Assembly: GCA_030248295.1 (NCBI GenBank)
Contig: JASANH010001518.1
Span: 310,001 to 374,000, forward strand
Length of the DNA: 64,000 bases
Direction of reading: 5' to 3'
Source: Mesodorylaimus sp. YZB2_4
Taxonomy: Eukaryota > Nematoda > Enoplea > Dorylaimida > Dorylaimidae
Position numbers and translations under genes: made by a program. Within the stretch, counting starts at the first letter, position 1. Every line of letters starts with the position of its first letter. Below, piece after piece: positions 1 through 64,000 of this stretch. The notes under the pieces were generated by a model. That model was given only the letters and a program-made list of their open reading frames with translations, was not told where the DNA came from and did no database searches.

Positions 1-1403
1 ACAATAACCACGATTTGGAGGACAAAAGTAAGTTACAGTATTCTCTCAAGTCACTCTCACTTGACATGACATTTGTTCAGATACGTGGGGGGTAGGGACA
101 CCACGGAGTCGCAGCAATACGAACGAGCGACTACAGAAAAGTCCCATGCTCTCACCTACTATCTTACTACCGCCATCAGCGATGATTTATTGAACACCAC
201 CAAGTGCATTCATGATGTGTCAACGGGTAACTGTCAGCATTGCAAAGTGAAAGCACGGGCTGAACAATACACATTTATTTTGGACATAAATGGATGCGAA
301 GCTTGATTTTGGAAACGCCTTTTTGCCCGGAGCACGCCTGGTACTGTCTCCAAGGCAGTCCTAATGCTTAGTGCACGATCAGAAAGCAAACAAGTTCAAA
401 GAAGTGGAAAGAATCGGTTTTTACCCGTTTCATGCGCATATCAGTTTGCAAATCAGCGTCAGTGAGGGATGGACACCGTAGTCTGACAAAGGCGGAGGCG
501 TGTCATCAGTTCCGTGATCACTAATCAGTTTGACAGTCGTGCCCGAACGGAGGCAGTCACCGAGGTCTCGTTAATCCCTCACTAACATGTTTTTTTCCTC
601 AGGCTGACAGGAATGCAAGCGTGCGAGATGGAAAGTACGATTAGGAATCTAGGCTTCTTAAAAATCCGGGATTGCAGCCTTACATTGATGTCATTGAAAT
701 CGTAAAGTGTAAAAACAAATATGGGCAAGGCGTGCGTGGGTTGATAAATTGGCGAGGAAGACTTCGAGTTGGCATTCTTTGAATGTCAGATATGTGCGCT
801 ATGTCGGGTACGATTGAACCTTGGTTCAACGTTTCTCACATTTGCTCTGACATACAAAAATTCTGTCAAAAACGTAAACAACCTCGTCTCATATCGACAA
901 GCCAAATGAGTCATACTTCGAAAGGAGAAACAAGTGTGTTAAAAAGTTAAAGTCCCATTTCGATTATCAAAAATCGGAGTCTCGCACTGTGAACTAGTTT
1001 CTGGGCAAGACTACACAACTCGAAAGCAAGAAAATCAATCTTTGCCAGGTGCATTTGACTTGGCCGGTCTTTGGTTCATACGAAAATTAGAAATGGAGTG
1101 TCATGTGAATCGTTGCGAATTTTTAAATAGGGAGACGTTTTACGGCCTGACTTTCACGCTTTGATTGCTCTAATAAAATGTAGAATCGTTGCCTTTGAGT
1201 TGCTCTTCGAGTCGAGTCGTCGTTTTGAATTGTAGCAACATTTTATATAGGACCTCAAACGGGACAAACAACACAGGCACTAGGAGTCGTCGTCACAGGG
1301 CACGCCTAAAACAACAAGAATAACAAAATGGGCAAATTAATAAACAGCGCAATTTATCATATTATTCAAAGTGAAACGCCTGTACAGAGTTCGACCTGGG
1401 TCC
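1..1403. other. No supported gene
   Basis: I see no convincing coding region. A 77-codon open frame at 73-306 has no ATG at its start and no recognisable domain. The 3' flank of the minus-strand BPI/LBP-like gene begins at 1403. Confidence 0.5.
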
Positions 1404-3173
1404 TCAGGCTCTTCGTCGAGCGTCATTGAGAGAGACCTTGGATGTGTTATTTCTGAAAGCCTCTATGGCTAAAAGAGTCAGCACGTCCTCGTCTATGCTC
1501 ACATCAGAATCGACCCTGAATGTCCTATCGAATATGTGCAGAGTGGGGTCCACAAGACTAGCACCCTCGATGGTGGGCAGGGGCAGGCCCTTCATAAATT
1601 CTGTATTACACAGTTCCTGGAACATTGCTCGGGCCATGTTGGCGAACTCGTCCAGCTTGTCTTGGTCGAAGCCTTTTAAATTGTTCTTTCGAATGGTCAT
1701 GTTGAACTTAATGAATGAACCATTGCCCTTCAAGGAGTTGTCCTCGATCCACACTCGTAGTTGTCCTTCCACATTCAAGTCCGCGGTTATCATCTCGTGT
1801 AGTTCATTGTTCTTTCTCGCATAGGCTATCACGTAGGTTGGGGCGATCAGTTTCACTTTTCCATCTTTCTGGAAGAAGACAGCGGGCGCTTTGACGGCTT
1901 GGAAGACAATCTCGGCGTCGCTATTGGGATATGATTTGGACACTTCGGGCACCAGTGCACCAAAACATACGGCGAACACGTCGTCCTCGCACGAAGTCCT
2001 AAGCATGGACCCGTATTCCGGATTAGAGTCTTTGTTGGCTCGGAATGTGAGGAGTCCGTGTTTGTAGGCGTGCCAGAAAAGGGAGTTGAGCATATAGTCC
2101 GAACCGATCAAGTAGAGCATACGGTCGGTAGGGATGGGACTGGGTTCTTGAAGGTCTGTTGGATAAAAGGGTGTTCCTCCTCGATCTTCGTACGATATCT
2201 CGCCCCGATGAAATGATTCTACATATTTCGGGGTGACCGCGGGGTCTTTACTCAGGCTGTAATCCAGGACCAAACTTTTGGACACGGTGTTGGCTAACTT
2301 ACGGAAACCACTGGTCTTATTCTTGGGCTTGTTGGTAGTGCTAGATTTTTGGGCTCGTGGACTGACCGCTTTCGTGTCTTCATCGCTGTCCGGGGTGATC
2401 CGATTGGGCCTTTCGTCTCGCATGGCCTTCCGTAAGTTGTAGTCGGTTCGATTCAGCGGCATCTTTTTGGACAAGGTTCCCAGCGACCTGTTCAACTCAT
2501 CGTCGATGAATCGTCTGGCTTCTTGACACATTTGAGCGGCTACGACGGGCCTCATTTGGTTAATAATATAGTTTTTGAATAATAAGGCCAGGCCTGATCC
2601 GAGAGAGACGACCCGGTTGTGCAACGTGGCTGTCAGGCTTCTGATGGTAGCTGCGCAATCGCGGCTTCGCACTGACACGCCACCATCATCAGATCTGAAC
2701 AGGGTAAATGAGACGGAGGCATCTACGCCTCTCGCATCGGCGTCGAAGTCCCCGATAATGGTGGATTTGGTCAAGAGTGTTTTCTGACGGCTGTTGAATT
2801 CTCCATTCACCCCCAGATCGGCCTCGGCGAAAGACCACCGAATTACATCGGGTCCAGTAAAAGTGACCCAGTGCCTCTCTGGCGCCTTGAATCTGGTTAT
2901 GCGCATGTTGGTCAAATATATCTCGCCGTTTGGGACTTCGGCATGCACATCATTGATACGGATTCGGGTGAACTGATCTTTCAGGGCGTGTATGGCCAAC
3001 GAGTCCACGTAGTCGGCAGCAGCTTGGGTGACTCGGACCTTGAATCCTGGATTTTCTGGTTTCCCGTCGTCGGCCACGCGGTCTTGCAGTCCTCGAGGGA
3101 CCGATTGCCCCGAGTCAACTGGGTCGATGAATGGCCATATGAGGCACGCTGCAAGGAGTAGGGTAAAAATCAT
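1404..3173 (-). CDS. BPI/LBP/CETP-family lipid-binding protein, intronless
   Basis: Secreted lipid-transfer protein of the BPI/LBP/PLUNC superfamily, whose members bind lipids or bacterial lipopolysaccharide outside the cell. The chosen start (3173) gives 589 aa and opens with a signal peptide (MIFTLLLAACLIWPF). An upstream in-frame ATG at 3236 would add 21 residues that hide this signal. The start of the family's first domain, NPGFKVRVTQ, is at residues 41-50. Two cysteines about 44 residues apart (in SRDCAAT and AAQMCQEA) match the conserved BPI disulphide. A polar, basic linker (KNKTSGF region) separates the two halves and a second BPI-like half follows. A TATA-like element (minus-strand TATAAG near 3275) lies about 100 nt upstream of the chosen start, so the transcript may begin too close to 3236 to use that ATG. 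No intron interrupts the whole two-domain protein. Family assignment is firm; ligand is unknown. Confidence 0.85.
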   Translation of the reverse strand: MIFTLLLAACLIWPFIDPVDSGQSVPRGLQDRVADDGKPENPGFKVRVTQAAADYVDSLAIHALKDQFTRIRINDVHAEVPNGEIYLTNMRITRFKAPERHWVTFTGPDVIRWSFAEADLGVNGEFNSRQKTLLTKSTIIGDFDADARGVDASVSFTLFRSDDGGVSVRSRDCAATIRSLTATLHNRVVSLGSGLALLFKNYIINQMRPVVAAQMCQEARRFIDDELNRSLGTLSKKMPLNRTDYNLRKAMRDERPNRITPDSDEDTKAVSPRAQKSSTTNKPKNKTSGFRKLANTVSKSLVLDYSLSKDPAVTPKYVESFHRGEISYEDRGGTPFYPTDLQEPSPIPTDRMLYLIGSDYMLNSLFWHAYKHGLLTFRANKDSNPEYGSMLRTSCEDDVFAVCFGALVPEVSKSYPNSDAEIVFQAVKAPAVFFQKDGKVKLIAPTYVIAYARKNNELHEMITADLNVEGQLRVWIEDNSLKGNGSFIKFNMTIRKNNLKGFDQDKLDEFANMARAMFQELCNTEFMKGLPLPTIEGASLVDPTLHIFDRTFRVDSDVSIDEDVLTLLAIEAFRNNTSKVSLNDARRRA

Positions 3174-3236
3174 CTTCGGCCTCCGTGTATACTTCGATAC
3201 GACAACGGCTTTGAGAATTAAAGTCGCAGTTTGCAA

Positions 3237-5030
3237 TGCGAATACTGTACTAGTCTGGTCTGAACAGGAGACATCTTATATGGCGCTATTCACTCTTGGA
3301 AACGCCTGTCATGGATGACAAAAAGGTAAAACTAGATGGTATTCTCTTTTCTCAACTCGCCTATGCTCCTAAGAGCAAACTCGCTGTCGAGCAGTCCAAG
3401 GCTGACATTTACGAAACCAGTCATTCCCTAAAATATAGAAGAGAGAGAAGACAAATTGTCAAAATTGAAGGCAATCTTCCAACTGGTGAAGAAAAGAGAA
3501 TTTGGAGAAATGTGAGAGCAAACCCCGACTTTCTCCCAGCCATTGATCTATAGACCATTGTCAGCCGCGTTTCCGGTGCCAATATGGTCTGTTTGAAAAA
3601 CCGAACAAACATCAAGTCAAAAATACTGTCATAACAAGGAATATTGATGATCATAGCCAGCCATACCAGTGCCGATAGGCTGGCCACCAGCAGGGGAATG
3701 AAGGTAGGCACCAACTACACGATGGGTAACTGTGTGGGGGCTGAATAACGCCTAGACTAGTTTCATAGAAGCTGTCACTGACGTAATGGCAGACTGAAAA
3801 CAAGTGGGTGACAATCCGAATTCAAATGACCGGATTGCGAATTTCTTTAAAAGAGCAACTAACCAACGATGCAAGACGCCTGAAGAAGATTTGAAAATTG
3901 AACGTGGAGGGAGAAGAGATTTTATGCTCAGTTTGTGGCATAGCATAGGCTGCAGGTATCTTTTTTTGGGGGACAACTTTCTCGCTATTAGAACCAGAAT
4001 TAGAGAGAAGACAGCCAGTGGCATATGCGCTTAGCCAGACGTACGTTCTCAAATAGGTTCTCTAGCCTTATTTGTGGAGTGATGGTTGCCTACAGTACGC
4101 ATACAACAGATCGATGCTACGCCTATGCTCGATTTGATATTATTCATTCAGTTACTTTTCATGATCTGTTCGAGCATACTGTATCTTTAGAAAAACGAGT
4201 CTTATTCCTATTGATGCAGACCTCATTCCAAGCTCACTTTTGACCTAGCCCGAGGCCACATTATTTGTGTAGGACAGCTCGGTCTACGAGCTCTACATAA
4301 TTCCGTGGGCGCCATTTGCGATCCCCCTCTCCCTAACTACTCCCCCTTTTTCCTATTCGGCTTGAATACCCAGGTGCCGGGGACAGTTGCAATAAGGAGT
4401 AAGCACGAAGTCAGTGTTTACAACATCCATGCGCATAACAGCCCAGCCTGGAGCCATGATTACTACAATCTTCCAGTTTTCAAAAGCGAAAAGTTGTCCC
4501 GAATTAGTTTTGACTCGTCTTGTCTTCACCTTATGCAATACTATGAATCCGTGCAAAGCGTAGCCGTAGTGTTTTCCGGTCGGTCTGATAAGGAATGCTG
4601 CGTAAAGACATGGAAAGGAGGAGTGCATAGTTCAGTCATTTTGGTTCAAACAATCACCATTCAACCAACTCATCGTCCTGACATAACCGTAATCGAACGC
4701 GAGGGTGTCAGCCAAAAGGACTTGCATTGGGCCATCGTTTAGACAATATACACATGTGATTGCTAATTTGAAACTGGATCAAGTCAGAGCATCATGCCAT
4801 ATTTGCCATCAGCTGCTTAGAAGAAATTTTGTGTGATCATCTAGTATCCCACAAAATCGCGACACCAGCCAGACCGTTGGCTATCGTTCAGGCGTCATCA
4901 GGACCGTCAGACACAACTTGGCAAAATAACCACTTGCCTTCACTCGATCAGCATCAGGCTGCTTACCTAATCCTCACAGTAAGCCCCCATTTACTGCCGC
5001 CAGGTCTCAAGCGGCACACGCTTCTGCATT
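3237..5030. other. Gene-poor interval with short unassigned ORFs
   Basis: Short open frames occur on both strands, including a hydrophobic minus-strand frame at 3421-3714 and a 145-codon plus-strand frame at 4305-4742. None shows a recognisable domain or a coherent exon series. They could be remnants of a membrane-protein gene, but I cannot support that. Confidence 0.4.
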
Positions 5031-5040
5031 GACAAATCAT

Positions 5041-5180
5041 ATTTCATGTTTCGCCGCATCGCCAAATGCTGGTATGCCCCCTCGAGGGTGAAGAAACACT
5101 ACACACAAATTCGCGGGCGGTAGTCGAACACTCGCTAGCAAATGCTCACCTACAGTAGAAAGCCGCTAGGCAACCAGCTG
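5041..5180 (-). repeat. SINE-like repeat with tRNA-type promoter, copy 1
   Basis: On the minus strand an A-box-like motif (TGGTTGCCTAGCGG, near 5163-5176) is followed about 45 nt later by a B-box-like motif (GTGTTCGACTA, near 5121-5131). The body downstream contains CTTCACCCTCGAG and then TTTGGCGATG and AAACATGAA. The same order of boxes and body motifs recurs at 52845-53003, so this is a dispersed family and not a lone tRNA relic. Ends are approximate. Confidence 0.55.
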
Positions 5181-8100
5181 AATCACATCCAGCGGCGCAG
5201 TTAGGTACAAATTGTAGGGAGGGTTATTTGAAACAAAAGTACCTAGATGCAAATGCCGACTGACGAGTCCCCAGTGCGCGGCGAGAGGGTGAATGTTCGG
5301 GCAGAAACCCTGCCGGAGGGAAATGTTTTTTGAAATTATAAGCTAAAAATGGGCAGGGATGATTTTACTGTAGAGCAAATCTCGGATACACTGATGCAGC
5401 GATAAGAGACAAATACGGTCAAATATTTCCCTTTCACCGTTGGAAAAAACTTCTTGAAACTTACCTAAGCCCAGGCAAGACACTGAAACGTGATTTTAGA
5501 CCGAGTTTCCCAGCCCCAAAGACATAGGGGGCTATAGCCTGTTTAGTCACTGCGTTATCTGGCTCCCTGGCCTGGCACCCTTATCAGTATGCTTCTCACC
5601 CACAGTAAAAGGTCGAATACAAGGCATGACCATTTTTATATGTTTTTGGCTTTGAAATCTGCTCAAAAGACCTCTTTTATCCTCTTGCTGTCAAGTGAGC
5701 TAGAGCCGTATCTCGTTGCATAGCTTGTTGCCGCATACGACATAGTTGCACTTGACAGATCGACCCTGTACCGACCGAAAGGTCTACTGCTCTCATAGAT
5801 TTGATGTTGCTAGTTATTCAAGCCAGCCTCATAGACTGTGCAACAAGGCTAGTGCCTAGAAGTAACTACAGATATCAGAAAAAGCGAGCTGCATCAGAGT
5901 TACAGTTTGGTGAGTCCAGTGTGACCTCAAACGAATCATGCCTGCCTCAATAATAGGTTCCACGATAGTCTTGATAATATATACAGTATACGTACTGTAG
6001 ACCTGTGCGCACTGTAATAGCATGTACCATTTTTCCCACACGAGATCCCAGGAGTTTACTTTTCAAACTGGGGGCTTATTCGGCGCGAGACATATTTTGG
6101 GCGGGCTTATTGTTGCGATCACCCTTCCGTTCCAGTCCAGCATGCATCCCGGATGGACTGTAGTCGATGGCAAGGGTTTGCGGACAGCGTCCCCACCTTT
6201 AGTCTCCGCACAGTTCGTCCCTGAGCAGTTTCGCCCCCAGAACATTGGCCCACAAAAAGTCGCATTCGTAAATTGTGTTCACTCACTCACTCAATCTTGG
6301 TACAGTCATGGGCTGCGTGCATAAAAACTGATAGCGAAAATGCACGTTTTTGTGATGACTTTTATTTGTCCCTCACCTCTTGAAGGATGTGATCATCACG
6401 GACCATGAAAGCGGCCTGGCCTGATTATGTTTATCCCCTGTATACACCATGTGGAGAAAACTCACTCATTTAGCTGAAAATGTTTGGCATGTGTATGTAG
6501 GTATTTACCGCAATACGAGCGACGCGCGTGAAGTATGATTCAACAAAAACAAGTTGCGAATGGCGCTTACTTCGGCTTTTTTTGATTTAAAAAACGCTGC
6601 ATCTCCCTCCCACGCAGCTTCACTAAAGGAAAAAAACGAGCTTACAAAATCTAAATGAGCTTTTTTGGTTCAGTGCTCCAGCACCAGGACCAGACTGTTT
6701 CGTAGAGTACAATAGACTTATACAATAGAATAGAAGCGCTCGTGCAGTGCTGAATGTCCTATCGGTGAATAGCGACGATTAGTGGTTTGCCATTCTGACC
6801 TGTCGTCAATTTTGACCTCTAAACTCTTTATTGAGCTCTTCATACTTGATGTGGGGACGAACTATCCAAATCCCGATGGCAAGCGGCGTACAGAGCTGAG
6901 GTGACAGTATGAGGCCTTGTGTGGTGATAGAGTAATAGAAATACACAACTTTACCTGCTAGCTGAAAATATGCACCATTGTGAACGAATTAAGGTAGATG
7001 CTAATTCGTAAGAACTACGTGAATGCGCTGACTTTCTGTCAGCCGTGCTCCACACTGCAACTCATGACCTTTTTGAAAACTGTTTCGGCGAATTGTTGGG
7101 GTTTCTTGGCATTTTTTGAATCGGGTAAATTGTCGTATCGATCTAGTTGAGTAAACTTTTATGTGAAAGCAGGTAACTGAGTTTAGCTGGTTTACAAAAG
7201 GCTCTACGTACAATGCGCATCGTGCCCCTTTTTTGGTTGTATGTAGGCCTGAAGTAATTTAGGAGCTAGCGGCGAGTCAAAGAAATTGTTTACAGGCAGA
7301 GGGCAGTGGTCGATTTGTTCGTCGGGCATGTTACCTGAAATAGGGAGGGAGGGCCAGGGACACTAGCAGGCTCGCCCAAGCGGCTGGCACGCCTAATGTG
7401 GCTATCAGGGGGAAAGGCGGACCCGCCGCAGGATTCGGCCCAAGCGGCTGAATTGATTGGCTGAAGTGGGCGCCGGACGCTGATTTCGAATTTATTTCGA
7501 TTTAGAATCTGGTTTCGTCGGATTATTTGCTTTTCAAATCCATCGATCTGATAGGTACAGCGAGGGGGCAGAAATTCCCTGGCCGAGGCCGACCATTGAC
7601 TACCAAGCATTGGAAGTCCCCGTCGAGGAAGCCGGGCGTCGGACGTGGTCGACGTTTGTTGCGACAGGTCGAGCAGCCATCATCGCCGTGTAATGTAGAT
7701 CTCTGTCATTCTTTTCCTTTTGTAGCTTCTGATTCGAGTTTTCATGCGAACTTCTCGGCTTACTGTAACTGATATCCGATCCTACTGCAGAAAGATCTTT
7801 CTTTTCTGAGCCGAACGGACTGTTTCCAGAATCCAAAAGTTTTTCTGCCACTAGGGGTCGAAACGCTGATTTTTTAAAAAGGCGGCAAGAACGGGCCGAT
7901 TCGGAATTGAGCGGTGTGCATAGCCAGTCGGTCGACGGAGAGAAGAACAACGGTACCTACCGGTGTGATGAAGCTGTGCTGAAATGTTAGCGTGCGTCTG
8001 CGTGTATCTGAGTGATAGTGTAATGCTGCATACTTCTGCTTGGCCGTGTGCTGTGTTATGTTAGGGGACCATTGGTTGACTGCCGATGTTGACTGTCACT

Positions 8101-8341
8101 GAGAGTAGTTGTGTACGTGCGTTTCGGGAATATTTGCCCGGTCAATAATCGAGTATGGCTCATCGTAGTCTGTGCACATTCGGTGAGTTTGATTCCGGGT
8201 TGTGAGTCATACTACAACCTGAAGCCCCTGAGAACCCGAGCCCGTAGACGGGCGACATCGGGATTGTCGTTACACCGGCAGTCGCAGCCTTCATATCAGT
8301 GGATACTGTAGTAATAGAATTGTAGCTTCTGTTATTTTTAG
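5181..8341. other. Gene-poor interval
   Basis: No exon series or RNA gene is recognised. The motif TACTGTA or TACAGTA recurs here (for example near 5990-6000) and elsewhere in the window, perhaps as repeat ends. A G+C-rich stretch at 7300-7950 has open frames on both strands but no domain, and may be an upstream exon or promoter region. Confidence 0.35.
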
Positions 8342-8649
8342 ATTGGACGACCACCTGATTTGGCAATTTTTGCTGGAAACGTATCAGTTGAAACTAAACT
8401 TTGCCTTTCCAGCTAAGTACCCGGATGTGCCGCTAACAGTATGATGGCCTTTTTAAAGAGCAATTCGAAAGTTAAATTAGATAAAATGCTTTGCAGATAC
8501 AATTCGAAGGATCGATACCGAGTCATCCGGAGATCGATGCCACGCAAGGAACAGTTCGGCCGGCAGGAAGAGAATGGAGTCCAGAAATGCGTGTACGCAA
8601 TATGCTGGAAGTGGTTTTGAAGATGCTTGATGATGCACGTACACCAGTG
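8342..8649 (+). pseudogene. E2/UEV-like ubiquitin-conjugating fold fragment, frame-disrupted
   Basis: Two exons (8342-8437 and 8497-8649) join in phase 0 and encode the middle of a ubiquitin-conjugating (UBC) fold. The first reads GRPPDLAIFAG and then, one base out of frame, TYQLKLNFAFPAKYPDVPLT. This matches the E2 core pattern of GPPDT, Y.GG, F.L.L.FP..YP. The second exon continues IQFEGSIPSHPEID and then REWSP, matching the E2 HPNID and WSP elements, followed by the helix VRNMLEVVLKMLDD. The frame break lies near 8377 (GGAAACG), where one extra A relative to an intact reading frame would explain it. The active-site cysteine is not present at its usual place after HPEID; the aligned segment reads GTVRP. 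No further exons were found on either side. It may be a pseudogene, a UEV-type inactive E2, or a real gene with a sequencing error. Confidence 0.45.
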
Positions 8650-9559
8650 GTAAGGTACTGTAGAAATTTCTGGTGGGTCATCTCAGGGCCCGGCCGGACC
8701 AGTCCGATCTGCTCCTCAAATCCCAATTTTGTCGGATCGGATCAACTCGATAAATAAACCCTACTGTAAACAGCGCAGGGCATGAAACTTTGAAACTGTC
8801 CAATCAGCTCTTGATTGGTGATTACGATCAGCAGATTCATCCAGTTTAGATTCACGTCCTGGCGGACAGACCTCTACTGGAGCGGGGCATGTCCACCCCA
8901 GTGGGCGGTCAGCAACATGATTGAAAGCTATAGCCGCCAGTACATATACTGCAGTGATGAATTTACATTGGGAGGACCAGCTTTTACATTGGCATTGTCC
9001 ATTTTTAAGCACAACCTTTGAGCGCAAACATGCTGTGTGGTAGTCATAGCGATAAAAGGATATGAAAAATTGTCAAATCCTGAAAATATTTCGCCAAATA
9101 TGGTAGGTCAACAGTGACTGCCAAGTGGGCTTAGCTAAAGGGTCACGAAAAAAGAAGTCTCAATCCAACAAAGGCCTGCCGGATCGACTAGTAAGTGAGA
9201 GGCAATCGAGAGGTATACCGTGGATGATGGAGAGTGTGGCTACGATTTGGAACTCGATTTTGAAGACCAGCCGTTTACATAACAAACCGCCGATGAAGCA
9301 GTTTCTTCTTTTTCGATGGCGCAAGCTTCAGATTCAACTGTCGATCCGAATATGGGTACGACTCAGAAAACGATACCACAGCTGCGGTGGGAACGGTCGG
9401 CACGGCGATGCCGCGTGACGTGAACGAGCCTATGAGGGCTACGATGCTTTAACAAGGAGTAGTTGTTGTTTCATGGATTGGAAATCTAGGCTGGGAGTTG
9501 GAAATCTACTAACAACATAAGATTTAAGGAGCAGCACTGGCTAGAGGAAAAAATGGAAG

Positions 9560-9881
9560 ACTTAATCAGGATTAATAGAAGGCTGAAAAACCAGGAAAAC
9601 TTGAAAAAGTCAGCGAATCCGAGAAGTGCGAAGATCAAGGAAATCAGAGCTTTTGAGCCAATATTGAGGAAAACTGACGATGAGAGGTTGCATTCCGAGG
9701 TTCGAAACTTCGAGCACCCATTTCTGTATACCTGTTGATCATACTGAGAGTCAGTGAATCAATTAAGGTTAATTGAGTAGTCGTGGGACCATGTGAAAAT
9801 AATCTGGGAAAAATCAAATTTTTGTCGGGAAAACCTGAAGAAATCAGGGAAAATTATTTTTCGCTCATTGTGTGAACCCTG
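9560..9881. repeat. Degraded non-autonomous hAT-like repeat, copy A
   Basis: The stretch carries runs of the form CCAGGAAAAC, TGGGAAAAATC and CAGGGAAAAT and ends in GTGTGAACCCTG (to 9881). It resembles the better-preserved copy at 23053-23322 in both body and right end. The left terminus is not recognisable. The name rests on the CAGGGT-type terminus only. Confidence 0.4.
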
Positions 9882-10322
9882 GTATATGTTTTATTTCTTC
9901 AAATACATTTGCTTTTGACAAATGAAATGTTCGGTTTTTAGATATCGAGATTCCGGAACATTTATAATTGACATCATTCTCGAATGCTTCGTGCGTGTTT
10001 CGATCAAGTGAAGATGCTCGCCGAATTCATACTCTATTATCGTTTTATTCCGGTGGCAACGGCGAGGTTACAGGCTATCGAAAATCGATTGGAGATTTGG
10101 AGCGGAATACGGTAACTTTTATCATAAAGACGGCTACGATGGAACATGGATTCGCCCAAAGAAGATCCTTGAAGAACAGGCTAACCGTAAGAAATTTTGG
10201 TGTCGGTGTTTCGGTGTTTGTGTCCAATGTGCATGAATCTTTTAAATGACGCCGCACTCACAATCAGCTGTGTCGATGTACATTGCGAGACCTACGCTCA
10301 TACTTTGAAGAGTCTCGCTTAG

Positions 10323-11594
10323 CAGGGTTGCCAGATGTGAAGGTTTTTCGTCATTTTTGACGGGATTTTGGCCTAGCGGAGGTTTTTGTGGAGGGGACTG
10401 GTCAGTGGAGGTTTTGGTGAAGGTTTTCGCCATTTTGTGGACGTATGAAGGGATTTTCTTAAGCACCTTCCACACTAGGCAAAAAAAGCACCAAATCGAC
10501 CCGCTGCCCGTTATCGGTCCCAATTTTTTTGCAAGTTCAAGCTCCCTGAATTCAAGCTTTTTTCTTTGTATACACAGCTTTACTGTGAAGGGCACGAATC
10601 AATATATCCATACTCTAATGGTGAGATTACTAGTAAGAATCGGGTGACTAAATTTTTTGCTAAACTACACGCTTTTGTGCCTGAATGACCTTTACGAATC
10701 TATTGCGTGGCTACAACAAGCCAATTTTTCTGTATGACAAAAAAAAACAGAGGGGAAAGAAACGGATCCTATAAGAGGATCCAGCTCACAAGACGAGCAT
10801 GGCCCAGTAAAGATGCTAAAAATTTGGGCCCTTGCAATTGTGTCCTCCAGATGCATTGATAATGCATACAGCATATGCATATTGTAGCATCTGCACACCA
10901 AGGAGCATCTCTGGTGAAATTATTTTTTTGGGTTTGTTTTTCCTTTTTCAAGTATAAGCCCAAGTTTTTTGCGAAGAAATCTGAGTTTTCACTTCTGGCG
11001 GGATCTCACGAATGATGGGACCTGGGAGAACTTTAAAAAGAAAATTCGATAGCTCATCATCTCGGGATCATTGTGATATTTCTTGGATCATTTCAGGACC
11101 AAGGGTCGGGGAGATATGGGCCATATCGCCGAAGCAACAAGTTTTTATGTGTATCTCCATATGGATGGGGGTTGAAAATATATTCTTGACTTTTGCTTCA
11201 CCATACACTTGGGGGTACCACTTACTTCTGTTAATCTTCATCTAAAAAAACGCGTCATGGACTCGTGTGTGACGCAGTATGTAGATTCTGTGTTTAATTC
11301 TGAGATACACGCTACTGATATTGAGGTTGAAGAAGCTGGAGGTACTAATCTTGTTTTTGACTATGCTTATGAGCCATTAGATTTTATCGAAGAAATGTTG
11401 CAGCTAGCAAGGCGCCGTTCAGTGAAAGCTTGATGCTCCCTTTGTCTGGCCTCGTTGTGATTCCAGCTCGTTGATACTGCAAGCGTTTTTTTTGTGAGGG
11501 AATTATTGACGGCTTTTGGATAAGTGATGGAGGTTTTGTGAAGGTTTTTAGGGTCACGTGCGACGGGATTCACTTTTAGCGTCTGGCAACCCTG
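10323..11594. mobile_element. hAT-like non-autonomous DNA transposon with 8-bp target duplication
   Basis: A perfect 13-bp terminal inverted repeat, CAGGGTTGCCAGA, lies at 10323-10335 and, inverted, at 11582-11594. The element is flanked by TCGCTTAG (10315-10322) and TCGCTTGG (11595-11602), an 8-bp target duplication with one mismatch, as expected for the hAT superfamily. Subterminal GGAGGTTTT..GTGAAGGTTTT blocks occur near both ends in direct orientation. Open frames inside (10242-10595 minus; 11209-11433 plus) show no hAT transposase or BED zinc-finger motif, so the element looks non-autonomous. Size is 1,272 bp. Confidence 0.75.
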
Positions 11595-11602
11595 TCGCTT
11601 GG

Positions 11603-13230
11603 TTCGTGCCCAGTTTGTCGGCAGGAAATCAAATTTGTTCTACAGATGTATTGAGATGATTAGATAAGTTTTTCGGTTGGTGATAAAGCAGCGTTACGCA
11701 ATTGAACGGGGCCTAAAATGGATTTGACTTTATGGGTTAATGAAAAATTGATTCAATTTTTTGTTTGATTATGCGCCTTGGGTTTGTCTACTGTTTGCTA
11801 CCGTCTCTGATGTAGAGTTATTTGTTTGATTTTGCTGCTTACGGTATTTCAGTCAGTCTGAGAGATCCGGGCTGATGCATGCGGACTGGTGCGATGGGCA
11901 CTTTTACGATGCGTCCTGCGACTTCTTGTGACCGCAACGAAATCAAGGTGCGCGATCGCTGCCTGGCGACGCTCGTAGGGTCCCACGCTCTTTTACGATT
12001 TTACTTGCGCAAATGTCTGAGTAGAAATGCGGAACTTATGCGAATTGTTCTTAAGAATGAGCGATTTGTTATTGGAGAAGCTTCGAAAGTCATTTCAAAA
12101 CAAAATTCACGAATTGGCTCTAGCGCTGTTATTCGTTGTAGTTGCGAGAATGAAGAAGACTTTCAGCTCGGAATTTTCAGAATCGTCGTTAGCGGGTTGG
12201 ATTTGCTGGAACACGCACCCTACTTTCCGGATCCCGATGGCAAGATAGGGTCAACTGACAAGCCCCATAATTCGCGGGGAAAGGACCGAAAACTCTGCCC
12301 CTACCCAGGATGGATGAAAACAATCTGGGGGCTAAGGAGTTTAAAGGGATCGAACCAGGGGGGATAGCATGTCGGGAGGGGGGGGGGGTACAAGCGAAGA
12401 TTTACAGCAGACATGTAGTGCAACATAGCCACCTGTTGCAAAGGGACCATCCATGAGGCCGACCGCACAAAATCTCGATTTTTTGACCCCCCTCCCTTGA
12501 CCGCATGCCGACCACTTCTCGCGAACCCCCCTCAAAAATGGTCGACCACTTCAGCCATACCCCCCTTTCCAAACGCAGTTTTGTCAAATGTTTCATCTTA
12601 TGCTTTCTTGAGCTCGACAAGATGCCCACTCATTCGAAGCCGAATCTTTTTTTGATTCATGGAGCGGATTTATATTTTGTAAAAGCCTGCAAAAACTATT
12701 CCCACATATTATCCCCATATTTTTTAAAAATTTTTGCGGGTTGGGCCGCGTCGACCCAGTTCTTCATGGGACTTGCAATCATATTAGCTGGCCAGCAGTC
12801 ATGATATGATAAGCGAGGCTGTGAGGTGAGTAGGCATTGGTTGGGATCCCGATACCATCGGGACTTGATTCTTCCCGATCCTGATCCTGACATTGAGGCA
12901 TTGGGATTCTGCAAATAATTATGATATGCATAAGCATGGTACACTCTGATCCATCATATCTGCGATGAAGCAGTAACGATGAAGAGGTAACAGCAACATC
13001 GGCTCAAATTGATAATGATAGCATTACTGATCTTACTTAGTCTAGGCTGACCTTGCTGTAAGCGCATCGAAATTGCGAATGTACTTATCAATTTCAGCTT
13101 ATTTACTGAAACTCGACCTGATAAAAAGCTTAAAAAATACTGGATGGCCAAAGTGTGCTTTAGTGAGGAAAATAGACTCATCTCCTTCGTGTGTGCAAAC
13201 AATTTACGACCTTAAACAAAAAATCGCGAT
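11603..13230. other. Gene-poor interval with G/C-run repeat-like sequence
   Basis: No exon series is recognised. A poly-G run near 12380 is followed by C-rich blocks (12480-12570) with GGTCGACCA-type palindromes. Similar GGTCGACCA and poly-C sequence recurs at 13760-13805, so these may be copies of an unclassified repeat. Confidence 0.35.
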
Positions 13231-13585
13231 CCTGGAAAAAGGTGATGCCGACCTATCCCTACTACTAGAGGTGACCAGCTCTCACGGCAGGTTCTGTGTC
13301 TTCACTGGGACCACCTCCTCACGAGGGCATACTGTGTGAGAGGGGGCTCAGGCTTAGCTTAGGGACCTTCTCGATTGGTGTTTGAGGACAGTTTCCCAAT
13401 TCTCGACTCCTTGGGTGGGCGTCTGCCATTTGACAGCAGCAGGGGTCTCGCCCAGAGCCAGGTGTCCAAAGCCAGCGACAAGCTACCAAACTGCCGTCCT
13501 TGTCGGAATAGAAACTCGGCTTCCAGTCAGGATTGCGGGCCAGCAAAACGGATCAAGGCCTTAACCAGCTGAGCCATCGCCTCCC
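13230..13585 (-). repeat. tRNA-derived SINE, second family
   Basis: On the minus strand the head reads GATGGCTCAGCTGGTTAAGG (A box, 13557-13579), and the B-box-like GAGTTTCTATTCCGA lies near 13503-13517. The spacing suits a tRNA-type internal promoter. The body continues leftwards for roughly 250 bp; its left end is uncertain. It shares no obvious body motifs with the SINE-like copies at 5.1 and 52.9 kb. Confidence 0.5.
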
Positions 13586-15667
13586 AACTTTTCCCTTTTG
13601 GATCAGACGCCATTCCCGTTTGGAATAAGAGTTCTGATGAACCCGAAATTGCATAGCCGAGAATGAACGACCGAGGAAAGGAGGAGACAAAAAGTGTTAA
13701 ACTACGCGCACTACTGGTGAAGATAAAGGGTCTTTTTGTCATCAAAAGTTTAAAAATTTGCTGCGGTCGACCATTGGCCGCTACCCCTCCCCCCCCCCCC
13801 CCCAGGCTGCGGTCAACTTTATGGATGGCCCCAAAGCACATCCACAGCATACTTACGCCACCACTGTACGATTAGCCACCTGCAATTCGTTGAGTGAGGT
13901 CCACGAAACTTCCCAAGAACTTATGTCACAACCTGGCATTTGGCTCCCTCGTCTTCTCGCTGAGAAAGAGTGCCAGAATCTGCACCCATGTCTTATCTGA
14001 TGCTAGATTTTCTCGCTCTAATTTGTCTTCCATGCGTTTAAAGCGAAGAAAAACAGTTCTTGCTCGTTTCTGAAAACACGAACCATTTGTGAGAACAGAG
14101 TGGAGCACTGAATTAGGTACCAGTAGGCATGATTACAGAGTGGGTGGAGTCACAGCCACCATGGCCAGTCTCTTGCCAGATGACACAAAATTCAAAACCA
14201 GTCGTGTGTCAAATTGATGTCGAGACACGGGAGAGGCTCAAGGTTTTTACACATCTTTCGCTGACTCGTCACAACACCATAAAAGGACTAAATAAGTGTG
14301 TCGATTTTGTTTACTTTTTCTTATCATTGGCAAGCAGGAAATCAACTGATAAATTTAAATTCGCGCGGTTTCTGCGATGCTCAGGCGCAGGAACAAAGTG
14401 TGCGAAAAAAGGAAAGACAAGCCAACTTTTTGAACATGTTGGCTTCCACTCGATCCGCTTGCTTATAAGGAGCGTCACTCGGTAACAAATGATTATGCAA
14501 TTGATTTGAATGAGATCGGACGCCAAGGATCGTGCCTTTAAACGATCTTTCTAGGTAAGGTAGTGTCCTAATTCTTTTCAAGTAGAAGGGATAAAAGTTC
14601 CTAGGGTAGTGATGTAACTACTGTATGTACGTACCATGATGCATGAGGCATGATGTTTGTTCGCTTTCGGAATCTGAAGGCCCGGGTCAAAAAGTTCTCG
14701 AACTGTTGGTATGTACCTACTCGCTGGAAAGTTGCCTAGAGCTGTCCAGGGCCCGTTCGAAATGAGTGCAGTATGTAGTTACTGTGTGATAGCAGTGTGT
14801 GAGACGCTTTCCTCGGGTTCTTCGTAGGCCGGCTTGGTTTTGATGTTCTTTGGGTATTCTGCCTTGCTGCCCTTCCATTTTTGGACTGCCGTCAGGGGTC
14901 GAGCTAACGAGGATTGGCTGTGGGCGGGGTTGAATCGACGTGCCAGCATGCTTGCCTTGATTCGTACCACGCTTCGTTTAACTTCATAATTTGCACCTGC
15001 TGTTCCTGGGTCAAGCTGTGCCGTGGGCTTCTATCCTATAAAAGGGGATGAAAGCGAGTACGTAATGCGCTTACATGCAGATGTGTACATAATGTATGCG
15101 CGAAAAACAGGTAGTATCTGCCCATCCAGTCTGTGGAGTAAAGCCTATAGTCTGTTCGAAAATGCTCTATGTGAAAGGACAGGTTCCTAGTAACCTTTTT
15201 AACGTAAAATTACGTATTGACACGACCACAATGGCGTTTCTGCTCATTGAGCAGCTGACTGGTTTCTCAAGCGCCTGTATTGTTAGGTCGTAGGCCTGAT
15301 ATCCGTACTGAGCTATTATTTACTTGTTCTTTGACCCATCAGCCTAAGCCGTTGTGGCGCAGGAACCAGTTTTGGTGGCGAATTGATGTCTTATCTTCAC
15401 GGCGATGCCTCTTGCCACCTATATATAGTCTAGTTCGATAGCAGCGAGTGTTCATGAACAGTGAGCACGAACCAGTGTTTTCTTCCTGTCCGTATCAGTC
15501 TGGGTGGGTTCTTGGCTCCTGCTGGTTGACAAGTACCTTGTAAACTGAAGGGTCTGATCTTTCTCAAAGTACCTGCGCTCATATCGTTCTTGATTTTGCG
15601 GCTTCATGTTTCTAGGTTTTTTAAGGTTCCTGATCGATCAAGAATTCTGGTATTTGGATTTCTTGCG

Positions 15668-18600
15668 ATGCTTCAACCGCTCAGTGGACGTTCCAAGCTT
15701 CCGTCGACCACTCGATACTTTCCAGATCCTACGACTCGTAAGGAAGGACGACCATTACAGTCGACGCCTCGAACTCAGAATCAGTTGCCTGCAGTAAGCA
15801 AGCGTACTTCAGGTTTTATGTCTGACCACATGGGTCTTTCATTTTCCAAACTACGCTTATTCTGACTGTCTCATAGCTAGGTCAAAAAGCTCATTTGGGA
15901 AATGTGGTGTCAGTCTTCTGGCTGTCTCCGGGTAAACATGCTATCTCCGCTGCTTTGTTTCTCCTTCTGAATAGCCATAATTTATCGGAAATGTCTGGGC
16001 ACGATGTGAGGGCCAAGGCGTAAAGCCATTTTCCGAGGCTTCACCTACGGGGTTTTTCTATATGGAAGACTGGAGTCTGGTCCAATCTTACCACGCCTTA
16101 TAAGTTTTCGATCGAATTTCTGCGCGCGTTAACGGAAATGAGGCTAGACCGGCCTGGCCTAGTCGATCCCTGGGGTTCTCCATAAAAAGGAATTCTGCAG
16201 CTCAAAACCGCGTTGCTCAGAGTATGAGATATAGAAGTGAGTTGAAAGCTACCATTCGGGCATGAGGCGATGCGCCTGCGCGTGTGCCCCATATTGATCT
16301 TCGGGCTGCTTCGTTTGGTCGTCCGTATTGGCTCATTCCGTCGTATCCCTGCTTCCTTTTCTGGACTCGTTCGGTGTAGATGCCGACTGCGCGCTTCGGC
16401 TATGTTCAGTAGGCGTTTCGCTGCTTGAGGGGACGCCTTGCTAGGCGTACTGAAGAAGACTTGCATCGCTTTTCCTCCAAGAGAAAATCTACTGCGCACA
16501 ATGGTACTACGTAGCGTATAACTTGTGAGCACAGTAGTGAAACTGGCTTTTTCCTAACGAGTCCTCGTTTGGAACCATTCTATTTTCCTCTTCTCCAACT
16601 GCGGCTGTGGCTGCGCACAGGCACTCGCCATATTGTGCTTGGAAACTCGTTTTTGACATTAGTGTACTCGTGTCCGTCGCAACGATACTGTTCTTGTTTG
16701 AGTGCGCTTGAGTAGGCGTGCGAACGATCCGGCCGCCAAGCAACTTCAAATATAGTTGGTTGGTAAACGATCCTGTGGTCATCTGTTTCATCTTATCCCG
16801 TCTTGCCCAAACGGATGGACAGAGCTCAGGTAAATTTTGGAAGATGCGCGTGCAGATGTCATTTTGCCAGGCCATAATACATTTGCGTATGAAAGGACGA
16901 TTATGGCATCAACATTTGCTTTCGTCTTTGGCGTCGTCGACCGAGGCCTCATCTACTATCTCCGCTTTCGCGCTACCATAGCGACCATACACGGCAGCGT
17001 AAGTGAAGGACGCTAGAAAGGAGGCTGGTGTTACGTACTGCCCAGAGGACGACAACGACTCGTCCAATCGGTCGTTTTTGTTATGATATTTATTAGTTAC
17101 GCCATCATTCGATCTCAACTGTACACACACGAGTAGAACGCGCGCCCGTGTTTGACATTTCGTCATCGTATTTACCCAATACGAACCGATTTTTATCAAT
17201 TTGGTATATTTTCCTGTCAGGCATTAAAATCTATTGGCCATCATGGTAAGTTGAATGGACCGATGCTAGGTTTTTGAGGTTTGGTTTTGGACTGATAGTC
17301 GTATTTTCCCCCCATTCATATTCAATGAGTTGCGGGCGTGTCATGCTTGGATCCAAGTCCGAGACAGCCTAGTGCTTATCCTTTTCGGTCCCCAACAGGC
17401 TGTGCTACTTACGACCTTACTTAGGCTGGCAAATTCTTTCCTTTTCGCGAGTTTTTTTACCACGGTTATTTATAGCGGTTGTCTTAAAGTTTTTGAGGAA
17501 ACGAAGGCAATAACGATAAGATAAACAACAGGCTACGTGACCGCAGATTAGATTGCTTTGTGTGAGATTGTTTACCAGGTTTTTTGCTCGTAGTTGAAGG
17601 TGTAAGCCGCGTTGCTTAGGATGGAAATCCGGATTTCTGCCCCTGATGCGACGCGTCACGGGTTCATCAATGCGAAGAGGGGAAATTTTCAGAAGATAAT
17701 CATGAAGAACTAGACCGAGTCGGACAGACGGAGGAGGCAATTGGATTTGTTGGCCTTTTTGTAATTCTACGGCCGCTGAGTCACGTTTCTTTTTTTGGAA
17801 TCTTCACTCTGTTGGACTATTATGGTCTTACGAGTAGTCGACTCTTTTAGTGCATTCTTGCATTGAGTGGATTGTTGTCGAGAAGAGGCTTGACGTCAGA
17901 AATGTTTGGTGGAAGGAAGCAAAGCAGCCGAGGGTCTACGAGGCAAATTTGAGCGAAAGGTCAAAGCTTGTGTGGCAAAACGTTATTTGGACCGAGTGTG
18001 TGGTGTGTTAGAGAAGAGCTGCTTGTGTGGATGTAGGATTCAAATGCTGATCTTCCTCGGGCAGTAAGGCGATATGGCAGGTGTTTCCTGGTTGGGGTCT
18101 GGAATGGAAAACCTCTGTCCCACTTCCGTCTTTCAGTGGCGAGGTGTATTTCTTTCCGCTGGCTGGTGGCACGCTTGGAAAGGTGTCTTTTCGTTTTTAC
18201 GTAGACCTGTGACCGAAAAATCACTGTGTTGGCTTCCTCTTCTGACGCCCTCGGTTTCGCTGTTTCTTTCGACACTAGACTCGGCCCGGTTGGATGTTCG
18301 TCACGGTTGGCGTACGTGCTGGCCCAAAAATGTTTCTAATGCTCGCCGCGTGGTCTTGTCATGTTGAAGGGGTGAAAGGGAAAACGACCTTGGGAAAATT
18401 GAGATGTACGAGGATGGTCTTTATGGCCTTTTCATTGACTGGCGTGTGCATGGTTTTTGCGTGCAATCAAGATAGAACGAATTATCTACTCGAGATTGGA
18501 CGAGCCGAAGAACGTCGAGTTGTCTTTTCTCGTTGAGTAGGACCATTAAGAAGAGATCTGTGCAAGGCGGTGGGAAAGAGTACGATTAGGTCCTACTAAC

Positions 18601-21600
18601 TATTCTCATTTCTATGGCTGTTTAGAGTGCCAATCAGATATTTTATGCTGCCTTTTTTAAGTTAACGAGTTTGGAATTCGGGTTCGTGAGTCGTTTTCTG
18701 CAAGAATTTGGAGCGCTTTTAAGCCTTGTGCAGTTGTAGAATCTGTCGTTAAACCAGATTTGTCAGGTACTCCGGGTTGTGCAGGTCCAACATTGCCGCG
18801 TGTGTTGGGAATAGGGCTGGAGATGGCACCTAGTCCTATCGTTGACCAAGGCGGATGTGGAGGCAAGGCAGCCGCAGCTTTGATGATGTGGTCAGTTCTG
18901 TTGATTTTGGCCTTCTCCACTGGCGGTGGCTCGTTTCGTCCCAACAAATGCGCGGTCATTCACGTTTTATGTAAGTATTTATGCAGGCAGCCTCGGACTA
19001 GCGAGCCTTTGTCTGGCTTCTCGAGAAGCATTGTATATCGTCAACAAGTTTGTGCCCTAAGTTCGTTCGACGCGGTAGTCAGTCCTGTTTGCGTCAGAGG
19101 GAATATTTTGTTGTTCTACATAATTTTCGTGTTATACTAAATTTGTCCGAGTCGACCAGGTCCTGTTTAACGTCAAGGTAGTTTTTTCGTAACTGAACTA
19201 GTGGTCCATATTTATGAGCGTGGCGGGCTGTGAGTCCCAGTTGTTCGGTATCGCGAAAAATAGAGGCAGACAAAAGGGCTGAGACGTGCGTGGAGTTTCA
19301 GGAAACATTTCTTAGAAGTCCCGGCATTGAGCTATATTGAAAAACCGGTGTTGTTACGTAAGGGGACTGTTTGACGAAATTTGAAGGGACATTCGTTCGG
19401 CCAGTCCTCGGCGAAGTTTGAGATGTGTGGTTTTTTTCCAAAACTTGTTGGTCTTTTCTCGCGGTGGGACGGTGGCGAGCCAAGGGGCCACTTCACGCCC
19501 CTTAACGTTTCTACCGGTCGTATAAGTTGTCGACATTTAACCGAGCTCACCCGAGCCTTGTATTCGAGGGAAATAACTTGTAGGTCGACGAGATCCTGCG
19601 GTTTATGGTTGTTGTGAGTGTAGTGGCCAGTGAAGGGGAGGGGAGGCACCGTGCCTCGTGTCGGGGCTAAGCTGGTTCGAATAGGATTTAGTTTTTATGT
19701 TTGGCCCTATGCTTACATTTTCAATCAGGGCGTGGAAAGTGAGGCGCTTTATCCGTAGTTCGTTGAAAGGGGATTTGTTGCATTTTTCCATTTGCTATTT
19801 GTGGAACAGAAGTGGTTTTGTTGCGATCGAATTTCATTTCGCGAGTAAACGCGAATCGTGTTCAATTTATTTTCGGAGGCTTATAACTGAAATTAAATTA
19901 GGATAGGTCAGTTTTCCGATCGAAAAGTTCTCCCGGTTTTGCATAATTGCAGTCTTGGTTTCTAATTATAGTTTTTACTTTAGGCCTCATCCGGCCATCG
20001 TCAAAACGTTGTTGGACAAAGCAGCATCCCGGGGCCGTCGTCTCTCAAATTACCATCTACTTCATCGACGTCACTGAGCAAGAAGGTTGCGACAGGCACC
20101 CTCCATCAAGATCAACAAAAAGCGACAGCGGCTTCCGTCAAACAATCAGGGGGCGGTGTAGCCGAAAGGGATCCGCGGTCATCGACGTTGGAACGACGAG
20201 GCTCGTACACGATAAGCAGTGGAGCTGCTAACCCAGTCGTTAGCGGACCGGCATCGCCCGATGATGATCAAGAATCAATCGTTGGGGCAGGTAGCGTCGC
20301 CCTAGACTCCACGTTGATTTTGAAGGGCCGAAACGTCTCTCCGTATCATCTGACCGAATTGCGTGAAAGCGAATTCCGTCAGCATTTGAATCGGCCAGTT
20401 TACATTGGTGGCGCGAAACGAGGCGTGTTGCGTTATTTCGGTCCTCTGCATATGGTTGATGGTTTATTTTGTGGCGTCGAATTGGACGAAGCGGCTGGTC
20501 AACACGATGGAAAAATTGACGGAAGACGTTATTTCCGAGCTGGCTATAACCGAGGCATATTCGCACCCATGGAAAAGGTGGAATTGATTGGAAAAGAGGC
20601 TGTGCGGACTCCAGTCATGGCACGATCCTCGGCCACGACCGCGGCTGAATTGATCATTCCGCCCGATGCGGAATATTTGACGGATGTGGAACCTCATTTG
20701 ATGTGCCACAGCTTGTTGGGCCAATCGGCGAATGCGGGTGCGAATGAATCATTCGATCTTAGCGAAAGTCTAATGTTCTTGAAAGGGTCTCGGTTCCCAG
20801 GCATGGACATTTCGATGACCCCCAGTCAGCTGGCTGCCCAGTTCAGGGGCGAACCTGAGGAGGAAGCCGACGAGGAGGAAGAAGAGGAGGAGGAGGAGTA
20901 CGCTGGTGAGGATATTCTGCATGCCGAGGATTTGGAAGCCGCTTATTTGGAGGAGCAAGGGCACCACGATGAAGACAACGAATACATGGATGACGACGAC
21001 TCGGCAACGCCCGTTCTGGAACAGGCTCCTAGGCAACCCGATTTCGAAATGGCCAGCGATTTTCGAGCGCCCTTGACGTCGTCGACTCCGATGACGGGTG
21101 TCCGTGTGCACACTGAGAAAACAGCTGCCAATTCGAATTCTACCATGACTGCCGGTGATGCGAGGCCGTCGTGCAAGCGTGGCGGTACTTTTCCTCAAGC
21201 CGAAGTGACACGTGCTCTCAAGGAAAGACCAATATCAACCGTCAGTGCTGATACAGGTAATGGCTAAGTTTATGACGCCCTGTCGTATAGGGAGGCCGAT
21301 TAATGGCCCGTGTTCGATCTGGTCGAGCGTGAGCTTGCTGGCAGCGGTGTTTTGTGAGTGGTAACGAACGAGGTGGACAGTCTGATAGACTAGGCTCTTG
21401 ATCCCATATGCTGGAGGCTGGATAGCGGGAAGATACAGTTGGTTAAATTTTTTCAAAGTTTAGAGTTTACTGGCAGATTTCAATTTGCCTGAACTGAATT
21501 GCGATGGGATTGTCCTAGGTTTTGGTTTATTTTCTCTTGAATGCGTCCTTATTGCCAAGCTGAGCACGATGCGAGTTGGTGGCGGATACTGGGGCTAATG

Positions 21601-24255
21601 TGGTTTCCATTCTAGGCTATCAAGGCGATACGGAATACGAGACTCAAAGCGGGCGCAGTGCGAGCCCGCGAGAAATGGATGTAACTTTCGAGCAAAAACA
21701 ACAACCGAGCAGGGGGAACGTTATCGATAGAACGGATTCGTCGTTGGTCTCGACGGAGCAGAAACATGAGAAGCAACAAGCGGCACAACAGCAGCAAATG
21801 CTTTCAACGGAGAACGACGAGGGTGGAATAATAAATGACAGTTTAGAATCGCTCTCGTGCGAAACGACTATTCGCGACAGACGAGGTCGAGTGGTGAAAG
21901 TACTGAAGGAAACAAAGCGGGTTCCCAAGGCTCGTCTTGACGATCTTGATAGCAGTGACGCACTCCGCTCTTTGCTGCAATTAACGGACGGCGGTGCTCG
22001 GTCAGCGTCGAGTACTGCTCCATCGTCGCCATCGAAAACAAAAAGAACAAAATCAGAATCGATTGGTCGTGAATCGCAGAGGAAACCATCTAAGACTGCA
22101 AAAGTGTCGGAAAGCAAGGAAAACCGTGACGATCACAGTCGACCTCCGAGCGGTGTCGGGGGTGGAAGTCCAGCCCGAAGAAGAACCGAGAAAGCTCCAG
22201 CGGCCCCAGTCGAGGAGCCCGCCAAAAAGATCGTCAAAGCTCCGCCAAAACCGTCGAAACACAGCGAAATTATGGCCAAGCTGCAAGAAAGCATGGCGCA
22301 GGACAAACAGAAACCGAAAAAAGAAATAAAGAGCAAATTTATGTCTTCATTAGCGCCTACGCCGGCTCGATCAGGTATGTGAACTTCTGAGTGGTACAGG
22401 TTTCGTGCTGGACGCGGGGTGGGGTTTGCTTTTCAACATTATTCTGGGTGTTCCTACTGAACGTGCACTGTTGTATTCTTACCGGACGTTTTGCAGGCGT
22501 GCTTCCTTCTTTGCTGTTCTGTCGTAGTGACACTGCCACTTTTGGTAGCTTTTGTGTTTACGCTTTCCTAGTTTTTGTTCTTTCTCAGATGGGCAACAGC
22601 ACTTGTCCGTCCGTCCGTCGCTACTGCCGACCCCACGTAGCCGAGCCAGTTCTACGGCTAGTAGTCTCGTTAACGGCAATGGAAAAGGTAATAATGGACG
22701 CAGTTCCAGTTCGTCGTCAACTAATGCGAGCGATGTTGGTGGCGGCGCGACTGATGCGCGGAACAAAGTACCAGCACCTGCTTCATCCAGTAAGGTCTTA
22801 TGATTTGGTTTTCTCGGTGGCTTATTGTTAAATTTCTTTCATTTCTATGCGCTTTTCGCTTCTGTGTTATATGAAGTTGTGAAATGAGAAATCATTTTGG
22901 TTTTTTAATTGCAGAGATGACGAGTCCCGCGGAAGAAAAGCAAACGCCAACTGCTGAGTCGGCCGACATGTTCAAGGTGCCACCTTCGCCTGTGGCTAAA
23001 GGACCTGCTTCCAAGAAAGGTAAATACTGTACATTTTGGGTTTTTCCCAGGCAGGGTCCATACAAGGCTGGTAAACCTGGAAAAGTTGGGGAATCCTAAA
23101 AAGTGTGAAGCACCAGGGGAAATCTGGGAAAACTGAAAAGTTGTATTCTGAGATCTCACATTTTAAATCTCCCGCCTTTTCTGTGTACCTCTCGATCATG
23201 CATGTTCTGTTTATCAATCAGGAGGTCAGTTCAAATCGGTTAATAGCGCTGGGACAGTGTGAAAAATCGAACTTTTGCCTGGGAAATCAGGAAAAATCAT
23301 TTTATGCTCCTTTTATGAACCCCGTGGGGGGCTGCTAGGGTGCATAAAATTGGGTATGGGATTTGAATTCCCTGTTTTCTTGTCACGCCAGACGGAGCCG
23401 GTATAACAAAATCAGAGCGTATTGGGGGACTTTTTTGCAAGCAGTCGATTTCGCGTAGGCGGTTCATTGATCTGGCTTTATGTGATTGAGTTGTACATTA
23501 GGCTTGTGCCGCGGTTTCAATCTCAGTTTGTCTTTTTTTTTAGTCGTTCATGGTGCCATTGGGCTGCCGAAAAATGCGGTTAACACTGGCTCCGGCGATG
23601 CGGCAAAGAAAAAATCGGCGCTGGCCGTCAAGAAAACTCCGAGTACGGGAATCGGGCAAACTAGAGGTAAGTGCATTGACGCATTGGCTCTATTAGGCAA
23701 CAGGCGCAGATACCGTGTAATTGCGTGTTGGCCTTGCTCCGGTGAAAAGAAGGATGGCAGTGGCCTAGTTGTCAGATAGTGATCTTCTCCTTCCGACGCA
23801 ACCTGTGACCGAGGCGAGACGGGAGTTCGTTTGCCAGCCGATTAACTACGTAAATCGAGGAGGGTGTGGACAGGAAAAGACCATGGTTCACGCGGTTTAA
23901 GAATGAGTGAAAGGAAGGTGTTATGTTGGTAAATAGTGAACGTCGTGGGCCGCGTAGACATTTTCGGATTGCCATTAGCCTAGTATCGTTGACGGCCGTG
24001 ATTCGTTGATGGTTTTTCGTAACGAATTCAGTGGGACAGGAAATCTACGATGTTCGTGTAAACAGTTTAGCCGTTGCCCGTGCTCGAGGGTTCGCCATCG
24101 GCACTCGGCTGTCCATTTTGACTGCGATATACACACCTGGGCGGGCGAGTTTCACTGGTGTTTTGTTGAAGGCCGAGAAGATGACCGATGTGAACTGTGC
24201 TTCGGACCTCACCATTCGCTCTTTGCTCAAGCGCTCGGTGGGTAAATATTTATAG
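15668..24255 (+). CDS. CAP-Gly domain protein (CLIP-like)
   Basis: Probable microtubule-binding protein. Exons: 15668-15793 (tentative first coding exon), 19984-21256, 21616-22374, 22589-22789, 22915-23019, 23544-23666 and 24032-24255, about 936 aa in all. The second exon holds one CAP-Gly domain: VYIGGAKRGVLRYFG, GVELDE, GQHDG, GRRYF and GIFAP. The canonical GKNDG tubulin/EB-tail-binding motif is GQHDG here. The CAP-Gly is preceded by a Ser/Pro/Lys-rich stretch, as in CLIPs, and followed by an unbroken acidic run of Glu. Later exons are Ser/Lys/Arg-rich (KTKRTKSES), typical of microtubule-binding linkers. The tentative first exon starts MLQPLSGRSK and ends in phase 0, matching 19984; an ATG directly before GTAAGT at 17243 is an alternative. 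All later introns are phase 1. The last exon ends in TAG at 24253-24255, 12 nt before AATAAA (24268-24273). It also contains a possible donor after 24241 that would keep the frame open into the next gene. Only one CAP-Gly and no long coiled coil are seen. Confidence 0.72.
16507..16875 (-). other. ORF with weak choline/ethanolamine-kinase-like N-terminus
   Basis: A 122-codon ATG frame begins MAWQNDICTRIFQNLPELCP and contains MTTGSFTNQLYLKLL, which resembles the TGG.TN.LY segment near the N-terminus of choline/ethanolamine kinases. No later kinase motifs (Brenner-type HNDL, DYEY) are found nearby, and the frame lies within the CAP-Gly gene's first intron on the opposite strand. It is either a remnant or chance. 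Confidence 0.2.
23053..23322. repeat. Non-autonomous hAT-like repeat, copy B
   Basis: Sits in an intron of the CAP-Gly gene. It starts CAGGGTCCATACA and ends TTTATGAACCCC, imperfect terminal inverted repeats. The body is rich in CTGGAAAAG, CTGGGAAAAC and TGGGAAATCAGG, as in copy A near 9.6-9.9 kb. No clear target duplication is seen. Confidence 0.45.
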
Positions 24256-24589
24256 TTCAGTTGCGCCAATAAACCGGCTACGGTTGTCCGAGTAACGGAA
24301 CGGGCACGTGGACAGGTGGACGTGGAGAAACGGAGGGCAGAAACGTTAGTTACTGTCTTAACGATAAGTGTCTTTTGTAAAGACTAGCGAGGAAGGCGGA
24401 TGAATTTTCGTCTGGACGAAAAATTGATCGGATTGCAATTGGAGGCATTGAATTTCAATTCGTCTTCGGTGCACCCAGATTGTCTTGTCTCGGCTTTGAC
24501 ACTTTGATGCAGCCAGCGAGTAGACCATAAGTGAGAGTTGGAGTAGAAGTTACTGGCTCATTCGAGCGAGATTATATTTCCGTGAAATC

Positions 24590-27500
24590 ATGTCCACCGA
24601 GTCGTTGGCCGTGTGCTTATATTCGGCGGACGTATGGACTGGGGATATACCGTCTGGAGAGGACCAAGTGCGAGGTGGACGCAGATGCAATACGCTACGA
24701 CGTGCGAGTTTCGAGGGAAAGTTGGAAACGAATGAAAGTGGGCACGAAGACGAGGATGAATTTAATGATGAGCAGAATCACGGCGGGTTTTTATGGCGGA
24801 ACATTACTGGTTTATGCTCGTTTTTATGGCGCGCCCTCTTGACTCAAACGTCGCTACTGTCCAGATCGTTGTTCGGTCGCAGAGACCGTTATATCGCCGT
24901 CCATCAAGATCATACACCACGAATTCGACCGGTCGACTTGGCTGACTATTCGTTCGTGGAGTCATCGTTGCCAATGTCGACTGGTACGTCGCCCGTGGCC
25001 AGTAAGTTAGGAATGCTACCGTAAATTATTGTTTCGATAAGGCTATTTGTCAAGTTTTATTGCTTTTGGAAGTAGGTTGTGAAAGGAACATGGAGAAGAC
25101 GCGTAACCTTGCCCTGAAAACGGGATTTCGTACAGCAGATGATATTTGTTTTTGATTAGTCAGCTAAGCTCCTTATTTCAATTGGAATCGGGATCGCTAT
25201 TGTTGGCATAATGTTTGTTTTTCTTTCAAGATCGTGAATAATGGCTGTTTGGCTGGAATCGCTCGACAATTCCTAAGGCTCTTGCCGGCCGAGATGGGGA
25301 CGAGTGGGGAAGGAGGTGGGAGGAGGGTAAGGGGAGTGTATGATCCGTTTCGATCGACGAGGGGGAAGTGATCTGGAGTGTGCTGAACCATGATCGTACT
25401 GGTAGGTCGCGGTGAAAGGGCGTGCCGACGAGGATGTTTGATAAGAGCCCTGCCCTGGTTCATAACAACGGGTTGGCTCTTTTGTCAAAATATGCTTATG
25501 TATAAATTTTGGTGGCGCTTTCGTAAATCGTTGATGGATGGCAAGGATGCCGCCCACTCGTTCTGCTTTGAGGTCTTGCGGCAGCTGCCGGTTGTTGCGA
25601 TTGTGTGCTTAGTGTGTACTTTTTTGACTTGGCTCGAATTCTCACAATGGCTAATGAGTGGAGAATGATATTTTTTGCAACCACCTCGTAAGGATCAGGC
25701 GGAGTTGTGCCGGGTGGCGTGCGGGGCTCGACTCAAGTGCTTGTTCTGTTGGGCCGAAGATGCGTGGCAGGGGCTAGATTCTTTCTCGTTCAGGTGTCGA
25801 GGACGTTACGTTTGGTGGCGGACGTTGCGAGAACTCTAACGAGCTAGTGCGTAAATACCGCCGACGAAGCGTCGGTTGTTAAATTGTGCCTTTGTGGCTC
25901 GTTTCGTGGACACTACGTACGAGACAACGTTCGTTCATCGGCGAAGAACTAGAAAGTTTTTTGTTGGTGTTTTATGCGAGGCAGGGTGACAGTGGACTTC
26001 TGTATTGGCACTTCCACTTGTGAAGATTTTGGCGGTGGTCGGCTCGAATTCCAATCATGTCCACGCGGCTAAGTTATCGAACCACTTCGTCCGCTGCGTC
26101 ACCATCGTACGGTTTTCATTATTCAAATTATGGCACTAGTGGGAGTAGATCGGGCACTGGTGACAGTGCTATGACAAGATCTTACACGTCTCGAGCTGGA
26201 AGTGGTAGTCATTTCTCGGCTTCTAGTGGCGCTGGTGCAAGTAGCTCTGGTAGTCCCTCGTCTTATGTCAAGCATCGTATCTCTTATCTCTCGTCTTTGC
26301 CTCCAACGTCCTCTTCCTCAAAGAATTCCTTGGCTCATGGTAAGGAGTTTGAGAACGGAGCTGACTTAGGAGCTCTGCTTGGAGGCTTAGGAGCTCTGCC
26401 TGGTAAAAGTTTGTCTAGACTGAACTCTGGTGACTTGAGTTTGTGCTGAATCTGGGACTTTTTTAGCTGCAAATGGTCGCCCGGGATCTTCATCTGGACG
26501 AGCGATCAATGGTATTCCGAGTGCGTCTAGTGCAGTTGCATCTCCAACTTCGGCAACGCCTCGTCAGCAAAACACCCAACGGAAGTCTCCCGCTGCTAGT
26601 GGCAGAGAGGACACACGCCTGAAAGAATTGGAGACACAAGCGGAACAGCTGAAAATAGCCAAGGAACGATTATGCAATAGCGCTAAAGGATTTGAAGCGC
26701 TCAGCGTTCTGATTCGATATTACGTGGAAAAGGTAAGTGGCTGGTGGCCGAGTGTGGATGACAGAGTTGTGAAAAGGCGTTTTGTTGAAGGTTATACCCT
26801 CTTGCCATTCCAATCTTAGTAAAGCTAATACAGAGCTCGACGCTATGAAGCACCGTACGGGTACGTGGCTATGATTTGACTAAGAGTTGGACTAAGAGCA
26901 TGAATCCGCGGTTTTCAGATGAATTGACGAAGGCCAACGAAAACTTGCAAACGGAGAAGCGTCAGATAAGCGAGGCACAGGCGAAAGCGTTGGAAGAACT
27001 GTGTCGTGACTATGAACAAAAGGTGAAGAAGTTGGAGACCGATTTGCGCTCCAACTATGAACAGAAGACGAACGAACGTAAGCTGCTTTTGACTCTCGGC
27101 TAGGATAGACCTTAAAGAATTGTATTTCAAGAGAGGTTATGCGGTGGCAGTTTATTGGTCTTGGTTGGCTTGTCAGGTTCTAGTCAGACGCTCTTTTTTA
27201 AGTCTGAATAGACAGACTTGTTGGCCTTTATACCCCAGGATTTCACTTTCGAGTGATTTACTACCCTGGTGCTCAAATGAAAAAGCAGCTCACAAACGTA
27301 GTATGTTTTTCTTTTTAGTTATGTCTCGCCATGGTCAGGAGCTAACAAAAATTCATGACGAAAACGCGCGGGAGCGTAATCGTCTGAACGAGGACTTTGA
27401 GCGAAAACAAAAAGCGGAAACGGAGCGCTTCGAAGCGAAAATCGTTTCGCTACAGGAACAGCACGGCAGGGAAGTCGCTGGTAAATGCTAGTGTGTTTTT

Positions 27501-29112
27501 TGTGGCATATGGTGAACTTATGGAGTGCCATGTTTTATTTGCCCTTAGATCTGAAAGCGCTACACCAAAATGTAGCTGACGATCTCTTGCGTCGTTTCGA
27601 AGAAGAAAGGACGGCCATGAGTTTCAAAATGGACGAACTGCATAAGCTATGCGATCGGTACAAGATAGAGGCGAGGCAATTGGAAGAGACATTGATGAAG
27701 GACACAGAAAAGAAGATGTCGGCTGTTTCTGAGCGCTTCAGTACGTATCAAAACGAAATCGACAGTCTGCGGGCCGTCATGGAAATGAAGAACAAGGAAA
27801 TGCATGAGCTACGCAACAAATGCTCGGTATTGGAGAAGGAATTGGAGGAGTTGCCGAAATGCAAAACGAAGATCGCGTTATTGGAACAAAAGAATGCCGA
27901 GCTGAAAGAAGCGTTGGACTTGAAGAAACAAGCGGAGAAGCTGTTTTATCAGCAGCATTCGGAGTTGTTGCAAAGTTGCGAGCGTGAACGGGAACGTAGT
28001 CAACGTCTGAGCATGGACAAGGAACAGCTGGAATTCAAATTGCAAAAGTTGCTGATGTCGCAATCAGCTTACGAGACACCCATGGGCAGAATATCGAGCG
28101 ACGAGTCAGAAACGGATGCTGCCGCTGGTCGATCTAGGACAGCACCGAGGGGCGGACAAAGCGCTGCGGTTCTCAAAGACAAACCTATGTCGCAGTCGCT
28201 GATACAAATATACGCCGAGAGTAGTCCGTGGTCGCCCCGTTCGGCATCGCGAACTGGCCAGCATCACCACCATGAGAGCAAGGATCTTCCAGTTACAGTT
28301 TATATGGCCGCTCAAGACGGAGATGTGGCAAAGGTGCTGCAGTTCGATGGAGGAGAATGGTAAGATCTGGGCTTATTCAATTGGGGTACACCAGTCTACG
28401 AGGTCTGTCCTACCATTATATGTGCATACAAGGCACATTGAATGGCAGATGCTTCAGCACTGCAGAGTCCAGAACGAGAACAGAAGTCCCATGGTCTTTA
28501 CTTTTTAGCTCACCTGGAAAAGTCAAGGACGGTGCTGGCAAAGCGACGGCCCATTCGTCGAGTGATTCGTTATCGTCACCCCAGACACCGCCGCGGGGAG
28601 CAAAGAGTGTTGACAAAGTTTCTTCCCCAACTCGTCGGATTTCTCCGCTTCGACGACGCAATGTCTCGATGAGCGCTGGCGTGGCGCCGATGCCGGCTAC
28701 TCCAGAGCATCCCGGCGAGCGACTGTCCTCTGAACCACTACCGGATTGCCCAAATTTACCTGGTAAACGATCCGAGTACGACGGCCACGATCCGCAAGAT
28801 CCAGCTCCTCCATACACGGCCATCGAATCGTCGAATACGGGCAAAACGGGATGTCTGACCTCGGCTGTCGGGTGGACGGATAGCGGTGTGTTCACGACGT
28901 CCTGCACATCGGATACGCAAGAAGTTATCACATTCGGGGGCGTCGTGGATCACGATTCGACGACAGCCGTCGTGACGAGCTCCTCGCTGACAACTTCGGC
29001 TGGTGGCGACACGGACAAGCGGCCTGCCCCAGTCGACGCTGTTGCTCCTGGTCACTCTCCAGCTGTAGTCAATGGATGCTCGAAGATTCCTAAGAAAAAC
29101 GGGGCGGCTTGA
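24590..29112 (+). CDS. MTUS: MTUS/ATIP-like microtubule-associated coiled-coil protein, alternative first exons
   Basis: Shared exons: 26467-26732, 26836-26860, 26919-27077, 27319-27480, 27549-28359 and 28509-29112. Two alternative first coding exons feed into 26467 in phase 1: 24590-25001 (MSTESLAV..., about 812 aa total) and 26057-26402 (Ser/Gly-rich MSTRLSYRTTSSAAS..., about 790 aa). The shared part is a long coiled coil containing EIDSLRAVMEMKNKEMHELR, which resembles the MTUS1/MTUS2 (ATIP/TIP150) C-terminal coiled coil (…LK.VLEMKN..IHE…), then LLEQKNAELKEAL and KEQLEFKLQKLL. Family members bind microtubules and end-binding proteins. The tail after the coiled coil is Ser/Pro/Thr-rich with SPTRR and SPLRR sites. 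Alternative promoters giving different N-termini on a common coiled coil are also typical of human MTUS1. One junction is weak: after 26732 the best acceptor (26819) gives an in-frame stop, and an open frame needs the poor acceptor at 26835. MTUS identity is from remembered family patterns; a generic CLIP-type coiled coil is the alternative. Confidence 0.7.
26057..26402 (+). CDS. MTUS: Alternative first coding exon of the MTUS-like gene (short isoform)
   Basis: Begins ATGTCCACG and encodes a 115-residue Ser/Gly/Tyr-rich head (SRSGTGDSAM, SGAGASSSGSPSSY), ending in phase 1 at a GTAAAA donor. This joins the acceptor at 26466 in frame. The upstream alternative exon at 24590 also starts ATGTCCAC, and a separate promoter for each is inferred. 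The low-complexity head lacks any CAP-Gly domain. Confidence 0.6.
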
Positions 29113-32100
29113 ATGGGTCGAGGTTGGCATGACAAGCGTTTTGGGGCATTACAGTGTTTTGATAAGTGATATGGGAATTTATTCTTTGCAGATCCGTCAG
29201 GCTTTATTCTTGTGATTGTGACAATATTTTCTGGGCCCCTATCTCTACAGTATGTATTCAAGGACTGCCAGCCATAGATTATGTGCTTTGATATTCCATA
29301 GCTCCCGAGTAGCTTTGCTTGTGCGCATTTGACGGTGACATGTACTCTTTTGAGTCCAGTTGACTAGCCGACTCGCTTCGATTATGTTTATGCGTTTTAA
29401 AAGGTGACATGCATTTCGGGCGTCACACATGTAGCTATATGTAAGGATTTCAGTGGACTTAGCGCAAGCGCTCGCCTTTGTATTGATGTGTTGTATAAGA
29501 TGATGGTTTCTGACAAGTTATCTGCAGGAATGGTACAGTAAACTGGTTTTTTAGATTTGGGTTTGAGCAAGACCTTGAGCGTGAGCTTCTGGTAGAATCG
29601 AAGGTCAGTGACACGGCCCCACTGGCGCGATTATATGGCCCCTGCCACCAGTGATAGTGGGGCCGTGGTGAGTGAATGGGTCGAACTGGTTGGCAAGTAG
29701 GCACTAGGATGCGGCTTGCTGAGAAGGACCTTGTAGTTGGGCTGGTGTCATTGGTTGGGTGGGTAACTTCGAATCCAGTGCTGTGAAATACATATGCTCT
29801 CATTGCATCGCCCTACTCAACGGTCTTGAACAGGCAGGATGGCTAGTTGGGCTGTCCTAACCATAAGTGCCACGAAATGGCGACACCCGTATTCGTATGG
29901 ATGAACTTGGAGCATACTGTCATTTGGTGCACGTCACCAATATCGCCTATTGAAGTGTAAAGTGAAACCCATTCTGGCAATCTGTTCGTCTAGTCTTGTC
30001 AGCCAGGCTTACGGCCTCCATCTGCCAGCCAAATAGGTCAGTGCGCAAGGATGGTCCAGTAGCGCAATTCGGCATTAGCCACTCTGGCTGGGGCTCTATC
30101 TCGATTGGCCTTGGTCTATGACCCGGGTTGGCAGCGAGCGAGCGAGATAACGAGACGGCGGTGGTCGTTGAAAGGCCTCAACTGGCGCCATGGTTAGCTT
30201 CCTTCTACGGGCATGCTACGTCGAATAATCGATTTGTGACTAGCATGCACGGAGTCTTGCTGGCCTTCCTCGTCTTCCTATGCGTTCAACATGAGAAGGC
30301 GCCTTGGAGCGAAACTGGATTCTAGAGATACATTCAGCCAGTCAACGGCTTGCGCCTGCTCACGTGTCTATTAGACGACGTTTACCTCAAACACCGTCCG
30401 TTTATTCTACTATTTTTTATCTTCTTACTGTACTGTTAGCTTTGGCTCATTATTGCTATTTTTGTCTAAAACCAACGCGCCTTTGTGGACGGAGAAATGG
30501 CTGCAAGGTTAGTGCGCCTTTATAGATATCCTCTTGAGGGGCAGATTACGCAGTGCATGAATGTTTACCATTGTTGCCTCGAGGAAATATTGATTCTAGC
30601 TTTGGATTGGGATGCGGACTGCTCGTTGACGAAGACTGCGGCGAGTCTTTGATATTCTAGTGATCTCGCATTACCCGTGGGCCTTGATGGGCTGTGATTG
30701 GCGAACCCAGGGTGTCCCTCTTAACTTGTGGTATGTCCCCGACATCTACTCATTCGGTATCGAGTCCATCATTTGATTGACGGTCGAGGTCACATCTGAG
30801 GGTTGTGTATGTAGCAGCATCAGCGCTGACGTAAGTAACTGTAATACCAGTATGATGTAGTCAGATAGTCTGTTTGATCAAACGTCAAACATGATATCTG
30901 AGTGGGTCGCTCGCTACCTGTTCGCACATTCCCACGCATTGTGGTCGTCAGTCAAGGCCGTATCCAACTTTATTTTGCTGCAGCAAGAAAGTGACTGGGA
31001 CTGCCAGGTATGCACAGCCTCATGTGTGTGGACATGACCGTTTTGACTTTTGACTCGAAGTCGTGACTTTCTTATGCAGTCAGGTCGGGTCGCATCACAT
31101 CGATCAATTTCATCACATTATTACGTCAAGGCTCACAGACTAGGCTAGAAGGACAGAGACCACCCGTCCTACTAGCCATATTCTTCGTTATGCCTTATCT
31201 TCGCTGACACTTTACAACAAACATTAGAGCACCAACTCGGCACATAAATGCAGCACTTGACTCAATTTTTCTCCCCAGTTTCTACTACGCATATCTCATA
31301 AACCGTCACTTACCCTCCAGCTAGGATGTCTTCATCATTCCTCCAAAAAAACCAACTTCCAAACTTCCATTTCGAGTGTCATTCCAACCCGACCTCAAAA
31401 CAACTTCATTTTTTAAATGACTCTATTATGTAATCGCGAGAGTCCTCCGAAAAAACTTCATGGGCGAGTGTTTTTGTGAGTGAATGCGCGTTTGTCGAGG
31501 CGTCACCTTGACTTGGTTTAAGAGTAGGCATACCCAACTTCATTTTCTCGCCTCCCACATTGTATATTCCACAATGGACCCCGTTTGAAAATTTTCGTAA
31601 TCGTTTCATGTCAGTGGCGCCAAGGACAAAGTTTTCGCAAATCGTCAGCCAATCCCACTTTGCCTCAGGCCATGTTGGCATGAACATCGTTCACTCATTC
31701 CATTTCGTACCCTTCTACTTTATATCATTCAATTTTCCCAGGCTAGGCAGTCTTTATGAACCGATATCTGGCCCGGCCTGAGCTCGATTAGTATTCAAAA
31801 AATTTATTGTTAGGAAAAATTGGACTGGCTCGATTTGCATTTTGGGAACGGCCTTGAAAAACGTGCTCTTCATGTCCTCGCCAGTTCTGGAAAGCTAACA
31901 ATGACAGCCCTATTTGCGCATCGAGCTGTCTTTGCGAACGGCCCGATTGCTGCCCTGCTAGGCGTGAATAGACTCGACTGGCGGCTTCTAGGATTCGGAT
32001 GTTACATTTTTTGAGATCTAAGGTTGGCGGTTGTATTCTATTTTTATTCAATCACAAGACACGATTTGTTTTCGTCGATTCCTGTGACGCAACTGGCTTG

Positions 32101-34637
32101 GCAGCTGTACAGAATGCCTAAAACTAACGATAAGCTCACCTCGGCCCGATGGTGTAGGCAACGAAGTTTGCTCCCTTTTTGCATACCTCGTCAATATTTA
32201 CCGAATGGAAACTCGAGCATGGTCTATTCGAACTTGCATCGACGCCTTGTCGAGTGTGGACTTGAACGCACAAAGGCTAGTTGATGATAATGATGATGAT
32301 CGCCTCTTCCGGCCTGTAACCATGGACTTGGTGAAAGCCAGAGTGGACTCCGTTACGACTAAATAAGGTTATCGACCGAGTGTGCGCTGAAATTCTTTTG
32401 AAATTTATGCGGATCACGTCCGAGTGGACGAAACAGTAAATTGCGGTCATTCGCCGTCCACCAGCCCCGTGTGCTGGACACGAACAACAAGCGTTCTCCG
32501 TCAACCTGGACTAGTCTACGTCAGCTGGTCTCGACCTGCACCGTAAACTATACGCCAGTAGGCGTTTTCAATTCTAAATTGAACACACTGAACGCATTCA
32601 CTTGGACACTGGCCATCCAGACTTGCATATTTACGTGCAGACTGATGCCCAATGCGCGTTATTGCTGGCTTCATTGACGTAAAATCGTTGTTGCATGTAG
32701 CCAATGGGGATAAAGCAGGAAATGAACAGCCGTCTCGAGCTTTCGCTCGATGGACATTCGAGTGGACAGCGGCCAGCACGAGGAGTCGCCATTAGTCGCT
32801 AACTGAAAATTTCAAGTCCTCTAAACCTGTTTTGATCCTTCGAACTGTTTCGAAAACATGTTGGAACCGTATTTTTTATATTTGGAGGAGAATCGGGTCA
32901 CTCCAGTCGAAGTGAAGGTCAGTGGTCCGACTGAAATTCGCGGGTGCAAGAGAATAGCTAGGCTGCTAGGTTGAAGCTGTGGGCAGGGAAATGATCTCTG
33001 GGCAAAGTGAGGCCATGGGCGTAATGGAGCAATTATTTATACCCTGATATGCACCAGGGCCTCCAAAGTTTTTCTGGAAAGCATCTGGAAAGAAGCAGCA
33101 GATGGTTGCTGATAATGGCGTAGTTTCATACTGGTCCTGCAGCCTGCAGAGCGACCGGCATGGCTCTGCAATACTTACAGTTGTTAGGTCGTCAATCGAA
33201 GCCACCCCAAAATGTCGTTTATCTTGTGCAGGCAGCGCCTGCTTTTTAAGCATTTGATAAATTATTTGCAGGACACGCCTAATTTTCACGAGTGCATGGC
33301 CTTGCCTAAGCCTCCCGGTTGTCCCCATGATCACCTTGTGCAGCGGCTGGGCCTCGGCTTTCACTGGCCTTGGACTCTTCCTGCACTCCTAATCCATGCT
33401 TATTCCATTTCCATTTACGGTTCGCCTCTGAATCAAACGCAAACATTGTCAATCGTGCAAACAAGCCAGTGCATGTGTTTACAATGATAAGACACCCGTG
33501 CTAGACGGTTCGTCGCCCAGGCGTCTAGCTTGGTTTGGCTCGTCTTTCCAGCTTGTACCAAGTGTGTTCATGGAGTGTCTTTGTGTACAAATACGGGTCG
33601 GCCGCCGTCCGTGGTACGCTTCGTGTCCATAGTACAGCACGGAACGGTACCAATGTGGATTCTGCTGTTTTTTGCTCATCACGCCCTCGTATTTATTACA
33701 TTTGATATGCGTGACTAGTCGTGCAGACAAACCGCACGGACCTACTGCTGACGAGCGTTGTCGGCTGGCTGTGATCTGGGCCCGATCGTAAACCATTTCG
33801 ACAAAGTGGGTGGTTGTTACACGTAGAAAAGTTTAGGACCTACTTCATTTTTTGCATCCTTTTTCGGCGGGATGGTTATGAAAAGTGGGAAGAGCGGGTG
33901 GCCAGCCATAGATACCATTATCTATAGGACGACCGAAATTGGGACCTAAAAATACAGCCGGCTACTAGGTCCTATTTTATGCGCCTACTTGTCAAAAGGG
34001 TCTTGATTGCTTTTTATCCCTTTACTGGTCCTGGTGCCCGCTCAACCATGCTTATCTGAGCTTATAAATTTTGGCCGTAATCGAATCCACATACAATCAG
34101 GTAGTACCTATTGCTTGGAGCTAGCTCTAGAATTCCAAAGCGGGGCATTGGGTTAACGATGCTTCGTGCAATCAATCGGGGTGATAAGATGTGTGCCCAT
34201 CTAAGGTGCACTTTGGCACTGACTGCCGTGCACTTTCAGTTTTTGTGATGATTCAAGTGAGACAAGTTTTTGTGTTGTCTTGTTGTTGGTATGTGAACTG
34301 GTCCCATCAATCGCGCTCTGCTGGCTTCGATAGGCTTTTACGTTCTGGCGGTTTGGAATCTTTTGAAGCGCGCCTAGGTAAATAGTGGAGGTGAGCGAGA
34401 TTTTTCTGGCGTCTCCGGTGAAGAGTTTGAAGTAGAACCGGAAACTGGCCTGATGCATATTCTAGTGTGGCTCTGAGGCCAAGATAAATTCCGGTTGCGC
34501 GTAGTGATGGACGTTTTTACACGTCGTTAGTCTTTTACTCTGCTCGTTTTCAAGTACACCTTTTGAGTTGAACCTCTCAATCGCATGTCTCGATGCTCAT
34601 AAAACCGGCTATTGAATACACACCAGGCGAGATCGGA
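29113..34637. other. Gene-poor 5.5-kb interval
   Basis: No exon series, RNA gene or clear transposon is seen. A 93-codon ATG frame at 31406-31687 (minus), beginning MFMPTWPEAK, has balanced composition but no recognised domain and no splice partners. Because TRIM-NHL begins near 34.6 kb, this stretch may hold its promoter and untranslated exons. Confidence 0.4.
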
Positions 34638-37600
34638 ATGGAGACCCGTTCGAGGTCTCATTATGATCCGTTAGATGAGGCTGTGTGCACGGGTATGTTT
34701 CAGGGTTCTTTAAGGAATCCATTTTTGGTGGGAAGATTTCTGCGTGCAAATAAGGTTATTGGTTCGTGACCCACAAAAGGAGCCGCTAGTTGCAGGGGAT
34801 CGTTACACTGACAGTACTTTTCAGATTGACGCAGGGCCAATGGCGACTATTACGGGCCAAGAAGGAACGACCTGCACAACGGTCGGCAACATTCGATTGC
34901 GATTCGCGTCATTGAACAGTAATTTCGATTCGGCCTACAGTTCGGACGAGTCGCCGACGTTGATCAGTCCTCTGCGGTGTGGTCGCTGTCGTACGATCCC
35001 AGCTCAGGCCGTCGATCGACGTCGCCTGCCTTGTGGTCATTTCTTCTGTGCTCCTTGCTCAACTTCTTCCACACCCGATCATTCTTTGACTCTATATTGC
35101 CCACTTTGCGGTGATCAAAGTATTGCGCCCTACGAGACCGACACTTGTTGCATGACCACTCGTCCGCCCATTCACACAATGCTCGCCAATGTAATACCTG
35201 AGGAGGAGGGAAGGCAGACGGTCAAAGAAGCATGGACCCGTCTGCAGACATTCTCCGAGGCGTGCAGGCGTCGAATCGATGACGTGAATCGTGATCGACG
35301 ATTCCATTCGCCCACTCGCTCCTCAGACACGGTATCCAATATATCCGAGTGGGAAGAACTAGAAGACAGTTTGACCACTGTTGTAACTTTGTTGAAAAAG
35401 CAGGAAACCAACGACAGGACAAAACGAATTCTGGCCGACCTGCGCACTTACGAGAATCGATTGCAGAATATCCTGTCGCGTTTGAATTCCCCCGATGCCT
35501 CGCCCGAAGAAGCCGAAGGTTGGCGAAGGTCATTCTCCGATGCAAAGTCCATCCTTCGCACTTTATCGACCAGGGCAAAATTGGAATCTCAGAGGTTAGA
35601 GAACGAGCAAAAGCCTTGGGCGGCGAGGAGGACCACCTTGGCTTCCGTAAGCAACGGGGCATTGGCCGATACTTACGCCATGCTGAACGGTATCGGCGCC
35701 CCTTCTAGCAGCTCCCCCCAATCGCCTTGGACTATCTCAGTGAGCGGCGAAGGAGCGACAAGATGTCGTCGAAATGCAAAGAACAGTTTGACAGTGACTG
35801 CCAAAAAAGCCAGTGGTGACCCTGTCCATTTGGACCGCTCCCATTTGGCAGCCTATATTGTGTCAGCGTCGTCTGGAAAACGTGCGGCGGTGGTGGCAGT
35901 CCGAGAGACGTCTTCTCCTGGCACTTACGAGCTGACCTATTACGTAAATCGAGAAGGGGCTTATCACTTGGTGATTAAGTTCGCGGGGCAGCACATTGGC
36001 GGCAGTCCCTTCCCCATTCGATGCGCTGGTGACGACAGTGGATATTACTATTACAATGGCACCCGCACAAGTGCTTGCAGCGTGCACTCGAGTGGCCCAC
36101 TGAGCGGATCGAGAGCAGCCTCTGGATCATCGGGGGGTATGGGACGAGGCAGCAGTGTGGGCATTGGCAGGAGAACAACTACGACCACGTTCAGTAGTGG
36201 TCCGAGTAGAACTCAGAGCAAGTCTCCCAGCCGACGTCGTGTCCCCATCGAGGACGATATGCTCATGTTATGCGGTTCACACGGACGCAGTTTCGGACAG
36301 TTCTCCAACCCTCAGGGTATCTGTTGCACACCCGACGGTCGTGTGATCGTGGCCGACAGTAACAACCAATGCGTACAAGTCTTCGATCTCCAAACGGGCG
36401 ACTGTAAACTGCGCTTTGGTAAACGAGGTCGATCAGCTGGCGAATTACAGCGACCAACTGGTGTGGCCGTACTGCCCACATCTGGTAACATCCTGGTTGC
36501 TGATTACGATAACCGCTGGGTCAGTGTACACGATCCCAACGGCAAATACCTGGGTCGATTCGGCTGTGGCAAGTTGTTGGGTCCACGTGGCATCGCCATC
36601 GATCGCGACGATCACGTCATCCTCGTGGATAACAAGGCGAGCACGATACTAGTCTACGATTTGCACAAACTAAAGTTCTCGCATCAATTCGGATCGAGGG
36701 GTGATCGACTGGAACAACTGGCAGGGCCGCATTACTGTGCCGTTAATCCGTTGAGTAATTATTTGTATTTGACCGATTTCCATCATCATTGTGTCAAAGT
36801 GTTCGATTGCCGAGGTGGCTTCCAGTTCGCATTTGGATCGCTGGGAGAAGGCAATGGTCAATTCCAAGCTCCGACTGGGATCGCCATTGATCATAATCAG
36901 AATGTGCTGGTCGCCGATTGGGGAAATAGCCGAATACAGGTACGTGCCACGTGTGACAGTGACAGTCAGGACAATTCTACAGTACGGGAAATACCCAGTT
37001 GCGCCGCTTACAAGTTGCGCCGTTCGGATTGCGCCGTTTCACTTGCGCCGTTTCCTGATTGCGCCGTTTTGTGTTGCGCCAATTCATAATTGCACCGCTT
37101 TGAGTTGCGCTTGTCACTAATTGCGCTGATTTCTCAGGTTGGATTGAAACCTCTCTGGGCCCGGCATCGAACGATCCAACCCTAGGTCTGGATGCCGATC
37201 CGATTCGGCCAATCCGCTCCAAAAGAATTTAGATTGATGGGGATGACGCACCAGTACTTGGCACTGCGTCCTCACCAACCTGCTCTGTTTCCTCGCTGTC
37301 ACTCTGTCAGTCCACTCTAAAGGACGAAGGGAGGAGAAAGCAGCTGAGCCTAAAGTGGGACTGAATGCTATTTTGAGAGAAAAAAACGGGATTTTCTCAT
37401 CATAGTATGCCACACCTTATCATTCTTCGGCAGATACAGAGCGTAAAATTTCACTTGCCGATCCGGCCGATCCAGCGGTCGGATCGGAACGGATCGGGAA
37501 CCGATCAACCCCTCGGATCGCTCCGGCCGGATCGGTCAATGCTGGCTCTGGGCCGCAAAGATTCGTGATCAGTGCTCATACTGTGGGTATGAGCACTGAT

Positions 37601-38766
37601 CACGAATTATGAGCTCAAATTTTGATGGCTTGCTCAAGAACCTATCAAAAATTTCATTGCAGAAACGCAGCTTTTTTAGCATCGCGTCTAGTAGAGACCT
37701 GATCATAACCGGCCGAAAGCTTTCCTTTCATCAGGATTATTACAAGGTTAGATGATGTGCGAGTAAACACAGGCAATTACCACAAACTGCTATACCACTC
37801 TATGACCCGGCTCAATCAAAGAGCGGCGCAACAGAAAGAAGCGCAATTCGGGGTCGGCGAAACTAGGACATGGCGCAAACCAAAACAGCGCAAATAGGTC
37901 AGCGCTACTAGAAACGGCGCAATCAGGAACGGCTCAACTGGCCTACACCCCTACAGTACATATACCTTCGCTGCCTATCGTTGGTACCGTAACAATTGGG
38001 CTGGTCAGGGATCGAGGCCGTACGCTCAACCAATGCCCCCCCTGACTCTCTTGCGAGAGTACCACCAAAAAAGTACACTTCTAGCAGATACTTTCTCCTA
38101 TGCCAGCATCGACTGTCCGATTAAATCGGATTGGATCATGCGCCTGGATGCTTGATCTGCCGCTGGGACTGGCGGATCAGTTCGGCTTGATCGGATCTTG
38201 AGCCTGGATCCCGATCCGGCCGAACTGATCCGCCAATCTCAAAGATCCCGAGGTCCCCCAGTCCCGGACCAATCAGACTGCTGGATCGACAATTCACATT
38301 TCCGCACATTACCTGCCAGGAACTATTGTGCATGGCATACTGCATGAGCAGGTCCCATTTTTTTCTCCAAAATCCGCTCTAAGCTCTGGTCGGTTGTCCT
38401 GTGCCCCATTGGAGGGAGGAAACAATCATTTTTTAGATGGCATGGTGTCAGCTACCTCATCGCTGCTGATATTAATCGGATGGGATCAGTCGATGACTCA
38501 GCTCCCCCAAACCCATTCCAGAATGTTAATTGCAGCACACTGGCACACTGTTCTGCTCTTTCAGGTATTCGACCATTCCGGTTCCTTTTTATCGTACGTC
38601 AACAGCGGTGCTCATGCCTTGTTCGGTAAGCCAGGTCTTTTCCCATTTTTCTGCTCTTCATTCCCTTCTTTTAGGCCCGCAAGGCGTGGCAATGACACCT
38701 GATGGAAACGTTGCTATCGCAGACACCGGCAACCACTGCTACAAAATTTATCGCTTCTTATCTTGA
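34638..38766 (+). CDS. TRIM2/3: TRIM2/TRIM3-like RING-filamin-NHL protein
   Basis: Probable RING E3 ubiquitin ligase of the TRIM-NHL family. Main exons: up to 36939, 38565-38625 and 38675-38766. The start is either ATG 34840 (750 aa, acceptor at 34824) or ATG 34638 (exon 34638-34692 joined to 34796, phase 1, 783 aa). Numbered from 34840, a C3HC4 RING uses C47, C50, C65, H67, C70, C73, C87 and C90. A helical coiled-coil region follows at about 150-285. A filamin-type Ig domain lies at about 297-397 (ends GGSPFPIRCAGDD). A Ser/Arg-rich linker then leads to NHL repeats from about 473 (GQFSNPQGICCTPDGRVIVA) to the C-terminus. The last exons read GPQGVAMTPDGNVAIADTGN and end YKIYRFLS, closely like the vertebrate TRIM2/TRIM3 terminus. 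I find no B-box Cys/His array between RING and coiled coil, unusual for the family. The 1.6-kb intron hosts a foldback element. Confidence 0.92.
36986..37950. mobile_element. Foldback-type element: two opposed 9-unit arrays, 9-bp flanking repeats
   Basis: The left arm holds nine copies of a TTGCGCCG-type unit starting at 36999, 37015, 37029, 37043, 37059, 37074, 37090, 37105 and 37121 (14-16 bp apart). The right arm holds nine inverted copies (CGGCGCAA-type) at 37808, 37824, 37839, 37855, 37871, 37886, 37900, 37915 and 37930. Outside each array lie exactly 13 bp that share GGG...CCAG as inverted ends. Outside these, CTACAGTAC is present on both sides (36977-36985 and 37951-37959), consistent with a 9-bp target duplication. 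The arms plus 9-bp duplication recall Drosophila FB and Mutator-like foldback elements. The interior has no long open frame but contains a perfect hairpin. Located in the intron of the TRIM-NHL gene. Confidence 0.75.
37561..37607. repeat. Perfect 21-bp inverted repeat with 5-bp loop
   Basis: Bases 37561-37581 are the exact reverse complement of 37587-37607, with TGTGG as the loop. It lies close to the middle of the foldback element and would form a stable cruciform or RNA hairpin. Confidence 0.9.
38103..38270. repeat. GATC-rich palindromic cluster
   Basis: The stretch is dense in GGATCGG, CGATCC and GATCCG words and includes a perfect 17-bp inverted repeat (38170-38186 with 38219-38235, arm TGGCGGATCAGTTCGGC). 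Similar GATCGG clusters occur at 37180-37215 and 37455-37545 in the same intron, suggesting one repeat family. Confidence 0.7.
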
Positions 38767-38995
38767 TCAATAGTGATTCTATTTCTTGCATTCCTAGTTT
38801 CATGAGATTGATTCTTTTCGATTACACATTTTACAGAAAGATTCTCACATCGCAAACGGTTTTTACTCGCCCAGAAAAAGGCAATTACAAAAAGAAAAAA
38901 GGGTTTAGCAATTCCAAGCAAGTCCTTATCTAACAGCTGATCTCAACATGGAAAGAGTTGTACGCTACTTGCGTTAAAGCAAGTGATCGCGTCAG

Positions 38996-41638
38996 TCACT
39001 TCTTCAATTGCTTTTTTAGTTGCCGTCCTTCAGCTACTTTAAGCTGGTGCAGTTCCTCCATGCGACCTGTTTTCTCCAACCATATCTGAAAAACCAAAGC
39101 TTGTTCCCACCCCATGCACTCACGTCAGAGACATTACTATCCAAGCCACTTACCGCGTACTCTTTCTCAACCATCTCTTTCACAAGCTGACGCTCGTCGT
39201 CTTGCAAACCGGAAACGTACATGTTCCATTCATTGAAATACAACTGGCGTTCTTCGAGCGCTCGTTTGTACTCGCCAGGCAAACCACCAGGAATCGACTA
39301 CAAGAGAAAAGTATTACAACGTAGGCGAGTCATATTTAATCCAAGCACGCACTCTTGTCCCTCCGGGAACTCGAAACGGAATGTTGATTGGATAGAAATC
39401 CTTTGGATCCATCAAACGCCAACATCGTGAGACGGGAGAATCTTTGTTCGCCGCTTTCGAATCACCATTTCCTAAAACGACACGCACAAAGAGTGAAGAA
39501 ACAAAAGCATTAAGCTTCTGACTGGAACCTAATCAAATTCAGTCTACGAAGAGACCCTTTACTAACTTACCAAGAGCCAAAGGTTCATTCCAGCGGTCAG
39601 GCTTAGCCGCAATACCCGCTATCGCCATTTGCTTTTCTAAATCGCCATACCAAGAACAGTACGGCGCGAAAATCACTTCCGAACATGTCGAGCCCAAAAC
39701 AAGCGGCTGCGCTTGACTCTTGACATAGATAGTGCAACGTTGACAGTCACTGAAGAAAGTAGCATCCTATGTTTAAAAAAAAAAAATAGGGCCCCCTCAA
39801 AACTATGCTCACACCTGATTATGAGACGTCGACACATGACCACGAACGTGCAGTCGTAGCAGTGTTGCAACCTAATGGTCCCTGAGGTTGGCCCGAGCAC
39901 GATCGTGGTCCCACGACAACGACGGGCGACAGCGTTCCTAAAAAAACAAGCCAGGCTCCACAAAAAAATCGAAAGAAATCATCCCCGCCTTACCTAAGTG
40001 GTGAAAAGAGATAGATGTACGCCTGGCAGCACTTCCCGATATGCAAAGACGAATTGCATATTATCTCGCTACTCTAAAACATAATAGTTCAGTAATAAAT
40101 TCAGAAATGCCTCTTCTTCACGCTTACCTTTGCGACCGTCTGACGACTTACGCAATTGACGATTACGATTCTGTGCGATTTTGGCGCCACTTTTGCATTA
40201 TGCACGATCTTCCCATACCTCGGACTGGCCATCTCAGGTGATTCACTCAGCTTGAGCTTGGCCAGTTCGGGTGATAAACCGGTTTCGCTACTCGACCGTT
40301 TCAAAGGAGCCGTCGAAGCGCCAACCCCTAACAAGAAAAGAGTTTCAAGTAATCCAGCAGATTCTATCAGCATTCTTACTGTCATTAGAAGCGGCGAATG
40401 GCGGATCGGAATAGGGCACCGCCACTGCAAATGGATCAGCTTGAAGAACCTTTCGAATAAAATCTTCCAAACTGCGAATACGAATACGAATTGCACCCAG
40501 CGTCCAGTCGTCGAGATCACTCGTAGCGACCGCGGAAAACGGAACTACGGACCTGAAACGACATTCTTCAGCAACACTGCTCTCTTTCCCCAAAAATGGC
40601 CACTTACGAATGATCCAATGATGTATGGCCCTCGAGAATCAGATCTAGCGCTACCAAACTGTTCATGGTAAGCGTGTCGCCCTTCGACTTCGGCATGTGA
40701 TAATCTAAAAAATAAACTTCTGGCACAAGTTCGAAAAAAGCTGTGAAGAACCGACCTTTTATCGCGCTATCATAAACAGGCAATAACTCCAACAACGCTT
40801 GCAAATTAGCCAGAAGGAATTCCATGAATTTCAGTTCGATATTTTCCTAGCAAAGAAACCACTGCTTTAACCAAGGAGACAAGAAGGGTGCATCGAAAGC
40901 GCATTTACGTTTCCTAAGGTTCCACCGATTGAGCTACGTCGTCCTCGACTTTCCCGCTCTGAATATGCCCGAGGGCGCCTGAACGACAGAGGCTCTTCCT
41001 TATCAGCAGTCACCAAGTAATTATGAAACACACAGTACCTCTCCAGCCCGCTCATGGAAGCCCGCAAATCGAAGCGACTGGCTTGCTGCATAAATAAAAA
41101 AACGGCAAAACCCAATAATGATACTCGTTTCTTTCTTTTGTCCTTTCCCGAATGGTTCGCTCCAAGACTACTTGTGGTCAATGTAGGAACGGCTTTGCAA
41201 CAATCAAGGGCCATGTCAAAGTAACTGAAAAAATTGTTGCTAACTTGAAGCAGCAAATCGGAACTACATTATTGGACTTACACTTCGGCCATTTCCTGGT
41301 TCATCTGTAATTTGTTCATCGCCAAGTATTTCCAACATTCGTATGTCATGAAAGGATATCCGTCTACGCCTTGGGACTTTGCATAAGCAACCATCTTGGC
41401 AATATTCTGGAACGAGATACTTATGCTTAGTTTTTGGTTCCAGCCCAAAATCGTGGTCTTCCGCTGTTCACGGTGCAAGGCCCAGGACGTATCAGCTTAG
41501 CACCTTATTTAAAGTGAAGGACCACCCATCCTCACAAACCACAAAAAAACAACTTACGAAGGTAACAATCCGAGATGGTGGACATAACGGTAGTTGAGCG
41601 TTAAGCAAGTACTCGCCGCGCAACCAGATCTTCGCCAT
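38996..41638 (-). CDS. TBCCD1: TBCC domain-containing protein 1
   Basis: TBCCD1 is a relative of tubulin cofactor C that acts at the centrosome/basal body and in Golgi positioning. Fourteen exons on the minus strand, in transcript order: 41558-41638, 41282-41406, 41125-41224, 40909-41085, 40756-40846, 40608-40704, 40380-40552, 40152-40327, 39994-40073, 39815-39937, 39571-39749, 39353-39471, 39154-39297 and 38996-39085. All phases agree and give 584 aa, close to the human 557. The N-terminal region (MAKIWLRGEYLLNAQ, then YPFMTYECWKYLAMNKLQ) and the C-terminal IPGGLPGEYKRAL block fit the family. The TBCC beta-helix lies at about residues 310-440 and includes TIVLGPTSGTIRLQHCYDCT. Introns are about 50-150 nt. 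One 51-nt intron (40705-40755) is a multiple of three with no stop, so retention would keep the frame. Start codon is 3 nt after a TTCTAG acceptor. Converges on the TRIM-NHL gene, 229 bp away. Confidence 0.93.
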
Positions 41639-41794
41639 TTCCTAGAATGTAACAAACGTGTGCCACCTATTCCAAGGGCACCCACTAATCACAAGTATTG
41701 AATGTGAGACATCTCTCATATATCATGTCTAAAAGCGAGATGGAATTCGATAATTTACTACGATCAAAACGGAACCAAAAACCGAGCAGGAACA
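41639..41794 (-). other. 156-bp DDRGK1-TBCCD1 spacer
   Basis: Short same-strand gap between the DDRGK1 stop and the TBCCD1 start. It contains no AATAAA on the minus strand and ends in a splice acceptor (TACATTCTAG) 3 nt before the TBCCD1 ATG. Such a layout is expected of a trans-spliced operon or of read-through with a 5'UTR intron. Confidence 0.5.
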
Positions 41795-44505
41795 TCACAA
41801 AACTTTTTCTTCTGGTTCTAAGCGAATCAACTTGTTACTATAGTCCGCCAACTCAGCGACTGAAACACGGCCACGTTGGTTGATAAATTTCGCTACGGCT
41901 TTCCATTCTTCGGGTGAAATGTAGATGAATTTGCCCCTGTCATCGATCACACCAGTGATTGCTCCTTCCGATTCCAAGGAACGAATTCTATCGACGACAT
42001 CTTGAGCACGCAATTTGAATTGAGAAGCTAATTCCTCCGTACTGACCACCTAGCAAGGAATACCAGATATTTAGAATAGATAAAGACATCGTTATCCTAA
42101 CTTCACCTTGGCCCTTTTGATGTACTGAATAAATTCTTGAAGAAGGTTCTCTGATTCAAGGCTTTCATCAACGTCGTAGCCTTCTTCCTCGACGGCGAAT
42201 GCTTCCTTTAGTTTCAAGTATTCTTCATGCTCCTTGCGTTCTTGCTCTTCCTTGGCCTTCCTTTCAGCTTCCTCCTTAGCAGCCTCCTCCTCCTTTTCTT
42301 TTTCCTCCTGTTTTCGGCGTTTCTCTTCTCGTTCCTTTTCTCGCTGCTTACGTTCTTCTCGTTCTTGCAGTTCCTACGAAAAAGTTATTTTGAATAAATT
42401 TAATTGGTAGAAGCCAATTCTCTTAATCTCCAACGTCTGCTCAAATTACACGGTGTCCCAAAAGTCTTCATACAACTTTCCTTTTTAATTCGCGCGCTTA
42501 ATAGGCGAGGTAGTGTAAAATTGATGTTATCGCTGGACAGTGTAATGTCTGTGGTGCTAGTCTACCAACAGTAGTTCCCCCTACGGCTGTACTGTTGAAG
42601 CAAGCGTGATGGAATCAGATCGTCATCTTTTAAAGAAATTTCTTGAGAAATTTGCCGAGCCGTAAGATTTGAAAGTGCTGCGAGCCATTCGAAACAAGAC
42701 GCAATCTTGTCTGCTACACAATAAGAATACTACTCGGTACTAGTTCTGTTCAAGACCGACCTCGATCAGGCCGCTCACGTTCAGCACGTACCACATTGCT
42801 GGTCGAAATCTTTAGGAGTCGAGTGCAACAAAATCCTCAACGATCAGTGAGAAACGTGACACCTGAGCATCGCAAATCGATGTCATCTGCTCATCGAGTC
42901 TTGCTAAAGCAACTTCGCTTGAAGGTTTGTAAAACACGCAAGGTTCGTGGTCGACCACCGCTCAGATGGTCGAACAGCTTCATCGATCCAAAGCACTGCT
43001 ATGGCGGTTCGCACCTGAAGATGCTGAAAAAATCATTGTTTTTTATGAGATGCCGTTCTTGGCTCAGCGATGCAAGAACTCCAAAAATTATGTAACCTGA
43101 TCAGTGTCATTCGAAGATATCGCAGACAATATACGAACGGTCCAGCAATTTCAGAGCACGAACTGCATCATGGTGTGGGGGCCATACCCAAAAACAGCAA
43201 ACCTCCACCTGTTTTCACAGATATCGGCGTGGAGATCAACAAGACGCAAGACGAAGAAGAACCCATGCAAAGAGATGTTTTGCCAGATGCCAATCGAGCC
43301 CATCCAGACTAAAATTGGGCGTTCCAGCGAGACTCAGCTCCCTCAAAAATCGCAGAAACAACTCAGGCATGGTGCAGAGCCAGTTCTCCGAATTTTATCG
43401 CCTACTAAAAATTACCCACTCATGGCCATACTTGAAACCTGAAGACTTCCGCGTATGGGCAGTCTCTGACGGGATGGTCAACGAGAATCAGCATCGAATC
43501 ATCGATTCGTTTAAGCGGCATTTGGTGAACGAATGGGAAGAATTATCCATGAATATTGCGCGTGCTACGACTGATAGTTAGACTGACCGACTGAAGTTAG
43601 CTGTGCTCGCAAAAAAAGGCAGATTCAAAGATTTCTTGAAACAAGCTATACATATATGGCTGATAATTCGCGGCTTCAAGTTAAAATACGCTACAACGTT
43701 TCTTCCAGGAGAAAAGCTAAGAAACATTTGTACGAAGACTTTTGGGACAAAGTGTAGATTCAAGACTTGAACCTATTGGCTAGTCAATGATACTTTGTCC
43801 AGCAGCTTACCGCTTCTCTTTGAGCTCGTTTTTCAGCTTTTGCTTGAAGCTTGGCCAGTTTTTTCTTTCCGATTTTCTCATCGCCCATAAAATCCTCGTT
43901 CAAGAGGTCCACTGGTTCATCATCGTCATCATAATAAGGACGAGCAGCTGCTGCTGGAGCACCGCCTCTACGTCGAACATTTTGACCATCTTCGTCACCA
44001 CTACTATCTCCACCAGCTCCAGCCAGTTGATGGCGTCGCCGAGCAGCAACATTCCGCCTGCCACCGACCACTAAAATGCTAACACTTTACGAAAGACTAG
44101 ATACATCAAGACGGCGAATCAGGAGCTTTAAAGCACGCAGGCACAGCCTTACATAATGTGCATATGTAAGAGCCTAATCTCTGAACAACCCCATCTCTCT
44201 CTTTACTATGGGCTGCCTTAGTACATGCTTTTATAAGGTTTAGAACAAGAATTCCTGACTGAGACCAGTCTCATCATCATTTTTATATCACTTCTATGAC
44301 ACGTAGCTTACTCAATACAGACAAAGCTTGTTGTAACAAGACAACACTTACCAACTGGAGCCCGACGCTGAGGCTGCGGTCTTTCGGCAGCACCCTCCTC
44401 GCGACCTTCATTCCGTTGGCCACCAAATAATTTGAAAGCGCGCAGCGAAAGAAGAAGTAGCAGAACTATAATAATGGCAGAACAACATAAAATTATTGGA
44501 TCCAT
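41795..44505 (-). CDS. DDRGK1: DDRGK domain-containing protein 1 (UFBP1)
   Basis: Endoplasmic-reticulum-anchored adaptor of the UFM1 (ufmylation) pathway that partners UFL1 and recruits substrates. Exons in order: 44352-44505, 43811-44070, 42107-42373 and 41795-42049, giving 311 aa (human 314). The N-terminus is a signal-anchor ([20 protein letters not shown]). It is followed by a low-complexity Arg/Gly and acidic segment ([20 protein letters not shown]), then a long Lys/Glu/Arg coiled coil (about 139-200), then the PCI/winged-helix domain. The eponymous DDRGK motif is at residues 263-267 inside [18 protein letters not shown]. The start codon directly follows a TTTGCAG acceptor, so no cis 5'UTR lies in this exon. 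The large second intron (42374-43810) is almost wholly a mariner element. Identity is secure. Confidence 0.95.
42449..43754 (+). mobile_element. Degenerate mariner transposon
   Basis: Both ends are preceded or followed by the TA target dinucleotide (42447-42448; 43755-43756). The inverted repeats share GTCCCAAAAGTCTTC plus flanking CACnnT and TACAA, about 27 bp with a few mismatches. The 1,306-bp length is normal for mariner. The plus-strand transposase is decayed: an ATG at 42609 ([12 protein letters not shown]) reaches a stop within about 20 codons. Recognisable later pieces are the DRPRSGR linker with the adjacent helix-turn-helix region, and the C-terminal [12 protein letters not shown], equivalent to the WPPQSPDLNP/DFWLW region. 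Inserted in the DDRGK1 intron, transcriptionally opposite. Confidence 0.9.
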
Positions 44506-45129
44506 CTGCAAATAAAACTTAAATAAACGAGTTCGGAACAAGTTTGATTTCAAATCCAAAAATGGCCGATACGACTGCGCCCTACAGTATGCTGTAAATC
44601 ATGGTGCACACCAGTGCATACAAATGTCGTATTTCAAAAGCGCGGCAATTTTAAATTCAAATTTTCTCACGAAGAAGCAAAAGGATTGGAGATACTGCGT
44701 TTACAGTGAAGCAAAATCATTAGGCATATATTTATGCTGTTATCTAAAGAATATTGCAACAAGTTTTGTCAAAAATTTAATCATTTTTGAAAGAACTACA
44801 GATCACTTATTACTGTATATTTGAAATCAGCTTTTAGTTGCCCCCTCGCTACATCAACAGCCCATCAACAGCCCACCCACCGCACAACGCCCGAAACGTA
44901 TGTTGGATCTCTCCTCAACTCCTCTCATACGGTGAACACAAAGCATGTACCAAAGTCCAAAACTTCAGGTCTCTTTCGAACACAAATACGAGACAATAAA
45001 AACTTGCGACACAACAAATTCATCTCTGAGAAACATCCCAAATCGTCACTTGCACATTCGCATACCCTGTACACACAGACGACTTATACACAATCCATCG
45101 AATCCATGTGGTCCATACAAGTCCTGATC

Positions 45130-45399
45130 TCACAGTTTCTCCCACTCGTCCTCACTCCTCTCAGTGAGATCACTGGTTGGTGTGGTCGGGGCGGACAAGA
45201 CAGCCTGCAAGTCCCAAATGTAGTCAATAACGTGTTGTAGAAGATCGACCATCGACAGTCGCTGTTGTCCGTTCTTTGGGATAGTCGGAACCAGTTCCAA
45301 CAGCTGATTCACCGTCTCGGCCACGTCAGGTTGAGACGACTGGCCAGGCTGGTCCTTGCAAGTCGAACTTTGAGATACCGATTTCTCGTCTTGGACCAT
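45130..45399 (-). CDS. Id: Id/extramacrochaetae-type HLH repressor, paralog 1
   Basis: Small dominant-negative helix-loop-helix protein (89 aa, single exon seen) expected to bind E proteins and other bHLH factors and block DNA binding. The HLH runs ETVNQLLELVPTIPK, then LSMVDLLQHVIDYIWDLQAV. LVPTIP and LLQHVIDYI..LQ are hallmarks of Id proteins, and no basic DNA-binding region precedes helix 1. The start is ATG 45399; a GTG just upstream is not needed. The N-terminus is short and Ser/Gln-rich. An upstream exon cannot be excluded. A similar gene lies 3.9 kb away on the same strand. Confidence 0.85.
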   Translation of the reverse strand: MVQDEKSVSQSSTCKDQPGQSSQPDVAETVNQLLELVPTIPKNGQQRLSMVDLLQHVIDYIWDLQAVLSAPTTPTSDLTERSEDEWEKL

Positions 45400-45892
45400 C
45401 ACGGATCGACGGGCGATCGTCGAAGCGAATGAGTCAGCAGTGGCAGATAGGAATAACTGGCACTGGCACAGTTCACTAGTCCGCGAGGCCCTGGCCTGGA
45501 AGACTGAGTGAAATAGAGCTTATTAAGCCAACCCAATCTCCCCGATTCTACTTCAAATAATAAACTGCTAGTCCAGTCGGTCGTGACACGGTTCACGACT
45601 AACAACGGGTCGATTCGTAAAATCACTTTTATGGCAAAATCGTTCTTTTTGAAAAGTTTTTAGACCACAGAAATCCGCCTTCACCTCCGCTCGCTTCCAA
45701 GACGGTGGAATGGAATGAAACGGTGGTCGCTCGTCCACGGCAGACACTTGGCGCGCCAGAGCGGATGGTTGACACGCCTCCCCAGTCGTATTGTGGATGG
45801 GTAGTTTGGGCGAGGGGAGACAAGTATGATTGGTTTCGTGTTTTACCTATTTGTCGATTGACTGTTGGATGACAAGCTGACCGTGAAAACAT

Positions 45893-48800
45893 GTGACGAC
45901 AATACGCACTCTACCTCAACCATGTACAACTCCCACATCCAGACACGACCCGCTGACTGAGTATTTTTTAGTACGTAAACGGGACATGGGACGGGCAGAA
46001 TTTCCTGTTGACTTTCACCCGCGCTCCAATTGCCCGGATTGTTTGAGTTGACGAAAGTAGGCCTTTCAAATGTCCCAAAATGAAAACACAGGTGCGGTTA
46101 GAGATTCGAATAAAACAAATTTGCTCAATAAGCTCGCTCAAAACTTCTTTCACAAATTTTTTTCTTTACTCGGTTCTTAAATCGACGTGATTATAGAGTG
46201 TCAGGAACTTTAAAAAGTTTATTGACGGAAAGTTCATTCGGTCGTGATGGACTGCTCTATTGGAAAAGTAAATTTTCTCACGCCTCAATGATGCAACGTC
46301 CTTTTGAACGGCCCGCGGTTGACAAGTTTTCGAAAAACGGTTGGAGAAAGTGGCCATCGCGAACTTTTGGTTCATGTAGTCCAAGAGGTCATCACACTTG
46401 ATTTTCAGTATCAGTTTTCACTTTCTGTTCTCTTGACAGCAGCAATTCCACATTTTACTAAAAGGGTCTCGTGTGATTTTAGGACTGATTCCCTTTGTGG
46501 AATTCGAATGCGCATTCCCAGGGTGCACTAATCTGTACCAATCCTAAACGCACACAGGCGCGTGGCCAATTCAAAGGTACATACCGTCCTTGTGCCCTCA
46601 CTAAACTCATACGTATTGGCTGTCAACAAAACCCAGAAATCGAGTTTAGACGATTTAGGACAAGAATTTTAAGCCCGTAACAATGCCTGGCCCACCCTTT
46701 TCAAAACACCTGCCGCGATGGAGGAAAGGTGGGCAGGCAGGAAGTGCCATTTTGGAGTGATGACTGACTTGGCTCGATTTAAAATTTCTGAAGGCGACAG
46801 GTGCGTGAAGAATCTTGTGGGATGTTTACGATGGCGATGCATCCAACCTGATGTGGAGGGGCATTAGTCATTCCCCCATTGCCCCTCCTAATGAGACTCA
46901 ATGAGCGTGATTGCAGGCCCCAGTGTACTCGGCATAGTCCATTTGGCACAAATAACATTCCATGCGCGCATTCTTCGCACGCTATAATTTCAGCGTTGAC
47001 GGCAGGAAGCCATGTGTGACCAAAAATGGGCGGACGCAAACCCGACTACAAAGGCGTAATCGTCTGTTGCCGAAAACCGAAGATTTACGGATCAAGGCTC
47101 GAACAGGGGACGGGCCTGGGAAAGAGGTGAACGGATTTTGTCCGTTGTCATCCGATCTCGTAATGACGATCTCATCATTCAATGAGTATTTTCCATAGTC
47201 GGCAGGTGCGGGACGGGGCGAGAGACCATTCCGTTCATTGGGCGTGGGAAAGCGTGACTCGAAAGGGACAGCCGATTGTTGCCTTAATTACCCTGCCCAG
47301 ACATGAGTGACGTGCTGGGTAGACCGGCTTGCTGACAGTCGTCATGAAAGATCTGTGGGCAAGTTTGGACGACAGCTGCGCACATGCTGATTTCGTGCAT
47401 AGAGAGCCAGGGCCTCTTTACCCTTACGCTTACAGTACCCGATGGACAAGTCCGTGACAGGAGGAGATCCCTTTGTTGAATTTCCTCTGCACGTGCGTAA
47501 TCTTTACCATGGCCAGGAATGGCAGGTATGGGTCGTGTACTCGAGCCTAAGTGGATCGGCCTGTTGGTTTGTCCTTAATCCAAAGACAATTGTCCTGTTG
47601 AATGCGAGTGGGCGGAGTCGTAGACTCGTCGGCGCCAGAATGAATGAAGAAAGCCATCGGATTGTAGGTGTCAATGAATGGGAATGGGTTGCAGCTGCGG
47701 CGGTTGGATCGCTTCGTCGAGGTCGGCTCATGTCGCGCCCCCTGATTTATGACCCATTAGACGGCGCCGTCAGGTCCGCTACTGGCGTGCGACCTGTCTT
47801 TCTTTATGATCGATATATCCGATCGGATCTCGTGCTGAGTGCGGGTGACTGAAAAAGTTTTATCCTCACGTCCCACAGAGTGCCGAGACAGCTGCGTGTT
47901 AGCATGCGACGACAGATGTCAAACAGGATACGCCTAGTAATTAGATGTATTGTAATTGCAGATGGCGCTGGGCGTGTGTTTCCGCTTTCTCCCCCCCCCC
48001 CCCCCAAACAAGAAACTTTATACCTACTTGTACCCTGACTTCAAATCTCAAGTTGTCGCGTTGTGTGTCCACCAGATGCTATGTGTATGTCACCGAGTCA
48101 AAGCTGACAAGCCAGGCGTCCCTTCCTAAAATAGTGCTCTCTAGCACGGGAGTCATGATTTGGGGCGAGAGTGAATTCACAGCCAATACTGCAGACGGGC
48201 TCGCCTTTCCTCCACAAGTCAGATACAGTAAACCACCGCGGGTGGGTGGATGGTCGGGAGACGATGTACGGTTTGTTGGTTCATTATCTTATTACAGCAT
48301 AGGCTATTCACGGTGCAAAGGTCTAAGCGGGGCGCCGAGTAGTCTGGCGACCTGGACGGACAAGGGAATCGTTTTCTGACGCCTTTTGTTTCCGCTATGC
48401 TTCAAAGCGGCCGTGCGTATTCTCCGTGTACACACGGTCTATTATAATCCACATTTGGCTAGGTGCTGCTAATGAGAGCACTCATTGCTCTAGTCGCTGA
48501 CCGCCCGTGCGAGCGAGCAAGGGTGAGACGGCGCCGGATTGTCGCCACTCGCACCTGAACATGGGCGACCCCAAAAGGCGGTGAAACATATTTTTGGACG
48601 CGCCGACTATAATCTAAGCAGGCTTTTATGGTGGTGACAATAAATGAAAGAGAACACGTGCAAAGGACGTCCCCCAACGAATGAGGCCCATACGCAGCCT
48701 CGCCAAAATCGGAACGAGTGCCCGCGCATACAATGAAGAAAAGTTGACAAAAGTTTCCCGTGAGCACTCACTCTATGGTCACAGAATGAGACGACCTTGG

Positions 48801-49309
48801 TCGTCTATACATTTCAGTACACGCACATGTGACAGCCGCACTCGGGCCAAATTCCTGCAAGGACGTAGTGAAAGGCAGGAAAATAAGTTTTGTGTACAGC
48901 GTAGTTACGAAACTGGTCGTCGTCGACTCTACGTGAGCCAACATTGACGACCTCGTCGCTCTGGCCAATGTTTACCGAAGAGTATACTCCCTCAATGCAC
49001 CATCTCGCCCCCTTACTCCTATGAAATTCCCCATTTCCTATAGAAACTGTACGACTGGCAGCCGTGAGAAACATGATCAGCGTTGATGAAAACGAAGATC
49101 AAGGTCGGACACAAAAATGAGCAACAAGAATGCCAGGGCTGTCTTTCTCTCTCCATACTTACAACGCATGTAGCGAAGATCTGACGAGGCAACATAAAAG
49201 TCTCAACACAAAAACGGAGTAAGTAGCACAAATCTAAAAGTTTCAGTCGAACATAGATAACCATAACTTGTCTAATTACAATACCAGAACAGGGTTCGTA
49301 TTGACAGGA
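45893..49309. other. Interval between the Id-like genes
   Basis: No exon series is recognised between the two paralogs. Plus-strand frames such as 47442-47852 lack known domains. Three CAGCTG E-boxes occur (47374, 47692, 47889) and a poly-C run lies near 47990. Probably regulatory and 3'/5' untranslated sequence. Confidence 0.35.
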
Positions 49310-49657
49310 CTAGGGTTCTCGGTCCTCGGCTACAGTCAAAGGATCGTTCAACTGTCGTTGTAGCTCCACGATATAATCGATAACGTGTTGCAATAGTTCG
49401 AACCTGGAAACCTGTTCGTCCTTTGGCACAGTGGGAACCAGTTGTTTCAATTGTCCTATCGTTTCTACAGTTTGTTTTCGTTCTCGCCACGAACGCGATG
49501 CTTTGACCAACTTGGACTTGTTGGAAATACACGTGACTGATCTGGAGACGGAACGACGGTATCGACGCCTCGTATGGAAAGTGGCGGAGACCAGGTTGGG
49601 GACATCCATCGTAAGATGATGGCTGGTTGATGCAAGTTGGTCGATGATGGGATTCAT
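49310..49657 (-). CDS. Id: Id/extramacrochaetae-type HLH repressor, paralog 2
   Basis: Encodes 115 aa from ATG 49657 in one exon. The HLH reads QTVETIGQLKQLVPTVPKDE, then VSRFELLQHVIDYIVELQRQ, an Id signature. A basic stretch (HTRRRYRRSVSRS) sits well upstream of helix 1 but is not in the position or form of a bHLH basic region. It shares LVPT.PK and LLQHVIDYI with paralog 1 but differs elsewhere, so the duplication is old. The 1.3 kb upstream (49.88-51.17 kb) holds seven CAGCTG E-boxes. Confidence 0.85.
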   Translation of the reverse strand: MNPIIDQLASTSHHLTMDVPNLVSATFHTRRRYRRSVSRSVTCISNKSKLVKASRSWRERKQTVETIGQLKQLVPTVPKDEQVSRFELLQHVIDYIVELQRQLNDPLTVAEDREP

Positions 49658-49878
49658 GTTTTCTCCGTTGTAAATCCAATACGGCTAATGAATTCGTGGA
49701 CGGGAACACGAATGAAGACTGTTCAGAAACAGAGGGAATCGTCGACTGGGGATCGGTTGTACAGCAGATGGCCGAGGCAGAAGGTGCCAGCACAATATCC
49801 AATCTCAGTGGACGAAAAAATTACGTCGTTCAGGCTTGGACTAAGATCACCAAATTGGAATTGGACTGAGCCGAACGG

Positions 49879-51172
49879 CAGCTGCTAGTCGTCGGGGCTA
49901 GCTAGCTCGTGCCCTTCTGCCACTCGAGAAGATGGCGTTCGTTGCTGAACAACAAGAAGGGAAAGAGCTGAACGAAACGGGATGCGACGGGATCGAAAGA
50001 ACACGAGCCGACTGCTATGCGAAATAAATACGGCACTGGCGGCAGCTGGGCCGCAGCAGAGATCGATGCGAGAGGCTTCCGTCACTATAAGCCGCAGCTG
50101 GCACGTCGACGGTGGCAGGTGGTCGTTCGTTGCACGGCTCCTATACGGCCACCGCCCACACGGATCGAAGAAGTCGTTAGCTGATAGCGCAAGCTCAACT
50201 TTTACGCTCCACCTAAAGCATTAATTTCGATAAAAGCCGACCACTAATGTCCACTGTCGAGACGGCAATGAATGACGTGCCTGTCTCTCTCCTTCAGAAC
50301 CCACCCACCGTCTGTCCACGCCCCGTCTGCTCACGTGACCAACACAGACGCCGATTGGATGCGCTCTCGATACGGGTTGGGACCAGCTGACACGGTCGAC
50401 CTATTCAACCTGACCACCTATTGTACTTATTAATCAACTGGCTCCGGCAGCGTCTGCTCGGCGTCGTGCGGGCTTGCTTTTTTCCCTTTGATCACTGCCG
50501 CCGATCAAAGTTGGCCGTTTAGGGTCTTGTAGATAGTGCATACCACGCCCAGACGGCGCCCGGTGCCTGCCTGTGTCCATCCGAACGATAGGAAATCTGC
50601 CAGGCTGGCGATGGGCGAGGCGATAATAAACGATAAACACAATGATGCTTTCACCTGCGCCGTTTAGGTGCGGTGTTGGTCGGAGCAGCTGCGGCATTGT
50701 TTCTGAATGGGGAGGGAGGGTAAATTGATAGGTGCCTCGTGTTCGCACGTGTACATTCTTTTCATAAACGAGCGCAGACGGATGCGGCTCTTGGACGGTT
50801 CTGACAGCCGCGGGGTGGTGGTCACTGGGAGCAGCTGTCCATCGCGGCATCCGGCGAGTGATTTGAAAACAAGAATGATTCGGGTGCTCTGGTGAATGCA
50901 TTCGGGGCACGTGCCAGCTCTGGAAGGCGATTTCCTGTTAGCCCTACGCCCGGCGTGTGTCGGCCAGATGGCGCCGCTCTGACGTCCATTTCGTCCGCCT
51001 GCTGCCGCTGTTTATTGCCCGCTCCTCAAGCTCCGGTGGTGGTGATTATTAGCCGGCACCGTCTGCGATTTTTCTCCTCTTCAAGGCCTGCACCAGACGG
51101 TGGGATCGGAATGCAAGCTGCCGCCCTGATAATGAAAAACGTGGTGACTAATGCCCGAGCAGCAAGCAGCTG
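49879..51172. promoter_or_regulatory. E-box (CAGCTG) cluster upstream of Id paralog 2
   Basis: Seven CAGCTG sites start at 49879, 50043, 50095, 50384, 50686, 50832 and 51167, and another is at 52260. A random 1.3-kb sequence would hold fewer than one. CAGCTG is a class-A bHLH site, and Id genes are commonly targets of the bHLH factors they antagonise. Regulatory role is inferred. Confidence 0.45.
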
Positions 51173-51224
51173 TTTTGGCCCTACCTCTACTCTGATACGC
51201 CCTCGCCTTTTGTTCACTCGATAA

Positions 51225-52840
51225 AGAAACTAGGAGCAGGCGCCGACCTTTTTCTCAAAAACCATCTGCTGCCGTCGCTGGTGGAACCATTTTTATGCCC
51301 TAAACATGTGCAAAAGCCATAAACCATGCCAGCGTGCCATGCTCAGCGTGCAAAGAAATGCACGCGCGTAATGAGGAGTCACCATCTGCACTTCAGGCAT
51401 TGTCAGAAGACGTACAGACAACTCAAACCTCTGCTCTACCACTCTTGTACCTGCAAGAACCTTGTACCTTGAATGCAGGTCCAAGCTCGCACTTTGCTGC
51501 CCTCTCAATGACCACACCCATCGTTCGGGTTCTTGACCCTGCATCCGTTCGGGTATGTCTCGGGGCAAGGCATAGACAGCCATTTTTCAGCCCAGCCAAG
51601 ATCAAAGGCGAACGACGGTCATTTTTCGTACGGAGACATCGGTGACACCGATGGTTACTTGGGTTTTTTCCCATGGTCCACATTGGATGGAGGGTGCGTT
51701 CGCAAATAAGGATCTACGCTCGGCCGAGTCCAGGTGCACGACACTCGATTGTGGAAAGAGATAGGCATGGGAAACTAGTGCCACCAATCCAACATACGTC
51801 TTATCTATTGCCATTTATTTACAAAACGATTCATGCCGAGAAAGGGGGAGAAAAAATTAGAGCAAGTGGTGGCAGGTGCGTGACATTCGCGTGCCAGTAC
51901 CGGCTGCCCCGATCGCCTGTTCGTGGGAGCCGCTTCCACAGTCGAAGTTTGACAAAAGTGTGAAAAGACTGACTGACAATGGGCAAGGCAGATTTGTCAG
52001 CCGTTGCAAATACCGCTCAAAGAGAGCCGACTCGGCGCCCCAAACGATCATGACTCTCTAATCGCTCATCCCACCACCCACCTCGGCGTCAGGCGCACTC
52101 ACATGAAAAGAAGCAAACGCCAGGTGCACGATGCGTGAGAAAGGAAATGCTGTTGAGGCGACGCGGGCCTCGGGGACCACTCTCCTATATGAACAGGTGT
52201 TCGTGTTACCTCGCTTTCCCCTGCGCACTGTTCCTACAGTACAGTATGTGTCAGTCATCCAGCTGCGTCACAAGTCATGCACCTTCACGGCCCTCTCCCA
52301 TTCAGACTAGGGAAATCGGATCTCGCACACTAGTCCTGCAGGATGTCGTCAGCTATCCAATGGGCATAGAAAACGAATGTTTAAAACCCAGGCCGAGGCC
52401 GAACCCTAGCCCAGAGCAGGCACCTAGGCTAGGATCTGGGCCCAACTCGTCACTGGTCAGCGGCAAGAGATTTATGCTTCTGCCTGCCTAGCCTCGCCGA
52501 AAGCCACTGACATCGCGGCACACTCTAGCAGTGTTTGTATTTTTAGGTTGACTTCTAATGACGTCCATATGCCCAGTTGGCTTACGTGACGCGCGCCCAT
52601 CGCCTCCCAAGTCTTGTCCCCAACACTCGTAGGACGGACGAGAGGGGTGAGGGTGAGCTCGAGCTTAGGCACTCCGCATAAAACTCGCCGTAAAAGCAGC
52701 AGTGTCTGACTTCCAGGAGTTAAAAGACTGGTCAAACATCAACCTGACTGGGCCGAGTCCCATTATGTCTATCTATGAGCACACTTACAGTTACGCATCC
52801 CAGCAGGGTTCGACCCCGAGAATGACAAACTTCTCCCATG
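51225..52840. other. Gene-poor interval
   Basis: No recognised domain, exon series or RNA gene. Many short frames on both strands are of shadow quality. A B-box-like GGGTTCGACCCC at about 52807 on the plus strand has no clear A box in front of it. Confidence 0.35.
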
Positions 52841-52844
52841 CCAT

Positions 52845-53003
52845 CCATGTTCATGTTCATGTTTTACCACATCACCAAACGCTTATGCGCACTCGAGGGT
52901 GAAGGGACACATTTTACACGAAATGATTTACCGGCCCGCGAGTCGAACACTCGCCCGTAACTGCGCACCTGACGTGAGAGGCAGACGCCTAACCCACCAG
53001 GAC
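52845..53003 (-). repeat. SINE-like repeat with tRNA-type promoter, copy 2
   Basis: On the minus strand, TGGTGGGTTAGGCGTCTG (A-box region, near 52986-52999) is followed by GAGTGTTCGACTC (B box, 52940-52952). The body then reads CTTCACCCTCGAG, TTTGGTGATG and AAACATGAA, in the same order as copy 1 at 5.1 kb. It abuts the BEL/Pao remnant. Confidence 0.55.
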
Positions 53004-53059
53004 ACGAGGCCGATTGGGGCGAAGGTACTCACTTTTGAGGACCAAGAAGATGTCAAGCA

Positions 53060-54492
53060 AAACAAAATGGAGCAGACAGTTCGCACAGCATCAACTAATT
53101 TCGTGGCGGAGGCTTCGGACGAAGTCAACCGAATCTTTGGTGAAAATCGATACTCAAGTTGGAGGAGACGGATACGAATTACCATCCTCTGCATAAGATT
53201 TGTGGCCAAGGTGAACATACGATTTGTGGCCAAGGTGAGGGGGAAGAGACGATCCTGCAGCAAAGGAGGCGTATTGGAACCATCGACGCCAGAAGAGATC
53301 GATGTGGCGGAGAAGTTATGGTTCAAAGCGATGCAGGCAAAGTATTTACCAGACGAGGTGGTGCGCCTGAAGAGGGTGCAAGTCGATTAGAAGGCAGTTC
53401 TCCTCAACAATGCAATACCGCTTCTATTAGATGAAGATGGCATTATTCGATGCGGTGGTAGAATTGGGCGAGCTCAAATCTCAATTGAACCGATCAATCC
53501 TATACTCCTTCCAAAGAAGTCAAAGTTCACCCACCTGGTGATCAAAGAAGCTCATGAACAAACGATGCATAGCGGCATATCGCACACCCTGGCTCAACTT
53601 CGAATGCGATTCTGAGTTCCAACAGGGCGAGCAGAAGTCAATCGAGTAACCAGAAGATGCGGTGTCTGTCGTCGATGGGACGGTGGACCCTGCAAGCCTC
53701 CTCCAATGCCAGACTTGCCAAAGCCACGAGTCCAAGAATCAAAGGCGTTCTCCCACGTGGGCATCGATTACTTCGGCCCGCTCTACACAAGAGACAAGGG
53801 GTGCCAGCCGAAGAAAAAATGGATCAGCATTGTCGCGTGTAGTTACTCGAGCGATCTATTTGGAACTAATCGATGATATGACAAGCAAACAACTACTTCT
53901 GGGCCTACAACGATTCATCGCCCGCCGAGGATTGCCAGAGCTCATAATCTCTGACCATGGAGGCAACTTTAAATAAAAGGAAATTCAAGAGTACGCCAGT
54001 CGACTCAAAATAAAATGGAACTTCATCACCGAACGATCGCCATGGAAAGGTGGCTTCTATGAGCGGCTGATTCGATTGGTCAAGCAAGCGTTCCGGAAAT
54101 CGATACAATCGATCATGTTATCAACGAGCCAAATGGCTACGGTGTTGGCTGAAATCGAATCAATGATTAATCAAAGGCCAATCACCTACGTCGACAACGA
54201 CCTACGCGGTGGTACGATCCTTTCCCCCGCCTGTTTCATCACGCCGCCAACAATCAATGGATCAATTGAATCAGAGCCCATCCTTCCTGAATCAATCGAA
54301 TCAATGGGTACGCGCAAGGCGCTACTAGAACGGTGGAAGAAGCGAGTTCAATATCTAAAGCAATTCTGGGCTGTTTGGTCTAAGCAATACCTCCTGGCCC
54401 TACGGGAGCGGCAACAAACGACTATCAAGCATCCACGCTCAAGCCCCAATCCATGGCCTACAGGTTTATTCTTGCGCATAGAACCATCATAA
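53060..54492 (+). mobile_element. BEL/Pao retrotransposon remnant (integrase region)
   Basis: Decayed pol 3' half spread over several frames with stops. In order: a segment before the zinc finger (YSSWRRRIRI, then PEEIDVAEKLWFKAMQAKYL); an HHCC zinc finger (HEQTMHSGISHTLAQLRMRF, then CGVC); and an integrase core with FSHVGIDYFGPL (first Asp), LIISDHGGNFK (second Asp) and GGFYERLIRLVKQAFRK (Glu). After that come NQRPITYVDNDL and the C-terminal FWAVWSKQYLLALRERQQT, typical of Pao elements. No protease or reverse transcriptase and no LTRs were found. A 24-bp tandem duplication lies at 53197-53238. Non-functional. Confidence 0.9.
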
Positions 54493-55092
54493 CCCAGCCC
54501 ACAACACCCAGCACCTACTTGAACATGAGACCATCGAATGGTCCCGGTTGGCTGCACGAAAACCTTCTCGATCGCCCTCACTGACGATAGCCATCAGAAA
54601 TTTGGCCTTTTCTTTTTAAGAAGGCCGTTTGGGGAAGCCTGATAGTCACAAGCCAAACCAATGCCTCTCTCTCACGAGCACCAAGGCCCCCTAGTTCCTA
54701 TGCAAATCATCCAAACAACAGTTCTTTTTATAGAAAAATATACACGTCCATCAAGAAATACTAACTTTTTACAAATTTAAAAATGCGACATATCTGAACA
54801 ATAGAAATTGACATCAGTTAGATTTCACGAAAGGTAAGCAGATCATGAAACCGGAAAAACGGAAACATGGAAGCTAAAGCTACAAAATAAATTCATTATG
54901 CACAAAAAGCAGATTCAAGGAATGCATGTGAAGTAAGCACGTACTGTGCCAACATCATCGACATGGATAAATGATAATACTTACTGTACATACAAAACGG
55001 AGCAACCGCGACCCCCGTTGGCAACACAGCACCGAGGCCTACGAGCAAGTCGATGATTCTTAGCACGAAACAACCACATTCTTTCCAGCGCG

Positions 55093-57221
55093 TCATGGTA
55101 TAATTACAGGAGCTTTATTCGCCTGAGGTAGCCGCTCGGCACTGCTGCAACGCTTTCTAGCCTTCTTCTGCGTGTCTAAATGATGCTTGTCCTCATAATT
55201 CTTCGACAGCGCCTAAAAAAGTGATGCGTGTTCAGTACTACTTGTCCCACCCAATATGCAGCGAACTAACGATGAGCACACTTAAGAACCAAGATAAAAT
55301 AGTACCCTATGCTAGCCCTCATCCCCCTCCCCACATCCCTGCTCTTGCGACCTTTCCAAGCCACAAATTCAGTACGGCAAGCATCTCTAGGCACAAAGCA
55401 ATGTCATCTGAATGCTTGCCATGACGAAGCTGCTTTGGCTTTCCATCTAGCACTCCAGCTTTCTGACGTCAACGCCTGCCCACTCACCTCCAACTTCTTA
55501 GCTCTTTCCTTGTACAAAGGTTGCAATGGTAGCTGTATATCGTTGGCCATGGCCAAGGTCCGTAAATCGAAGTAATACTTTGCATAAACGCTGGACGGCA
55601 CATTAATGTTGAATTCCAAGCATTCCAGAAATTGACGCTCCAACTCGTTCCTGCAAAACAAAAAGGAAGCCTTAATGAAAACGCAATAAAGTTCACACAC
55701 TACGTAGCCGGTCAAATCCATTAGCAGGCTGAGCGGGCGCCACTGATTTAATTTGAAAGATGCTTAAAAATCAGCCGAGCTACGCGCGCGCGTACGTCAT
55801 CACTGAAACCATCACATCCCATTCATTTAGAAGCCACTAGATAATTAGATTTTTTAATTTTCTATTTCGTTAAGAAATCATTTTTAGCTGCGTCATTTGT
55901 CCCACGCCTGATAACTTTGAACGTAATGCAAAGAGTAGGAAAGAGCGCGTATCGACGTTTCGTGCCCATCACACTATCAGTACTTACATGTCTTCTACAG
56001 TGCACCGGCGCAAAATCTGGCAATAATCCACGTTCCACACGGCTTGATCATCCCACACTTTGCTAGCCATCATAATAGCGCCTAGCAAAACACGTCGCCA
56101 GTTGCTTGGGCATAAATCGATTTCGGCGTAGGTAAGGAGTCGTTCAATGTATACCTAAAGAAAAAACTTCAGAACACTTTTCTTCAAAAAAAGATCTCAG
56201 CTTACTAAAGTAATTATGGCGCATTCCGCAGTCAATTGTGCGGCGCTAAATAACGTTCTTATAAATCGATAAATATGTCTGTGCTCCGGATCACGTATCG
56301 CGTAATCGTGTTGTAAAGGCTCTGACTAAAAGAAAAAGTGTTCACGATTTGGAAAAATTATGAAGCACAACCGTCTGCGGCGCAGGATTTTATTAGAGCT
56401 GCGCGGCAGCCTTTAAGTTAGCTACTAAGCTTCCCGAACTCAATGACATAAAAGTGCAAGCTTCCTTGATCCCCGCATAGACAATAATGGAAAAGGCGGC
56501 CCCGCATGATTTATGCATATTCCCAAAGGACAATAACTCACCATCACGGGATGCTGTGCTTCGTCGAAGATGTCCATGGTTCGTTCGACACTCCTTCCAC
56601 GATTCTTGCGATTGATAATGTGATAATAAATAGCTAGTGATATGCACTTTATAGTATTTTTCAAATTCGGCTGGCTAATCGTTGAATCGTCCAAGAATAT
56701 GGTACTGCACGAATTGCTCTTTTTTAACGGAAATGGTGGTGATCGGCCGTACGACGTCGTCATGTGGCCATCGAGAACGTAAAATGATCGACGATTATCA
56801 CGAACTAAAATCACAAAACGGGCATGCGAAACACATAGACTAAAACAACCTCTTTAAATTAATTTTTACGTACTCTTCATCTCGCTCTTGCTTCTTTCCA
56901 TAAAAATCGGGCCTTTTGTGGGGTGAGTAGAGGGATCCTCTTCAATATCTAAAATGAAACGCTCTTAGGTTTATGATTGGCTACATCGAGACGGCACAAA
57001 GAAGTGCATCTTTCCCACAATATCTCCTGACCTTCGGGTTCCCTTTCACTGATATGCTGTAGATTCGCTGTCGAAGCGTCGTCCTTCCGGATCACCGAGT
57101 TCTCATATTCGAAAATGTTCCTCGAAAATCCTTTGTTCTTTCCGTGTCCTCCATTCGCGCCGTCTTTGGTTCGATGCCCAACCGGTGAGCCAGAAATACA
57201 ACACGATGGCTTGTTGCCCAT
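55093..57221 (-). CDS. CCNY: Cyclin Y
   Basis: Membrane-anchored cyclin that recruits CDK14/CDK16 and supports Wnt co-receptor phosphorylation. Seven exons in order: 57032-57221, 56874-56948, 56542-56804, 56206-56325, 55988-56154, 55488-55650 and 55093-55212. All phases agree and give 365 aa (human 341). The N-terminus MGNKPSCC has Gly2 for myristoylation and Cys7/Cys8 for palmitoylation. NLQHISERE is a conserved N-terminal block. The cyclin box (about 120-300) includes [50 protein letters not shown] and [17 protein letters not shown]. The tail is basic with CSSAERLP, like the SASADNL motif bound by 14-3-3 in family members. Donors GTCAGG (after exon 1) and GTACGT (after exon 2) are slightly unusual. 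A TTTTTAG acceptor lies 34 nt upstream of the ATG. Confidence 0.95.
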
Positions 57222-57255
57222 ATTTTTTCGTTCGTTAAAACTTTTTCGAGATTGC

Positions 57256-59834
57256 CTAAAAATAAAATAAAATTTCTCGTCCGCTGGAAAATCTGACGAG
57301 CACACCTGGCACATTTTGACTGCTTATGACAAAATGGAGATAATAATACCATTTCAAATATGTGAATTGTGTAGCTATGCTATGCTATGCTATGCTATGT
57401 AGTGATATGCATGGGGGTTTCATAAATATACAAAGCTTCAGCTAGGTCCATGGTGTTTCTTTTTGTGAAAAACTTAACGGACGGTGAGATACCGTGATAA
57501 CGAGCAAGCGGTAATAAAATCAGTGATTTTCATCCTGGGTCTCCCAGGTTTTTTAGCTTTTACCCCCCCCCCCCCCCCGGATAGAGGCAGAAGTGTATCA
57601 GCTGCAAGTTCATTAACTCCCTGACCTCGTGAAAAACAAAAATCAGGCAGGGATGATATCAGTGCTTTCATTGAAAACTCTTTTTTTCAGTATACCGTCG
57701 AGGTTTTAGTACTGAAAAATGACCTCTGCCCTGCAAAGAGCTCATGTGTCAGTGTGTGCTTCTTGACATCAAGAGTTTGTTAGAAGTTCTCTTGCGGAAG
57801 TTCTTTTTCTGTCTCTGTGTCACAGCCGCTGTGTCAGTTGATATGTTTTTATCAGTTCCAGTACGACCTGACTCCCCTCAGACATGGAAATCGATCGGCT
57901 GTTTTGTTTTCATGGTGGAAGCATGGTAGACAGTACAGTAGATCGCTCTCGCGATATGGTTGATGAAATGCGGCATGGACTGCAGAGGCCACATACGTCT
58001 CGCAGGAGGAAAGTGCTCCTCCCACTTCAAATGCCTGGCCATAAGATGTGTCATCACGAGCAGATTGACACCAGCGACCGGTTGTTCAAAGTTCACCGAC
58101 AGTAATGACTTATTGTCTAATGTTTTTTCTAATGTCTAATTGTCTAATGAGTTAAAGATCTTTACGCGAGCGACCCCAGCAATGCATGATGCTTTCTTTG
58201 TGTTCGGTAACTGTAGCAGCAACTGAGCAAGAACTCTCTCAGACAGTTCTCGCATCAGTATCCTGTGGTCTGGGGCGACTTTTCCTAATGACCGTTGAAT
58301 GTGGGTCTAGCCCAGCTAATTGTATGAGAAAGACTTTGCAGATCAAAACTGTTAAAGCTCACGACTCAACTCTTCGGCATTTGAGTTGGTTCGATATGGC
58401 CGTTCTGGAATCAGAGAAAAGGTACTCCACCAGTACTGTACAGAATTTCGAACTCAGTGCTGGAACCATCCCTCGGTTTAGTGTTGGCAAGTCTGAGAAC
58501 TTGCTTCGTTTGTGTATACTTCAAGGATCAAGGACAAGGTGATCGCTCGGCACAGGTTCGAGTCGAAGACAGTCAAGAGTGATGACTAATTTCGTGTTCA
58601 ATACCTGCCGTGAGTGCGCGGTCTGTGATCTTTTTCTTGACTGTTCCTTTGGTGATGTGGAAATGGCTGCATGGGTACTTGCGAGAAAAAACAAACAAAT
58701 CTGTGTCACAGTCAGGATCAACTTGCTGGCTTCGAGCGTTGTAAACCGACATGTTGTTTTTTTGTCATTCACCCAGACAGGCCAGTGTCGGAAGCCTGGG
58801 TCCCTATGTAAAGAAATCACTCGATCTGTAAAGGCGTGGATATACTTATCTGCACCTACCAGTGCACTGTGTAATCCTGGCTGTCGATACCGATACCTCC
58901 CCCAGCCGAGAGTCGCCAACCACTCCGGTTGATGTTTCTACGGCAGGTATCGTCGCGGGACTTGCCTTGTTGTCCAAGAGACTCCAGTCTCTACTATCTC
59001 CCATCGCCTGGTCAACTGGTTCAAGGAAGGGGTCTGCCTCTCCAATGTCAGGGCCAGACACGAGACTTACAATCAGAGCGACATCAAGGAGGACTGCATT
59101 ACATATAAGAATTCCAAATTGATTCAAATTGGCGCACACGCCCCAGAGATTGGCCCGTCTAGTATGCATAACAGGTATCGCTTCAGCACAAGCTTGAGTT
59201 CGACAGCGGAGCAGGTAACGGGTTCTCCACGACAGCTTGAGTAGATGTAATGCTTGACGTGTGTACCTACGTTTTCTCTTGAGACACGTGCAGCATATCC
59301 AGTGACTAATCACATCATACTTGATAGGCAATCTCATGCACCATACTGTGCGTGGGCTCATCCTCGTGATCACTTTCTGTTTGAAGTCCATATTTATCGG
59401 CCAGTTCTTGCTGGGTGTGACTTTCCCCTGTTCCGTCAGCTTATCCCCTGACACATGTCTGATCCCATTCTTATAAATCCTAGTTCCTGTTAGTATCGGA
59501 TTACCAATCGTGAACTAAATAAGCCGACCGGGTCTGCCCGTGTTAGTCCCTCGTGAGGTGTACGGACTGCGGATTCACTTTCAATGAGTGCTGGCCACAG
59601 ATCCTGTTTATGCATTGGCGTAAGCTATTCGAGCCTGGGCTCACACTGCGTCAATAAAAGCGAAAAAGCAAACACGGTGTCAATAAGTTCAGACCGGTTA
59701 TCTTAGTTATTATTGGAGCATAGGCTCTAATTTCTAAAGGCGACGAAGCCTGTCGAACACTTCACCTCCTCTGATGCCAGCTGAAATAAGTGGCTTGCTT
59801 ACGAGCGTACGCTTACATTTCCCTCCCTGCCCAA
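57256..59834. other. Gene-poor interval with microsatellite and poly-C run
   Basis: A pentanucleotide (CTATG)n microsatellite lies near 57372-57400 and a poly-C run near 57563. Open frames on both strands (for example 58846-59454 minus) have no recognised domain. It probably includes the cyclin Y promoter and upstream flank of the Ly6 gene. Confidence 0.4.
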
Positions 59835-60413
59835 ATGAGTCCTTTTCATTCACTTGTGATCCTTGCATTGCTGCTAACATGGCACCAGTGCTTAGGACTT
59901 TTCTGCGTCAGGTGCCAGCATACCGGACTATCCATGGTGCCGCCGAACGCCCCCAACACACGATTCGTCTTCGATTCTGCCATCGATAACTGTAGCGAAG
60001 AGGACGTTGAGTGCGCTCCTAATGAGAACTTCTGTTTAGCAGTCACGGCTTTTGTGTCGGGGGATCGTTATTGGGTTCAGAAAGGATGCGTGGCTGCCGA
60101 AGGTGAGCAAGACTTTGACCAGGGTCCTCATCGATTCGTCAATGGATCGGGCTGCGCGAGACAATTACTGGATGATTCACAGATAAGAAACATGCCCGTC
60201 GATTTGGACATGGTTACCAGTTTGGAAACGACAGTTTGTGTGTGCAATGTCAAAGACTATTGTAACAGTGGAGCGGTCAGCCAAATGGAAATGATGAGTA
60301 ACCGTAATGGGGCTCGGCGGTGGGAATCTTCTGCCAGTGTACTCTTATCTATTGGACTCGTCTTGATAAGGTTCATACTGTACATAGGTTTGTTTTACCG
60401 TGTTTGGGGCTAG
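59835..60413 (+). CDS. Ly6/uPAR-type GPI-anchored protein, intronless
   Basis: 192 aa from ATG 59835 (an upstream GTG-started extension is rejected). It begins with a signal peptide (MSPFHSLVILALLLTWHQ) followed by CVRCQHTG, the opening CxxC of a three-finger (Ly6) fold. Further cysteines lie in NCSEEDVECAPNENFCL, KGCVAAEGE, GCARQL and CVCNVKDYCNSG; the closing CxC...CN motif is diagnostic of Ly6 domains. A hydrophobic C-terminus (SVLLSIGLVLIRFILYIGLF) fits a GPI-attachment signal. It resembles invertebrate ODR-2/quiver-type surface proteins, but orthology is not assigned. The whole protein is in one exon, whereas most Ly6 genes have introns. Confidence 0.75.
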   Translation: MSPFHSLVILALLLTWHQCLGLFCVRCQHTGLSMVPPNAPNTRFVFDSAIDNCSEEDVECAPNENFCLAVTAFVSGDRYWVQKGCVAAEGEQDFDQGPHRFVNGSGCARQLLDDSQIRNMPVDLDMVTSLETTVCVCNVKDYCNSGAVSQMEMMSNRNGARRWESSASVLLSIGLVLIRFILYIGLFYRVWG

Positions 60414-62816
60414 TCGGAATCCGGCAGGATGAGACTCGTGAAGCTGCCATGGCCAAGATGCATACGCTTGTTGTGGGTTCTCATAGTGACCATGTTCAAT
60501 GTATGCCCCTAATCAATATCCCTGCTGTATTCTTTCAAAATTCGACCTGCTTTCAAAATTCGACACACTTACACTGAAGCTTATCTGCTCATGCGTCTCC
60601 CGATCTTCAAACATACACGCATTGAATCGGAGAAAAGTAGCAGTTGATGAAGATTCCACTGCTGGCTCGGACGACGATTTTCCCATCTTTGGTTTCCCCT
60701 GCCAAGATACGGATCATCTTCTTTGGCGCCACTTTGATGGTTCTCTTTTTTATGTCCATAAGTGGCGCAATGCCGGGCCCTGGATGCGGGATAGCAATCC
60801 AGTTGCTTGGGCGACTCGTTGGCGGTTTGGCCGGCAATTCAGGCTCGGACAGATTGCCTACATTTCTGAAAGAATAAATGGTGTTTCCATGTTCCATGCT
60901 GGTCACTCACATTTCTCTACCAGGCCAGTTATAATGCTACAAAAGCGTGTGGTTAAGATGCTATATAAATAGATGTACTGTGGACCTACTGATTGGGGCC
61001 AAGTACTGTGGAGTGGACGGCGGGAGTAACCCTCTCTCATTGTGCTGCTTTCCCTGCCCAGAGGGACGGGGAAGCAGCACAATGGGAAGACACTCTGGTT
61101 TCACTTTTGGCTAATCGTGAGACCAGTTGATCGCTGGCCTCATATATGAAATTTGGCGAAAGTTTACAGTGTAAGTCAAGTCCTATGCAGCTCCAACGGT
61201 ATCAGTCCCACGTACCTTCCCTCAGCCAAACGCCCATGTTCACTGTCGCAGCCGGCAAGCAGAAATGCTATAGCGCAGATAGCATACAAGAATGACATGG
61301 TCGAATCCGAAAAATGCTTCTGAAAGCAGACAGGTCAAGAATGATCAAGTCACCTCTCCGTCCGGATAATATACGTGCTCATTTCCTGTTATTCAACAGA
61401 TCGAAACCGGAAAGGGGTTGGCTAATAGATGTGTCAGTTATGTACAGATTGTGTATTGTCCACCATCATTGATGACGCACCTACGTAGTCACGCACCTGC
61501 ATGGACACAAGTATTGCACAAAAATTTGCCGAACTCTTCTTGCTACAGGGCCAATCATTTGAGCCAGTTCCACTTCAGCAAAGGCTGAACATCATGGCCC
61601 CGCGTTGAAAGGCTTCGAAAAGCCCAGTTACAAGCCAGATGAGGTCAGAGGCAATCCGTTGGCCTGACCATTCCCGGTTTCAGTTCAAAGTACAATATAC
61701 AGTGTCTCGGTTCTGGCGGATATCCCCTTCATTAAAGCAGGGTGCATTCACGTCACTCTAGTTTGCTCCCATCAACGCCAGCTTCGTCCTCTTGTTTCCC
61801 CATTATTTATTCTGTTTGGACAGTTTTTCTCCTCGGGGTGTGGCTGCACGATAAGATACACCAAATTATGCACTTGCTTTGATATCTTGCTCATTAGCAG
61901 CCAATTAAAGAGTGTTCGAAGCTGGAGCCCGCATTTTGGGGTGCCCTGCCTCATCCGTTTCAGTTTTATGTTGACAGCAATTAACGAAGATTCTAGACTT
62001 GCTAACCCTGATAATTACACGCATGAGCTTATTGCGCCTTCCGCTTTTAATTAGAATGAACAGCCATGGCGCACCCTTCGAGCCAGCCATTATTGAGCAA
62101 TGACGACATCTTCTCGTGCATTTCCTGTCTTCGTACAATTCGAAACTCTGACAGTAAGTGACAAGAAACGAAGAGAAGCTGTTCGATTGATGAAGAGATA
62201 TGGACATGAGGCAAAGGCTCCTCATCTGCACCACCGCCCTATGACGAGGAGTGACGAGCACCCGCATGTTGGATCTAAGACGGCTCCAACCTGACTGAAG
62301 GCAAGTGGGACAGCGGCTTACATCACAACAATTGCTAGATATCAAGACAGGGTGAACGGCAGCAGGCACAGTGATAGTCAAAGCCAAGTGGTCCAAACAA
62401 TTCCACACACTTCGCACAGGCGAGTTCGTCACAAATTGCCCTTGTCTGATAATGGCATACTGTAACCGCTATACCTCTATATTATTTAGCTGGGGCATTG
62501 GTTTTGATGGTACGGAAGAGGTAAACAGATAGGGCTTGCCTTTTTATTATATTTCTGCACATCCAATCGGGCTCTAATGCCAACCTCCGAATTTGAATTG
62601 GCGCTTGAAAAGCAAGTTCTACGCGTCTTATTTTACTTCTGACTGTCCGGCTGCTAAGCGTGCCTTCGACAAATCCTAATTTTTATTTTAACTTCTTTTA
62701 TCAAAAAATGTACTGACATTGGATTTGAAACCAAGAAACTTGTATGAAAGAGTCATTTCAGCATCCGTCGATCGCCTTCGGGATCACATTGTTTAACTAG
62801 ATCGGTGCTTGTTGGT
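60414..62816. other. Gene-poor interval with a strong stem-loop
   Basis: Holds a 17-bp stem-loop at 61038-61084. A plus-strand frame at 60644-60877 is hydrophobic in its middle (FFGATLMVLFFMSISGAMPG), and AATAAA sits near its end, so it could be a terminal exon of an unrecognised membrane protein. No other support. Confidence 0.35.
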
Positions 62817-64000
62817 ATGAGTATCGAAAACGATAAAAAACCGTTTCCGTTTCTTCGAAAAGGTGACGGCCTTTTGCGTTATTCATCCCTCAAATATCCA
62901 TATTACAAGAAAAGTTATTCTACTGTTAATTGTAAAAACTTTACGCCAATGCCTGACATCGAGCCGGAATTCGAGTTAACTGAAAACGGAGCCAGGACTC
63001 AAATAAGTAACGGGTTGGCTACAGTGGGCGATTCTGGTAGAGGTAGTTCGGCTGCTCACGATGAAGCCCACAACGATCATCACGTCCAGTTCGACGTAGG
63101 AGGCACGCCTAAGGAACATAGCGATTCACTGGAACCGTCGCTGATGGATCAAAGGATCGCGTGGGAGGTGAAGGAGCAGGTATGTGCGGCAGTTTGAGTT
63201 TCGGGCGGCTCCTCGAATACAAAATTCAGAAATGAAAAAAGTGCTTGGAAAATCTCTGAGTGTTGCGTTAAGTGTTATTGATCTCACGTTAGTTTCACAG
63301 CTCCAATTCCCAACAATAGGCTAAACGTCTGATTGATAGTCTCACATAGCCTCTTTCAGAGGGAGCATTTGGAAGCTAATCATTTCGAAGCTTTGGAACG
63401 ATTTCTGGCTGCAATGAATTCTACATTGAAAAGTGATAGTTCTCCCTTGTACAGAGCGGTGAGTGTATTACGGCACTCCATTGGTTACCCATAATCATCG
63501 ATCTCTTTTAGGGTCTTTCAGCGAATCACACGCCAGCTAGGGATGAAGCTAAGGAATCTCTACAAAGTAAGTATATAAACATACCTGGTATGCCTGGGTG
63601 CTGAATGTTCAGGCGTTTTAGGATTTGCGCCGTCGTCCGATGTACAAAACAGTTCGCCTTCAGTTAATTTTGCGGAAAGGTCACCTGCAGATCGTGTTTT
63701 ATCGCCGCCTCCACCAGCGCAGTCTGGTCGGATACCCGAAGCAACGGCCCCCACGACATCTTTTAGCAATGTAGTAGTGATTGCTTTCTTTTTTTATGAT
63801 CTATTTAAGCTATTCATATTATATTTATGCATACTTCAGCCTGCTCTGTGGAGAATTCCGCAACCAGATCTTCTTTTTCCGCCAACGTTTCGACCTTTGT
63901 TTCGGCCTCCATTATCGGTTGCTAATCATCCGGCAGCAAACACCGCAGCCATGACAGATATCGAGAGGGAACTGCGTGCCCTTATGATCAGTTTGGAACG
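62817..64000 (+). CDS. CPAP/SAS-4-like centriolar protein, 5' part (runs off window)
   Basis: Exons 62817-63179, 63360-63458, 63512-63566, 63622-63770 and 63840 to the window edge join in consistent phases. The N-terminus, MSIENDKKPFPFLRKGDGLL, carries the PFLRKGxGL.R motif known from CPAP/CENPJ (SAS-4) and a few other centriolar proteins. A charged helix follows across the first junction (WEVKEQ then REHLEANHFEALERFLAAMN). Next come Ser/Pro-rich segments (DRVLSPPPPAQSG) and a second helix starting DIERELRALMISLE at the edge. A TTTCAG acceptor lies 55 nt upstream of the ATG, and the upstream in-frame GTG is ignored. The tubulin-binding and TCP10/G-box domains needed to confirm SAS-4 would be outside the window. 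Confidence 0.5.

Follow-up and report, generated by a model that had tools for sequence, protein, structure and literature searches.

An element of 965 bp lies at positions 36,986 to 37,950 on the forward strand of the window, the window being the whole 64,000-nucleotide stretch of Mesodorylaimus sp. YZB2_4 DNA that was analysed. Its two borders are common to copies dispersed through the genome. Cuticle collagen, with 133 matches in this genome, points to a nematode, and the SL1 leader 22-mer gave no match. The element very probably represents a family of non-autonomous, MITE-like DNA transposons of the Mutator superfamily with Foldback-like array termini, judging from its ends, its copies and its coding relatives; its placement as Phantom-type is by FLYWCH and MULE domain content. 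The family is a new one within a known kind, in that the unit sequence is new, while the FB/Mutator architecture with about nine units of about 15 bp per end has already been published. The first-pass annotation, in which an FB/Mutator-like foldback family had been proposed, was largely right; it differs from the present account in that the usual duplication is 8 bp and in that the architecture had been described before.

The element, its borders and its host intron

The left end starts with a 13 bp tip, GGGAAATACCCAG (36,986 to 36,998, forward strand), the source of the tip pattern recognised genome-wide. This precedes the first of nine units of about 15 bp that make up the left array (36,999 to 37,128, forward strand), in which the core TTGCGCCG recurs at a spacing of 14 to 16 bp. 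The other end has nine units in mirror orientation (37,808 to 37,937, reverse strand), followed by a 13 bp right tip that was read from the sequence inward as GGGTGTAGGCCAG (37,938 to 37,950, reverse strand) and is different from the left tip at bases 4 to 9. At either end there are 13 bp between the tip and the first unit. In a core scan for the TTGCGCCG 8-mer from each tip, allowing at most 2 mismatches in 8, the left cores start at 14, 30, 44, 58, 74, 89, 105, 120 and 136, and the right cores, taken in reverse complement, at 14, 29, 44, 58, 73, 89, 105, 120 and 136. The start positions of the two sides thus agree to within one base, and the symmetric arrangement of nine units facing nine that had been noticed on first reading is confirmed. 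Loosening the scan to 3 mismatches added one doubtful match, on the left at position 145.

The TTGCGCCG 8-mer alone is not rare in the window, with 57 matches against 52 expected. It is the clustering of the cores, not the frequency of the 8-mer, that is remarkable. A density scan over all 64 kb, using segments of 150 bp moved in steps of 10 and at most one mismatch, returned as its six densest segments the left array on the forward strand and the right array on the reverse strand.

The 9 bp word CTACAGTAC is present exactly at both flanks, at 36,977 to 36,985 on the left and 37,951 to 37,959 on the right. These flanks prove nothing alone, because CTACAGTAC-like words are commoner in the window than expected (24 against 7.2, allowing one mismatch). 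Eleven of the 24 sites, including both borders of the element, were viewed, and by eye no larger repeat common to such words was seen. The flanks can be taken as a true target site duplication because other copies have different, copy-specific duplications at the same two borders, and the 9 bp duplication claimed at first reading is therefore real.

The element sits in an intron of a gene on the forward strand (36,940 to 38,564, GT-AG by eye), with its left tip 46 bp downstream of the 5' splice site. The upstream exon of this host gene is contained in an open frame on the same strand (34,714 to 37,089), which extends beyond the splice site. In the host frame, NHL and filamin exceed their Pfam cut-offs, RING scores 19.7 bits, just under its cut-off of 21, and no B-box is listed in the Pfam scan. 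The intron agrees with the one described on first reading, and the host gene is here called TRIM-NHL-like.

Dispersed copies, duplications and empty sites

The dispersed copies that had been predicted were found, with the left tip present at 44 places in the genome with at most 2 mismatches (29 exact, 8 with one and 7 with two). The pattern used is 19 bases long and runs from the tip into the start of unit 1. It occurs at 37 places if no more than one mismatch is allowed, and its reversed control gave none; a few of the seven two-mismatch places could be due to chance. A similarity search with the left end, in a query of which the tip is base 10, gave at least 41 rows (best 40 of 71 candidates scored), 35 of 41 starting at query base 1 to 12. 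The search with the right end also gave at least 41 rows (best 40 of 61 candidates scored).

The duplications were tallied over 27 copies having both ends, 21 from the first 30 loci and 6 from 19 further stretches. The remaining 9 of the 30 loci were without an end, and in 13 of the 19 stretches an end was missing, the copy was rearranged or it could not be delimited. Another 30 loci, from the right-end search, are mostly the same places and were kept out of the tally. One copy is at a contig edge, leaving 26 that could be assessed: 19 have a perfect duplication of 8 bp, four, including the window copy, have a perfect duplication of 9 bp, and three are imperfect. Of these three, one agrees at 7 of 8 bases and another at 8 of 9, and the third is shifted by three bases. 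No two of the 23 perfect duplications are alike. Other copies had been expected to carry duplications of 9 bp; perfect duplications are indeed present in 23 of 26, but the usual length is 8 bp.

Clear empty sites were found for one of eight chosen copies tested. When the flanks of this copy (L013) were joined with a single GGCAAGGC, at least seven other places matched at 83 to 97% over the whole 180 bp (best 40 of 294 candidates scored). In the two of these seven that were read, 70 of 72 and 69 of 72 bases agree at the junction, with a single GGCAAGGC. These empty sites are paralogous, being in the same genome. Some dozen rows obtained with the junction of another copy, L062, were not counted as empty sites; they extend across it for no more than about 40 bp, with identities of 78 to 83% and in one case 89%, and were judged to be a low-complexity, C-rich repeat.

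It might be supposed that the arrays are a local satellite or an inverted array born of slippage, immobile and flanked by repeats through chance. In keeping with this, the units stand in tandem and the window is rich in TACAGTA-like words. The chance that it is correct is nevertheless negligible, and it is refuted by the copy-specific duplications at shared borders of dispersed copies and by the empty sites. The first-pass annotation had itself named a satellite lacking dispersed copies, and flanks owed to the commonness of TACAGTA, as grounds for giving up the transposon; neither holds, since the left tip is at 44 places and the duplications differ from copy to copy despite the abundance of the word.

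The coding partner and related systems

Two elements of 2,265 bp, L061 and L062, are 99.9% identical to each other and have different 8 bp duplications. Their ends are 88% identical to those of the window element (query 1 to 156 and 817 to 965), and its nine unit start positions are kept in both arrays, the right array having one further weak match. MULE matches from a genome-wide family search fall inside L061, L062 and L065, the last recognised by its right end alone, and L063, 1,709 bp long, is a relative with an internal deletion. The transposase pieces, on the minus strand, score 24.9 bits for FLYWCH (cut-off 23.6) and 33.1 bits for MULE (cut-off 27.6). Several splice models were obtained with set anchors and intron lengths; the longest has six exons separated by GT-AG introns and encodes 487 amino acids without a stop. 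It scores 41.4 bits for MULE, covering positions 2 to 98 of 99, and 20.7 bits for FLYWCH, under the cut-off of 23.6. The model aligns over its full length with frames at four other loci (L085, L086, L087 and L089) that encode FLYWCH and MULE without introns, and by eye model and frames agree at the presumed D, D, E, H and W positions. The frame of a fifth locus, L088, breaks off. When the L061 pieces and the model were scanned against Pfam, FLYWCH and MULE were the only domains to reach their cut-offs, with no PHD finger among them. A coding partner therefore exists, because a FLYWCH and MULE gene in pieces is found in elements with the same ends; it has the matching ends and the MULE transposase that had been suggested as a check on the first reading.

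The attribution to Mutator draws on this transposase in L061 and L062 and on the duplications, 19 of 26 perfect at 8 bp and 4 of 26 at 9 bp (3 being imperfect), against the 8 to 11 bp of that superfamily. An N-terminal FLYWCH with MULE points to Phantom, being borderline here (24.9 bits in the piece, 20.7 in the model) and clear in five other loci. The long inverted ends of tandem units are those of the Foldback type, and Drosophila FB likewise has long, internally repeated inverted ends.

Among nematodes, the closest comparison is with Tm1 of Meloidogyne, a Mutator/Foldback family of the Phantom subclass with MITE-like copies and a 2,593 bp element encoding FLYWCH and MULE (PMC3169594). Tm1 also has composite inverted ends with 1 to 9 consecutive units, most often of 14 bp, and asymmetric short outer tips, Tm1 A2 having CCTACCC where CCTACACCC is found here (PMC3169594). 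However, the unit is CGATTCAGTATCCGC in Tm1 and of the TTGCGCCG type here, and the duplications are of 9 bp in Tm1 and mostly of 8 bp here. By eye, neither Motif C CGATTCAGTATCCGC nor the tips CGGTTAA and CCTACCC, as given in PMC3169594, are present in the element, which argues against membership of the Tm1 family. In the same account Tm1 is called inactive, just one of its elements codes for a transposase, and its FLYWCH is without the last His; here there are two coding copies with 99.9% identity, and C, C, H and H can all be recognised by eye.

Muta1 and Muta5 of Aedes aegypti, with TIRs of 145 and 151 bp, are similar in having nine subterminal repeats of 12 bp (plus a spacer of 3 to 4) or 15 bp, duplications of 8 or 9 bp, an N-terminal FLYWCH and many non-autonomous derivatives with unrelated interiors (available text of PMC5225508). 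The host is an insect, and the likeness is one of architecture. The activity of Muta1, with 8 or 9 bp duplications, was proven in yeast (PMC5225508), whereas movement of the present family is inferred. Phantom is listed with 8 to 10 bp and with none, FLYWCH or SWIM as its domain (PMC6446971, in part). Rehavkus is also Mutator-related, with a 9 bp duplication and a minisatellite, but the same source describes a PHD finger, with the minisatellite placed ahead of the 3' TIR; identity with Rehavkus was rejected on account of the FLYWCH and the arrays at both ends. No description of a family with the TTGCGCCG unit was seen among the published papers listed in literature searches, in agreement with the first reading.

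Array termini have arisen in several superfamilies, and Galileo, which shares long internally repeated inverted ends with the present element, differs in having a transposase of the P superfamily (PMC3169594, in part). The Mutator resemblance could on this basis be superficial, the element being a Foldback-like member of another superfamily (P/Galileo, Tc1/mariner-like Tc4 or hAT). This is highly improbable, since the coding relatives with these ends have FLYWCH and MULE pieces and the 8 to 9 bp duplications match those reported for MULEs in the available text of PMC6446971 and PMC5225508. A Tc4-like or Galileo-like identity was rejected for these reasons.

For a Mutator element of this kind, a transposase of the L061 and L062 type would be supplied in trans, and its FLYWCH finger would bind the TTGCGCCG-type units. 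The THAP domain of Galileo is reported to bind within the tandemly repeated part of its TIRs (PMC3688188). No target motif for FLH-1 is given in the passages of PMC3093354, PMC5081483, PMC12265568 and PMC11223767 that were consulted. Nine sites per end could provide specificity and the loading of several subunits. The two ends would then be synapsed, and the DDE core would excise the element and insert it where the target is cut with a stagger of 8 or 9 bp. The window copy would have landed in the intron of the TRIM-NHL-like gene, where it is presumably spliced out and near neutral.

End arrays in other families and variation among copies

Five other MULE loci, representing four families (L087 and L088 are one family), were sampled from at least 147 genome matches, having been picked for score and open frame. 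Inverted terminal arrays are present in all five, with steps of 14 to 17 bp; steps of 31 to 32 were seen where the strict pattern missed a site. The arrays have 9 and 10 sites in L085, 11 (left) and 10 in L086, 5 and 7 in L087, 7 and 7 in L088, and 3 (left) and 6 in L089. The number nine is therefore not strict, given the 11 left sites of L086 and the 3 of L089. Perfect duplications at plausible tips were found in three of the five, of 9 bp in L085 and of 8 bp in L088 and L089; none was found at the tips of L086 and L087. Both FLYWCH and MULE are over their cut-offs in all five frames.

Three clearly different units are found in these loci, in L085, in L087 and L088, and in L086 and L089 (the last pair nearly alike), and all are unlike TTGCGCCG. 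For L086 and L089, with nearly the same unit, identity is 64% in FLYWCH and 61% over the whole protein; for L085 and L087, with different units, it is 43% and 70%. The other four pairs of intact frames have 38 to 48% in FLYWCH against 52 to 53% over the whole. In comparisons with L085, FLYWCH identity is under that of the catalytic part in 31 of 31 hand-paired loci (medians 45% and 65%, rank correlation 0.52), and the loci with an L085-like array that are also in the FLYWCH comparison have a best FLYWCH row of at least 71%. This covariation of finger and unit is a hint only, because DNA-binding domains often diverge faster than catalytic domains anyway.

It is tentatively suggested, from these comparisons of sequence, that the end array may serve as a readout code, the geometry of which would be conserved between mosquito and nematode, the unit being rewritten in each family together with its FLYWCH finger. 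The geometry meant is typically about nine sites at 14 to 16 bp, some 145 bp per end; in the sampled loci the number of sites ranges from 3 to 11. If this is true, a single genome contains a natural series of fingers, each matched to the array that it targets. A mobile element has in any case been placed with its coding partner, in a genome with several related families that have one end plan and different units. The role of array termini, whether as binding sites, as a spacing device or as a by-product of slippage, becomes directly testable, since a FLYWCH finger can be combined in vitro with its own presumed target array or with that of another family.

Among 20 aligned copies, with pairwise divergence of 0.8% to 5.3%, variable columns make up 56 of 286 in the arrays and 142 of 679 in the interior (p = 0.66). 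There is thus no sign in the substitutions of these copies that the units are kept under selection, because array columns vary as much as those of the interior. When both ends are pooled, the window copy differs from L061 at 11 of 144 core positions against 22 of 116 spacer positions (p = 0.008). For single ends, two of ten comparisons reach p < 0.05, both of them left ends and against the related L061 and L063, and the difference is absent in some comparisons (L021, L064). Cores also differ less than spacers between the left and right of one element in three of three cases (p about 1e-5 or less), a circular result because the cores were picked by likeness.

Of the interior between the arrays, a segment of about 380 bp (37,160 to 37,536) resembles another dispersed repeat at 79 to 85% in at least nine rows, confined to this segment, of a genome similarity search (best 40 of 786 candidates scored), and it was probably captured from that repeat. 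An origin of the interior in the coding partner was rejected, with one weak match of 20 bp to L061. Further to the right is a perfect 21 bp palindrome with a 5 bp loop (37,561 to 37,607), read in the window copy and in the 20 aligned copies, in which all 21 positions pair in 13, 20 of 21 pair in three, and the palindrome is broken or shortened in four.

A host function for the element was also considered, in which the double array or the hairpin regulates the TRIM-NHL-like gene through sites for a FLYWCH factor, through splicing or as a source of small RNA. Its proximity to the 5' splice site, the intact palindrome in 13 of 20 copies and an RNA fold better than that of 20 out of 20 shuffles (z = -8.2) would be in keeping with such co-option. 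Good folding is, however, expected of any element with inverted ends, and arrays and interior are equally variable among copies, and co-option is considered very unlikely. A hairpin role in the pre-mRNA is possible on the strength of the predicted fold, and no sign of selection for it was found. The window copy looks like an ordinary intron insertion of the transposon.

Insertions and deletions are distributed differently from substitutions. Relative to the window copy, the 20 copies have 4 such events in the 286 bp of the arrays and 29 in the 679 bp of the interior (p = 0.03). The three large ones, of 14, 14 and 29 bp, correspond to about one or two units.

FLYWCH-MULE copies across the genome

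A genome-wide family search of the genome identified at least 147 MULE matches, and several FLYWCH-MULE families are present in this one genome. The family of L085, one of five other FLYWCH-MULE loci sampled, has about ten or more copies. The FLYWCH and catalytic parts of these copies are 99-100% identical, which points to a recent spread of the family.

Occurrence of the duplication word

Words matching CTACAGTAC, the 9-bp target-site duplication of the element, with no more than one mismatch are found at 24 sites in the window, approximately three times the expectation. No common context was found around the word at the 11 of these 24 sites that were viewed.

Repeats in the element and its host intron

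Segment 37160-37536 of the element interior is similar to a dispersed repeat of the genome of about 300-350 bp. A separate 31-bp inverted repeat (38164-38241; 16-bp loop, arms 87% complementary) is present 3' of the element within the same host intron, and short words are common to this inverted repeat and the element's interior.

Other open frames in the window

Two minus-strand open frames (45130-45519 and 49310-49684) have a stretch in common that by eye resembles a helix-loop-helix of the Id/bHLH kind. On the plus strand, the open frame at 42673-43095 resembles a mariner-type transposase fragment and that at 53977-54492 a BEL/Pao-type retrotransposon fragment, likewise by eye.
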